DNA of 64,000 nucleotides from Eremomyces bilateralis CBS 781.70 (taxonomy: Eukaryota; Ascomycota; Dothideomycetes; Eremomycetales; Eremomycetaceae): the NCBI RefSeq assembly GCF_010015585.1, contig NW_022985089.1, forward strand, positions 301,954-365,953, in the 5' to 3' direction. The position numbers were made by a program, and so were the translations under genes. Below the pieces are notes generated by a model. That model ran no database searches and was not told the origin of the DNA. It saw only the letters and a list, made by a program, of their open reading frames with translations. Shown piece by piece: positions 1 to 64,000 of the stretch; the first letter of the stretch is position 1; the number at the start of each line of letters is the position of its first letter.

Positions 1-1103
1 CTGACCGCTAACCCTCCGCAGCATCCCCGTCCCTTCAAGCAGCAGATTGAGAACTACCATTGTGATCCATACGCCGAACCCAAAAGTCAGGAGAAACCTG
101 AATAGTTTGAAGACGGTAGACCACATGGATTCATCAACGACGACATGAAGAGGGCTAGTCTTGGCGCCTGAGCCACCTCTGGCACTGACGGTCCCTCCAG
201 CTGCACGAACACGACCAGCAACCGCCTGGCCAACAGCTTGGAGTTGCTCTTGGGAAAGTGCGCCGCCGTTACCTGCAGCATCTCTCCCTGCAACTTCACC
301 GGGTCCGAGCTCGGCTGCTCCCAATCGCTCCAAAGAACGCGTGTACAATGCCTCGCATGCAGGATTGGCGGCAAAGCGTCCAGTCTGGTATCGGTGAGCG
401 ACTATGTCCGGACGGTTTGCCCGGAGGCAGGCGGAGTAGAAGGCATTTTGCGCCGTTGCGCTTTGGGGGTTGTTGTTCGCAGTTTGTTCGAGGTGCGAGA
501 GAACCGATGACGAATTCGAGTTATTATTGGAGCCTCCAAACAGTCCCCGACGTTGTTGTTCGAAGACATTTCCATATCCCCCGACCTTCCGCAGACCGAA
601 TGGACCGAATGTTGTCGATGTAGAGTGATTTCTTCGGACAGATGAGAGATTTCGAACTTGGGGGTTAGTCAAGTGGAATCGATTGCGCGGTACTGCTGAC
701 ACCAGAGATTGCCAGGTCAAAGGAGAAAGACCAGTCGGGACTGTTTTCAATGCCGCGATATTCGGTTGAGTTAGAAACTCGGGTAGCGGGACGGTCACCC
801 CTTCTGAGGCATGCTTGGTAACAGCATCATGACCTAGCTGCCGCTCAGAGTGCAATCCCCTTGTGTCTTGCTTTTGAACGATTCGTGTTCGGGGCCGCGA
901 GTTCGTAGTCGGTCTTTGACCGGATGTTCGCCACGGGGTTGAGAGGATGGTTAACAACGACGGCAAGGCTTCAACTCCCGCCGAGAATGCGCTCTGAGTT
1001 AAAGAATTAGCGGCTGCTCTCTGAGGAGACACTTTTATAACGCGCAACAATGGTGATGATCCAATGCTTACCGCTGCCAGAAGATTGGCCTGTAAAGCCA
1101 TCC
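1..1103 (-). CDS. YME1: Mitochondrial i-AAA protease YME1, N-terminal part (partial)
   Basis: Inner-membrane ATP-dependent zinc metalloprotease that degrades misfolded proteins on the intermembrane-space side of mitochondria. The frame is open from an ATG at 1103 to the window edge, about 367 codons, with no intron needed. The first ~190 residues are Arg/Ser/Thr-rich with few acidic residues, like a mitochondrial presequence. A segment with NAFYSACLRANRPD followed by HRYQTGRFAANPACEAL matches the conserved N-terminal domain of fungal Yme1 as I know it. A single membrane segment (FRFLLTFGFGVWITMVVL) lies near residues 330-350. The AAA ATPase and HExxH protease domains would lie beyond position 1, so catalysis cannot be checked here. 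The start is the only in-frame ATG that includes the whole presequence-like part. Identification rests on recognised motifs, not an alignment. Confidence 0.86.
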
Positions 1104-2978
1104 CCACTAGAAAGCGAAGTTCGAGGGGACTCCCAGTCGGGGCTACTGGTCAACAAGCGCCAAATGAAGGGAATAAAGAAATGAAGAGATTAATGTGACG
1201 AAAAGCATGCCATAACTGTTCGACCAAGGATCAACCAATTCTCGTGCGGGACTCTGAATGCGGCGTAAAGATGATGATGACCACGACATTCGCGCGACTT
1301 CGCAACATGCGAATGTGGACTTTCGAACATCACGTGCATGGACTGTGCTACACGTGACCTGGACCAACAATCGAGAATGTTCCACCACTGTTCCGTGCAA
1401 TGGAGTTACGTCCAGGGGAAGACGAGATGTCGATGTCTTACCTTGGCAAAATACCTTAGGCATCAACCATGTTTGAATGTCAGGTGACAGATCCATGTCT
1501 AGTCAAGTTCATCTTCAGTTCAATGTTCCATTACTCACCTCTCACTGTGATGATTGATGCATTGATCCTGATCCGATCAAAATATGAATTCGGGAAAATA
1601 AGGTTAGTTCTGGATGGTACTTTTAACATTTAACTTTCTGGACATCGAAACATAATTGTATCAATAATCAAGCACCTCAACTCCTCCCCAGTCCCCACTG
1701 TAGTACTCTTCCTGGAGTTTCACCCCACGCCTCTTCTAGCGAAACCAAGAATAGATATCACAGGTGCTTCCACCCGAAGTCCCGATTCCCGAACAGAACA
1801 AATACGTACTGTGCGAGTGTGGCTATTATTCCCGATCATCGTACATAGTAGAGCTTAACAGCTCGAGGTCATGACTGAGGCAATCCCAATTTCCTTGACA
1901 GTTCACACTTCACAACAATCCAGGCTCAGCCCCGCAAGTCAACTCATATGCTCCTCAGGGGCTCACCGAGATTTCCGAGCATGGGATGATGTGCTGGAAT
2001 GGGGCAAGCCCTTGTATGTAACCTTTACCCGTCTGTCTGTCTCAACACTTAAGACTGAGTCAAATGTCAATAAGCAACGGATTTTTTTAGTTCTTTCAGC
2101 CGTTCTTGAGCGCTGCAATTCGGACTCCGGAGCAGGTGATATTTAGCCCCTCGTGTTAACAGAATCGCGGCTTGTCAAGGAACGGTACCACTGAGAGCTT
2201 CCGTCACATACTACCTATGAACCTCAAGTAAATGAGCCTGGCCCTCGGTTTAACTGCCATCCACCCGGAAATAACAATTCGGATCAGAGCATTTTCGTTG
2301 TCTTCTCGAGTCTTGCAAAAGTCTAGATTCCGGCGCCCGTCGGGTATCACAACCACGCGCATGCACAGAGCCGCTTCACGATCCCAAGGTTCGGTTTTGG
2401 TTTGGTGACCCCATGGACTCATGCTAAGAAAAGCCATGAGGGACCGGGGGATCCCCACTGATAGTCGTGTAGCCCCGGCTAGGCCCTACAAAAGCAAAGG
2501 CAAGCGTGGTTGATAGCACAACAGACCAATGTAAATCCGAGCATTCCGCTTCGAGGCCAATCAGGCTCACGAACTCGGACAGCGGCCCCGGCTCATTATT
2601 CCCAATTCGGTTTGGTCCTGGCAGCCTAAGTGCCTGGATACGAGCTCAGAGGATGGTTTTCAAGGGTTGCCATTGACAACACCCTTGACCATCTTCCCAT
2701 TTTCTCGCATAGGCGGCGTAGCTGAACTGCACCCGGTTTCGTGGCGCGTTTTAGTGAAGAAAGAAGAGATTGTGAGCGACTCGGCGCATCCATTGCGTGC
2801 GGCTTGCTTTTGAAGGATGGCTTGGTACGAGCGCTCGTTGACCGGAGGTTGATCTCCTCTCCGGCAATTCTCATCTTCTCCAACCCTTCTTGCTCGACGC
2901 GGTTCTTTCGTTGCGTCTCTTTCTATTGTCTAGCCAGTCGTTCCAAATCTCGTTTGTTTGAGTCGAAATTAAGTCACG
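1104..2978. other. Intergenic, divergent promoters of YME1 and the 2979 gene
   Basis: About 1.9 kb without a supportable gene. Open frames are short, overlap on both strands and lack family motifs. The part next to 2979 is pyrimidine-rich, like a fungal 5' leader. Confidence 0.6.
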
Positions 2979-4172
2979 ATGTCGCAAACCTACCGAATGT
3001 TTGCAGCGGCGCTGCTACCGCTGCTGGCCATGGCCGCAGCAGAAGCTGTGCCGGACCCGATGGTCACCACTGCTCCGCAGTTGGAGGGAAGGCAGAACGA
3101 TCAGACAGTCGTCGGATATGTTAACACGCACGGAACCTGTATGATCATTTGAAATGTATCGGCGCCTTAAGAACCATTTGCTAATAGTAGTCTCCAGTCT
3201 CTCCTATGTTCTGCCCTACCGGCAGGACATGGTCGCAAATGGGGACATACGGACGCTGCTGCACAACCACGGCGCGGAATTGTGAGATGCCAACGGGTTG
3301 CCTTTCAACGTCACTTCTTCTCGGCGAATCAGATACTACGATAACATGGTATGCATTTCCTTACCACCCCTCTACAATATCTATCTAACCTGTCTTGCAG
3401 CACATCTACTGATGCTCCGGTATGCATTGCCGACCTTGTCTACGACGACTTCAGCGATGCCACACCGGTGGTTTGGGCTGGCTGCGATATGCCCCGCTCC
3501 GCCGTTACTTTATACCGAACCAATCCTGGTGCTAGTAGCTCGTCGACGACGCGTGACACGACAACCTCAGATTCCTCCACCTCGGGCCAGACCACCAGCT
3601 CATCAAGCACATCAAGCCGCCTTACCCCTACCCTTCTCCCTAGCGACGGTGACAATGGCGGCGATGGTACCGGTGTCGTCAAAAAGAAGAAGGGCGGCAA
3701 CGGATGGATCGCGGGCGCCGTTATTGGACCCATTGCCGGCCTTGCGCTTATCGGTGCCCTGATCTTCTACCTCCTCCGCAAGAAGAAGTCCCCACCACCA
3801 GCTGCCGCTGCCGCTGCCGCTGCCCAGCAGCAACCACTGAACATGCCTCCTCCAGATATGTCGCACCAGTACCCCGGCCACATGTCCATGGTTGGCTCCC
3901 CGCCTCCGCAATATCAAACAGGCTTCGACCCGTCCAAGGGTCCTGTCGCTGGTGCAGTTCCCGTTGGCGCCCCGATGGACTCCTCGCAGCAGTACGCGTA
4001 TCCCCAGGGACAACCTGGTCAATATCCTCCCCAGCAAGGCCAAGAATATAAGGGATACTATCCACCTCAAGGACAGCCACAGGTGGCGGGCGTGCCACAC
4101 CCAGGACCGCCGCAGTCTCCGCAACCACAAGCGCCGCCGCAGCAGCAGGCTCCGGCGGCCGAACTGCAGTAA
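2979..4172 (+). CDS. Secreted single-pass membrane protein with Cys-rich ectodomain and Pro/Gln-rich tail
   Basis: Proposed exons 2979-3138, 3198-3348 and 3401-4172 give 360 residues. Both introns (59 and 52 nt) have GT-AG ends and keep the frame. The order is signal peptide (MFAAALLPLLAMAAAEA near residues 6-22), a Cys-rich ectodomain (CPTGRTWSQ, YGRCCTTTARNCE, GCLSTS), a Ser/Thr-rich stalk, one membrane helix near residues 204-228 flanked by KKKK and RKKK, then a cytoplasmic tail of alanine, Pro/Gln and QYPPQQGQ-type repeats. This architecture is like fungal WSC/MID2-type surface sensors, but I do not recognise a WSC domain, so a sensor role is only an inference. It converges with the GPI18 gene; 338 bp separate the two stop codons. 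Confidence 0.75.
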
Positions 4173-4510
4173 ACCTTGTCAGCGGTCAGGCGTGCGGTGG
4201 TGTCACAAGTGACAAGTAGTCGGACCTAGGTCCGGTCGATAGGTGTTTTCGGCTGGTTGGTATCAATTTGCAAGCGTCTTGCACGTGGAGCCCTTCATTT
4301 CAAAATCACATTTATGATTCTCATATCGTGTATTAATTCAGGGATGGAATTGGATCTGCATCGGGGTCGATCGGGGGAAATTGGGGAATTCCATATATGC
4401 GCCATGGTTTTTCTAACACTGGATCCCATACAATAGCATTCGTTAACTCTCGACCGATGTTACTTTTCTGATACTCTACAATAGACAATGCAGCCTTGAG
4501 CGACTTTTTC
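4173..4510. other. Convergent 3' intergenic region
   Basis: Spacer between two convergent genes; probably both 3' UTRs. No other feature seen. Confidence 0.6.
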
Positions 4511-6160
4511 TTATGCAGGAGGCAAGAACGCCCCATATAATCCCGCCTGTACGCCTGCGTAGATGATCATCCACATCACAATCGCTTTTGGCGGCACCAC
4601 CATCCTCCAAGTTGTGAACGGCACCATCAATGTGAGCTGCCATCGGCCCTGAACGGCCAAAGCAACAGCCATATACCACAACGGATATCCGCTGCAAAGC
4701 CGCAGAACAATTTGCACATGGTAGGACATGATGGCTGTGACCGCGAGCAGGAGCTGCGGAATGGCAAGGCGCGCTAGCACCATCTTCTGTATCTCTTGTC
4801 CTTCGTCATCATCTTTCCTCGCCTTCTTCACTCCATCAGAGGCACCTCCTGACCTCGATTCCTTCCCAATCTTCTCACGAGAAATGGGCGATCGCTCAAA
4901 CACAAGCTCCCCCCTTATCGCCGCCATACTACTTTGAATCAATAGACACAGCGCTGGCGCTACCATGACGAACAGCGGCAAGTTCGGGACCGTCCAGTAA
5001 TGCAGGAACCCCACGTCCCAGTACGTCGACTGGACAAAGGCATATATGCTTGGGGGGAAGCTCTTGCACCACGGCCGGGGTTCGCGAACTGCGGAGGACG
5101 CACCGCAAAACTGCTGCCACGCGAGATATTGCGGGTATGAGAATGTAAGGAGGACGAGAAGGCCCGACGGGATGATGAGTGATGCTCGAAGGAGCGGGTG
5201 GGTTGGTGCGCGAGTGGCGAATAGGGGCGGAGAAGTAAAGAATTGCTGGGTGGCGGAGAGGATACGGCGGAAGAATGGGAGGCGGGCTAGGGGGTGAGAG
5301 AGGGTGGAGAGAAGGTCGAGGAGGTAGATCGCCCCGCTGAAGAGGCCATTGCTGCGGGGGAGAACGGCAAGGGACAGCAAGATGGCGGAGGGGAGCAGCC
5401 AAAGGTGTCTAAGAGGAGACGGAGATGTGAATAAAGCCTTGTTGCTGTGGTAGAGGGACTGGAGATAGAAGTAGAGAGACGTGAAGTGTAAAAAGGAGAA
5501 TAGTGATTCGCCGTAGGGGGCAGTTAAAAAGACACCAGCCGGGGAAAGGACGTGGAGCGCAGCAGTGGTGAATGCAATTGAGTCATCAAAACCTGCGTGG
5601 TTTGAAGATCCCGTAATAAACAGCGTGAGGTAGTAGAGGACAAAAACCGATAAGAGGTGGGACGTATTCGTGATGATCAAGCCAGACCAGATGTAGTTTA
5701 AGATTGATGACGATGCGGGATGGATGCCTGCTTGATTGTTAGCCGGTTCGACACGTGGATTATCAAGCATTAACGAGCACATACAATCGGCAACATATCG
5801 AATTAACGTCGCAAAGCCCCAACTAAACGCCCATTGCTGCTCGTAGCGGTAACCGTCCCGGGCAATATCGGTGAAGTACACGGCATCCCAGCGAAGGAAC
5901 CGGAGCAACCATCTCGATGACAGCGCTAGATGTGGAGACGTTGGTTTGTCGTAGACAGCTTCTGCACAATCTCTTACGGCCGAACCTCCGCCACCGAAGC
6001 CATTGCCCTCTCCTAGTAGATAGACGGAGGACGTGTCATAGCCAGACCATGGGCTGAATAATATAATGCCCACTAGACAGGCTTTCCAGACGAGGAAAAT
6101 GACGAGGAGGGAAAGAAGGGGATGGCGATGAGGCTCAATTCGTTGCCTCCATGTTGACAT
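4511..6160 (-). CDS. GPI18: GPI mannosyltransferase 2 (PIG-V/Gpi18)
   Basis: ER membrane enzyme adding the second mannose to the GPI anchor precursor from dolichol-phosphate mannose. The N-terminal lumenal motif FLRWDAVYFTDIARDGYRYE is the PIG-V signature, followed by GFATLIRYVADC and many hydrophobic helices ending in LYGAFLPPA. The frame is open for 549 codons, but 5728-5784 has the hallmarks of a 57-nt intron: donor gtatgt, branch-like gctaac, acceptor caagcag. It is a multiple of three with no stop, so removing it gives 530 residues and joins YVADC to IHPASS. A charged loop (KIGKESRSGGASDGVKKARKD) separates the last helices. The start is the first ATG, just before the first hydrophobic helix. 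Length fits the family. Confidence 0.9.
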   Translation of the reverse strand: MSTWRQRIEPHRHPLLSLLVIFLVWKACLVGIILFSPWSGYDTSSVYLLGEGNGFGGGGSAVRDCAEAVYDKPTSPHLALSSRWLLRFLRWDAVYFTDIARDGYRYEQQWAFSWGFATLIRYVADCMCSLMLDNPRVEPANNQAGIHPASSSILNYIWSGLIITNTSHLLSVFVLYYLTLFITGSSNHAGFDDSIAFTTAALHVLSPAGVFLTAPYGESLFSFLHFTSLYFYLQSLYHSNKALFTSPSPLRHLWLLPSAILLSLAVLPRSNGLFSGAIYLLDLLSTLSHPLARLPFFRRILSATQQFFTSPPLFATRAPTHPLLRASLIIPSGLLVLLTFSYPQYLAWQQFCGASSAVREPRPWCKSFPPSIYAFVQSTYWDVGFLHYWTVPNLPLFVMVAPALCLLIQSSMAAIRGELVFERSPISREKIGKESRSGGASDGVKKARKDDDEGQEIQKMVLARLAIPQLLLAVTAIMSYHVQIVLRLCSGYPLWYMAVALAVQGRWQLTLMVPFTTWRMVVPPKAIVMWMIIYAGVQAGLYGAFLPPA

Positions 6161-7790
6161 TTGTGCGAATGATTTTATATCCTTGACTATCTGTCAGATT
6201 GCCGGATATCTTTCAAGACCTCGAAAGCATTCGATGTATCGTCCAACTGTTTGGATTAGATTCGGCCGTCGATCTCATGCATGTGATGGATCGGAGGTTC
6301 TGAGTTCGCCGTGGCCCCGATGTGCCGATATTCGTCCACGTTTCGGGCCGCTGATAGTCCGATGTTCCCACACCATGCCCACTTCCCAGACTAAGAGTGA
6401 GGAGAGTGAATCAACTGTTAAGAGACCAGTGATGATTTTTGTGCTTAGAAGAGGCTGACCTTCACGCGGCATTTGCGGTGGAATTTAGGAATTAGGACGT
6501 CTCATTCGCTCAGCCAGTCCCGCATGCTTCCGAGTCTCAGCTCATCACCTGGGCAAATCTAGTTGTGCAACTTCTCTAATTACCGCAAGCACTGCCAATT
6601 TCTGTATAAGATCGACCTATCAGAGCAGCATTCGATCCAAGCGAGCGAATGGAATACCGCCCAAGTCTCAAATGTCTCAGCTAAGTCAATACCGAGAAAT
6701 GCAGGATACGGACATACGGACGTAGGGACGGATGTACGGATGTACGCGTATTAAACTCACCCTGCGTCCGTACGAACTGGAACAACTCTCCTCCCCGGGT
6801 GAGGAACAGAAACATAAATCCGTAGCAGTTAGGTCATACCGTCTCAGGCTCTCAGCACATACCTCACCAATTTATGGAGCATTCGTTGGTCGAGACCTGT
6901 TTGACGATTTGAGTTTTGACCGGACACGAAAAGGCCCCAAGACCCAAGTCCTTCACTTTGGTCATCCAATGACGGCGGTGATCCTCAACTCGGTCGGGTG
7001 GTCGGGAGTCCGAGTGGGGATGTGAGGCGTTTTTGGTTTTTAACATGTCTGCACTTGGCCCCCGGCGTTGCTTGTGTTTAAGTAGGGCTGATCTGTGAGA
7101 GCCAAGATGCCCATGTCATGCTCACTACTTTTCGAGTTCAACGTGAGGTCAGAATCCAGATGGTATTCGAATCAAAGAGGTTGGAGAGGTGATGATAGTT
7201 GAAACGCCTTGAGTCGCTTTCTCCGTCACTGCTACACTGGTGGAGTCCACCCTTCCTGCTGATCTCACTACTTTATATGCGTTTGATTACGCCCTACACG
7301 AGCTTCTTCATCACCCACCACATTCCTCCCAATCTATGACCCTAGCCCATCCGTCGATTCCGGTTGGTGATTGGCACTACACATCATTCGCGTCACCATC
7401 CCACTTAATACTGTTCTGAACGCCCCCCTTGCCTCCAGAGCGTGTCCCCTGGAATTTTGTGACAGGAAACGCCGCGACATACCGCCCTCGGTTTGCTTTG
7501 CGAAAGTCAAGTGAAAGGATTGAGTTTAGATGCTCCATCTCAGGCGACGAAGCTTCCTTCTTTTCTCATCCAATACTTGGGATCCCGTTCTCTTTCTATA
7601 CGATCGTGCCTCTCAGGACTAAATCATCCAAGACCCCGCACTGCATCCATACACCGACTTAACCTCATACGATCCTCACGATACGTCCGCCCCCCAGTCG
7701 TTCGAGGAGCTACGATGTTCCTCACCGATCATTTTCCGCGGTCCCGGTTTATAGACTAAACCGTGACTGTGAATTTACCTTTCCATCACC
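6161..7790. other. Intergenic, divergent promoters
   Basis: About 1.6 kb between divergent genes. It holds a degenerate short tandem repeat (6705-6748) and, from about 7250, a pyrimidine-rich stretch likely to be the 5' leader of the 7791 gene. No supportable coding sequence. Confidence 0.55.
6705..6748. repeat. Degenerate short tandem repeat (acggay-type)
   Basis: Runs of acgga separated by 2-4 bases (gatacggacatacggacgta, then gacggatgtacggatgtacg) read as a decayed microsatellite in intergenic DNA. Confidence 0.55.
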
Positions 7791-9872
7791 ATGTTCATGT
7801 CGCTCCTCACAGCCGACGCTGCTGCCCAACATGGTCACGAATTCTCCCCTACACGGGACCTGAGTCCCGGTGCGAATCCCTACTTCTATTTACCACAATC
7901 CCTTAGTACCCTACCGGCCGCGGGACTCCGCGGCCTGTCGTATAGGAACGGTCCGCGGTCGAGTAACCTTAAGCCGACAATAAGGTCCAGGTCACAGTCA
8001 GTTGTGAAGACCCCGAAGACTATATCGTTTGCAGACGAACTACCTCTACCCATTGAGGTTCGGATTGCAGCACAGCAGGAAGGGGACGATGACGTACGAA
8101 ACCAGTCACCATCATTGAGCAGCGTCGAAACCCCCGTTCAATCAAGAGCAAGTCCAGGGAACGTTGCGGATGCCTCCTCGAACAATAGCATAAAGTCGTC
8201 ACGGAAAGGCGGTTCGGAATGCCGTCCCAAACAAACCCTCAATTTCGCCCACCCTCCGCCATTGGGATCCAAGTACCAAAGGCTCCATATCAAGCCTCGC
8301 CTCCTCCTCCAGCTGCAAGAGATCGCCATGAGCGGACGCCCCGAGCCAGCTTTCGAAGTAGTCCCATCCTCCCGCCTCCCGTTACGCCTCGCCCGGAAGC
8401 TCGCCCGTCTGCATCACCATTTCAACACGGCACTTGGGCCAGATGACATGGTCGTCTTTCGGGCTGATGGGCTGCTGGCCCACCATGACGAAGATAACTG
8501 GGATGCCCGCGAACCACTTGGCCTCATCCGTATATCATCCGATGGATATGCGGACGTTTGCTTGAACGACGGGTCAATATGGCGCGCTTCGCCACGCAAT
8601 CGTGGGAGGTATGATTTTACCTACATTGACGAGCATGGCGTCCCACGGACGGTACGATGGATCTCAAGACCGGTGCGCAGAAACCATGCTCGATCCAGCA
8701 GTCCGCTTGCAGGTGGTTTGCCCGTCACCGAGGAGCAAAAGTTCATTTTCAGTTCCATTATGCCGGACTCAAGGCGTCATCCAATCATTGCCACAATGAC
8801 GCCCACGGGCATGGATATCTTCTCACAGTACAAAGTGCCCGGCTCGCGAGCTCGACAACACGATAAAATGCCATTGGAAACGGAGCGCGTGTGCGCAGAT
8901 CAACGCTCATTTATGGAGCGTACTGCAACTCCAGAGTCATTCCCAATCGAGACCGACGATCTATTGCGTAAGCTTATCCTCGTTTCAGGAATCTGGGTAT
9001 GTTTCCAGGAAGAGTGGGCAACAGGGACGCCTTTTCCGTCCGCTTCAACTCAGACTCGGGGAAGGAAACCAACGCGGACGTTTTCAACTCCCGTGCCAGC
9101 GAACCCTTCCGCCGCGGATCCGCAACCTGTCGAATCCAATACTGTGGCTGTATCGCCAGTGCTTCGACATGATCCAGAGCATTCTCGCCCGCCGCTTTGT
9201 CTCCAACTACACCATCGTTCCAAAACAAGCAGTATCCCCGTTTCCGAGCTCATCTCTCCAACCCGGGCCTCCTCACCCCGCTCCATATCTTTGTCTGTTC
9301 CTCCCAGCAATCGGGTTGCCTCTTCCCCATTCCGCTCCACACATCGCCACTCATACATGAATCCCACGACACCCATCTCCAGACCCGTTTCCCCAACAAA
9401 AACCACGACTACAACCTACATCGCTTCCGATCGACCCCATCCTCTTACCACACCGACCCATCATACCTCCAGCATCAACCCCTTCCACCGCCTCTCGAGC
9501 GTCCTCCCCCATCGACGACACTCCGTCTCCGCGCCCAATTCCTCGACCAAGACCCCACAGCCTGCACTACAGGCCATCTCGCCGACATCAAAGCTGGAGT
9601 ATGAATCGCCCGATCAGAGCAAGGCTACGGTTGCCGGGGTATTCAGACCCCAAGCGAGGGCGGTTTCGATGATCCAGGGGACGGGGGAGGTCGGCAGGCC
9701 GTGGGAGGGCTGGCAGGGTGGAGAGACTGGCATACCCATCGGGAATGGCGTGAGCTATGATGAGGGACCAGGGTTCGAGACGGATCGGGAGGGGGAGAAG
9801 AAGAAGCGGTGGGGGAGGTTGAGGAGGGTGATGGGCTTTGGGAAGCTGAGAAAGGGGAAGAAGGATGAGTGA
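7791..9872 (+). CDS. Conserved-looking Ser/Pro-rich protein, function unknown
   Basis: Uninterrupted 693-residue frame from an ATG in a good context (caccatgttc). The N-terminal ~170 residues are Ser/Arg-rich and low in complexity. Residues ~175-345 look folded and globular: SRLPLRLARKLARLHHHFN, DDMVVFRADGLLAHHDEDNW, DGSIWRASPRNRGRYDFTYI, IFSSIMPDSRRHPIIATM. A 300-residue Ser/Pro/Thr-rich region follows, and the protein ends in a very basic tail (EKKKRWGRLRRVMGFGKLRK). The globular region suggests a fungal-specific domain, but I do not recognise it and assign no function. The basic end could bind acidic lipid or nucleic acid; this is inference. No intron is needed, and nothing suggests decay. 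Confidence 0.75.
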   Translation: MFMSLLTADAAAQHGHEFSPTRDLSPGANPYFYLPQSLSTLPAAGLRGLSYRNGPRSSNLKPTIRSRSQSVVKTPKTISFADELPLPIEVRIAAQQEGDDDVRNQSPSLSSVETPVQSRASPGNVADASSNNSIKSSRKGGSECRPKQTLNFAHPPPLGSKYQRLHIKPRLLLQLQEIAMSGRPEPAFEVVPSSRLPLRLARKLARLHHHFNTALGPDDMVVFRADGLLAHHDEDNWDAREPLGLIRISSDGYADVCLNDGSIWRASPRNRGRYDFTYIDEHGVPRTVRWISRPVRRNHARSSSPLAGGLPVTEEQKFIFSSIMPDSRRHPIIATMTPTGMDIFSQYKVPGSRARQHDKMPLETERVCADQRSFMERTATPESFPIETDDLLRKLILVSGIWVCFQEEWATGTPFPSASTQTRGRKPTRTFSTPVPANPSAADPQPVESNTVAVSPVLRHDPEHSRPPLCLQLHHRSKTSSIPVSELISPTRASSPRSISLSVPPSNRVASSPFRSTHRHSYMNPTTPISRPVSPTKTTTTTYIASDRPHPLTTPTHHTSSINPFHRLSSVLPHRRHSVSAPNSSTKTPQPALQAISPTSKLEYESPDQSKATVAGVFRPQARAVSMIQGTGEVGRPWEGWQGGETGIPIGNGVSYDEGPGFETDREGEKKKRWGRLRRVMGFGKLRKGKKDE

Positions 9873-10698
9873 GCTCCATGTACTGAGTATGGTTGCACTC
9901 GACTGTATAGGTTGTACGATACTATAGTCTTGTGTTGACATTGCATTGCGTCCATCGGTTTTGGTCATGATGGCGTTTGGCTCATCAACTGCTCCTTGCC
10001 CCCATGATAAGGCAGTTGGCCGAGTGTTCCAATGCCTAGACGAACAGGTGCAACGCTCCACTTGTTTGTAGTACGGCGATAGGGAAGAATAGCCTATCTA
10101 TTCTGTGAAATCGCTACTTGCAATGCCTTTATGCTGCCTGTAATTCGCCGTGTTAACTGCAATCTAGCACCATCCCCAGAAACGATGTGAGCAAGAATAC
10201 TTGCCATTCTCGCTTCAGGTTCTGGGAAGCCTATATTCATGATGCTATCCAGAAAGTAATTACGAGCGGAGGATGTCGCTACTATATACTCCCATTTTTT
10301 CTACATGCACCAACTAGAAAGAGTGGATCGAAGGAGTCTCACATATTAGAGCACCGCCGCTTTCCTGGTCAGTGTAGTAGAGTGCATACAATTTTGAAGC
10401 ACATTCAAAAGCCTTCTAGTGGATATCCGGTCCGCACGGAGATATAGGTCGGAAGAGCTGTTGGCTTTTCCTCGTAGTTAGGCCGCTATGTCGATCCGAT
10501 ATGCTGAATTACTGGCGAGCATGGTCGTCCAGATCTACACAGATGCGTCAAGCAAAGAGTCATTAGGGAAATGTGCAGATCACACCTCTTTTTCACGCAT
10601 TTCTACTTCCGTAACCCTTGTTGCCAGGGTCAAATGTCTTAAGAGGGACTGGTAACTATGAGCTATTGAGTCTATATAAATTCCGGCAGTCTCTTGCA
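9873..10698. other. Intergenic
   Basis: 3' flank of the preceding gene running up to the MITE. No supportable gene. Confidence 0.5.
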
Positions 10699-10707
10699 TC
10701 TCACAAT
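10699..10707 (+). repeat. Target site duplication of MITE, left copy
   Basis: tctcacaat, repeated identically at 11163-11171, immediately outside the terminal inverted repeats. Confidence 0.8.
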
Positions 10708-11162
10708 GGCTGGTGAGATTTTCCCCCCCGTTTTTGAGATTTTCCCCCCTCAGGAGTACCAAAATCACCACATTTCAACTTCAACGCCAAACAGCTCAAC
10801 ACCAGCTTCGAAATAATATAATTTTTAAATGCTTAGAAAAATACTAAAGCCTGGGTAACTGAGCCTACTATTTTAGATCTCTACATACCCCCTGCGTTGT
10901 GGTTTAATTTTGTGCTGAAGTTGGTGAGTTGTATGAAAAAACTGCCATAACTTTAATCCTAAATCACGTAACACCACAACTTATTAGGATTAAATTTCGG
11001 AGTCTAGGAGCAAGAGGGAGTCCTAAAGAACTCTATCTAAGTTTTGAATTTAAAAATAATGTTGAAAGTGTGGCTATATTGCCTTGTAAATTTCCAAAGC
11101 GGCGGTTTTGGTACTTCTGAAGGGGGGAAAATCTCAAAACGGGGGGGAAAATCTCACCAGCC
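10708..11162. mobile_element. Mutator-like MITE (455 bp, non-autonomous)
   Basis: Both ends carry a terminal inverted repeat of about 60 bp (10708-10767 and 11103-11162) beginning ggctggtgagattttccccc, with a second gagattttcccccc block about 20 bp further in. The two arms differ by only a few bases. Identical 9-bp duplications (tctcacaat) flank the element. The AT-rich interior carries no transposase. A 9-bp duplication with long terminal repeats is typical of Mutator-like (MULE) elements, so this is probably a MULE-derived MITE mobilised in trans. Near-identity of the arms and a perfect duplication suggest fairly recent insertion (inference). Confidence 0.82.
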
Positions 11163-11171
11163 TCTCACAAT
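11163..11171 (+). repeat. Target site duplication of MITE, right copy
   Basis: tctcacaat, identical to 10699-10707. Confidence 0.8.
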
Positions 11172-14100
11172 TGATACCCCTACATTGGCGCCAAGCACAC
11201 CAGTATGTCACTGTTTCCACTGATGAAGAGTCGGCACCCAATAATTTGTAGGAACGGCTGTTCAGTAAAATCGGGATGGGGTTAGTTCCTGGGAGAGAGA
11301 CAGAAATATCTTCATCTATCATCTTCAAGACGTTCACTGGAGCTATTTTACACATGAAATTATATTCGCCGTGTTGGCGTGATTATGCCTATTATGGTGG
11401 TATATAACAGTAGCGATGTTAGATAGTACTTTTTCGCATCGAATGAATTCAAATCCTCTCGCATGATTCCCACCGCCCTCTTAGTTCATGGTCGAGAGTT
11501 CGTTTCCGCCTGCAGGCCAGTGTAAGGCGCTACGTGAGGAGGTTCAAGCAATATGCTCTCAGCAAATGGAGGAAATATTTACATGGTACCTTTATACCGT
11601 CTCATCTATATATAATAAGGATTGCTCTACCTATATAAGTGTTAGTAAATCTCGGTTGCATCTCAGTTTCCATAAGGGTCTTTTCTCAGTTCATATATTG
11701 TTTGATGTCCTCGTGTTGTCACATTACAACTGGTGTTATATCAACTGTGTACCGGGAGTGTTTAGCAAAAGCTCAAGGTCTCGATACATTTTATGTTCCA
11801 TGTGAGCCACAGTAAGGGACATAGTAGCTAGTACATAGATAACCACGGCGATTAGCAAAGCCAGCGGCTGGTTTAACCGTATAGAAGTATGTCCCTGCCA
11901 GTGTATAACATCGAATCGCACACATGACACCCTATCTGGAGTTCTAATTTACATTTCTTCATATGTTCGTAGCGCTGATGATCAGTGCTAATGCCCGGTC
12001 AAATATTCATATATGTCTCCAATCCGAACCCAGGTACTAACAGTTAATGGTGCCAATTGAGACTGTTCCCGCTCTCGCAACATGAATGAAACCCAAGGTG
12101 GTATTACTACGTTTGGTGCATTGTGCATGAGGGGTATTGAATATTGATGGGGAAATACAGCGCCGAATGGTGCATGATGGATGCAACGTCATTGTACATG
12201 TGTAGACACTACCTTCCAGCATCACCCGTACCGTTGCCACAAGGTGCAATCGTCGTGCTATCACCGATGATTTGTTAGAAAGCAGAGATCGGGACTCGGG
12301 AAGTGAGGATGTTAGCTCTGGTGTAGGGGTTTGAGTGCTGGAGGCGAAATGCCTTGAGGGCTGGCGCGAGAATTGCCCTCGGAGAAATGACTGCGATAAA
12401 TTGGTGTATACGATAGAGACAGGATGATTCTACTTCTGTGTTTGATCGTAAGTGTGCCATATTGTTTCGTACCATGCACGCAGTCTTGTGTTGTCATCGA
12501 TCCCGGCCCGGACGTCGTACCAAACTCAAGACTTGCATGAGCCAGTTCAAATGACCTCTTTTGACAGTCGGGTATAACGGTACCCGAGTTTCCAATTTCC
12601 TTTAATTAGACCGGTTCACGGGTTCTGACATTTTCGCTGAAATCAGAAGCGCGCAAAGTCACCGAGCAGAGGAAGAAGAGTTAGGGAAGGGCTCGGGTTG
12701 ATACCCAGCTTGTGACCCCCACGCCGCGGTGCGGGGGCCTGGCTCACGCCTCTCCGGATATTGATTATTGGGCTAGGACATCATCACAAACGAAATGAGC
12801 GACGTGCAGCTGATTTCGATGTAATCCCTGATACTGCGCTGATGATGTACAGGAGAGAGGCTTTAGCTTGGGGAGGGGGCTTGAAATCCGAATGTGAATG
12901 ATTATCAGACCACTTGAGAAAACGACGTTTCAACTTCACGATGGACAACTGGAGCACCCTCATTCCTGGCATGCAACGGCCCGACACAGGTCCTCCTTAC
13001 CGGTTCGTCCGATGTCACCACATCGGAATTCAGCTCCGGACACATGTACCTGATCTGGATCTTCACCGGGCGCCGATTCCGCACCGAGTCTGTAACCAGC
13101 GGATGAAACGAGACGAGACGAAAACATAACACGAACCGTGATGATTGGCATGGTTGATGTAATGCCGTGTGTCCTCCATGGCTGGAACCAGGCAAAATCG
13201 CGAACCCGTAGCCAAGCTGCTATCCTGGCATAGTGGCATGACATGCTGCAATTCGTGGATACCATCGGAGATGGGATTCGTTCGGATTTGCTACCTGAAC
13301 GAATTGTAACTTACAAGTTACAAGCCTGGGACCGATTTCAGGCTTGCAGCGGCTAATTATGGTAGGTGTCGAGCAGAAATTGTGGTTCAGATACAGATAT
13401 CGGACCGGCACCGGCCGTCCATCAGGGTCTTCTGAGTTCTAACTCTTCTCATCTCTAACTTAGGTCCGAAGTCCATAATTACCCAGGGATATGGACGGTG
13501 GAACCAAACTGGTGAGTGGAGTAAAGTACGGATATCAAAGTATGACTGGAACGGGAGCGGCTCAGTCACGACATTCTAAAGAAAACCCAGAAACCTTCCT
13601 CAATTCCCCAGCTGAACTGAACTCCCTTATTCTCTTCGTCTTTTTCCCAGGTACCAACTTCGGATCTTCGTTTCTACTGCCCCTTCTCCATAGCTAATTG
13701 GACTGTCACCTGGACACATTTTGGGTCCCCTCGTATTTCCCGTCAGCTTCGATCCCTTGTCTCTCCAGCACGCAGCCGACTGCCCAGTCCTGCACGCTGC
13801 GAAACCCCTCATTGCTTTACTGTTCAAGGCTTTTTAGGGCGGCTTTCCATTGGTCCCCCCACGCTCTTCCCCGGATTGTTGCCATCCTGATCAAGTGTTT
13901 ATTGTTCGATGTGGACGCCGTATCGATGCATTAAAGATTAACATCTGGGGCACCGCAATTCTTTCGCTGTTTCTGTCGCTGTCGCTCCCATACGGATCCT
14001 TCTCAAACCTGTCTTATAATTCCCCCGTCTCGTTTGATTCCTTGTGCTGAGCAAGTTTGACTAAATCGTCCTTCACTGCAACCCATCAGCCATTACACAA

Positions 14101-14859
14101 GCTTCTATCCCCCCCTTTGAGTCAAGTGGACATTTCTTCGTCGGGAATGAATTTCAAAACCAACCTATCCCATTGGCCCGTTGGACAAGAACATATTAAT
14201 CGCTGAGACGCGTGAAGCGCTTTGTATTCGCCGAACTGGGAGCCCGCTTTCCCCTCGTCTTTGATACATTGCTTTTTTATCGCCCTCGAGATCTCCATCG
14301 GCTGGCTGCGTCGCCACCTCATCGGATCAGGGATTGGACTCACCACCCGCTCCGAATCATCTAGCATAAGGCTAGCCGCATCTTTTCGTGGGGTATCAGT
14401 TCTTCTCCAAGCTGCAGAAACAGATCATCACCACACAGACAAGGTCAGAAAGGCTTTGTCGTCATATTTCGTAGACCGAACAGGGTAGCGAAAATGGCAC
14501 TTGATGCATCAATCACGCTGATGACGGCCTCTGTTCAGTTCCTGGTTCGTAACCCTGATTTGTTATTCTGCTTCTCTTGTCATCATGTCGATTCCGGAAC
14601 CTCCTGCATATTGTTATTCGGATCCTCACCTCATTTTGCTTGGCCCCTGGAAGGCTCTGCATGCAACACATAACTACATGCATGATGCTGCGTTGCCTAT
14701 GCTCCATTGCCTATCTGAGCCCCCCATTCATGGCAAACTCTTCAACGAACACGGTCCACCTTTTATTTTGTCATCTCCATCCTGCATCAATCTCACTCAT
14801 TGTTTTTCACCCGTCATCGTCCTCGAGTTCCATGATCGTGGATAGAAAAGCTTACCAAG
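11172..14859. other. Long gene-poor intergenic region
   Basis: About 3.7 kb with no supportable coding sequence; frames are short and on both strands. A near-palindrome lies at 12716-12737 and paired inverted repeats at 13304-13346. From about 13560 to 14859 the plus strand is pyrimidine-rich, like a long promoter and 5' leader of the 14860 gene. Confidence 0.5.
13304..13346. repeat. Two adjacent inverted repeats (potential hairpins)
   Basis: 13304-13312 ttgtaactt pairs perfectly with 13315-13323 across a 2-nt centre; 13321-13328 caagcctg pairs perfectly with 13339-13346 across a 10-nt loop. The two arms overlap by three bases. No function is known. Confidence 0.5.
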
Positions 14860-16190
14860 ATGATCCTCAACCAGGATACCAGGCTTGCACTGGTCAACAT
14901 CGCTCCGGAACTATATAGCAATTTCCTCCAGCCTATTCTCCAGCTACTCCTCTACAAGAGTGCCCCCACGCCAGGCGACGATGCAGGCCATGGAGCAGGA
15001 AGATCTCGCTCCGCGCTTTCCTGGGCGTATGAGTACCCGTTTGTTAACATCTCCGTAACGCCAATTGAGTGTTCGATCGTCTGCTCAAGGGAGCAGGCCA
15101 AGGCACTGTTCCACCCCGTCCGAGACGGGTTGCCCGAGTCGCAGAGGAACAAGGTGGAAATCACGGACGAGGATTTCGTTGTTATCCAGGTTGGCGGAGA
15201 AGGGCTGGAGGCGGGCCAACGGGTGCTCGAACTGACAAGTCCCTTGGCCATGGCTGGAATGTACGTATAGGTCTGCTCCTGGAGCCAGGGTGCGATGCAG
15301 TGGTAAACGGGTTCGCTGACAACTATAGTTCCATCTTTTTCATCACCACGTACTTCTCCGACTACATCCTGGTTCCAATCCAGTCACGTCAACAAGTAGT
15401 CCAGGCGCTTGAAGACCGCGGCTTCACCTTCGAAAACGACTCGTCCTCATACACCCACCCATCCAACCCGAGCCATATGAGGAACCTCTCCTCGCCGACG
15501 TCTTCCAACCCTTCACCTGCCACATCAGTCAATCACCAAGCGCCTCCTGGCACTCCCCCGCCGACCTCCATTACCGAACTGGAGACACGCACTTTCAACC
15601 TCCTGACCCGCCACAACATCGCCCCTGACGCCCAAACCCACCTCCGCCTGATCCAGTGCGCCGCTCGCAGAGAGCCACCCTCCAGCACCGTGCGATCCTC
15701 CCGCCCCGCCTCCGGTTTCGCAGGTGGTTCCCCACGCAGCATCCCGACCACCACGCCCACCGAAATGACGCTGCAGAACGCGCTGACCCGCGCTCTCATC
15801 GGCCCGCCGCGGTTCCTCTCCATCACCCTCACGACCTCTGAGTCGCCGTCCGTGCTGATGGAGAAAATCCTCCTGCCGCTGTTTGACCTGCCCGACGGCG
15901 AGAGCGCGCTGCTGGGGAGCAAAGAGGACATCTTGATTCCAGTCACGCTGGATCTGCGCACGTTGCCGCTGGAGAGCACGGGGATCGTGTGCGGGGTGGC
16001 GGGGAAGTTGGTCGGTGGGATGGCGGGTGGGCGCGTGATGGAGGGTGGCCCGGATCCGTTTGGCCCCGGCGCCGTGGAGATGAGCTATCTGAGCACGGCA
16101 CGGGCGGGGACGGTCATGGTTGCGGAAGCGGAATTGGAAAGGGCCATGGGCGCGTTGGGCGCGTTGGCGATTGGTAAGACGAAGAGATGA
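14860..16190 (+). CDS. ACT-domain protein of the CASTOR/GATS-like family
   Basis: Exons 14860-15260 and 15329-16190 (68-nt intron, gtacgt...ctatag) give 420 residues. The frame ends at TGA 16188-16190. The N-terminus MILNQDTRLALVNIAPELY, then FVNISVTPIECSIVCSREQA, ITDEDFVVIQVGGEGLEAGQ and SIFFITTYFSDYILVP, matches the paired ACT_7-type ligand-binding fold of animal CASTOR arginine sensors as I remember it: small-molecule response in both the strand and the SIFFITTYFSDYILV segment. A second half after a Pro/Ser linker has ITLTTSESPSVLMEK, LIPVTLDLRTLPLESTGIVC and GVAGKLVGG, consistent with another ACT unit. A role in amino-acid sensing toward TORC1 is extrapolated from animals; the fungal ligand and partners are unknown. 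Confidence 0.68.
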
Positions 16191-17170
16191 GGTTCACTCT
16201 ACAAGGAGGGGCTTCATTGCTGAGTTTTGGGTCTCCTTCCTTCTCATCCGGCATTCGTGGAGCACGCACGGCTTGCTTGAGGGGTCCTATCCAACGACGG
16301 AACGATCATTTGCATGGGATGACATTCTGCATCGCGTCTGGGAGTTTTTTACGCTTGCTTTTCCCCGACGGTCAGGTTATGGTTCTCGACGACTCCTCAC
16401 GCTACATGTTCGACTCCGCAATGGGGTTCGAGGTGCATGCGCGGCGTCTCTGGTATGGATCGGAGAACGGGGGAATCGCGACCTCATCAAAAGTTTTTGC
16501 TTTCGGATCGATGAATTCTAATAGCATTGAATATGATAGTATGTTGTATATGAGCAATTAAGCATTCCGGATTAAATGGCTTGTCAATGAACGTTCATCT
16601 TTGTTGATCGTGTGTCATTCACGTATGATCAGGTGTTGTGCCCATCTGAGTGTTGTCTGAGGCAACTGCACCGCCACAAAGCGCCAGACCCCTCTCACTG
16701 TTCCTGCCTTCCCTGCAGGGGTCCAGGGGCGCACCTTCCCAACACCCTTCGTCACGCCAACCCGCAAATTGCCCGCACCGCCAACTGACATGGAAGTTTG
16801 TTGACAGCATTTCTATCCACAGAAAACATCCATTCTACACATCGGTCCCCTTACAAGGACATGTCGAGGTATCTGGACTGCATACAAATTACTGTCTCTG
16901 AATAATACTGAAGGCTCGCCATATTCTCCAAGCTGCTCTACCCCTATCAACCGAGACCCTTGCGCAACTGGATCGTTTATCGGCTGCCTTGACATCACTC
17001 CCTAACAACCACCCGCTCCTCTACCTTCGTCCACCGTAGCGACAACCACCAAGGCGCATAGTTTCCCACGGTTGTCAACGAGAGGTCTCGATCACCTTAA
17101 CACCTTCTTGACCTCTTCCGACTCATATTCCGCCTTGTTGTGCTGTATCAGCGCATAGGAATCTCTCATC
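16191..17170. other. Intergenic
   Basis: 3' flank of the ACT gene and promoter/leader of the STU2 gene. Short open frames on both strands, none supportable. The last ~150 bp are C/T-rich, leading into the 17171 ATG. Confidence 0.55.
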
Positions 17171-20017
17171 ATGGCGGACAAGGAAGAGGACTTCAGTTCC
17201 CTCCCGTTGCAAGATCGCTTCGTCCACAAGAATTGGAAGGTGCGGAAGGAGGCATATGAAGCTGCTGCAAAGGAATTCGACAGTGCGCCGTCCGAAGCTC
17301 ATCCGACCGTCCGGCTATTCCTCCAAGAATCCTCACTATGGAAAGGCGCCGTTGCTGACTCGAACGTCGCGGCGCAACAAGAAGGGATGGGAGCTTTATG
17401 TTCTTTCCTTCAGATTTCTGGGGTTCAAGGATGCCAGAGGTAAGATCGGTCCCCTTGAATGGGTATGTCGGGTGGCTAATGTGAGGAAAATCTGTAGAAC
17501 ACGGAATCTTACGATCACTCCGCTCGTGGAGAAAGGCTTGGCAGCGATGAGACCAGTATCAAAGCAAAAGGCACTCGAAGCGGTATTACTGTATATCGAA
17601 CTGGATAAACCAGACCCGATCATCGAGGAACTGATCCCGATCCTCTCCCATAAACAACCTAAGATCATAACTGCGACCCTCTCCGCGCTGACTGCGATAT
17701 ACCATGCCTATGGTTGCAAGACGGTGGAACCGAAGCCAGTGCTGAAGCTTCTCCCAAAGGTCTTTGGCCATGCTGACAAGAACGTGCGAGCAGAGGCTCA
17801 AAACCTGACCGTGGAGTTCTACCGCTGGCTGAAGGATGCTATGAAGCCGCTCTTCTGGAATGACCTGAAACCCGTACAGCAGGCGGACCTGGAGAAGCTC
17901 TTCGACAAGGTCCGGGATGATCCTCCGCCAAAGCAGGAGCGGCTTCTACGATCGCAACAAGCCGCCGAAGAAGCTATGCCCACATCCGGCGGCGATGCGG
18001 GTGGAATGGAAGAGGAGGAAGCCGAAATCGATCTCGAGCCGGAGTACGAGTCTGTCAATGTTTTCCCGAAAATACCAAAGGATTTCCAGGATCGCCTTGC
18101 TTCGACAAAATGGAAGGATCGGAAAGAAGCTCTCGACGAGTTGCAGGTCGCCATCAACCATCCGAAAATTGATGAGGGTCCTTTTGACGATATTATCCGG
18201 ACGTTAGCGAAGTGCATGAAGGATGCCAACATCGCTGTTGTGACCGTGTCGGCTAACTGCGTCGAACTGCTCGGCAAAGGTTTGCGGAAAAGTTTTGCCA
18301 AGTATCGATCCACGATCATGAGTCCAATGATGGAACGGTTAAAGGAGAAGAAAGCGGCCGTTACTGAGGCGATTTCTTCTGCACTCGACGCGGTATTCCT
18401 ATCCACAAATCTGTCGGAATGCCTCGAGGAGATTTTGGAGTTCCTGAAGCACAAGAATCCCCAAGTCAAGTTAGAGTCGACAAAGTTCTTGATACGATGC
18501 CTGAAGACCACCCGAGATGCACCGAAGCTGGAGGAGGTAAAGAGCATCGCAGAAGGATCCACAAAGCTGTTAACCGAATCGCAAGAAGTTCAACGAGCCG
18601 CTGGCGCAGAGGTATTGGGAACCCTGTGGAAGATCATGGGTGATCGGCTCATGAACCAGCATCTCGACGGTTTGGACGAAATCCGGAAAACGAAAATCAA
18701 AGAGTTCTACGAGTCCGCAGAGGTGAGAGCGAAGTACAAGCCGAAAGCAGCACCGCCACCAAAAGCTGCCCCTGCTGCCGTGCAACGGAGGGGTATGCCT
18801 GGCAAACGGCCCGGGCCGCCAAGTAGTGTCAAGAAACCCGCTCCTACACCGGCGCCTCCAGCAGAGGAATATGCTGTTCCAACTCCATTGGCACCACGGC
18901 TTACGGCCAGATCCGGTGTCTCCAAGCTCGCGCCCCCAAAAGGAGGACTCAAGATGCCGGCCGCGAACCGAACCATTGGAGGACTGAAAGCCCCTTCAGG
19001 AATGGCATCACCCAAACGATCAGTAATATCACCTCCTCCGTTCGAAGAGCCTGCACAAGCAGTTACTCCGGCCCAACCGAAATTAGGGCTCGGTCGTGGC
19101 CTTGCTGGGCGTCCTCTTGGCCGTGCCGCTCCTCCTCCCCAGGATCCCGCACCTGTAGCTCATACATCTGCCATCACGCAACTGAATTCTGCAGAGCATG
19201 CCGAACTGGACGAGCTCCGCGCCGAGAACGAGCGCCTACACAAACATAACGACGAGCTACGCTCCGAGCGGGCGAAACTCGTGTCCGAGATGAACGAACT
19301 TCGCAATCACAACGCCGAGCTCATCGAAAACCACACCCGCGACATGCTCAGCATCAAAGCCAAAGAAACCCAACTCGTCCGCGCCCGCAGCGACGCCGAA
19401 GCCGCCGAGTCGACCGTCCAGCAACAAGCCCGCGAAGTCGAGCGACTCAAGCGCGAGCTCAGCCGCCAAGTCCGCGCCACGAGCCCTCCGCCCATGGATG
19501 TCAGCGAGCAGCTCTACGGCGACCAAGCCAGCCTCAACGGCGGCGGTGGGCGCTACGATTCCGGGTATGCGAACGGGCGCCCGTCACGCTTCATGTCGGG
19601 CGGCAGCCTCAACTCGATGTCCACGGGGTCGCATAGTGGTGCAGAAGGGAAGGAGAACCACCCAAGCATGGAGTCGTCGCTGGCACGGCAGAAGCTGAGC
19701 CCGACGCGCTCGAATGCTTTCGGGGGGTCGCCAGCGCCGCGGTCGTTGAGGAGTCCGGAGGTGCCGTATGAGGGGAGTGGGGTGGGTGCGCTTGGCCGTG
19801 GGGATTTGGGGAGCAACGGCGGGTGTGCGGGAGGTGGGGGAGGTGCGGAGAGTTGGAAGCGGGCGGCGGAAGTGACGCAGAATTTGAAGGCGCGGATCGA
19901 GATGATGAAGGTACGTCGGCGTTATCGTCTCGTCTATGCTTTCATTCGATTTTCGACCGCAGAATTGCTAACTTTCTCCTCTAGGCAAAGCAGCAGGGAC
20001 TAACTCGCCAACATTGA
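17171..20017 (+). CDS. STU2: Microtubule polymerase, XMAP215/Dis1/STU2 family (AlpA-type)
   Basis: Plus-end microtubule polymerase acting at spindle poles and kinetochores. Exons 17171-17439, 17498-19910 and 19985-20017 give 904 residues; introns are 58 and 74 nt. TOG1 starts at the N-terminus (LPLQDRFVHKNWKVRKEAYE) and continues through RNLTITPLVEKGLAA and KQKALEAVLLYIELDKPDP. TOG2 spans about residues 277-490 (FQDRLASTKWKDRKEALDEL, RKTKIKEFYESAEVRAKYKP). A Pro/Ala/Lys-rich basic linker follows, then a coiled coil near 650-750 for dimerisation. Two TOGs plus a coiled coil is the fungal arrangement, unlike five TOGs in animals. The last exon is uncertain: another splice would extend the C-terminus by a Pro/Ser-rich tail to about 20181. 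The start is supported by the conserved KNWKVRKEAY distance. Confidence 0.92.
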
Positions 20018-21265
20018 GACCGCTCTGTACCCCGAACGCTGGTATGGCTTATGAGAGCCCGCCACGGGAGTCCGTGCCAACCTCAGCATCAGGATTCTCC
20101 TCGGGGACGGCACCCTCGCCCTCCCCTCTCGGCCCCGCCGCTTCCGGACCCGCTGGTCTCAGATCTGCAGAATCACCTTGACGATGTCACGTGGCCGGTC
20201 GCCGCATGGCGTGCTTGACACGTTCCATAGGTTACGAAGCGCATGCGATGTGGGCATGGTCGTCGTCCCCTTTCCGTGGCATTGGGAATTGGGAGATCGA
20301 ACTAGATCGACCTAACACCTGTCGGAAGGGCACGACAGGCTTCCGGAACGGCCGTTTCACAGCCATGCATGAGTTATTCTTTGCTTGATCCCGTCAGGTC
20401 CCTTTACATGCCCTGTCCGTTGCTGGGGTTGTATCAGGGCGGGGTATGCATATCTAACGATGTCCTTTCTCCGTTCGCAAAGCCGTCGCGCGTCTCTGGC
20501 TTCTTGGAGTTCTTTGTACATGTCTTTCCTCGATGCGTCGAGCTTGATGATGGTTCTTGGGAGTGGGAGTGATACCTCGCAGCGTTTTGTCACGTTATGG
20601 CGCCGTCGCATCTCGCAATGATATACTAGTATTGCGGAACCAACTCAACTCAGTCGTCTGCTCCATCACCTTGATGCTGTCCTTGCAATCCTCTGTGCTT
20701 TGTATACGGTTCGGGCAGTCGACTTCCGACTGGCGTCCTGTTGGACTTTTCGCATTTCTCGGCCACCACTACCTATTGTTCACTCTCCCAGATACGGAAT
20801 ATATCAACCACATCTCCCCATGTGAAGGGATTCCACACAAGTCCATTCTTCCCTCCATCCTCGTTATGCTGACAAGGTCTTAAAAAGACTCTATGGTGTG
20901 TTTCAAGCATGTCGCCCACAGTCTTGTAGTGTTCAGAAAAGTCGAGGCAGTTGCACTTCAGTATTATCCCATGAAAATGGATCATCTCTGGATTCTCATC
21001 AAACCATATTCTGATTTATTCATGGGCGTGAACATATCGGATTCGGCAGGTCACTTGAATGGGTGCTCATCATCTACTTCAAAGACCTTAACTATATTTG
21101 CATTATTTTCTCCATCCCATTACTATATTGGACAGCGACCACCAGCGTCGCAGCTTTGCTCTTCAATTGATGCAACAATGTTTCTTTTCTAGGGAAGAGA
21201 CCATACCCTAAGTTGGGCATCCAAGTTCCAAAATCTCGAGACCACCATCCACCCCTACCTTCAAA
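20018..21265. other. Convergent 3' intergenic region
   Basis: No confident gene. 20018-20181 continues as an open, GC-biased frame that might be an alternative STU2 tail. The rest shows only short frames. Confidence 0.5.
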
Positions 21266-22657
21266 CTATCCCCACAGAACACCACCTTGTCGATTACACG
21301 CCGTCTTCACAGATGACGGTGTGACCCTCGTGGTGATCGTCACCGTGCGCGTGTAGGTGCGATAAGACGTGGTGCGAGCGATCACCCACTTCTTCTTCGT
21401 CTTGGTCGGCGTTGGCAAGGTGACCGTGACCGCCGGCGCTTGCGTCCTGCCCGTCACTATCGTAACGGGGGGTGGAGTGGACGTGGTCGTAGTGGTAGTT
21501 TCAGACGTCTCCGTGATGACGATGGGGGGGCTGGCCGTGAGGATATTGGTGGTGGTGGGATAATGAGCCGTATCGGTATCTGTGACGGTCAGCGTCGCCT
21601 GGTCCGGAGCGCGCTTCTCAAGTTGGTGAGACGGTTCTTCCAGATCGGCAAACCGGTCGCGGCGTTCGCGGACGAAGCGCTCCTTGTCGGCCAGGTAGTC
21701 GTGGACATCGCGGCCTTTGATGCGGATCGAACGGGTTCCCAGGATTAGGGTTTGGAGTGCTGGCGGAACCGGGATTACGGTCGGGAGAATGTGGCATGTT
21801 GGGTCAGGATGGTTTTGTCGTCCACGTCTGCTGCATGTCGCCGTGATGGTTTTGGTGGTCTTGGTGACTACGATAGTAGGTTTTACAATCTTGAGCGTCA
21901 GCAGCGTCTTGGTTGTGGTCGTAGTCACGCGCTTGGGTCGGACGGTGACCGTTCGAGTGACCGTTCGGGGAACGGCGGTCGTTTTCGGGGGTAGGGTCTC
22001 TGTCAATGTGTCTGTTTCCCAAATGACGGCTGTGGAAGTTGGGGTGATGGTTTCCAACGCCGTGATGGTGGGCGTATACTACACTGGTGAGCTTGATCCT
22101 ACTCAGAAATGGGCATCAGAAGCCATGCTTACGGTTGTAGTGATTTGCGGGCCGACGCTCAACGAGAAATCTCTTTGATAAGCAATCGGCATGCCACTAT
22201 CTCCATTGTTGCTCATAATAATGATTGACCACAGACCAGAAAAGAGTTCGTTTTTAAGTGTTGGACTACATTTGGCGCTGTCAGCCTCAATTCCACAACT
22301 GGACATAGAAAGGCATCCTTACCATGTCGACATCTGATTGGTATTGTCTGGTATCAGAGGGGTATCTGAACACAATACTTGGTCTCCATTAGGATCGGCT
22401 ACCAGTGTCAGTGAACAGTGTGGCGTCAATCACACGTAACAGAGTCTACCTAGGATGTTGTATGAAAAGTCATCATTGCAGCCGGAGAACTGTTGGACAA
22501 ACGTGAAGGGATCTGTGGAGAGAAGATTTTGAAAGTACGACTCCTTATCTTGGAAGTCAATGCCGAATGATTTGCATGGGTTGTCTTCGTCGGCGAACAC
22601 TCTCCTGGCTGCAATTGCCAGGAGAGCCAGTCCAAAGGACCGTGAGGCAGATAGCAT
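21266..22657 (-). CDS. Secreted Thr-rich protein with Cys-containing N-terminal domain
   Basis: Exons (minus strand) 22657-22450, 22398-22323, 22277-22133 and 22078-21266 give 413 residues. All three introns (51, 45 and 54 nt) have GT-AG ends and keep the frame. A signal peptide (MLSASRSFGLALLAIAARRVFA) precedes an N-terminal domain with spaced cysteines (NPCKSFGIDF, SGCNDDFSYNIL, CSDTPLIP, CAKCSP) ending SLSVGPQITTT. The rest is Thr/Ser/Pro-rich TVT-type sequence with a central less repetitive part (DVHDYLADKERFVRERRDRF) and a dibasic LEKR site that a Kex2-like protease could cut. No C-terminal GPI signal is evident. It looks like a wall-associated or secreted glycoprotein; no enzyme domain is recognised. 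Confidence 0.75.
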
Positions 22658-25600
22658 TGTGAGTGGGATAGTCAAGACTTGACGGAGGACAGTGGAAGAG
22701 ACGGACCTGTACACGGAAGAGAGGACACAACAAAACGAGAGACTCGATCCAAACAGATATGACAACAGGTGTATGGAATTGCATTGCCGTATATCCCGTA
22801 CTTAACTGAGTAATATACAAACCCCACCACAAGAAAGCACAGCCAGCGGCTCGGACATGGAGACCGGAGCTTAGATGGGTGGTTCGGGGTTGTATCAGCC
22901 TATGAAAACGATTATCGTCTTGTCTGATAGTTGGCCCGGGGCCAAGGTCCGTCGCTGGGCAGTTTTCAGCCCGCGGAGAATGCATGGTCGGGCCGCTTCA
23001 AAAAGCCTAGATAGACGGTCTGGGCGCAGTACCACAGAGGGCTGCGTTAGCTAGATGCAAGCAGCTAAGCGTCCATATTTACTCATACCACCGGGAAAGC
23101 AAAGAGTGGCTTAATCGGGTATAAATTAAAGGAAATATTGGTGGAGTGCATGCAGAATGCGAAGTGAAGAAACTATGAGCAGTAAGATGAAGGATTATGC
23201 TATGATGATATGCAGGCTGGCTGAGGAGGAGCACTTTTACGAACATGGATCCGATGCCACACAAACCACAATCTATGCCATTAGGGATAACCGAATCTCT
23301 AACAATAACCATTCTGTACTAACATTTCACCGACACCCCTTGTAATCTGTATAACAATATCTGCAAGGCGGCAGAGATGCAAGGGGATCGCCTGGAAATT
23401 CCGAAAATCCCGTCAGTCTCCCTAGTCTCCTTAGCTTCCGACTAATAGAAGATTTCTGGTTTCTCACCCACAACAGCCGACCCCTCTCCACTTATGGTAC
23501 GTACCCAGCGCCCCTACTATGTAAATCTCCATGATGGCGCCAATCCTTCATATTGCTTGTCAAGACGTCGTGCAACGGTAACTGGCCCACCTTATAATTG
23601 GAGCTGGGCTTCCCATCAGCCCGGCTTGACGGCTTGGCCTCTTGGGCGTCTGGATTCTGGAAGTCTGCAAAGTGCAAAGGCCTCTACCCGCCATCCAAGA
23701 CTCCATTTGCTTCCCTGTCGATTCCGTCCCAAACAGGTTTTGACCCAGATACCGGGACGTGGCGTGAGCTACCATAGTAACAAGCTGGGAAATGCTATGT
23801 TTGGACATGGATACGACCACAGTTCAAATTTGGGGACGAAATCCCCGCCCACGAGGACTGTCTTGGGTCTTTGAATACCTCACTGACAGTTGTACTATTA
23901 ACAGGCTAGTCAAGGAACAACTTCATCCCTTCGCACCGAACAGACGGGCGAAGGAACACAGTTTTTGTTCTTTGTACCACACTGATCTGCCGTGAACTGT
24001 TGATGAAACAGCGTTCCTGGCGATCGGGTATTCCCAACAGCTCTGACCTGTCCAGTCTCCGGAAAACCGAGCGTGGCCTTACCCAGCCCCCTCAATGACA
24101 TGAAAATGGAGCTCTCGGATGCGGTCGCCGTCTTTGCAGCCTGCGTGTTCGGCTACTATGCTGCACATACTGGTACGTAACCCGATACGACGGGTAAGAA
24201 AACGCATACAGGATACGACCAGCTTCTTGAATCTACAGGCTGGACGAAATATTTCCTTTGTAACGGTTACTACTGCCCGAGGAGGTATGGTCTCGTGAAG
24301 ACCCCGTTTTCTCCGATAAGACTGTGCTATATTTGGATATACGGTCTACCATCCCGTACACAATGACACTCGCCTTCTGCGCAGGTCACTTCTCCAATTC
24401 CGGTTAGAAGCATCAGGCGGGCACCCTGGTCCCGAAGCTAAACGGAACATCCAACATCAATAATAAGGTTACGAAGGGGGGCAGGATCGGCAACCAGCTC
24501 GGGGAGCCGATTCAAACTACAAGCCTACATGTATATTCTCCCCAAACTATCGCTCCACCGTCCTGCTTGGCCAATGAGCCGTGTACACAGTACAGATCCA
24601 TGTGTCATTCGATCCTGCGCATGCATCTGAGCTAGCCTTCGACGACCAGATATGCGTGTGGTTCGGCGTCTTTGGCAGAAAGCTGGACAGCGCATCGAAG
24701 CCGATCTGGCAATCGCCACGCTTTTATCGTCCACGACTGTTGGATCGGGGACTTTCCATTGTGCTTCTCAACCGCTCTGGGCGAATATTGAAGTATATGG
24801 GAAAGTTGCAAATTCCGATTGGACTATGCTCTCAGCTCTGTCACTTAATGGTCGTGTGACCCTTCCTGTCACCTGTGCCGCCGTCTGTGGACTACTGCAT
24901 CCCTACTTGAGGGACACTAGGAGATTATTGATCCAACTTCTCAATGTGCTTTGTTGTGGCTTGACGGTAATTATGCTTGGCGATTGGCCAGCTTCCATCT
25001 TCACTGACCTCAGTCCTGTCCGGTTCTCGCATCACGGGAGGAGTGAGGCTTGCTGGCGTTATGGATACGAGTCCGTGTTCTCCTAATATGGTTCAGACCA
25101 CCTGGGTCGACTTTGTTCCTCGTTCTTCTCGGATTTCGATATTCCGATGTAACATTCAAAGTATCCAGTCATCATTGTGGCCCACTTTCTCCAGGGAATC
25201 ATGCCAATCAGTTTCGACCTGTCCGCCGCTGCATATTCTCTATTACGAGAATCAGAGCGCCCTTAGCAATACTATTTGCTCCGAATCGCAAAAACGACTC
25301 CTTACAAAATTAGATCTTCTTAGTCTGGGCGATATGTCCCACGTCGCACAACCAATTATGCCGCCAATAGTTTGCTTCAGCAATCCACCCAGCATAAAGC
25401 TATCTTACTGACATCCAATGGCAACTTCCGCTATCTTCAACTTCATCCGGAGATGCTCACATTCAGTTTTTCCAGTCTGCCGGCACTGTTCTAATTTCGT
25501 CGAAGCATCTTACACTTTTTCTCAGTCATTGATTCAGTGGATTCGGTTACCCCGGTCTCGCCAAACCGCGCATGAAAGCATTGTCGAGATGCAGTCTTAT

Positions 25601-26143
25601 AGGATCCGCTTTTGACGCTGACATGTATTGATAGACCAGGAACTACTCCACGCGCCACCGAGACTTGCATATCTCTTGCATCAAATTGCTAGTCGATCTG
25701 CAAGTTCTCGTGTGGCTGAACTTCAACAACGTCTATTGAGCTAAGACCAAGCGATGCATGGTCCATTTGCATGACACAGGGAGTTAGCGATTATATTCGG
25801 CATGGAGTTAGGTAACCAAGTTTCCCGGAAATGGCTTTCCAATCTTTCTGTTAAGGCAAACTAAGGTCTTTCTGATGGCTCGATGCTTCCACATTGGCTA
25901 CTTTATCCGATGGAAACAAGGCACAGGCTGGGCAGCTGGACCTAAAAAACATTGGCAGAAATGCCGGAAGCGGTACGGCTCAGAGGCCGCAAAGATGCAG
26001 TAAGTATATCAACCTTTGAGCATCTTCCTTCATTCTCCTATATCTTCCTATGGAAATGCCGTATTTGCTTTAACTGGTCCTCTCCTGCGTTTTTCCTTCA
26101 CTATATCGATTCATATTAAGCAAATACCGAAACTCATACAATT
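22658..26143. other. Long intergenic region, possibly with gene remnants
   Basis: About 3.5 kb upstream of both the secreted-protein gene and the laccase. Short frames at 24581-25411 overlap in several frames and show no family motif. One weak spliced candidate starts at 24100. I see no supportable gene; some of it could be decayed coding sequence. Confidence 0.45.
24100..24366 (+). other. Weak candidate small spliced gene
   Basis: ATG at 24100 opens MKMELSDAVAVFAACVFGYY, a short hydrophobic stretch like a signal anchor. Donor gtacgt at 24173 and acceptor ctacag ending 24237 (65 nt) would continue with WTKYFLCNGYYCPRRYG to a stop at 24364-24366, about 70 residues. An acceptor at 24211 is also in frame but leaves a 39-nt intron. 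No family is recognised; it may be chance or the 5' remnant of a dead gene. Confidence 0.2.
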
Positions 26144-28238
26144 ATGCGGTCGTTACTACTTTTGGTCTCAACACTCCTTACCTCCTCATTTGCCCTTCAG
26201 CTACCTTACGATCATATATTATGGGGACCTGGCGGTTTAGCAAGCGGTGGCTTCGTCCGTCGGCAAGCTAATACCACGTCAAGCGCGGCTCCAACTACGA
26301 CGAGTAGAGCGCCTGATTCTTCTTGCAAGAATGGTCCTTTGACAAGGAGTTGCTGGTCGAATGGATTTAGTATCGCTACTGATTTTGACGAGAAATGGCC
26401 AAACACCGGGAAGACAGTCTATGTGAGTGGATCCAGGCAATGACTATAGTTTGCTTGGGTTTTCTAACCATTGTCCAGTATACGCTGGAACTGAGAAATA
26501 CGACCTGTAATCCGGATGGGAATGGGGACCGCACTTGTCTGCTCTTCAACAATCAGCTCCCCGGTCCAACAATCATCGCAGGTGCGTGGGTACTACTACT
26601 ATTGTTTCAAGTCATCGATTAATGCCAAATGCAGATTGGGGAGATACCGTTGCTGTGACCGTGAAGAATCTCTTGCCTGATAACGGCACCTCGATCCACT
26701 GGCACGGAATCCGTATGCTAAACACAGTCACAGAAGATGGAGTCAATGGCATAACCGAATGTAGGGAACTCTTTTAGTCATGTTCCTTTGCGCTTTCTAA
26801 CTCATCTAAGGCCCTCTTGCACCGGGTGACACCAAGATCTACACGTTCCGAGCTACACAGTTTGGCACAACATGGTACCACAGCCATCACAGTGCGCAAT
26901 ACGGCGACGGCGCTGTCGGCACCGTCATCATCAATGGCCCTGCTGCGGCAAACTATGACATAGATCTGGGCACGTACTCTGTCACGGATTGGTACTATCC
27001 CACCACATTTCAAATCAATGCCATTGCCCATCAAAACCTACAGGTTCAAGCACCGCCGCCACCAGGGGACACGATCTTGATTAACGGCACGAACAAGCAC
27101 CCTACTTCAGGCGGTGGGAGCTATAACAAAGTCAAGCTGACCCCAGGAAAGAAGTATCGCTTGAGATTAGCGAACACGTCAGTCGACAGTAACATTCGAG
27201 TGTCACTGGACGGGCATAAAATGAAGATTATCACTGGAGATTTTATTCCAGTTCAGCCAATTGACAGAGAATGGATATTACTCGCCATAGGTAAGCCTTT
27301 CCCTCCCGGATTTAGTCCTATGGTTCTAATAGCATCCGTGTAGGGCAACGGTATGATGTTGTTATTCAAGCTAACCAGCCTGTTGGGAACTACTGGTTCC
27401 GCGCTATCGCCGCAGCACCATGTGCATCAGCGAATCGATTCTCTGCGCTGAGCATATTCCAGTACGATGGAGCGCCGAACGCCGATCCAACCACGACCGG
27501 TTTTACGGTACCGACTACCTGCGCCGACGAAGCTCCGCTGGTTCCGTGGGTCAAGAACAACGTGCCTTCCGAGTCCTTCATTTCCCAGGCCCAGAACTTG
27601 GATGTGGACCTGGGTCGACAGCAGGTAACCACTAACGGCGAGAGCATTGTAAGTATCGGTCGTCCGGATAGCGAAATGGATCTCTGCTAAAATCGTGATA
27701 GGTTGTCTGGGCCGTGAACATGACGGCTATTGACGTTCAATGGGAGAAGCCAACCTTGCAGTACCTGATCGACGGGAACACCGACTACCCCCAAGTTTCC
27801 AACCTGATCGAAATCCCCGCCGGTCAACAATGGACCTTCTGGATCATCCAAGAGACAGGCGGCACCGAGACACGAGTCCCAATCCCCCATCCCATGCATC
27901 TTCATGGTCACGACTTCTACATCCTCGGCAGCGGCCAGGGCATCTTTGACAAAAACGTCAACGTCGCCGACCTCAAGTTCGATAACCCTGACCGCCGCGA
28001 TGTCACGTTCCTCCCAGGAGGCGGATGGGTCGTGGTCGCGTTCCCGACCGACAACCCGGGTGCGTGGTTGATGCACTGTCATATCGCGTGGCATATCGGC
28101 GAAGGACTTGGCGTACAGTTCTTGGAGCGGAAGAGTGAGATCACTCTGCCTGGATCGGCATGGCAGCAGACCTGCACGAACTGGAAGACGTACTACAACG
28201 GAAATCCGGCTTGGCTGAAGGATGATTCGGGGCTGTGA
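26144..28238 (+). CDS. Secreted laccase (ascomycete multicopper oxidase)
   Basis: Oxidises phenolic substrates and reduces oxygen to water using four coppers. Exons 26144-26422, 26479-26581, 26635-26760, 26811-27290, 27344-27648 and 27702-28238 give 609 residues; all five introns are 50-56 nt. A signal peptide (MRSLLLLVSTLLTSSFA) is followed by three cupredoxin domains. All four copper motifs are present: SIHWHGI, TWYHSHHSAQYGDG, HPMHLHGHDF and HCHIAWHIGEGL, the last with the type-1 copper cysteine. The protein ends in DSGL, the ascomycete-laccase C-terminal plug, so processing may resemble family members. Many N-x-S/T sites fit secretion. A role in pigment or phenol metabolism is not decided by the neighbours, which include no polyketide or other biosynthetic genes. 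Confidence 0.94.
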
Positions 28239-29174
28239 GGTGATATCGACGGCAGGGGGGCGCTGCAGAGCATAAAATATTGGTGTCTGATAGGTTTCTG
28301 ATGCATTAATAACCGGCCGCAATTACGGTAGACGATGACAGAGCTGAGCAGAGGGAGTAGCGCACAATGGATTCTTGCTCTTATTGTACATTTGTACTCG
28401 ATGGAGGAAGGCATATATACTAACCTAGCAATATAACCCGCCTTATAAACAAGCATGCAACCCCTTTTGTTATATCCGCACTTTATGATGACATGCCGGG
28501 AATATCCCACTCCTACAGCCACATTTTCCTCTAAATAGAGATCGGCGTTCTAGACCGGAGGTGCAGCTGGCGAAGGAACTAAGAAATCGACATCGATACT
28601 ATTGTACTCACTGTCAGATGTCAACTGTGCCACCTTAAACCTTTGGATAATCCTTTGTTGAGTTGTTGTACGGTTGGGATCTTCGGATTCCCTGAATTCC
28701 GCCCTTTTATTGATCCTTTACATGGTTTGGTTCACCAGAACAATCCAAACCAAATTCGTATCGCTCCACATCGTCGCCACCTGAATTCTTTGTCGACCAA
28801 GACACTACTACGACTCCAAGAACCAAGACCGCTCGATCTCATTAATCCCCAATGCACTCCCTTTGATCGCCTTGGTTTGGTCTTCAATCCTGCTTCGGGC
28901 GCAGAGCCACAATGGATATCTAACAGTACTCCTTCCCCGTGGTGGGAGCACCTGTTCACCCTCCGTCGCACGCGCGCATTCGCGTATACATTCACCTATA
29001 CGTAACTTCGGTGAAGCGGCTTACGCGACAGGCGATTCCATCATCGACAACTGAATTCGCCTTGATTTGGACTATGGCATCCTACGATATATCCTGACGC
29101 GATTTGCCACGCATATCCTACCTCCGACACGGCATTGCCTCTTCCCTACCCTCTCTCTCTGCGACACAATCACA
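28239..29174. other. Intergenic
   Basis: Laccase 3' flank and TRK promoter/leader. Frames are short and overlapping; no further gene supported. Confidence 0.55.
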
Positions 29175-32100
29175 ATGGCGTGGAACATTCTGGGAAGATG
29201 GAGCGTCAGCGTAGACAAGATGAGACCTTGGTTTCGCTGGATTCCGAAGGTCCAATTGCCGCGGTTCCATCATCTCAATTTCATTCTGATCCATTGTATG
29301 CGAACAAGCCCCGGGGGATTGGAAGGACCTTGCTGACCGGATACGACTAGACCTTTATATAATTGGCATGGCATTAATCGGCTCGCTTATCCTTGCCGGA
29401 ATCGGGAAATTCTCCTATGTCGATATGCTCTTCTTCTCCTCTGGTGGCGCGACGCAGGCTGGTCTCAACACGTATGGTCTAAGGAAAGCTTGTACAGATC
29501 CGAATGCTAACGCGCACTATTTAGAGTCGACGTCAACCAGTTGTTCCTATATCAGCAGGTTAGTGCCCTGCAGTACATTCACCACATAGCTCGCTCACTA
29601 AACAATTGTAGATTACAATCTATATGCTGGCAATGATCTGCAACCCCATTGTGATCCACTCGGCAGTTGTCTTCATTCGGCTCTACTGGTTCGAAAAGCG
29701 CTTTCAGAACGTCGTCCGCGAAGCTAGAACATTGCGAAGGCAGCGGACAATCTCACGGACAAGAAGCGAATTGCGACCAGACCGCGATATGGACGGAGAA
29801 GAACGAGGCGTGGGCTTCCGAAAGATCAACGTCCTCCGAAATCGAAATGGCGTCGCCGAGGGAAGGAATATCGATAGTGATATGACCGAGAAGGAAGAAA
29901 TCCCCGAGTCTGCCGCCAAGAAGTTGGCGGAATCCTCCTCGAGCAACAGCGATGGCCATGGGCCCGAAAACAGAAGCGACGATGACATAGCGATAGTCGA
30001 TGACGACGAACCGGTTGAGAGTCGATTCAACAGACAACATCAACGAGATATCATCTTTGCCGACGAAGTTGCGCCGGATGAACCAGATCCTAGCACAAGC
30101 GAGCGGATCCCTGAGCGCAGAACCACCGAGCAGCATATCGCATTTCTTGAAAACCAGCGAAACCCCAATAACAAAACGACTCTCCGGATCCCCGGTCCTC
30201 GGGACTTTGAACGCGGCGAAGCAGTCCGGACTGTTGAGGAGGGCGACGAAGACAACGAGTTAACCAGGCTAGACACGGGAGACGACGGCTCTCCGGGCAA
30301 GAAGCGAAGGAAAAGCTCCTATGGACCAGCCGAGTTGAATGGCGACGACCATCCTGTACGACGGCATATCACAATCGATGACCCTAGAAGAGCAAATCAC
30401 AACACGCAAGGTCGCTCCATCTACCCACGCGCGCCCGGTAGGCGCAGCTTTCGGGAGGACGCCATGTCCCCGATTACTCTTGGAAGCATCCGAACTCGCA
30501 CCTTTTCCAATTTTCTCACCAAATCGAAGACTGAGGACCGAGATCCTCTACCGTATTTCAGTTGGACCGCCACCATTGGAAGGAACTCGACATTTGTGGA
30601 TCTTAGCGAGGAACAACGAGACCAACTAGGAGGCATTGAATACCGTTCTCTGAAGACCTTGGCTTGGGTCTTGATTTGTAAGTGACGATACCTATCCCTT
30701 ATTTGATTGTTGCTCATATCCTAGGTTATTTTGTTGGATTCCACCTTTTTGGCATGTTCATCCTTTTGCCATGGATCATCGAAACAACCCATTATACAGA
30801 TATTGTGCGAGCAGCTGGTGCAAAACCTTCTTGGTGGTAAGTTCGGCCCCCTTCAATGTCGACCTCACTAATTCTTTATAAGGGGCATATTCACTCCTGC
30901 GTCGCTATTCAATGACCTTGGCCTTACTCTCACTCCGGATTCAATGGTGTCTTTCAACAAGTCCCCTCTGGTCTTGCTTTTGGGAACATTCTTGATCATC
31001 ATCGGAAACACAGGATTCCCCTGCATGCTACGCTTCGTCATCTGGGCTGCATCGAAATGCGTTCCACGCGGAAGCGCCATTTGGGAGGAACTGCAGTTTT
31101 TGCTCGATCATCCCCGCCGTTGCTTCACCCTTCTCTTCCCTAAAGCTGCGACATGGTGGCTGTTTTTCGTGGTTATTCTCCTCAATGTCGTCGACCTTAT
31201 CTTCTTTATCATTCTGGACCTCAACGCCGAAGTTGTGGTAGCACTGCCTCCTGGTTTCAAATTCCTCGACGGCCTCTTTCAAGCCGCATCCACGCGTACG
31301 GCGGGCTTCGCTGTTGTCAATCTTGGACAGTTGCATCCTGCTATTCAGGTCTCCTACCTTATTATGATGTACATCTCCGTCTTCCCTATCGCGATTTCGA
31401 TCCGTCGGACCAATGTGTACGAAGAGAAGTCATTAGGGGTCTATCCCGGCGGCCAATTGGAACCAGATGAGGACGGCCGCTCCCCTTCTTATATCGGTGC
31501 GCATTTGCGGCGTCAGCTATCCTTCGACCTCTGGTTCGTGTTCTTGGGTCTATTCTTCATATGCATCATCGAAGGCGACCGGCTCCTGCAAACCAAGGAC
31601 AACGATTACACCTTCACCACCTTCGCCGTCCTCTTCGAGATCGTGTCCGCCTACGGCACAGTCGGCCTCTCCCTCGGTTATCCTAGCGCAAACACTTCCT
31701 TCTGCGGCCAGTTCCGGACCCTTAGCAAGCTGGTCCTCATCGCTATGATGATCCGCGGTCGTCATCGTGGCCTCCCATATGCTCTCGATCGCGCCATCCT
31801 CCTCCCATCCGAGTCGCTACAAAGAAAAGAGCAAGAAGATGCCGATCTCCGCGCAGCGGCTGTTAACACGACCTCTCGACGAAACAGTAAGTCTAGCGCA
31901 AGCGCCGCCAGCGGGTTCATGGCCCATCCAGACATGCCTGACACGCCATACGAGAAATCCCAAGGCGATGATGCGGATGCTCATACGGCTTTGGGTGATA
32001 TTGCGTCTGAGGGGTTGGACCATGCTCGCAGTCATATGACAGGTATCACAGGCCGGTCGATGAGCAGGCGGGGGAGTGAGATGGATCCGGAGAGTAGTAG

Positions 32101-32191
32101 GGACGCAACGCCCAGTCGGCGACGGCGCGCCACACACATCCTTACCGGTGCACTTAGCACGACTCCCGCACTTCGGAGGAAGATGGCATAG
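29175..32191 (+). CDS. trk1: TRK-family potassium transporter
   Basis: Plasma-membrane K+ uptake system. Exons 29175-29295, 29351-29471, 29525-29558, 29612-30677, 30725-30836 and 30883-32191 give 920 residues; five introns of 46-55 nt all keep the frame. The first membrane-pore-membrane unit shows LNFILIHY and the pore loop SSGGATQAGLNT, followed by the helix ending RLYWFEKRF. A ~300-residue hydrophilic loop rich in charged residues comes next, as in fungal Trk1. The other units follow: CYFVGFHLFGMFILLPW, LFNDLGLTLTPDS, QAASTRTAGFAVVNLGQ and SAYGTVGLSLGYPS. Gly residues of the selectivity filter are present in the visible loops. The C-terminus is Ser/Arg-rich. The start is the ATG nearest the first helix; an upstream in-frame ATG at 29067 is possible but adds no recognised sequence. 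Confidence 0.93.
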
Positions 32192-33160
32192 AATACGTTG
32201 TTTGACGTGCTTTATTTGCCCTCATAGCATGATGGATCGGCATCTCATTCTGAACGCTCTGATGATGGTCACGATTTATGATGAGTTTTTATGCGGCGGA
32301 TCTACTGTTGTTGTTTCTAGCATAGATTGCATTGCTCGCGCAAAACCGTGGTGTGGATACATCCATGGTACTCCCAATCACGTTGGTAGTTCAGCGAACG
32401 TGTGCTTACCATGTTCTTCTATGGTTCTTCGTTGTGAAATCATGAACAGGAAAATCACGCAGTGAAGTGGTAAAAGGGCTATTCACGGTCAGCCTATGTT
32501 TAGGATAGACAATATCGAGAGTCCCAATGTGTACCTTAGTAAGGTAGCTCTGAAAGCTTAGATCGTAGCTCATACAAGTCCTTAAGGTAAACCATCCCAT
32601 ACTGCGCCTCTATTAATCCGATACGCTTCGTATATGTTCCTTTTTCCATAGGCTGGAGACGCGTAGTATGGTAAAGCCCGCCAATGATTCCACGATAAGG
32701 GATGAAACCTGGCAGTCAATTTCACTCGCAAATCCACCATGCAATATAAATCACCTCCAAGAAATTCCCCTCATCAAATGTCCTTCTGATCACTAATGCC
32801 ACTGCCTGGCCCTGGGGTAGCAAAGCATGTACTCCTGCAACTGTGTCCAGTACCTAGACAGCACTTGATCCTGGACATAAGTCTTGAGTCGTCTTCTAAA
32901 ATGGGTACCGGACACAATCCGAACGAAGCCACGTCGCAATGGATTGCTTTTAGGCGTGAATCGAATAGCGTTGGTAGAACCTGTAGACTATATGAAGGAG
33001 AGAAAGTGACACACCCAGTGAGTGTGCGACATGATCCAACAATCTATCTATCCTATAACGAAATTTGCAAACGAGTGACTGTTTAGAAGTACATAGACGA
33101 CCGTGTTGATTACAGTGCAGTGCCAGAAGTTCTAGAGACGTAAAGCCGACCTTGGTCGTG
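32192..33160. other. Convergent 3' intergenic region
   Basis: Between the stop codons of the TRK and MYND genes. No supportable gene or repeat seen. Confidence 0.55.
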
Positions 33161-35831
33161 TCAGACAATTTGCCGTGCCAGTGCTTCTGTAGCGAATTGA
33201 AGCCATTCGGCTGCAAGAACCCAGTCGTCCCCGTAGGCGAAAACGATCTCTTGCATGTCATGTATGCGAAAGACTTGGATGAGGCCAAGGTCCTCACATG
33301 GCATCATCTTTTCCTTGATCGATTGAATCTCCTGGAGATCCCTCTTCTCGACCTCGCTGGCAGGCCGAAGACGAAGTTTCTTCTGCAGTTTGTAAATCCC
33401 AGCACCGTCCGTATGCATTTTAACAAAACATTCATGGCGGTGAAGAATAGCAATTCGATTCTCCCGGTGCTGGCGAGCAATGGTTGGCCAGCTGGGGCCG
33501 AAGAAAGTCTCGAAGGATTCGGGAGTATCCAGCCCAGCACCGATCAGCTCCCAGAGAGGGGGCAAAAATGCTTTGCACCTAGACCCGTGAAGTCAGTAGG
33601 TAGTCTCACATGAAACCGTGTGGTATTACGCGCGAGGGTTTGTGCAGTGCATCGGCCATTGAACTTGAGATTGCCGAGATAATGAGAACGTACTTGCTGA
33701 ATTCAGGATCCTTTTTGCCAAAATTGCGCAGTCCTGGCATCTTTCGCGCAAGCTTGCGAGCAGCAGGGTCCACCGGGGCGTTCTCAGTATAGAACTTGTT
33801 GACCGCACTCAATTCAGGGCAACAGTACATATCTAAGCTGGTAAAGAGTCTTCTCCGGCATTTTCTCCCATGTTGTTCCCGGTCCCGGCGCTGACACCGA
33901 CGAGAGCAGTAGAATACCTTCTTGCAACGGCACAGTTTCAGGGGCCGTTTTAGAGTTGCTTCACGCTTTTTGCAACTCTGACACACTCGAGTAGGGCCCC
34001 GAAGGTGCTTACATTGGTAGTCGGGAGCTCCCTCTTTTGGTTTTTTCTTGCCCCTTTCCTTTCCTGTCGGACTCTCCTCTCTGAGTGCATCGCTGCTGGT
34101 ATGGTGGTCGTCCAATTCCTCCATGTTGAGATGCTCCTCGTTGGGGCTATGTCGATGAGGTTCCTCTTCGTTGGAGCCCTCTCCGCTGGGGGGTTCTCCG
34201 CTGGGGTCTTTCCCGCTGAGGTCTTCTCGATTTGGGTCCTTCGGGCTCTCTTTGCTAGCCACCTCAGGGCGCTTTTCCGTTCCCTCCCTCCTGCGTCGTG
34301 GTGGCACACGCTTGAAGCACACCCCACTATGCGTTGCGGCCTCGAACCGTAAGCAGACCCTGGAACAGTACCATATTCTTTGACAATAACGGCAGGGAAA
34401 GAGCTCCAGTTCCTCTGGTGTAGATGCACTCTTGCACACAGTACAGTTGGTAGGAATAGGAGTAGGTTCGTGTTGAGTCAAGCTCGGTCGCTCCACTTTG
34501 ACTGTCGGCGGTTCTCGCGCTTTGCTCTTTCTACTGATTTCGGGCCCTGGATCCGGCTTCGAAGAGCTTGTTTCCCCAGTTTCCCGACTCTGTTCGGGTG
34601 AATCCCCTAACTCTTCCCCACTGGTCTCGGGCCAAGAACCAGGAGCAGCCTTCGACGAGCTTTCTATGGTCATTGGCTGCTTAGGCGCCTGTCTCTGGTT
34701 TGACTTGTGCGCTGACTTGTGCAGTAGTCCTCGTTTGGGTGGCCTTAGGAGCATCAGCAAAATGGGAAAGGCACCTAGGTCCCAAATTTTATCGTTCACG
34801 CCGTTTTCGCTGGGGTCGAGTATTTTTGCGCAAGCCCCTCGAAACCTCGGGCTTACAAACAATTCTTCTAGGAAATCCGGCGATTTCGATAACTTTTGTG
34901 AGAGTGAAATCGTAACGTCATCAGTCCCTAGAGCTTTGGTGCTGAACATCGGGTCGTCTGGAGTACATCCGAATAATTCCTGGATCGTGGTTCGCAGTCC
35001 CTCCGGAATACGTCCTGCCCTGGAGCTGTAAGAGGCAGTGGGATTTGCGGCATGAGACCGTCTCGGTAGCCACATAGGGGAATGACTTTGGGTATTATCG
35101 AAAATCGCGAATGATGCCTCAACACCCACCTCTGTGCCTTGGGCATTGTCGAACATTGGGAATGATGCTTCAACATCCACCTCTGTTCCGTGGGGACTAA
35201 CAACCATCGAGACTTCTGCTTCAATATCAACCTCGGTATTTTGGGGATCATCGAATATCGAGAAACTGGCTTCAATATCGGCCTTAGTGCTTTCGGGATC
35301 ATCAAACATAGACAATCCTGCTTCAATATCGATATCGGTGCTTTGGGGATCGTCCATCGTCGTGCAGGCCGTTTCGGCATCGGCCTGGAGATTCTGTCCC
35401 GCGATATCGTCTTGAGGTTCGATGACAATGTGAGGAAGCTTTTTGATTCCCACCTCTTCCATTACCTGCCCAAGACACGCAGCAAATTCGGCCGTTCGGG
35501 TTTCGAGAATGTACGGAGCAAATCTTCCAGATATGAGAACACGGTTAGACCGGACACCGGAAGCGATTCTCTTCCCGGGGAATAGGAAATTGTATATAAG
35601 TCTATCAACAACGACTTTTGCCAGTTCTATGGAGCCCTCCTCTGGAAGCTCAACAATGGCGCGGGATTGAAACTGAACCGCCGCTGAGCATTTCTGCGTG
35701 AAATGGATTCGTCCCGTGTTCTCTTCGATCCGATTGATTTCGATGTGCCAGTGGTTCTCACTCCCATCGGTGAGGAATCGTGGGCGTGGTAGACGATTAT
35801 ACAGCCCCGCTTCGGATTTCCAATCCACCAT
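33161..35831 (-). CDS. Protein with two MYND-type zinc fingers and 18-residue repeats
   Basis: Exons (minus strand) 35831-33694 and 33578-33161, with a 115-nt intron (gtacgt...ggtctag), give 851 residues. The start is the ATG at 35831. About residues 155-245 consist of five imperfect 18-residue repeats of the FDDPQ-TE-DIEA-S type. Two Cys/His clusters follow: CTVCKSASTPEELELFPCRY...YCSRVC...HSGVC near 460-505 and CQSCKKREATL...CRCKKVFYCSRRC...HGRKC near 605-655, both fitting the MYND pattern. Between them is a degenerate Glu/Ser/Pro repeat (SGKDPSGEPPSGEGSNEEE). The C-terminal ~140 residues (KAFLPPLWELIGAGLDTPES, LHRHECFVKMHTDG) look globular but unrecognised. MYND fingers mediate protein contacts; no catalytic SET domain is seen. 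It looks lineage-specific. Confidence 0.72.
35093..35358 (-). repeat. Coding tandem repeat, 54-bp unit, about five copies
   Basis: Imperfect 54-bp units inside the MYND-protein gene encode 18-residue repeats; each copy has a cttcaatatc-like core and gga-tca-tcg-type segment on the plus strand. Copies differ at several sites, so the array is not brand new. Confidence 0.75.
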
Positions 35832-36590
35832 GATGAACAATTGGACTTTTGATAATGGGTATGGGTAAGGATAAAGCGAAGGTCAGGTAACGATGCGTAT
35901 GATAACGATGGACGAAATTGTGCAGATGCAGCTGAAATGCAGTGGAAAGGAGAACAATTGAAAATCACCGATTGAATCTTTGTTGACGTTTGTTGAGACA
36001 GGTCGCAGGGTAAGGTGCGATCCAGGAGTCGGCATGCCGACTTCTCCATACGACCTCGCAGGGAGGAACACCATCCAGCTGAGCTATTAGACAATGTTAA
36101 GAAGTATGGCATAAGAGAGGCGACCTGTGTTGTGGTTATCTGGTTTGACATATCATGCTATATCATGTATAGATAAATCCCCATCAATTGACAAACATTT
36201 GACACGGTTGACGGGAAAACGAGACGAGATTATGTATGTATTTGACTCATGATGTGCTAAAAGAATGCGTACACCAGCGCTGAATATAAAAAAGGCAACT
36301 CCAGAGACTCCACGACTTCCATTTATACCCACAATGAATCGCAATATCAGCGTGAAAGAAGGACGTTGAACTCCATGGTGTCTCGCCGCTATGCTCACCC
36401 CGCAACAAGCAAATCATGATATGGTCGTTATGTTTGACATCATCTGTAGTCATCGCCAAACGAATAGGCTTTCGTATGGGCAGCATGGGGTATCTTCAAA
36501 TCAAAGCATCATCATACCAATCGTCTGCGGTCAAACCTGAATGGTCTCCTGAATGGTCTCCTGAATCATGTGCAACTCAACGCCACATCT
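35832..36590. other. Intergenic
   Basis: Promoter of the MYND gene and 3' flank of the 1,937-residue gene. It contains a tRNA-like fragment that failed folding (see rejected items) and a short tandem repeat at 36537-36566. Confidence 0.55.
36537..36566. repeat. 12-bp tandem repeat, 2.5 copies
   Basis: ctgaatggtctc is repeated at 36537-36548 and 36549-36560, then ctgaat. It lies 25 bp past the stop codon (3' UTR) of the minus-strand 1,937-residue gene. Confidence 0.7.
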
Positions 36591-39500
36591 TCAAGGAATA
36601 CTCTCGATCTCATCTCTCGCTCTCAAATACTTCGTTGCCAGCGAATCACCTCCCTTGCGACTCATCTCCATCCAATGCTGCGCAACGCACATGGTCATCG
36701 GATCGCTTCTCGCGGGATCTTCGCGCTTACGGTCCCTCGCGCTAAGCAGCTCCGATTTGAACACCTTTCCAGGTGGCGTGAGCGGCAAGACGGTTCGGGG
36801 AAGTAGGTCAGGATGAGTGAGGTACAGAATGGCCAACTCTCGCTCTGCAGCAGCGTCTCCTTCTTTGGCGGTAATGATGAGCATGCGTGCTGCATCGGAC
36901 ATCGTGAAACGTGATACTGGATCTGCTGGCTGAGAGGCACTTGAGGGTCCGGAGGCATCGTTGGATACCGGGTGTTCCGTCGAGGCGGGGGGAGAAGCAG
37001 ATGCATTGTTTGCAGTTGCCAGTGTATTGCCAGCGCTAGCAGCTGCGGACGTACGATTTTGAGTGTTTGCTGCCACGATATCGTCCGCGATCTCCACCAT
37101 GAGCCGACAGACGTCCTCTTTGAGTCCAAGCGCAGCGAGCCCGGCGTCCCAAAATGCCTTGCCTTTCGCACTACGATCCAGCTGCTGTGCAGGAACGAAG
37201 GCAGCAATGTATTGCAGGTCGCGAAAAAGCGTTCTGGGTCGAATTTCCGCGTCGCTGAAGAGGTGCTGCATGACTTCAACGATCATATCCATAGATGGAA
37301 TGGAAGATCCACGCTGGGACGGCTCTGGTGAGCGACGGTGACCTGCCTGAGAAGACAACGGGTCTGAACTTCGAAGGGCGGTGGGAGATTTTGGTGAAGT
37401 GACCACGCCATTTGCGGAAGTCGTCATGCTGTGTGAACGACGCTCCGCACAGTTCTGGATGGCCTCCTGGAGATTCTGAGCGGTGGTCACACCAGGCACG
37501 GCTGAGGTCCGGCCAGCCATGCTAAGCTCCCGCGCCCCTGCCGTCACGGTAGCGGCGGCTTGGGTCGACACATTGCCTCTTTCTTGATCTCGTCGCACAC
37601 TGCCAAGCTGCCGCCCTGTCTTTGCCGATAACTGAGCGACAATGAGCTGCTCCAGCTCGTACAGCGCTTCGAGCTTCGCGAAAGGACTTGGGTGCCTCGC
37701 AAATTTAGCCAGGAGCCCGCGGAAAGCGGTCTGGTATGGAAAGTCGTTGGGATCGTCACGCTTGAGCTGTAGTAGGCTTGAAGCTACGACTGCAGATGAC
37801 CGGTTGGCTTCACTCGAGCTGGTCGAGTACTCGCCGGCGGATATAGAGTCGGCTGCCGCGGCATTCGTGCTAGCATGGTGTAATGTTGAAACTGGCGGGG
37901 CAGGATCACTCCGCTCACCCCGCCCGAGCGTTTCCAGTGGATAGCTTCCGCGGTTATGTGAGTGTGTCTCCTGTCTCAACTGCTCGTTCTTGGCTTTTAG
38001 GTTCCGCATGCTCTTCTTCTTCTTCATGCGCCGCTTTTTCCTATCTTCTTCTTCTTTGCGTTGAAGGCATTCTGTGCCTAAATCACCTGAGAACCAGGAG
38101 TCCGTTTCCGCACCGGAATGGAAGACTAGTGAGCCGAGATCCGAGAGGAGGAGACCCGTCAGTGACCTTTTAAGCGTCAAAAGAAACATTCGCTTGCCTT
38201 CATTGAGTGGCGACGCGGGCTTGAGGATGGTCGTCGTGCTCTTCATGGATGAAGATGTTCCCGGCCGACGTCCGGGACCGGACGGAGAGATGGCTGCATC
38301 TTGTTTCGGTGCAAGCGAGAATGGGGACCAAAACGTCACGTTCAAGTCGATGCTGATCGACAGGGATCCCAAGCCAAAATAATCCGGAGAGTCCATCAGA
38401 TGGCCTGTACCCCATTTGCTCGAGTCGATGCTCTGTTGCGATATGTTTGCGGCACTTAAACCTCGGAGACTGCTGGCGGTCTGCGCAGTGCCTGGACGGG
38501 ACTGCGAAGACGATTGCGTCCTGCCAGGAGTAACCAGGCCATCACTGCCATCATCTAGTCCCATTCCAATCATACCCGTCCACCAGTCACCTTTGCCTTT
38601 TCCATCCAAAAGCGCACGATCACGACGGTAGAGTTCGCTGCTCCAAAGGACCGGCCCATCCATGATGCCATCGCCGATGATTTTGTTGACACATTTCTCG
38701 ATTTCCAGGGTGAATCGATGAATGCGTTCTTCACCTTTGCAGAAATTCTCCACGCCCCCTTGTCGAAGCCAGTTCGCTGTCATATCACTTTGCTCATCCG
38801 TAAGCTTGTTCAAGCCACCCTGATCCGGTCCGGCAGCGAGTAGGTCCAGAGTCTGCGCTTCAGTCTTCACGAGAAACTCGTTGCCGGAAGATTGCCTTCC
38901 GAGACCTCGAGCTCGCGCCATGGCGACTGCAGTGAGCCCATGGGAGAATGAGTTCTTGGCCTGGGCGACAGCATCGGTGCCCGAAGCAGGAGCATCACCA
39001 GGCATCAGTGGAACTTGCCCCATGATTCTCAACGCGACCGCCACGTTCCGCGCGTTCTCGTAACCCGCGCTATTCTTCACATCAGTGACATACCACATCT
39101 TGTCACGCAAGTCATTCACGCTTTCCATCATCTCATCGATGCGGCCTTCAAGGCGTTCATCGGCCATAGTGAGCCAGTCGATCCATCGATCGAGGACACG
39201 CATGGTGGTTCCTGCGCGCGCCAATGCTTCCCGTGGTCCTCGCGAGAACATGTGCAGCAATGCAGCATAGTTGTTGCGAGTTAAGGACGACGATGAGATT
39301 GATCGGAGTTGGAGGATGGTATTGTGGTACGTGCTTGCACTGATGTAGTCTGAGCTCAGGGCCGAGGCATGATAGGCCGACTCCAACATGGAGAGCAGAA
39401 GCGAAGGTGGATGTGTACGGTTGTCCGATGGCTCGGGGGTATGACGATGAGCTCCACCAGAATTGGTTCCAGTAGATTGATGGCGGGACGGGGTATATGA

Positions 39501-42500
39501 CTGTGGACCTGATTGAGATTGGTCATGGATCCCACTTGCATGGTAAGGATTCTTCGATCCTTCAATCGATCGACCTCTTGCAGCACTAGCTGTCCTTCCA
39601 GCCGCCTTATGGTCATCATGGTAGACCATTTCTTTGGGCACTTCATATTCTTCAACAAGTCTCGAGATTGCGAGTTTGAGCTCGTGGTAGTCCGCCTCAA
39701 GGTCGACAGCACGTTGACTTGGTCGTATGTGTGAGGTCGGTGGATGTGGATGCATTGAGTTTCGCATCGCGCCATCAACGGCATCCTCCTCGTCTTCCTC
39801 GCTAGTACCTTCTTCATCCTCGCCGTCCACTCCACCAGCCCCTGAGACATTCAGTTCGAGTTCCCGACCATCTTGACTGACAAACAAGACGGTCCATTTT
39901 TCCGCCGCGGGATGGCAAGACCCGAGGCTTCCGATCTGGGCTTGGCTCCCAGACGCAAAAGTAGGAGTGCTCTTGGAAGAGGCCGCGCTGAGAGCGCGGA
40001 GCATTTCTTGGCAAGTGCGTCGAAGGCGTATGCCGTACTCCTCAGATGGTTGCACGTCTCCATCCGGGCTCGTCAAATCTTCACATGAGGACGATGAAGT
40101 CAGGCCGTATGACTCCGTGCTTTGCTTGTGGCCCAGCTCATGAGACCGGCCGCGTGCACCCTGGCCATCATCAAGCAACGGAACACGGCTAATCGCTGTG
40201 GTGTCCGACGTGGCGCTACTGGCAGATGCCGATAGCACCGAGCTGCCATCACCCGGCGTGGATGCTAAAGCAGAAATAGAGTGAGCAGTGGCGTTTGTTG
40301 ACACCGACGATGGGCGAATGGGAACAGGTGCACTAGAAAGAGATGACGCGCCTAAGATGCTGGCGTTCGTCAGGCTGAGTTGGCTGGACGCTTGCTTAAG
40401 CGTGTGCCTGAAGTTGAGGGTAGAACTCGACGACGAAGCTGGACGACGGTTGGGAAACAAGGCATCAACAAGGGTGACAATGTCGGAGGGAGAGACGACG
40501 ATGAACGGCTGCACTTGCATGGTCTCGCGGGCAGGCGATACCACCGATTTGGACGACACTAGGAGGGTCTTTGACGACGCGGTGGGGTATGTATCAAATG
40601 TGGCATGGCCTGTACCGGACCCCTTCCCCAGTTTGAAAATCGACTCAAGCCCATCAATCTTCTCGCGTATCTCCGGGAGGGTAGGCGCTCCGGTCCGTTG
40701 CGAATGGCCTGCAGCGGGCTTGTTGAAGTGCCAGCTGAGCAAATCGTTGGCTTGCTTCTGAACACGCTGAGATATCACCCTGAATATCTGTTGCCTGGCG
40801 TGCTCCGAGACGTGGTAGCCCATCATCATACCGTGAGCTTCGGGCCAGACGATGGCATCGGTCAAGTAATGCAAGAAGAACCATTGCAATACTACATAAT
40901 GACGAATGGCGGCCCGATGACGCTTCTCTGCCCCAGGCAGGGTCGACGAATGCAGCGCTCGAACAATTGCTTGGCCGAGTTCGATGGCACCTTCGGGAAG
41001 ACCCCCGGACGACGAGTCGCTACCGATGAGCTCGAATAGTTTGAGAATAGCAGAGTCGAAGAACTCCTCCGCCCGTATGGTATCCTTGGTATTTACATCC
41101 GTAGAGAACTGTCCTTGTCGGAGGCGTGACCCAGGCTGAGCCTCCTGAAGCAGGAATTGGCCGTCCTCCAGAACGCCCATCAACCAGGCTTCCAGGTTTG
41201 GTTTGGCTCCCCAGTGCCTCATGGCCGCCCATGCGTCTAGGGATAATTCCAAGAATTTGTTCCATCCGTTTTTGTGCTCGACGATAAGCTTGGCACAGGA
41301 GAGTGCCCAAGCATCAGTGCGGAGCTTGTCCTCAGCCGAGTCCGGCGTGGAAGTGGAGCCAAAGATGGTGAACAACAAGGAAGAGAAAGGATCATGCCGA
41401 GCGAAGGAGAGAAGACGTTCTGTTTGACTTGGCCCGGCCTTCGGTGCCGCGGTATTGATGCTGCCAGGTTTTCCATTGGACTTTGGTACATTGGGGCCGG
41501 ACTGGGACGAGAAAACGCTCTCCGCATAGTCAAGCGAGGATCTTGACGACACAAGGTTAAGGAGGTCAGAGTGTGACAGACTGGCCAGACGAGAAGCAAG
41601 GAACGACGGATTCGTCCGAATAGCGGAGAGGAACGTCAGGATATCTTGTCTTATCGACGACGGAAGGGCATGTAGCCATGTCGTTACAAATACCGGCTTC
41701 TTCGGCTCATCTACGGCACTTGCGGTATTCGCTTCATCCTGGATCTGATGTTGCAATTCCAGGTCCAGAAGGGCGAAGCGACGGGTGTCGTCGCAAGAAG
41801 CTCGTACATCATGAAGGGCGTTGTATAGAGTTGCGAAACTCTTCTTGTCATCCGAGCGAAAGTTATCCACGAGGGCGCGGTATGCGAGTCTTCCACAGTT
41901 TACCAAGCGGGCGTTCAAAGCAAAGGCGACCAAGCGACGGTGGAGGCGAGACTTTGCATGGCTCTGGCGATGTTCATGGTGTTTCTGCAGGCGTACAAGG
42001 TAGGCGAGCTCGGCAAGGGATGTACTGGAAGTGGTCACGGCAGATGTTGGTATGCTCTCGGAGGTATATTGGGACGTATCGACCGGGAGAAGACGAAGTA
42101 GACGAGGGGTAACTTGAGGCCTCGATCCCGTAGGAGTCGCGTCGGTAGGGATCGAACGCGGAGTCTCATTGCCATGGTCGGAGATTCTCCCTGCTCTCGT
42201 CATCCTGTATGGTTTGGATTGCGGTGAGCGAGACCGTGCTGGACTCGGAGAACGAAGAACAATCTCTTTGGGCCGACCATGGAGGGCGAGCTCGGGAGGG
42301 GAAGGGGTAAGACTTCTTGAAGAGACATGTGTAATGGTGGGAGATGCAGCTGGAAGGAACAATAGGAAGGTCGGATTAGCATAGGCTCTGCCACATCATC
42401 ATACATTCGCGACGCGCACGGAGATATCGTAGCCGCTCCTCTTTGCCAGCCAGTAAGGGACAACGACGACGCCTTGTACACCAGTGCGCATGGCCACCGT

Positions 42501-42583
42501 CGAGGTCCTAATAGAACCATGTACTTACGTGGAGACGAGTAAGCCGGGGCGGGCGGCGATGAGGAGATTGGTACTCGCTTCAT
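36591..42583 (-). CDS. Large Ser-rich protein (1,937 residues), function unknown, with possible RasGAP-like and Sel1-like segments
   Basis: A short first exon (42583-42529, starting MKRVPISSSPPAPAYSS) joins through a 179-nt intron (gtaagt...ccttccag) to one long exon 42349-36591. The reading frame is otherwise uninterrupted. The N-terminus is Ser/Pro/Arg-rich. Helical folded regions begin near residue 120 (SLAELAYLVRLQKHHEH, RLHRRLVAFALNARLVN). Near 495-550 the run VVLQWFFLHYLTDAIVWPEA followed by a helical stretch resembles the FLRF...PAI...PE region of RasGAP domains; this is tentative. An acidic cluster (DEEGTSEEDEEDAVDG) is near 868, and a KKRRMKKKKSMRNLK basic stretch lies further on. 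The last ~100 residues (SDAARMLIITAKEGDAAAER, WMEMSRKGGDSLATKYL) look Sel1/TPR-like. A GTPase-signalling role would be inference only. Confidence 0.75.
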
Positions 42584-44222
42584 TGTCGTGCGCAGAAAGA
42601 GACGCCGCTAACGTGCGTCCGTAGCGTATCACAGAACCATTGTCGTGGCCGTGTTCCGCTCGCGATGAGGTTCTGCAAGGCGGAGGTTGGACGCGGGGAC
42701 GGTCCACAGTTGTGTCGCGTAGTCGATTCGGGTTCAGAACCGAGTTCTTGAAGCCGTGGTATGTGTCCCGGATTCCAGTGTGGATTCCAGTGTGGATTCC
42801 AGTGTGGATTCCAGTCGCTGCTGGCTTTCCTATTCACTATTATAGAGAGGGTTGGGAAAGCTTTGATTGGCGGAGGAGGGGAGGACGAGAGGTCGGACTT
42901 TCTCGAGTCAATCACAGGAAGAAACGGCGGAGCGGGGTAGAGGAGCGGAGTGGAAAGGGGAGCGGAGTCCGGGATTCTCTCTCTATCTCAACTGCTCTCC
43001 TGAGTCTTGACGAGGCTGCGGCTGCATTGATAAGAACAAGATAGACAGCAAATATGAAGGGAAGCGAGCAGAAAACTGTCCATGTTTCATTTCCCCATTT
43101 CACGATTCCAAGCTCGTCGCAACAGGCCCGTCCGGATGAGTGGCGGAGAATTGACGAAAAGCATGACTTGCAGCATTTTGGACAACGCATCACACTTGGA
43201 ACTGCCAATCAGGACGGAAGCGCATGCATCCAACCTTTCCATCCATGCACCACGTTTCTCTTTTCAGTGTGCTGCAGTGTTGCAGAACAGCTTTCGGACT
43301 CGCGGAACCAATCATCGCATCGCGAGGCCGTTTGAAGCGACGCTCAACCATCGTGGCCGATCCTGCGACCGCTGTTGTCCTGTTGATGTGACGGCTGCGG
43401 AGGGACCAGACAGCGTGGTCCCAGCCTGACCCCGTCTTTTCAATCGCACCGAGAGGCTCAACCAAATTGGTTGAAGTCAGCATCAGCCTCATCCAAACAT
43501 TTCATGTTAGGGTCACCGCAATTGATCATCCTTGCATTGTCGTCTCGCCACACATATCCATACCGTGAGTGCTGAGAATTGGACGATAGGACAAGCAGTG
43601 ACGATTTGCCGTCTGTGTCATGGAATCAACTCATCCTATCCCGTTCAACCGCTCAGCAGCTTCCGGTGAGGATGTAAGGTAGCATCTGACTGCTGAGCTG
43701 GCAGGACGATAAGTAGCCATGCACATGCATGCTTTCGCTGTCAATTCAACTTTGTCCCGACTGGTAGACGCACATTTTCTCTCGTTGACGCTTCGCTCCG
43801 CCGTTTCTTAGTCGCATTATTCTCGCATAAATGCCTCTGGGTCGCACCATCTGAATACAGTCTTGTGGCGGTTTCATATGCTGGCTCCGGCCATTACTGC
43901 ACGCAAAATGCGATGATGGAGCAAATGCGACTTTAACATTGCCTTACCAAGCGTATCATACTCGCAACTACCCGCCGAGCTGATAGCAGCAGAGATACGA
44001 CCTACTAGAAGATATCTGCTCCTATACGGTAGGTTTCTGACATCGAAGCTGAATAGGAAATCGATGCATGACACGCATGTTCCGTCGTCATACACATATA
44101 CTACAAACTTCAGAATATTTTTATGCACTCGAGCAGGTCAGTGAGGTCGATCAGGCCTTCTCCAAGAATACCCCTATACGACCCGGCTTCTGCATCAGGT
44201 CTGAACGGGAGATTTCTCCGCT
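42584..44222. other. Intergenic
   Basis: Promoter region of the 1,937-residue gene and 3' flank of PPX1. It contains the 12-bp tandem array at 42771-42815. Short frames only. Confidence 0.55.
42771..42815. repeat. 12-bp tandem repeat, 3.75 copies
   Basis: gattccagtgtg is repeated perfectly three times and then gattccagt. It lies about 190 bp upstream of the start codon of the 1,937-residue gene, in its 5' leader or promoter. Perfect copies suggest recent expansion and possible length polymorphism. Confidence 0.85.
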
Positions 44223-45639
44223 TCAGGCGTCCTTTAGCAATCCCCTGATGAATGGAGCCACTTGTTTCCGACTCCAGCTGGTATTCCCTTGCATCCAAAC
44301 CTTCATTCCCATGTGTCGTACGGCGGCAGTCATCCTCTCATCAGCCTGCCACGCCTCCAGTTGGAGCTCTTCCGACTTCTCCTGGAACCCGCCCAGTAGG
44401 CTCTGCATCCTCTCTGATATGGCCATGAGCATTAGCTCTCGTCTGAACTGCTTGTGGGTATCTTTGAACGTTGTCATTACCACGAACAGATCCAATCCCC
44501 TCGTCTTGGCGAAGGCTTCTGAAATGTGTGCAAGCGCTTCCATACCCCTTTCGTCGCGTGTCTGTGGACTTGCTCGGTCGATGATCTCGGCCAGCGGCTT
44601 CACCACAGATGCGATGCCAACTTTCCCGTCCTTCTCTTCCCATTCCTTGTAATCTTTCCGGAGCATCTCTTCCGCGGAGAGCCCCTTCAACTCCTTCTTG
44701 ATCCCGTTCACGAGCTTGTGCCACCTGTCCCGGCCATAACGCTCCGAATCCGCCTCGCCCAGCCGCACTCCACGTGTCTCCACTGCCTGGATGACACTCT
44801 CTAGATATCCAACCGCCCACTCGTCCACCTCCTTCACCTTCTCTTTTGCTTTCAGGTTTGTTGTGTCCACCAAGATGCTGGCCATAGCCATCTTCGCCAA
44901 CCCAGCAACGGTCCACGCGTCTTCACCACTCGTCAACCGTGCTTGATCTTCCTCCCATAACCCGCTCTTGACTGCCCAGTCCAACACCAAGCTCCCACAA
45001 TTCCCCGCCATCTCCACGATCCTTGGTTCCGCGTCGTTTGAAACCACACCCTCGTCCACATGGTGGTCGATACACCCGATCACTTTCCCATTGAGTGCTT
45101 TGACCGCGCCTGTCGGGGCATTGTGATCCACTAAGATGAGATCGGGAGGTTCCTGTGCTTCCGCGCGTCCATATGATACAGGGGCTTCCAGATCATCCAG
45201 CGTGATCAAATCATCTACTTCCGCACCCGCGGACTGGAGGACCGGGATAAATTCGGGGCGAAGACGAAGGTCAGCGCGCGGGAGGGGGATGAGCGGGATA
45301 GTTAGAGGATGGGAACCAGGGATCGCGCCTGAGATTTGTGACCGATCCGTCTTTCCGATCGGATAGGAGCGGAGATAGGAGAGCAGAAGCGAGCTGGTCA
45401 AGGTGTCGAGGTCTGCACGCCGGAATCAGCCAGGTTCCAGGAGGCTGGCGACGCTGATGGCAATCAGCATCATAATGTAACGGACCTACTGATTCGTTTC
45501 CCACTACGAACGTCTTCTTTCCCGGTTGGCGGAGAGCGGATTTCGCCAGCCCAAGGAATCGGTGGAGGGAGGGGATGCGCATTGGATCGTCCCCTGGGGC
45601 AGGATCGTTTACTTGACTCTGAGATGTCGACATTCGCAT
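44223..45639 (-). CDS. PPX1: Exopolyphosphatase PPX1 (DHH superfamily)
   Basis: Releases phosphate from the ends of inorganic polyphosphate chains. Exons (minus strand) 45639-45486 and 45412-44223 give 447 residues. The join restores the conserved GNES..DLDTLTSSLLLSYL motif that binds the first metal. Other signature parts: LILVDHNAPTGAV and GCIDHHVDEGVV (the DHH motif, here DHH in IDHHVDE), NCGSLV, LAKMAMASILVDTTNL, then the DHHA2-type C-terminal domain. Length fits fungal Ppx1 (about 400-450). The donor that keeps the frame is gtccgt rather than the nearby gtaggt, so the first intron end is less certain than the rest. It lies next to PHO89 in the same orientation. Confidence 0.9.
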
Positions 45640-46546
45640 TCGGTTGGCAAAGGCCCCTGCAGAATGAATGCCCTTTGTTCACCTCGTTGAGAATTGTAAT
45701 CTACTAGACTCCTATTGTAATCCCAGGCTGGATTGTTGCATGAAGTATATGCCGTGATGCATTCGTGTTACATCTGGTGTATGCTGTGAGTGCTGTGGCG
45801 ATGTTGAGTTCATCAAATGTTGGCGTGGGAGAGGAAATATGACCCACCTTTCTCGCAACCCCCCCCTGCCGACTGCCAGCTTCTCCTGAATCCACCAGAC
45901 TGCAACTAAGCAACTGGTTTCACTGGATATATTTCTTTACACGTTACAAGATTAAGACTTAATATAGTTCACAAGAATGTTTATGAACACTCATTACGGC
46001 GTACCGCCCAGACTGAGAAATCGGATCGCCAGATCTCGCCTCCATCTTCTGCACGACTGCACCATTACCGTGAACAGGAGACACTGACATAGGCCAGGAC
46101 GAGCTCAGCAAACAGTTTTGGAGACGGTCCCATTCTCTTAGTATTACTATATTCGGCGGTTTGATTTTGGGTTTTGATCAAGCGCGATCGCATGGGAATC
46201 CGATGGATGTGCACCGCTGGTCTTATTATTAGAATATTGGAGATAGGCTCATTGAAGAGACATGGGCATTCCTTTTGGGACCATAGACGGAGTAAGCCGT
46301 TGCAAATTGGTTGGGATGCACCCTCGGTCGAATTTCACGGGATTCACGAGCGGGTGGTTCCATATGGTTGATCAGGAAAGGTTCCTTAGGTATTGACGTA
46401 TGCTAATACTCCCAGGTGGTATAATAAGAAACTAGTTCCACAACCGTCGAAATGCAACGCTATGGCTGTTTTCAATGAGTGTGGGGGCCGATGTGACAGC
46501 ACTTTGGTACTGTAATGCTAGATACGGAAGAAATGGGTGAAGCTAC
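45640..46546. other. Intergenic between PPX1 and PHO89
   Basis: PPX1 promoter and PHO89 3' flank; 907 bp with no supportable gene. Confidence 0.6.
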
Positions 46547-48366
46547 TTATTGGCTCGCGTATCCCCATCGTGGTGCATTGATGATGATCCCCATCAAGCA
46601 TCCTGAGATGATTGCAGTGACGGGAAGCGTGATGAACCAACCACCGTAGATCCAAGCAACCTGGCTTTCCGTTAGTTCCGGCTCTCGAAGATAACGGAAT
46701 GGTGCAGTTGGACTTACCATGCGCCAGTTGATGGTTCGCCAGTCACCGTTGCAGAGGCCGACACCGACCGTGGCACCCGTGATGCACTGAGTCGTGGAAA
46801 CGGGGAGCTTGAGACGAGTGGCCATGATGATGGTGACGGCGGAGCCCAACTCCATGGAGAAACCACGAGATGGGGACATGAGCGTCAGCCTGTTACCCAA
46901 GTTGCGCATGATGTTGTATCCGTAGGTCCAGAGACCGATGACGATGCCAGCACCACCGAAAGCCAGAATCCAGGTGGGAACCGGGACGGAGCTCTTCTGC
47001 TGACCCGTGCTCCAGATGAGGTAGATGGTGGCATAGGGGCCGATGGCGTTCGAGACGTCGTTGGCACCATGGGTGAAAGAGGCGGCAGTGGCAGTGAGGA
47101 TCTGGAGGAAAGAGTAGAGATACTCGGCGCGGTTGTCGTAGTGCTCAGAGCGTGCGTGGGCCTCTTCAATGTCGCCAGAGAGAATGTCACGCTTCTTCTG
47201 CATGCTCACAACGTCTTTCTCGACACCACGGAAGAACCACCGTTTGGCATACCAGAAAGCGACTTTGGGATTGGAGATGGGGCCTTCAGGACGGGTGGAG
47301 ACGCTCTCTTCGAGATCTGTGAATGAGTGTTGTTGAGCGTGAGGGACATCTGACGCGCTGTCAGTCGTGGTGATAGCGGTACCCTTCTCGACGTCGCCAG
47401 CAGCGGCAGCGTCTTCAGTACGTTTCGCGTCCAACTCCTCTCTGGTTAGGTGGCCTCGATAGTAGTTCTGGATGCCGGAGTCCACCATGCCTTCCGGAGC
47501 AGCGGGGATCTCACCGCGGCGGAGAAGGAGAGGGCCCAAAGGGATATGCCAGGGGCGAAGCTGCCAGTCACCCTTGATGACCTTGCGGTAAAGGTATGGG
47601 AGGAGGAAGACGATGACAAGGAGAGCGATACCAGCGCCGACGCCGACGATGACACCGGCCACACCACCATCGCTAAGTTCGATCTTGCTGGAAGCACCCT
47701 TCCAGACGATCAACATGGCAATGAGCGAGCCAGTGATGAAAAAATAGATGGGGATCGAGAAAAAGGCGTTCCGGACAGGATTGCTCCGTCGCATGACTCC
47801 ATACTTAGTGAGCAAGAAGATGATGGCACCGAAAACTCCAGCAAGACCCGGGGCAATGCCCCAAGCGGCGAACACCTGAGCGACGCCTTTCCAGCCCCAG
47901 GAAACCCTTGAAGCACCGACTGACGCGACGCCCATACCGATAACTCCACCCATGATCGAGTGAGTGGTGGAGACGGGAAGACCCAACTTCGTAGCCAAGG
48001 TGAGATAGGTTGACGATGCAATAACCTAGGTACTGTCAGTGCTTGTCCGCATGGCCCGTTTTCTCGAAGGAAATGACTTACAGTGCAAACCATACCGAGC
48101 ATCAGCAGGGCTGGGTTCGCATCGAACAGCTTCGGGTCGATGATCTTGGTTCGGATGGTTTCGGCGACACGAGCGCCGACGGCCACAGAGCCCACGAATT
48201 CCATGACGCTCGCGATGCACATCGCTTGCTTCATGGTCAAGGAGCGCGAAGACACGGAGGTGGCGAAGGAGTTAGCAACATCATTGGCGCCAATGTTCCA
48301 CGCGTCGAGGAACGCGAATATGGTGCCGATGGCGAAGAGGTAGTCAAATTGGTGGAGGATCGGCAT
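46547..48366 (-). CDS. PHO89: Phosphate permease of the PiT family (PHO89/PHO-4 type)
   Basis: Plasma-membrane phosphate symporter, sodium-coupled in characterised fungal members. Exons (minus strand) 48366-48082, 48025-46718 and 46660-46547 give 568 residues. Both signature repeats are present: DAWNIGANDVANSFATSVSS near the N-terminus and ASFTHGANDVSNAIGPYATI in the second half. LPVSTTHSIMGGVIG and LPVSTTQCITGATVG form the second repeated pair. About 11-12 hydrophobic helices flank a ~200-residue hydrophilic loop rich in Glu, Asp and Ser. The second intron (46661-46717, 57 nt, gtaagt...agccag) has no stop and is a multiple of three, so unspliced message would add 19 residues. Two CACGTG boxes far upstream fit phosphate-starvation control. 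Confidence 0.94.
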
Positions 48367-49169
48367 GGCAGGCGATTGATGTTCTTAGGATCGATGAACG
48401 AATAGACAGAAGTGTAGCTTGGCTGTGCCGCATTGGCGTGCAATGGGTACTAAGGATGGGCGTGGAGAGGAGAAGAAGTAGGGTACGAGGGGTGGGAGGG
48501 GGTTGCAGTATATAAGATCGGTAATGGGAGACATATCCTCGATTCCTTGCATAGGGATGTGTAGGTTGAATTGCTGCTCCGTGACCGGGGGCTAGTTGCT
48601 AGGCACCCATTAAGGAACTGTCCAATGGTGGAGGACGATAGTAGGGGTGTGGGCAGTTGCACTCTGGATGGCCGATGCCGCATGTGCCAAACGAACGGGT
48701 CAAATCCATGCTACGGTCAACCAGACCACCTGTAAACCGAACATACATGCAGATTTCAGTAAATTCAGGCCATTTTAGAGCCATTCGAACGGAATTGGAT
48801 CCGATCTAGACTAACAGCAAGGATCGGGGTTGTGCCATGTGCGGTGATGTGGGACCAAGACACCAAAGTTCTCGAGTTCATCCCACGTCGGAGCGGTCGA
48901 GGACTAACACTTTACTGGGATATGAACAAATCAAATTTCTTTACCGTATAAGCAAGTGGGGAGACGTTATTATATAAGAATACACAACGTGGGCGGGCAA
49001 TATTATTCTTAGTGTTAGAAGGTAGGAATCAGTGAAGTCAGTGAAATCTTGTAACGTGGTACAGAATTCAACATGGGAAGGACGAATGTGGTTAGCGGCG
49101 GGAATTCCCATGTTAGCGTCTAACTTGGCACATGGGCTCCACCAAAAGATTCTGACCAATCAACGCGCC

Positions 49170-49175
49170 CACGTG
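49170..49175. promoter_or_regulatory. CACGTG box (possible PHO4/NUC-1-type site)
   Basis: Palindromic cacgtg 804 bp upstream of the PHO89 start. bHLH regulators of phosphate genes bind CACGTG; binding here is inference and such hexamers also occur by chance. Confidence 0.35.
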
Positions 49176-49362
49176 CTCCATCCGTTCGACGTCCTTCATG
49201 TTCCGCTGCCAACTTCAGCACAAAATAATCTTACGTGCGACCGCTGGACTCTTCAACATCTGACAATCACCCAAGTCCATGTTAGCTCTTCCCGCCGCAG
49301 TGTTTTGGGCCTTCCTTCCCTTGAACACAGATCTTGATCTCGGTATCATTCCCTGCTGCCGT

Positions 49363-49368
49363 CACGTG
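49363..49368. promoter_or_regulatory. CACGTG box, extended to cacgtggg (possible PHO4/NUC-1-type site)
   Basis: Second cacgtg, followed by gg as in high-affinity Pho4-type sites, 997 bp upstream of the PHO89 start. Inference only. Confidence 0.38.
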
Positions 49369-51645
49369 GGCTTCCTGTTATCGCCCACCTCATTGCTGCT
49401 TGATGGAAGCGATGGAACAACTGCCTGGTGTCTGCGGCTGATACTAGTATAATATCAGAAGCCCTGATCCCAACAGTGGCAAAGTCCTCCCGGGACTTTA
49501 TAATCTACGGACAGAACTGGGGAGCGATACCATCAAGGCCCAGCGCCCATCGTTCATCCGTCTCTGATCTAACTAATCTAAAGGAGCAGGATGTAGCGGA
49601 CTGGTTCCCTCTGCCTCAATTTACTGAGAGGTGGTCGACATCTTTTGAATTGGATACATGCAAGGACTTGAAAGAGCAAGACCCCAGATCCCCAAGACGG
49701 GAATCTTCAGACCTCAACCCCGTGATGGCCTTTCCTATTGTCTGCTTCAAGAATATCGATCATGTCTACCTCCTGCACACTCAACCCTCATCTCGAGATC
49801 TCATTTGGTAATCCATGGCGGTGCCACAGTGGGATCTCCGAACCCAGCTCCATATTCCTGGGGCCCGGGCTCACGGCTGCTAGTGGATGGTGTTCTCCTT
49901 GGGACTTCCTGTTGGCCTGTACCACTTGGAACCTGGTTACACGTAATGAGGAATGGCCTGGGGGTGGGGGGTACAGCATTTTGACAGTGTTCAGTTCCCG
50001 GTTTGCACCCCACCCCGCAAGCCTCTTGTCGTCAGGTCTTGTACTACTACGTATGGACAACGGTATAGCCCCTCAACCAGTGACAACACACCACTGCTTC
50101 GAATACGGCTATAGGACGTTCAGCCGGCCGGATCCTATTACTAGTACAGGGCAATTCTACCTAGCAACGCCATGAATTCAAAAAAAAACAACCCTTCAAA
50201 TGCCCCACCCTCTACAAGATTAGACCCTTAAACAACAGGGGTGCCTGCCTGCTCCAAATCTCCAACGAACAAATCGCCCTCTTGAATTTGAGCACGCTGT
50301 CTATTTCCCCATTACTTCCGTATTTCTCGATCTATTTCGCGATCACTTTCTTGCCGTTCTCGCCTGCGGGCAGGTTCTTACCCTCACTCAGTGGCGGTCT
50401 CTTCCATCTAGGTTGATGTTGGACGAATCCATTCAACAATGTGTCACGGCAAGTTCCTTATCTTTCTAGACTTGCCTCCCTGAAGGCCAAACACGTCACT
50501 CACACCTCCAGCTTGATTGGACCGTCGCAGTGGTCTTGCTATTCTTGCAAATTTGTCTTTGGCATCGCCTCTATATTCCATCGATAGTCTTTAACCGGCG
50601 GCCTCTAAGCACGCACTGATTCGAGCGAATTTCACGAGGCCTGAGATGGATGCGTCTGGTTCTGTGCTCGCCTCTCATTCAGGAGCGAGGAAACGAAATC
50701 ATGTGATGAAAGACGCGGATTTTTCCAACCAACTAACAATATAATGAATATAACCTTGAAAAATTGCACCGGTTCATCCTACGTTCATGATCAGCTCTTC
50801 TTCCCAGACGGTTGTGCGAACCATGTCGAAATTGCCACCCGTTGGGAAGCCGTGCATTCATTGTGGTATTGTAGCCAGACGCAGTGTTCCAGGCCTTCTT
50901 CCACACCTTATGGTCCACTGGTGGCGGACCAGTTCCTTGATTAGCTTCACTTGGCCTTCATCGATGGACATTAGACAGTTGCTAAAGAACTACAGCACCT
51001 TCGGCTAGGAAATCTGCAACCAGACACTACATGCGCCTGGAGCCCCACGGAGCAGCTAGTGCTGCCATCCCGTGGGATGCTCACTAAGAACCATGCTCGA
51101 CACTGTGCAGAGCTGCCGATGCATCGGACCACGCCACGGTGGACCAGACTGATGCCTGTCCGTGTATCCTGATCTGTCCGTGAGCTAGTAAGTACCCGGT
51201 TCTAACAACTCAAGAGAGGCACCGAATGTCATTCGGGGTGCATGCTGCAGTTCCCCCCAGAGATGGGAAGCATACCTACTGCATCCTATCCATCTGGTTG
51301 AACAGTAGCATCATGTGCAAACACTGAGCTACTTTTGTACTTATATCTTCAATCATCCGCGTAGTTAGGACGCAGAATTCCTAGGCCTGCTTGACTACTC
51401 TCATCTTACCTCGGGGGATGAAGATATCATGCCGTAGTGGGACTCACATTCAGTCCATTCCAGATTCCCATCTCATATTTTAGAATATACATGGGCGACA
51501 CGACGCAGGTCATGGATAGCAAGTTGCCTAGTTCATTGTTTATGGGGCAGACAGTCAGCCCATTCCATCTCAAGGACACTGTTTGGCTCCATATTCCGAT
51601 CCTCTTGCTTTAAATCCTTTCTCTTTGCAGTCGAACAGGTTCCAG

Positions 51646-52921
51646 CTAATCCAAGATAGACCGGAGATATTCCCGGATCCCTTGGGAGCTTTTCTGGTTT
51701 TTAAATGGCATGCTATGGTCAACAACGGGCTCTACATGACAGGCCCTCGGTGCCACGATCAACGTAACCTTTCCAATATTCTCCCTTTCCCCTTCCCACG
51801 CCGCCTTCGCAGCATTCTCAAACCCAGTCGTGATTTTCTGCGCGATCTCCCGGATACTATCGATCATGATCTCCCCTCCTCCGCCCCAGATCATCATATG
51901 TGTCACGAGCGATGCCGCGCCTTCCCACCATTGCTCGTCGCAGACAATGGGCTCGCTCCACTCGTCCCCCAGATGGCCCGGACGCGGTTTTCGTCCTTTG
52001 CCAATACCGGAATATAGAAAGTTCTTGGCGGCCCAGACCACTGTGGCGGGATAGAAAATGTCGGATCCGATGTTTTCTATCATAGAATCTTCGGTGCCGC
52101 GGAAGGAAATCCACGGCGAAAAGGCGACGGCGGCGTGCAACGGACCGGGAAGGTTCAGGGGAGGAATGTCGGGGTGTGGATGTGCGATGTGCGAGAGGAC
52201 TGATAGAACCAGGTTACCACCTGCCGAATCACCGGCGATGATGAGCTAGGCCTTGTAAGCGCATTCCAAATCTTAGAACTCATATACCAGGCAGTGCGAA
52301 CCTGAGATGTATCTTTCTTCTCGACCTCGATCATATGCCGCAGGAAATTTACGCCCTGTCGCAGCTGCGTCGGATATGGCTTTTCAGGTGCAAGAGAGTA
52401 CGCCAGCACGACAACCGACATGTTCTTCCCACTCTTCCTCATCTCTTTCATGAGGCTGAACAGAAACCGCACATGGCCAGGCATGATGGCGTCGATGAAC
52501 CCGCCGCCGTGGTAATATATCATGGTATACTTTGCATTCCGTGGACCAAGCCAATGCGCTAGGATCCCCTCGGGCAACTTGACGTTGTCGAGCTTCTTTC
52601 TCCTGCGCTTGACCATTCGATCGAGCACCTTGTCCGACCCGGGTGTCATACCCCGGGCTTGTTGAAGCGTGCGGCTCATGACAGCATCGCGAACTGCTGC
52701 GTAGGCCAAGTCGTTGATATACCTCGGGGCCTTTTTGTCTTTGCTCTTAAACGGGTATGTGATCATGTGGATGCTGCCGGGTATCGCTATTCATCCGAGT
52801 CGTGATGTATCAGAACCAATTGCGATTTCATTTGTATGGGATATCATCCGGGTTCTTCTCACTTACCGGCGTGCAAAATCACAGGAAACAGCGTAATCAC
52901 GCTCTTGGGTTCGATCTCCAT
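51646..52921 (-). CDS. Alpha/beta-hydrolase (HSL-type esterase)
   Basis: Exons (minus strand) 52921-52867, 52786-52302 and 52245-51646 give 379 residues; introns are 80 and 56 nt. YYHGGGFIDAIMPGH carries the HGGG oxyanion-hole motif of the hormone-sensitive-lipase family, and LIIAGDSAGGNLVLSVL carries the nucleophile in GDSAG. The Asp is probably in GGGGEIMIDSIREIA and the His in APRACHVEPVVD, in the usual order. The first intron joins MEIEPKSVITLFPVILHA to IPGSIHMITYPF, and the short first exon is the least certain part. The second donor, gttcgc, is weak, but the join is needed to create the nucleophile motif. Related fungal enzymes include carboxylesterases and secondary-metabolite acetyl-esterases; the substrate cannot be told from sequence. 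Confidence 0.84.
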
Positions 52922-53504
52922 ATTCAAGCAAATCGTAGAAGACAATAATAGTTAACGAACGTGGAGCATATCTGCTGACTTACCGCGTCGCTGCACGAAC
53001 CAGCGTCGTCCTACATTTACGAGTGAAATGTTCTGGAGCACATGTCGAGAAGCGACCGTCCTGCGGAACTGGGAAGCTCCATCACCCGAGGCGACTCCAT
53101 AGCTTATATCAAGTGAGTTTTAGCGGCGGATAGCCCTGTCGTTCCACTCGGCTTGGGTTGGGGAAGTTGGCGATCTAGACTCGGGCAGCGGAAAAGCCTT
53201 CGAGGTTTCATATTCGTGCCAATTGTTTGATCCGCACATTCCGAGAGCTTGTATATATGTGAAGACTGGAGCATCAGCAACCGCGTAGGATGCATGGCCT
53301 AAGATCATGTCCCAGACAGGACTAGGGTGGTGTTTGTCCACGATATTCACATGTTTGATGGATCCGATGTTATTATTGTCGTGGAGTTGACGGTCATGTG
53401 TAGGGATGTGTCGATAACAAGTAGATGGCGTGCATTGTGGGCATATTGTGGCGCATTGAAACAATCACGTGAACTGAATACATACATAGTACTCAGGCTG
53501 GCGT
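52922..53504. other. Intergenic between hydrolase gene and transposon
   Basis: Promoter side of the hydrolase gene. No supportable gene. Confidence 0.5.
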
Positions 53505-53667
53505 GGCTGGCTAATCGAGGCGAGGCGTCGCGAGGCCCTCGCCTCGCCTCGCCTCGTTCCTCGATCAAGGCGTCGCTATTTCCCTGTATCACGTGTTGCT
53601 AGTCCCGTTTAGTCGTATGCTACCAATCTTTCATCGTCGTAGTCCGTATTTTCTGGATCTGACCCAG

Positions 53668-53717
53668 ATTCTATCCCTTCGGCCGCTGAAACATTGCCCC
53701 CTAGCCTAGGGTGGCAC
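53668..53717 (+). repeat. Inner inverted repeat of piggyBac element, left
   Basis: Begins attctatcccttcggccgct; inverted partner at 55841-55890 with about five mismatches over 50 bp. Confidence 0.85.
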
Positions 53718-53794
53718 ATACCAACATACAGGGGGCAGCCGCCCAATCAGATGTCGCTGTAGTAGATATTGCTCGCTCTCCATGATACTAGATA

Positions 53795-55731
53795 CTATTC
53801 TTTAAAGCGCGATATCTTGCTATGATAGTTATTCCAGCAGCCACTATCTGTACAGAGAGGGACATTGCAGACACTACAGCCAAATAACGTCTTTCCAGGA
53901 GACTTGCGAAGCACTCCGTTAACTTCAACGACGTCTTTCCGAAGTACTCCATTAATATCAAGAACGTCTCCAAATTTGCGCTTTCTTGTACTAGAAAAGA
54001 TCATCCGACAGCCTACGCAGCGAGCTTGCTCAGTTAATGGTATTAACCTGTGCTCTGCAAGGGGTATCTGTAGTAGATTGGCCTGCGGAGCCTCATAAGT
54101 CTGGGCTAGTCGCTGTTCAAATTGAGCAAGCTTATGCTCTCTGAAGACATCCTCTGAATATCGGAATAACTGTGTCCATAGCTCTGCTCGGAAATTCTTA
54201 TGATCCATATACTGTTGTCCGTGCAGCTGTCGTCCTATTAGATAGGCGTTTAAGATTGATGTATCGATGATCCAGAACCAAAGAGGATACCAATTGCGAA
54301 GGGAGATTCGTTGCGTAGAATAATAGCTGCGGAGCTGATCAGCTATATCGACGCCTCCCATAAAGTGGTTATAGTCGTCGATAAAGATAGGAATTGGAAG
54401 GTTCTTTCGTACGTTATTTGCGAAGACCTTCCGTACAATAGGTCCGTTTGTAGACGTAAGTGCAGGGCGGCGTCTTAAGCGGACGATTGTCTGTTCCTCC
54501 CCAGCATCATGGACTGTAGAGCAAGCGAGGACAGTATTATTGGCCTGCCACGCAAAGCAGATCACACCTGGATCTAAGGGATCCTCCTTCTGCTCCTCCT
54601 GCTCCTCCTGCTGCTCCTGCTTTGCGCGCTTTGTCTGCGAGGCTCCTTGGGAGGCAGCTTGGGAGGCAGTTTGTGATATTCTTGAAGTCTCTGACGGTTC
54701 CTTCTTGATCTTCCTTCGTGCGACAATGGAAGCTGTAGTATTCCACGCTAAACGCTTAGAACAGTACACCTTAAGATTAATCAGAAAGGCAGGGAACTCC
54801 GGGTGCCGTCGAGTAGTTCCGCAAGCTCCAACTCCTGTTTCTCGAAGTTTCCGAAGTAATGGAACACGTGTAAAGAAGTTGTCCATGTAAATAACATGCG
54901 GCGTATCTTTTGGAAGTTGTTGAGCAAGCTGGAATACCATCGATTCAGCCAACGAGAGATCTTTCTGCTTTACTACCTCTCCGTAGCTTTTGGACTTTGA
55001 AGACCATACGAAGGCGTATGTATAGCCAGCTTCACAAAGGGAGAAGATCTTATAGCCTTCCTTAATAGGCTTATTTGGAGCCTTAACTGTATGCTTGCTT
55101 CGTCCAAAGAATCGAATCATCATCTCATCAATTGAGACGTTGACCCCAGGCTTCCAATAACGCGCACAGTTCTCCCGGAACTCCGAAGCAATTGGATCAA
55201 GCTTATACCACCAATTCCGTCTCTTCTCTTGTGCATCGTCGTCCGAGTCATCATTTCCTTCCTGAACAGCCTCTTGAGGCGTTTCTGGAGGGCTGATATG
55301 GAGGAATCTCTTCAGGTCTTCGAACCTATTGAGACTAAGATTTTCCGCGCATATATGTCGGCCAAATTTAGATTTCCAGTAGTCTTCGTGCGCAGGGAGG
55401 CGCACTACGCCCATGTACCATAGATGAAGACCCCGATAAAGACCTTAATTTCAGATGCTGTCGTAGGGCACCAGCTTCGCTTCCCTGCAATGCCTGCTTC
55501 CTTAGCTCTTGCATATTTATTGGTATTCTCCGCGATCGTTTGGAAGTGTTGATCAGTAAGGAATAGCTTAAAGAGATTGTACGGGTCTGTTTTATTCCCG
55601 TCCGGGATCTGGATTGCTGGTAATCGAGAAATATTGCGATATGGGAGCGGATCGTAGCTTGGAGGCTCCGGAATTGCTTTAATCAGTGTTGTAGGCTCTA
55701 ATTTGGCACATTTAGAAGGCCTACCCGACAT
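53795..55731 (-). pseudogene. piggyBac transposase, frameshifted between two frames
   Basis: DDE transposase of the piggyBac family. The 5' part (ATG at 55731, MSGRPSKCAKLEPTTLIKAI) ends EIKVFIGVFIYGTWA-stop. The 3' part begins MGVVRLPAHEDYW in another frame and runs 539 codons to 53795. In the family VFIG..IY and MG...LP are contiguous, so only five bases (55415-55419) lie between where six or none are expected: a single-base loss is likely. No intron can fit. The 3' part retains the catalytic Asp contexts SIDEMMIRFFGR, YMDNFFTRVPL and MGGVDIADQL, and the C-terminal Cys-rich finger (CVGCRMIF, CSVCNVPLCTDSGC). A sequencing error or internal start could rescue it; otherwise it is recently inactivated. 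Confidence 0.85.
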
Positions 55732-55840
55732 TATTAATTGAAGAATGATATAACTCTACTTTGTACTCACGATTTGGATACTGCGCGACGAGATACCGAC
55801 GAGCTCTGATTGGGTGATCATTTACGGTACAGGCTGGTCC

Positions 55841-55890
55841 GTGCCATCATAGGCTAGGGGGCATTATTTCAGCGGCCGAAGGGATAGGAT
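55841..55890 (-). repeat. Inner inverted repeat of piggyBac element, right
   Basis: Inverted partner of 53668-53717; reads gtgccatcataggctagggg at its start. Confidence 0.85.
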
Positions 55891-56036
55891 TCACCGACCT
55901 TAGCGATCGTGGTATTGGTCCCTATATAGTATACAGGACTACGGATGGTATATTTAACCATGGTTCGCGCAGGCCTCGCGAGGCGAGGCGCTTAGTCATC
56001 CCTCGCGACGCCTCGCGACGCCTCGATTAGCCAGCC

Positions 56037-56443
56037 TCTCATAGTGGCGTGGTAGCGTGGATTAACCATCCATGTGCCTGGTTTCCGTTTATCCTCCATC
56101 CGTATTATTGTCCTGCGACACAGGTCGAGATGAAAAGACAATAGGAATTGATCCGCCGGGAAATTGTTTGAATATCTCGATAAATATATCATATGTATCC
56201 ACAACCAAGTCGTCCATGTGCGGAACGTTGCTTTTTCCCGATCGCTGTGCAACATCCAGGTTCCTTGCAGGGAATTGAATGGCTCTCATCATGTCCACGC
56301 AGCAGTGCAGCTCCTCGAAAATCCCCGCGTACATGGAGGTTGACCGTCGCACATTACTCCGTCTGAGGAGGACTTTCCCCATCGTCCGCGTATAGCTCCT
56401 TTAACGAGTATTCTTGCATCAAACTGCAGATATCTGAAAGGCC
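56037..56443. other. Short intergenic region
   Basis: Promoter/leader of the 56444 gene between it and the piggyBac end. No other feature seen. Confidence 0.5.
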
Positions 56444-57565
56444 ATGGCTGCAGAAGATTTCGCTGACCGGCCGAATCGCCCGGCATCCTCGCCAGGTCCG
56501 TTGCCTGATACCTCCCGCTCGCCTCTTCACCACCACCACCAACCGTCGTCCTCGTCAATTCTGCCTCTCTTCCGTAGCAATAATTCCTCCACCACTTCGT
56601 TAAATAAGCCGTTGACCGTCGAGGAGTCTTCCGCCGGTCAGAGAACGAGCCGGTCGAACCCATTGAGCCATTTGTCCTTCCGTAACCGCCGTCACCGCGT
56701 CGAGAAATCACCAAGCTCCCGTACCTCCCTCTCATCGCTGCCCGTCATTGTTAGGACTTACTCCGGCGAGTCCATCCGTGCTTCCTCGCGTGTTCGCTCC
56801 CCGACGCCGTCCAGTGGGGCCGTAATGCCCAGAGATGCGAAGCTGCCATCCATCGACGCGTTTTCGTTCGCCGGGATCCTACGAGCCGTCGAGCCGGACA
56901 TTCGAGACCACATCGACTCCATCGCGGAGATCTGTGCGCGGAGTCGCTTAAGCCTTGCGGACGAGTATGGTGCGCACCTCCCGCCGCAGGGTGAAATACT
57001 GCCAGACCAATCCTACGGCGGAAACCTGCCGGCCGGTCATCGAGGCACCCGGGCAGGCTTTCTCGGTCGAACGTTGACAACGGTGACGGAGGCGTCCAGC
57101 AGTAGTGAAAGGCTATCCGGAGGCAGCAAGCCTGGATCGGCAACCTCAAGTTATGCTCGCATGACGGCGTACGGTTCATTGAGGAGCATCATATCTGGGT
57201 CAACGCGGAACAAGAAACCCAAACTGTCCAAAACATCAGACACACGACGGAGCGAAGGCTCAAAAGAGAATTTATCTGAGCACAAGGAAGTGAGATCGCC
57301 CACTGGTTGGGTCATATCAGAGAGGACTCCTCCCTCCGTTGTCGTGGTTGCAAAACCGTCGATGACCAACTCTGAACACCAGGAAGAGTCTGTCCAAGTA
57401 TCCAATATGGCGGCACCAACGCAACCCGTTCTCCGAAGACCCGAATCCACTCTATGGTTCCCTCGACTATGGAGATCATCAGCTGCAACCGGACCATCCG
57501 CACAAGAGAATGTCCCCCCAAACGCCGAAGAGAGTTTGAAAGACCTCCTCAAGTCCACGAAATGA
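56444..57565 (+). CDS. Small Ser-rich protein of unknown function
   Basis: One exon, 373 residues, ATG in context gccatggctg, stop TGA at 57563-57565. The first ~130 residues are Ser/Pro/Arg-rich with a HHHH run. A likely folded segment lies near 138-190 (LPSIDAFSFAGILRAVEPDI, IDSIAEICARSRLSLADEYG), followed by GFLGRTLTTVTEASSSSERL, Ser-rich sequence and a C-terminal STLWFPRLWR motif. The conserved-looking central block suggests a real fungal gene rather than chance, but no family is recognised. It sits between a piggyBac element ending 407 bp upstream and a Helitron starting 531 bp downstream and is undisturbed by either. Confidence 0.72.
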   Translation: MAAEDFADRPNRPASSPGPLPDTSRSPLHHHHQPSSSSILPLFRSNNSSTTSLNKPLTVEESSAGQRTSRSNPLSHLSFRNRRHRVEKSPSSRTSLSSLPVIVRTYSGESIRASSRVRSPTPSSGAVMPRDAKLPSIDAFSFAGILRAVEPDIRDHIDSIAEICARSRLSLADEYGAHLPPQGEILPDQSYGGNLPAGHRGTRAGFLGRTLTTVTEASSSSERLSGGSKPGSATSSYARMTAYGSLRSIISGSTRNKKPKLSKTSDTRRSEGSKENLSEHKEVRSPTGWVISERTPPSVVVVAKPSMTNSEHQEESVQVSNMAAPTQPVLRRPESTLWFPRLWRSSAATGPSAQENVPPNAEESLKDLLKSTK

Positions 57566-58096
57566 TCGATTACGACAAAAAAGCTTCTGCGTCTCCTTTT
57601 TATGTTGATGAATGCCTTGATGATTATGAGATACGACGACGATTTACGATTTACGATTAGATAACAGTGCTCCCGCTGAGCCATAACGAAATATGACCCA
57701 GGCGGCGGACGTTTTATTTGTTGTTGTAACCCAAAAGCTTGAAGATTGACTCGGATTTTTGGCAACTCATTGGGAGGCCGTCCATGAAGCGAATTTGCAC
57801 CTATGCCTTTCTGACCTCTTCCAAAATGTAGGGCATGATTGTCAGGTGCATGTTGGATCCCAGGTCTTTGAGCGTAGAGCCTCATCTGTGTATACAATGA
57901 CAATATGGAAAACCCCTTCGACAGAACAGAATGAGATTCACCATTGCAGAGTAATAGTAGTTATTGGAAAAATCATCGACAAGGAGAAAGTATCATGAAG
58001 CAATAGAAGAACCTACCTCCGGGAGTGATTTCAGTCGATATCGGTATCCACGTGACCTATCCATTCTGGGGAGATTCGTAGTCCACATCTGAAGCT
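57566..58096. other. Intergenic between the 56444 gene and the Helitron
   Basis: 3' flank of the 56444 gene; AT-rich, no gene supported. Confidence 0.5.
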
Positions 58097-58108
58097 TCAT
58101 CACGAGCG
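58097..58108 (+). repeat. Helitron left terminal inverted repeat
   Basis: tcatcacgagcg, perfect inverted match to 63946-63957; begins with TC. Confidence 0.65.
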
Positions 58109-58186
58109 TAGCGAGTTACTTAAGTGGTATTGGTAGAATCAAAAACTTTTTATTGCCCTCTCATTGGCTAGACAGGGGTTCGCGAA

Positions 58187-58225
58187 AGGAAACCACGTGA
58201 TTTATGAGAGGAAACCACGTGATTT
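58187..58225 (+). promoter_or_regulatory. 17-bp direct repeat with CACGTG in Helitron promoter
   Basis: aggaaaccacgtgattt occurs at 58187-58203 and 58209-58225, each containing a CACGTG box, about 170 bp before the RepHel start. It could be a transcription-factor site or a replication-initiation iteron; function is not known. Confidence 0.5.
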
Positions 58226-58389
58226 CGATGCTTTTTACTGTTTACTTTCTGTCGCTCTCTTTCCTCTCCACCACTCTTCCCACATGGGCCTCGCAGGGAG
58301 GCCTAACGGGCGTAGGGATACCAATCAATCAATCTACTTCTTATTCCTGATCTACCACTTACTTATCCTTCTATTATTACGCCTCCGAC

Positions 58390-61300
58390 ATGTCATCTTC
58401 TGGAGACGCCGGTGGTAGAGTATGCTCGAATTGTAGGTCCTGGAGGGTTGATAAGGAGTTTACTTCGAAGCGTCGCCGACTACTGGTCAAGAAGTGCTGG
58501 CGATGTCGTTACGGCCACGATCATGGTGATGCTGTAGGTAGAGTGAATGATTCGAATACGTTCAAGCTGACATCATTAGACCCCCTATCTTCGACCCGCC
58601 GCTACGTCTACGCGAGACGCCTCGTCCTCGCAACCAACCGACACTGAGGACGATAGGTCTTGGAGGCGGGAGGCTTCCCTATTCCACCGTGCCGGAATAC
58701 ATAGCCAAGACGATGGGGATAGAGCCGCTGCTCGCAGGGAGTATAATGCTATGTCACGGGCTCATCGCGCTGCTACTCGTCTACACCGTAATGTCCAGCC
58801 GCTACCAACGTTCGGGGATTATCTCCAACGACGGAGGCTATCACCTTCACATCAACCGCAATCAGGTCAAGGTGCTCCTGATGATGGCGACAACGGGTTT
58901 AGGCGTCTAAGTCCGATCTCCTTGGCCGGGTTATCCCAAATTCAGGGCGATGAGCAACCCCGTACACGTCATCAGGAAGATGAGCAACGCGATCGTACAC
59001 GTCAACGGACAGATGAGCAAAGCGATCGTACACGTCAACGGAGAGATGAGCAACGCAATCGTACACGTCAACAGCGAGATGATGGTCGTACAGAAGCACT
59101 TCAGCGCGGAGATGTTCGCCTCGATCCCCAGTCCCGGGATTTCAACATCCAGGATGCCAATCTTTCCGAGCAGGATTGGGGATACGTTAAGGCCTTCCAC
59201 CAGGAGATGGCTAGTTTGAACCTTGAGCACTGCGCCCAATGTGACGAAAAATGGTTTGATATGCGTCTCGTGGATGGTATATGTCATCGATGTAGGATCG
59301 ACGATAGGAAACGAGGCGATTTACCACCGCTGTATTCCGCAGAGAATCATTTAAATCCTGGTCTGGGCCCGTCGCATCACAATCTTCCTGAGTTATCTCA
59401 AGTAGAGGAGCTCCTTATCGCCCGTGTCCATTGTGCTGTGGAGGTTCGAAAGGTTAACGGTCTTCAGTACCGTTATACAGGACATATCATCAACTTCATG
59501 AGAGACGTGGGGCGCGTATACAATCGACTACCTCTCCTTCCGAAAGACCTTGAGATCGTTGTCCTTCGCCCTGCGAATTGGGATCAGGATCCCCGTATGC
59601 AGCGCCAGTTTCGACGCGACTACCGTGTTCGCCGTACTGTCATCGAGCAGTGGCTAACCCATCTCAAGGTTCACCCCCCTAGATATCTGTCGTGAGCAGT
59701 TGCTAACCCATCTAAAGGTTTACCACCCCGGATATCGCGATGTCGTCGTCGACCCTAGCCGCGTGCAGCATCTTCCTATTGATGATAGTATTATGGAAGA
59801 GGTCGGCGTCCAGACTATTGAGGAAGAAGAGCTAGGAGGCGGCGATGACGATACGGGAGACGAGGTAGATTACGTCGCCGTAGTCCCGGATCTCCTCCAA
59901 CCCCAGACGGAGATGGAGCAACTTCGGCAGCATGTCGATGATGCTCATGAACGTCGACGTGAGCATCTGACGATGCCTGAGTTTAGATTGACTCCTCTAT
60001 CTGAGTTTAACCACTCTCAGGCTCTTCTAAGCCTGGCGTTCCCAAGCTGCTTCCCCTGCGGTATTGGGGACTTCGTTCATCCCCGTCTCCGTAAGGTAGA
60101 GTATCGTGAATATATTAAGCATCTGATGAGGTTCCACGATGGTCGCTTTGCGAAACATCCGCGCCTACGGTATGTCCTTTTTAACACTCTTTTCCGGAAA
60201 CAGGTCAGTACCCGTGCATCTTACTTCGTTCGTCAACGTCCTGAGCATAATGATCTATCTCTTGAGGAACTCCGTGCTGCTTTTGCGGATGACTCTCCTG
60301 AAGCCCAGGCCCTTCTGAACTCTATTATCCGTTTTTCAGGGAGTCTACGCGGCACGCGGCCCTATTGGATTGGGCGTGGTAAGCAGCTTGAAGCTACCGT
60401 GCAATGGTTTGGGTCTCCCGACATCTTTTTAACGCTGTCGGCCGCCGATTACCACTGGGATGATCTACAGCGTCATTTACCTCAATATGAGGAGTGGCGT
60501 AATGGATCTCCAGCGGAGCGGATCTCAATCTCACGCCGGAACCTCCGAGACTATCCCCATATCGCCGCCTTCCTCTTTCATCGGCGCCGTGAGGCTCTCT
60601 ACAAGAATTTAGTAGATCCTAAGTTTAACATCCGCGATCAATGGGGCCGATACGAGTGGCAGGGTCGCGGCTCGTCGCACTCACATTTCCTCCTCTGGCT
60701 AGACCGTGCCTGCCCTAACAGCGAGCTTGATCGTATCCCTACGGAGGATCTCCCTGCCGCCCTTGAGAAATTTGCGCAGTTCTGGGGCGGTCACATCACG
60801 GCGTTAAACCCCGAACCTTCCCGTCGGGTGCGACCAGAGGATGAGCGGAGTGCTATCGCGCTAAGTCCCCACACCCAGGAGAATATACTGGCCCATTACT
60901 CGGCTATCATCAACCGTGTACAGAGGCACCACTGCAGTGATGCGTACTGCCTCCGTACGAATAAACGCACTGACCGGAAGGAGTGTCGTTTCTACGCCCC
61001 ATGGCGGATCCGGGATGTGCCTGTGGTTACGAAGGATGAAGGCAACCCTAGGTTCTTTAACTTTCGCGGTATCCGGAACGATGATCGGTTAAATCACAGC
61101 AACCCTGCCCTTATCACAGCCTGGCTTGCGAATATCGATATCACGCCCTGTACAGGGAGTCGAGCAGTATTAGCGTATCTTGGAAAGTACTGCTCAAAAC
61201 CAGAGAAGAAGACGGCCACCTTCCACGATATCCTAAAACATCTCCTAACGATCGTTCCCGAACATACGCGCCGGCCATTCCTTTCGCTGACCACGAAGAT

Positions 61301-63575
61301 TATGAATCGTCTAATTGGTGAGCGGGATTGGTCAGCCCAGGAGGTTTCCCATATTCTTCTTGATCTCCCCCTCCAAGTCTCTTCACGCGTGGTGATTTCC
61401 GTCGATTGTCGCCCGGAGGTGGAGCAGCCCCAAGGAATTGAAATCCAGGACGATGGGACTATCCAGAGCGGCCTCTCCCCTCTTCAAAAGTATAAGCAAA
61501 GACCTGAAGCGTTTAACGACATTTCCTATCTTGAGTTTCTACGTTGCTATGAATTCGCACGGGTTAACTCAATTCGGAAGAGAGGAGAAGGGAAGGAGCG
61601 GGCGTTAAATTACTTCCCCCGATATTCATCGGTCGGCGATACCCGCGAAGACTGGTGTCGCGTTAAACTGATGCTACATCACCCCTTCCGCCGTATGGAT
61701 GATCTCCTCCGGCCCGAGCTTGATGGTCTGCTTTTTGCGTCGTATTCTGAGGTGTATTCCGCGTCTTGCGTGAATGGTCAGCATAACCATCCGGTGGATC
61801 ATTACGACCCTATTGTTCTTGCGGACGAGGATGAGTTTGAAGAAGGCGCCAATGAGGAGGAGGATCAGCAAGGGAGCTGGGATGAGCTCGCCGGTCAACT
61901 GCCTGGTCGCGATAGAACCGTTCTAGAGGACCCAGATGCCCTTGGTCAACGACCTCTTGACCGTGAGTACGATTGGGCGTCCCATGTCGGGAAGTATGAG
62001 ATTACGAAGGAGTGGTGGGCCACTGCAAAGGCCCAGTATCCCTATATTCATGAAGCTGTTCCCTTCGCACCTGATACCGTTGAAAAGCTGAACGCTAAAC
62101 AACGTATAACATACGATATCCTGACGACCCACTTCGCACACGTTATTGCGACAGGCACTCCTGGGCCTCAGCTTCTGATTAACGTTGATGGCGAGGCGGG
62201 TACAGGGAAGTCTTTTGTTATTCAGCTGATCTCCTCGCATCTCCAGGAGGCAGCTTCACGGCATAGATTACCGAACCCTGTTCTTCGTGCTGCGCCTACG
62301 GGCGTCGCAGCTCACAGTCTCTCCGCGTCGACACTACATACTCTTTTCCGTCTTCCTGTCCAGAATATCAATTCTCTCGATCCCCTCCGGCCGGCTGCTC
62401 TTCAAGCCGCTCAGGCCACCTTCCGGGGTATACGGTACCTGATTATCGATGAAAAATCTATGATCGGCCTTCGCCAGCTCTCCCATATTGACCGTCGTTG
62501 CCGCGAGATCTTTCCTGGCGTAGACAAGTCTTTCGGTGGTCTCTGTATTCTCCTCTGTGGCGACTTCTTCCAGCTTCCTCCGGTCTTGGCAACTGCTCTT
62601 TATAACCAGAAGAGTCATCTAAATCTAGATGAACGGCATGGGCGTAGTATCTACTACCAATTCGAGCGAACGATCAAACTTGATGAAGTCGTGCGGCAGC
62701 AGGGTAATGACGTTGAGTCGATTCAGTTCCGCCAGGCTCTCGATCACCTGCGGATAGGCTCCGCAACTCGTGACGACTGGACACTGCTTAGTACACGAGT
62801 ACAGGCCATGCTTCCGTCTGAGGAGGTAGCATCGTTTGGGGACACTCTCCGTATCTTTGGTAAGAAAGCGCCGGTCGCCGTGTATAACTACTGTCGTTTA
62901 CGCGATCTCCGTTCTCCTGTTATGATATGTCGAGCTATTCACGAAGGAGGGGCGAAGGCAGAAAAAGTTCCGACTAATGAGGCAGGAAACCTCCATTCGG
63001 AGATTCCGATGGCGTTGGGAACCCGTATTATGTTGACAGAGAATCTCTGGACCGAACGAGGCCTGGTGAACGGTGCGATGGGAACAGTGCGTGATATTAG
63101 CTGGCAGGCTGGTGCTGATATCCATAAGGATCCTCCTTCCGTACTCCTCGTTCAATTCGATCGGTATGATGGACCGACGTTGGACGTAGGCGGCATTGGC
63201 TTGGTCCCAATCCTCCTATCACGCCGCGAGTTCTATATCGAGAATACTTCCTGCTCACGTTCACAGTTCCCGTTGACCATCGCCTATGCCATCACAACGC
63301 ATAAGTCGCAGGGAATGACTCTAGAACGGGCTGTGCTGGACATTTCGGAGCGGGAGTTCGCGCCTGGCCTGACCTATGTGGCAGTCTCCCGTGTGAAAAG
63401 CCTTAGAGGGATCATGTTTGAGGCTCCATTCGACTTGCAGGATTTGAACCCTCGCACGGAGAGCGAGACGATGAAGTTCCGGAAGGAGGATGCGCAGAGG
63501 AGGGAGAACCAGCATATCACGGCAGAGGTTTGTTTACATTATTTGAATCAATCGCGCGGTGTTGACATAGTGTAG
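58390..63575 (+). CDS. Helitron RepHel protein (HUH replication initiator plus PIF1-type helicase)
   Basis: Proposed exons 58390-58533, 58580-59668 and 59718-63575 give 1,696 residues without an internal stop. Order: an N-terminal zinc-finger-like CSNCRSWRVDKEF...KKCWRCR; an Arg/Gln/Glu repeat region; a CAQCDEKWFD...CHRCR cluster and a DUF6570-like segment ending THLK/VYHPGYRDVVVD; the Helitron_like_N Rep domain with GSSHSHFLLWLD near residue 728 (HxH metal site) and AVLAYLGKYCSK near 898 (catalytic Tyr region); then a PIF1-like superfamily-1 helicase with GEAGTGKS near 1235 (Walker A), IIDEKSM, GDFFQLPP and ITTHKSQGMTLERAV. Rep nicks and rejoins DNA; the helicase unwinds during rolling-circle movement. 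Both introns are short (46 and 49 nt), and the second lies in a tandem duplication. All key motifs are intact, so it may be autonomous. Confidence 0.87.
58949..59077 (+). repeat. 33-bp coding tandem repeat in RepHel gene, about four copies
   Basis: Units starting gatgagcaa at 58949 (30 bp, degenerate), 58979, 59012 and 59045, each 33 bp, encode 11-residue DEQ-x-x-R-T-R-Q-R repeats rich in charge. The last three copies are nearly identical. Confidence 0.85.
59645..59742 (+). repeat. 49-bp imperfect tandem duplication spanning the second RepHel intron
   Basis: gagcagtggctaacccatct (59645) recurs as gagcagttgctaacccatct (59694), and both copies continue with AAGGTT and a ccccc-gatatc segment. 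Copies differ at about 12 positions. Donor AAG|GT in copy 1 and acceptor AAAG in copy 2 delimit a 49-nt intron (59669-59717). Confidence 0.85.
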
Positions 63576-63945
63576 GATATCCGACGGGCAGTCGGATCGT
63601 CATCCTCAATTCCGCTTTCTTCGCAGGCGGCACTGTTAGGACGGAGTTCATAGCTGGGTGGCGTGGATGCGGAGGATTTCCGGAAGGCGGAGAGTGAATG
63701 CTGTAAGCAAGGTAGTTATGTGGCGCGAGATCAGGATCAAAACATCACTGTACGATCAGACGATCAGATGAGAAAAGGGGATCATTTGATTTCCTAATTA
63801 GGAAGTATGCACTCGTCGCGAAGATGCTGTTTTTGAGCGATTCAACTATTTCCGTGTTTCCTCCCCATGATTAGGAATACCTTGATTAATAATCCTACGG
63901 GGGGTGATGCTATACTCTAGGATGGGAGAGATCACGTGCTAGCTG
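63576..63945. other. Helitron 3' untranslated and terminal region
   Basis: AT-rich, no gene; the terminal hairpin lies near 63931-63955. Confidence 0.5.
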
Positions 63946-63957
63946 CGCTCGTGATGA
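63946..63957 (-). repeat. Helitron right terminal inverted repeat
   Basis: cgctcgtgatga, perfect inverted match to 58097-58108. Confidence 0.65.
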
Positions 63958-64000
63958 TTTGGGGCAGAAAGGTTGCCTTTATGCACCACTGGCCTATTTT

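Follow-up and report, generated by a model that had tools for sequence, protein, structure and literature searches.

The window, by which we mean the whole stretch of DNA analysed (64,000 nucleotides, contig C23:301954-365953, in a genome of 26.6 Mb in 62 contigs), ends in a complete Helitron, copy A. Its short introns and the genes that it contains point to a fungal source. That the gene of this element is a Helitron gene had been proposed from the bare sequence, and domain matches bear it out: DUF6570 lies upstream, followed downstream by Helitron_like_N (Rep) and a PIF1 helicase. The features of the element are as follows, in window coordinates:

58100-64000, plus strand: complete Helitron2-type element, copy A (5901 bp), with 5' end TCACGAGCGTAGCGAG and 3' end CTATTTT, boundaries common to other copies
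58390-58533, plus strand: predicted first coding exon, with an ATG at 58390
58534-58579, plus strand: predicted N-terminal intron of 46 nt (GTAGGT...GCTGAC...TTAG), serving as a comparison within the gene; alignable with C2, C7 and C21
58580-59668, plus strand: second coding exon, ending in DUF6570 (PF20209), profile positions 2-122 of 133 when the junction is left unjoined
59638-59687, plus strand: repeat copy 1, 50 nt, from alignment and Tandem Repeats Finder
59688-59736, plus strand: repeat copy 2, 49 nt, from alignment and Tandem Repeats Finder
59669-59717, plus strand: proposed phase-0 intron of 49 nt (AAG^GTTCAC...TAAAG^GTT), the only choice of one-period junction under which the protein reads as it does in C7
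59692-59697, plus strand: alternative donor GTGAGC, in frame with an acceptor at 59758 (67-nt intron)
59702-59707, plus strand: branch-site-like GCTAAC, from repeat copy 2; the same hexamer occurs in the C21 intron, and similar branch-like sites occur in host introns
59718-63575, plus strand: last coding exon, with Helitron_like_N (Rep) and PIF1 helicase, stop included

Judged from its Rep and PIF1-type helicase domains and its asymmetric inverted repeat, the element carrying the duplication is of the Helitron2 type. The first 12 bases (58100-58111) match positions 63943-63954 as an inverted repeat at 11/12 positions, 46 nt from the 3' end. On the left, the junction is TNA^T in 5/5 copies whose flank can be read; on the right the next base is A in 4/6 copies, T in C34 and C in C40. 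The ATTTT end and the TNAT/A target of the copy A family are like those of FoHeli1/2. When both proposed introns are omitted, the gene reads as a single frame of 1696 codons plus stop. The Helitron is adjoined by a minus-strand frame of 549 codons (53798-55444) matching DDE_Tnp_1_7, which we take to be a piggyBac-type transposase domain. Elsewhere in the window, tandem repeats of about 51 bp (35088-35351) lie within a minus-strand frame (33609-35882) that bears a MYND finger.

The imperfect tandem duplication of 49/50 bp is real. Tandem Repeats Finder reports it at 59637-59736 (period 49, 2.0 copies, 84% matches, score 144), and when aligned, the two repeat copies agree in 42 of 50 columns, with a single gap. 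It can be seen that AAGGTT is present in both copies, as the sequence-only reading had described, although the limits given there (59645-59742) were a few bases off from those of the alignment (59638-59736). Also in agreement with that reading, unspliced translation runs into a TGA at 59693-59695. This TGA closes the frame on the upstream side (58580-59695); downstream, 1305 codons are open in the frame 59658-63575. An artefact of assembly is unlikely, because the duplication is found again elsewhere in the genome, in the diverged copies C2 (93% identity) and C1 (92%). The RNA fold of the region gave z = -2.08. A second tandem array, with a 33-bp unit in 3.7 in-frame copies, is present in the same exon at 58961-59082, and the Helitron gene seems prone to short tandem duplications.

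A DNA search of the genome with a 501-base query gave 9 matches, and the duplication is carried by six listed copies: C34, C23, C40, C31, C2 and C1. The first four are near-identical. No difference was found between C23 and C34 in 5901 positions, or between C40 and C31 in the 4023 that they share, and the two pairs are distinguished by 2 sites (in 5901). Contig breaks fall at the element ends in C23, C34 and C40 and inside the element in C31. Because the contigs break at or in the element and the members of each pair are identical, the four matches most likely represent two physical copies, A and B, with contigs C23-C34 and C31-C40 each probably joining. Four independent near-identical copies were therefore rejected, and the six duplication-bearing copies most likely correspond to four physical loci. 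The contig of the window stops exactly at the Helitron 3' end (64000), and C34 and C40 each have a terminus at the 5' end. C2 and C1, with 93% and 92% identity over the query, have the same duplication and carry stops elsewhere.

Other relatives differ at this site. The sequence-only reading had suggested looking among related Helitrons for a missing 49-bp copy, and this is what is observed in C7 (L023), from which exactly one repeat copy is missing and in which LKVHHPGYRD reads unbroken. C38 (L024) equals C7 where compared, with an N gap over the duplication site; both are without the equivalent of 61102-63613. With the same segment missing and different flanks, C7 and C38 probably represent a non-autonomous derivative that has transposed. 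A distant copy at C2:1671076 (80/170 residues identical) is uninterrupted at the site. C21 (81% identity) carries at the identical junction and phase a canonical-looking 47-nt sequence, GTATGT...GTAGCTAACCTATCTCTAG, with the signals GTATGT...GCTAAC...CTAG. Relatives were also sought in viral contigs, where 2 pattern matches were obtained and 0 confirmed. An introner-like element was considered and rejected: 11/11 genome matches to 59660-59725 fall in copies of the same Helitron (E up to 10, only the best candidates being scored), and among the best-scored genome matches the 49-nt intron sequence was found only in Helitron copies.

Use of the donor at 59669 (AAG^GTTCAC) and the acceptor at 59717 (TAAAG^GTTTAC) would take out 49 nt and leave one open frame. 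The claim that removal of one period restores the frame and rejoins a conserved segment is thus correct as a description. However, removal of one period always restores the prior reading in any tandem duplication, so the frame argument has no weight alone, and frame restoration is no independent sign of splicing. The same holds for the rejoining of the conserved DUF6570, which is automatic for tandem duplications. After the exons are joined, the DUF6570 score rises from 83.9 to 95.8 bits. In 7/15 genome matches, C7 included, this domain runs uninterrupted to profile position 132-133; in another 7/15, namely those bearing either the duplication or the intron of C21, it halts at 117-122, and the remaining match (1/15) is interrupted by an N gap.

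The putative splicing signals were compared with those of 13 host introns from chaperonin genes, read by eye and taken one per stretch, with four tubulin loci left out. Twelve of these are 47-57 nt long and one is 95 nt (two lengths were counted by hand), and a length of 49 nt is typical. The branch-like GCTAAC was correctly placed by the sequence-only reading: its branch A stands 11 nt before the final base of the proposed intron. The donor GTTCAC scored -4.18 on a small table built from the same 13 introns, under the lowest host donor (-2.73, leave-one-out), and the acceptor is AAAG. On this table the C21 donor GTATGT scored 4.81. Changes between the repeats are distributed as 11/49 on the intron side and 6/50 on the exon side, which is not a significant difference (p = 0.19).

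The divergence of the repeats might instead have created a stronger donor, GTGAGC at 59692, used imprecisely with CCTAG at 59758. This 67-nt segment (59692-59758) is in frame and open, its donor scores 0.40, compared with -4.18 for GTTCAC, and GTGAGC is also the donor in 1/13 of the eye-read host introns. Its use, however, would discard the conserved YRDVVVD stretch and separate GCTAAC from the AG by about 50 nt. On that path an in-frame TAA interrupts repeat copy 1 of C2, and the choice is one among 16 in-frame GT-AG combinations (donors 59601-59720, lengths 38-129). We regard it as very improbable.

It may also be asked whether the duplication is spliced at all. It could be a disabling or tolerated insertion, leaving the upstream part truncated, with Rep and helicase expressed from a start of their own or with A and B moved in trans. 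The very weak donor and the AAAG acceptor fit such a proposal, the first in-frame ATG stands at 59793, and the recent movement of A and B that is read from their 2 differences does not imply autonomy. DUF6570 would, however, end up truncated, and the canonical signals of C21 at the same place keep this domain in one frame. Selection on the coding sequence bears on the question. Over the 791 codons at which C2 and C21 agree, the copy A branch shows 38 synonymous changes in the last exon against 15 nonsynonymous ones (omega about 0.15, p = 6e-11). This indicates purifying selection and hence a downstream half that was functional there, though a separate start at 59793 could also account for such selection. 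The degenerate C2 has 47 synonymous and 50 nonsynonymous changes with 4 stops, and its omega of 0.42 is also below 1. Exon 1 from 59100 gave 4 synonymous and 4 nonsynonymous changes on the copy A branch, too few to tell. We consider an unspliced insertion improbable, and in our judgement it is somewhat more likely than not that the 49-nt intron is spliced at least in part.

The intron had been called young, and this description is not supported. By hand count, with the C7 unit as reference, the intron of A, C2 and C1 shares four substitutions and one deletion, and private substitutions number 1 in A, 3 in C2 and 3 in C1. Because these copies share both the duplication and the intron changes, the duplication predates their split, across which four-fold divergence is about 10-24% (A-C2, A-C1 and C2-C1). 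It is therefore not freshly made. In the last exon, four-fold divergence (JC) is 0.107 for A-C2, 0.118 for A-C7 and 0.286 for A-C21. On the assumption that the intron and four-fold sites evolve at one rate, the duplication dates near the C21 split, before or after it; this dating rests on four shared changes, with wide limits of about 1 to 8.

An unduplicated intron at the same place was named by the sequence-only reading as evidence against a birth by duplication, and C21 answers to it in part: its intron looks canonical and its 5' half carries no trace of the duplication (similarity undetected, p 0.40-0.79), but similarity to the exon end persists in its 3' half. The last 19 nt of the C21 intron match the exon end of the window family at 16/19 positions in a fixed register. 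Outside the branch site and the AG the match is 8/11 (p 0.001-0.012, depending on the assumed base match rate). In shuffles of the C21 intron with its signals preserved, the resemblance to the duplicated unit had p = 0.005, that to the majority (reconstructed) ingroup intron 0.028 and that to the exon of C21 itself 0.07. We infer that the C21 intron descends from the same duplication and would have gained its canonical signals later.

The divergence between C21 and A is itself a mosaic. Four-fold sites differ at 33/54 in 59300-59659, at 19/67 before this tract, at 7/45 in the 360 nt after the intron and at 134/564 in the last exon (Fisher tests, p = 4e-4, 4e-6 and 5e-8, with the limits of the tract picked after the profile was seen). 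Relative to C21, 59300-59659 looks as if an exchanged tract had an edge near the intron. A recombination edge there could explain why the 3' half of the C21 intron is related and the 5' half unrelated; it also leaves room for a pre-existing intron from another lineage.

Such a pre-existing intron is the basis of a different history, in which an ordinary intron of the C21 type (GTATGT) is the older state. The ancestor of the window family would have lost it, so that AAG^GTT remained as it does in C7, and an independent duplication at the same proto-splice site would later have produced a new intron or an intron-like segment. The canonical signals of C21 and a 5' half unlike the repeat speak for this history, as does the mosaic (33/54 upstream versus 7/45 downstream), by which the exon end and half the intron of C21 may come from another lineage. 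It also draws on the position of C7. The tree of the upstream segment places C7 with C1 (bootstrap 89) and A, B and C2 together (99), and that of the downstream segment leaves the position of C7 unresolved; C7 as the first branch of the window family was not rejected by the AU test (p = 0.17 upstream, 0.25 downstream and 0.41 together). Against this history stand the identity of the C21 intron 3' end with the window-family exon end at 16/19, the uninterrupted site in the distant Helitrons of this genome, and the number of events required at a single site, namely gain, loss and renewed gain. We hold it to be rather unlikely. Homology of the C21 intron would make the state of C7 a precise loss; without such homology, that state may be ancestral. 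Our judgement is that C7 probably lost one repeat exactly.

The duplication itself, the one-copy state in C7, the intron-bearing C21 and the uninterrupted distant relative are direct observations. The reading that we prefer, to which we assign a probability of roughly 0.5, is that an ancestral element acquired its intron through the duplication, earlier than the divergence of the copies that bear the duplication and probably earlier than the C21 split. The tandem duplication would have affected 50 bp of coding sequence, with CAT CTC AAG^GTT CAC CAC at its centre, in an ancestor of this Helitron2 family. The 5' splice site (AAG^GT) would have come from the upstream repeat copy. The downstream one would have provided both the 3' splice site (AG^GT) and the branch site, GCTAAC being already present within the codons TGG CTA ACC. 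Splicing could then remove the intervening stretch of roughly 50 nt and leave the protein unchanged. In the C21 line ordinary, canonical signals would have been acquired later, C7 would probably have lost one repeat exactly, and copy A and its near-twin B would keep a still visible repeat with weak splice sites.

A more far-reaching proposal is that one family in one genome displays the whole life cycle, from a single-copy exon through a weak-site duplication to a mature canonical intron with a nearly erased repeat, and exact repeat-driven reversal; we put this forward tentatively and think it rather unlikely. Its interest is that a multi-copy transposon provides replicate lineages in one genome, in which states of intron birth, maturation and loss are directly comparable. 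If the series holds, the repeats that build such an intron can also delete it exactly. Duplication-born introns would then be reversible at the DNA level, and precise intron loss could occur without cDNA.

Tandem genomic duplication is described as an accepted route of intron gain, shown in vivo for one vertebrate intron (PMC3443670), and few gained introns are stated to have a known source (PMC4974935). The mechanism is already known; what copy A and its relatives contribute is a transposon family in which several states coexist within one genome, useful as an example of this route though unproven. In titles and abstract openings, with thin coverage of subscription journals, no report of a duplication-born intron in a Helitron gene was found. 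Among Helitrons, the closest comparison is with FoHeli1/FoHeli2, Helitron2 elements of Fusarium oxysporum (PMC5148889), which as described there are like copy A in their TC start, ATTTT end, asymmetric inverted repeat tens of nt from the 3' end, size of 5-6 kb and TNAT target, and differ from it in terminal sequence; the word 'intron' is absent from the main text on them (PMC5148889).

Among introns, the vertebrate ATP2A1 case, as presented in PMC4974935 and PMC3443670, resembles copy A in that an AGGT-bearing coding segment was doubled, splicing from the first copy to the second would leave the protein intact, and the branch site lies in the unit. The Helitron case differs in its transposon gene, its several states in one genome and its poor donor, and its splicing is predicted from DNA sequence. 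The fission-yeast genes SPOG_01682 and SOCG_00815, in the account of PMC3629103, likewise have a short fungal-type intron from imperfect tandem repeats with a proto-splice site; their units are 24 nt with AGGC in a host gene with EST support, whereas those of the Helitron are 49/50 nt with AGGT. The second intron of potato RdRp is reported (PMC4974935) to be duplication-born with its repeat still visible and ten differences between the copies, and in this it is like copy A. Most of its signals came from a parental intron and its splicing was seen by RNA-seq, whereas all signals of the proposed Helitron intron would come from coding sequence, unless the history with an older C21-type intron holds.
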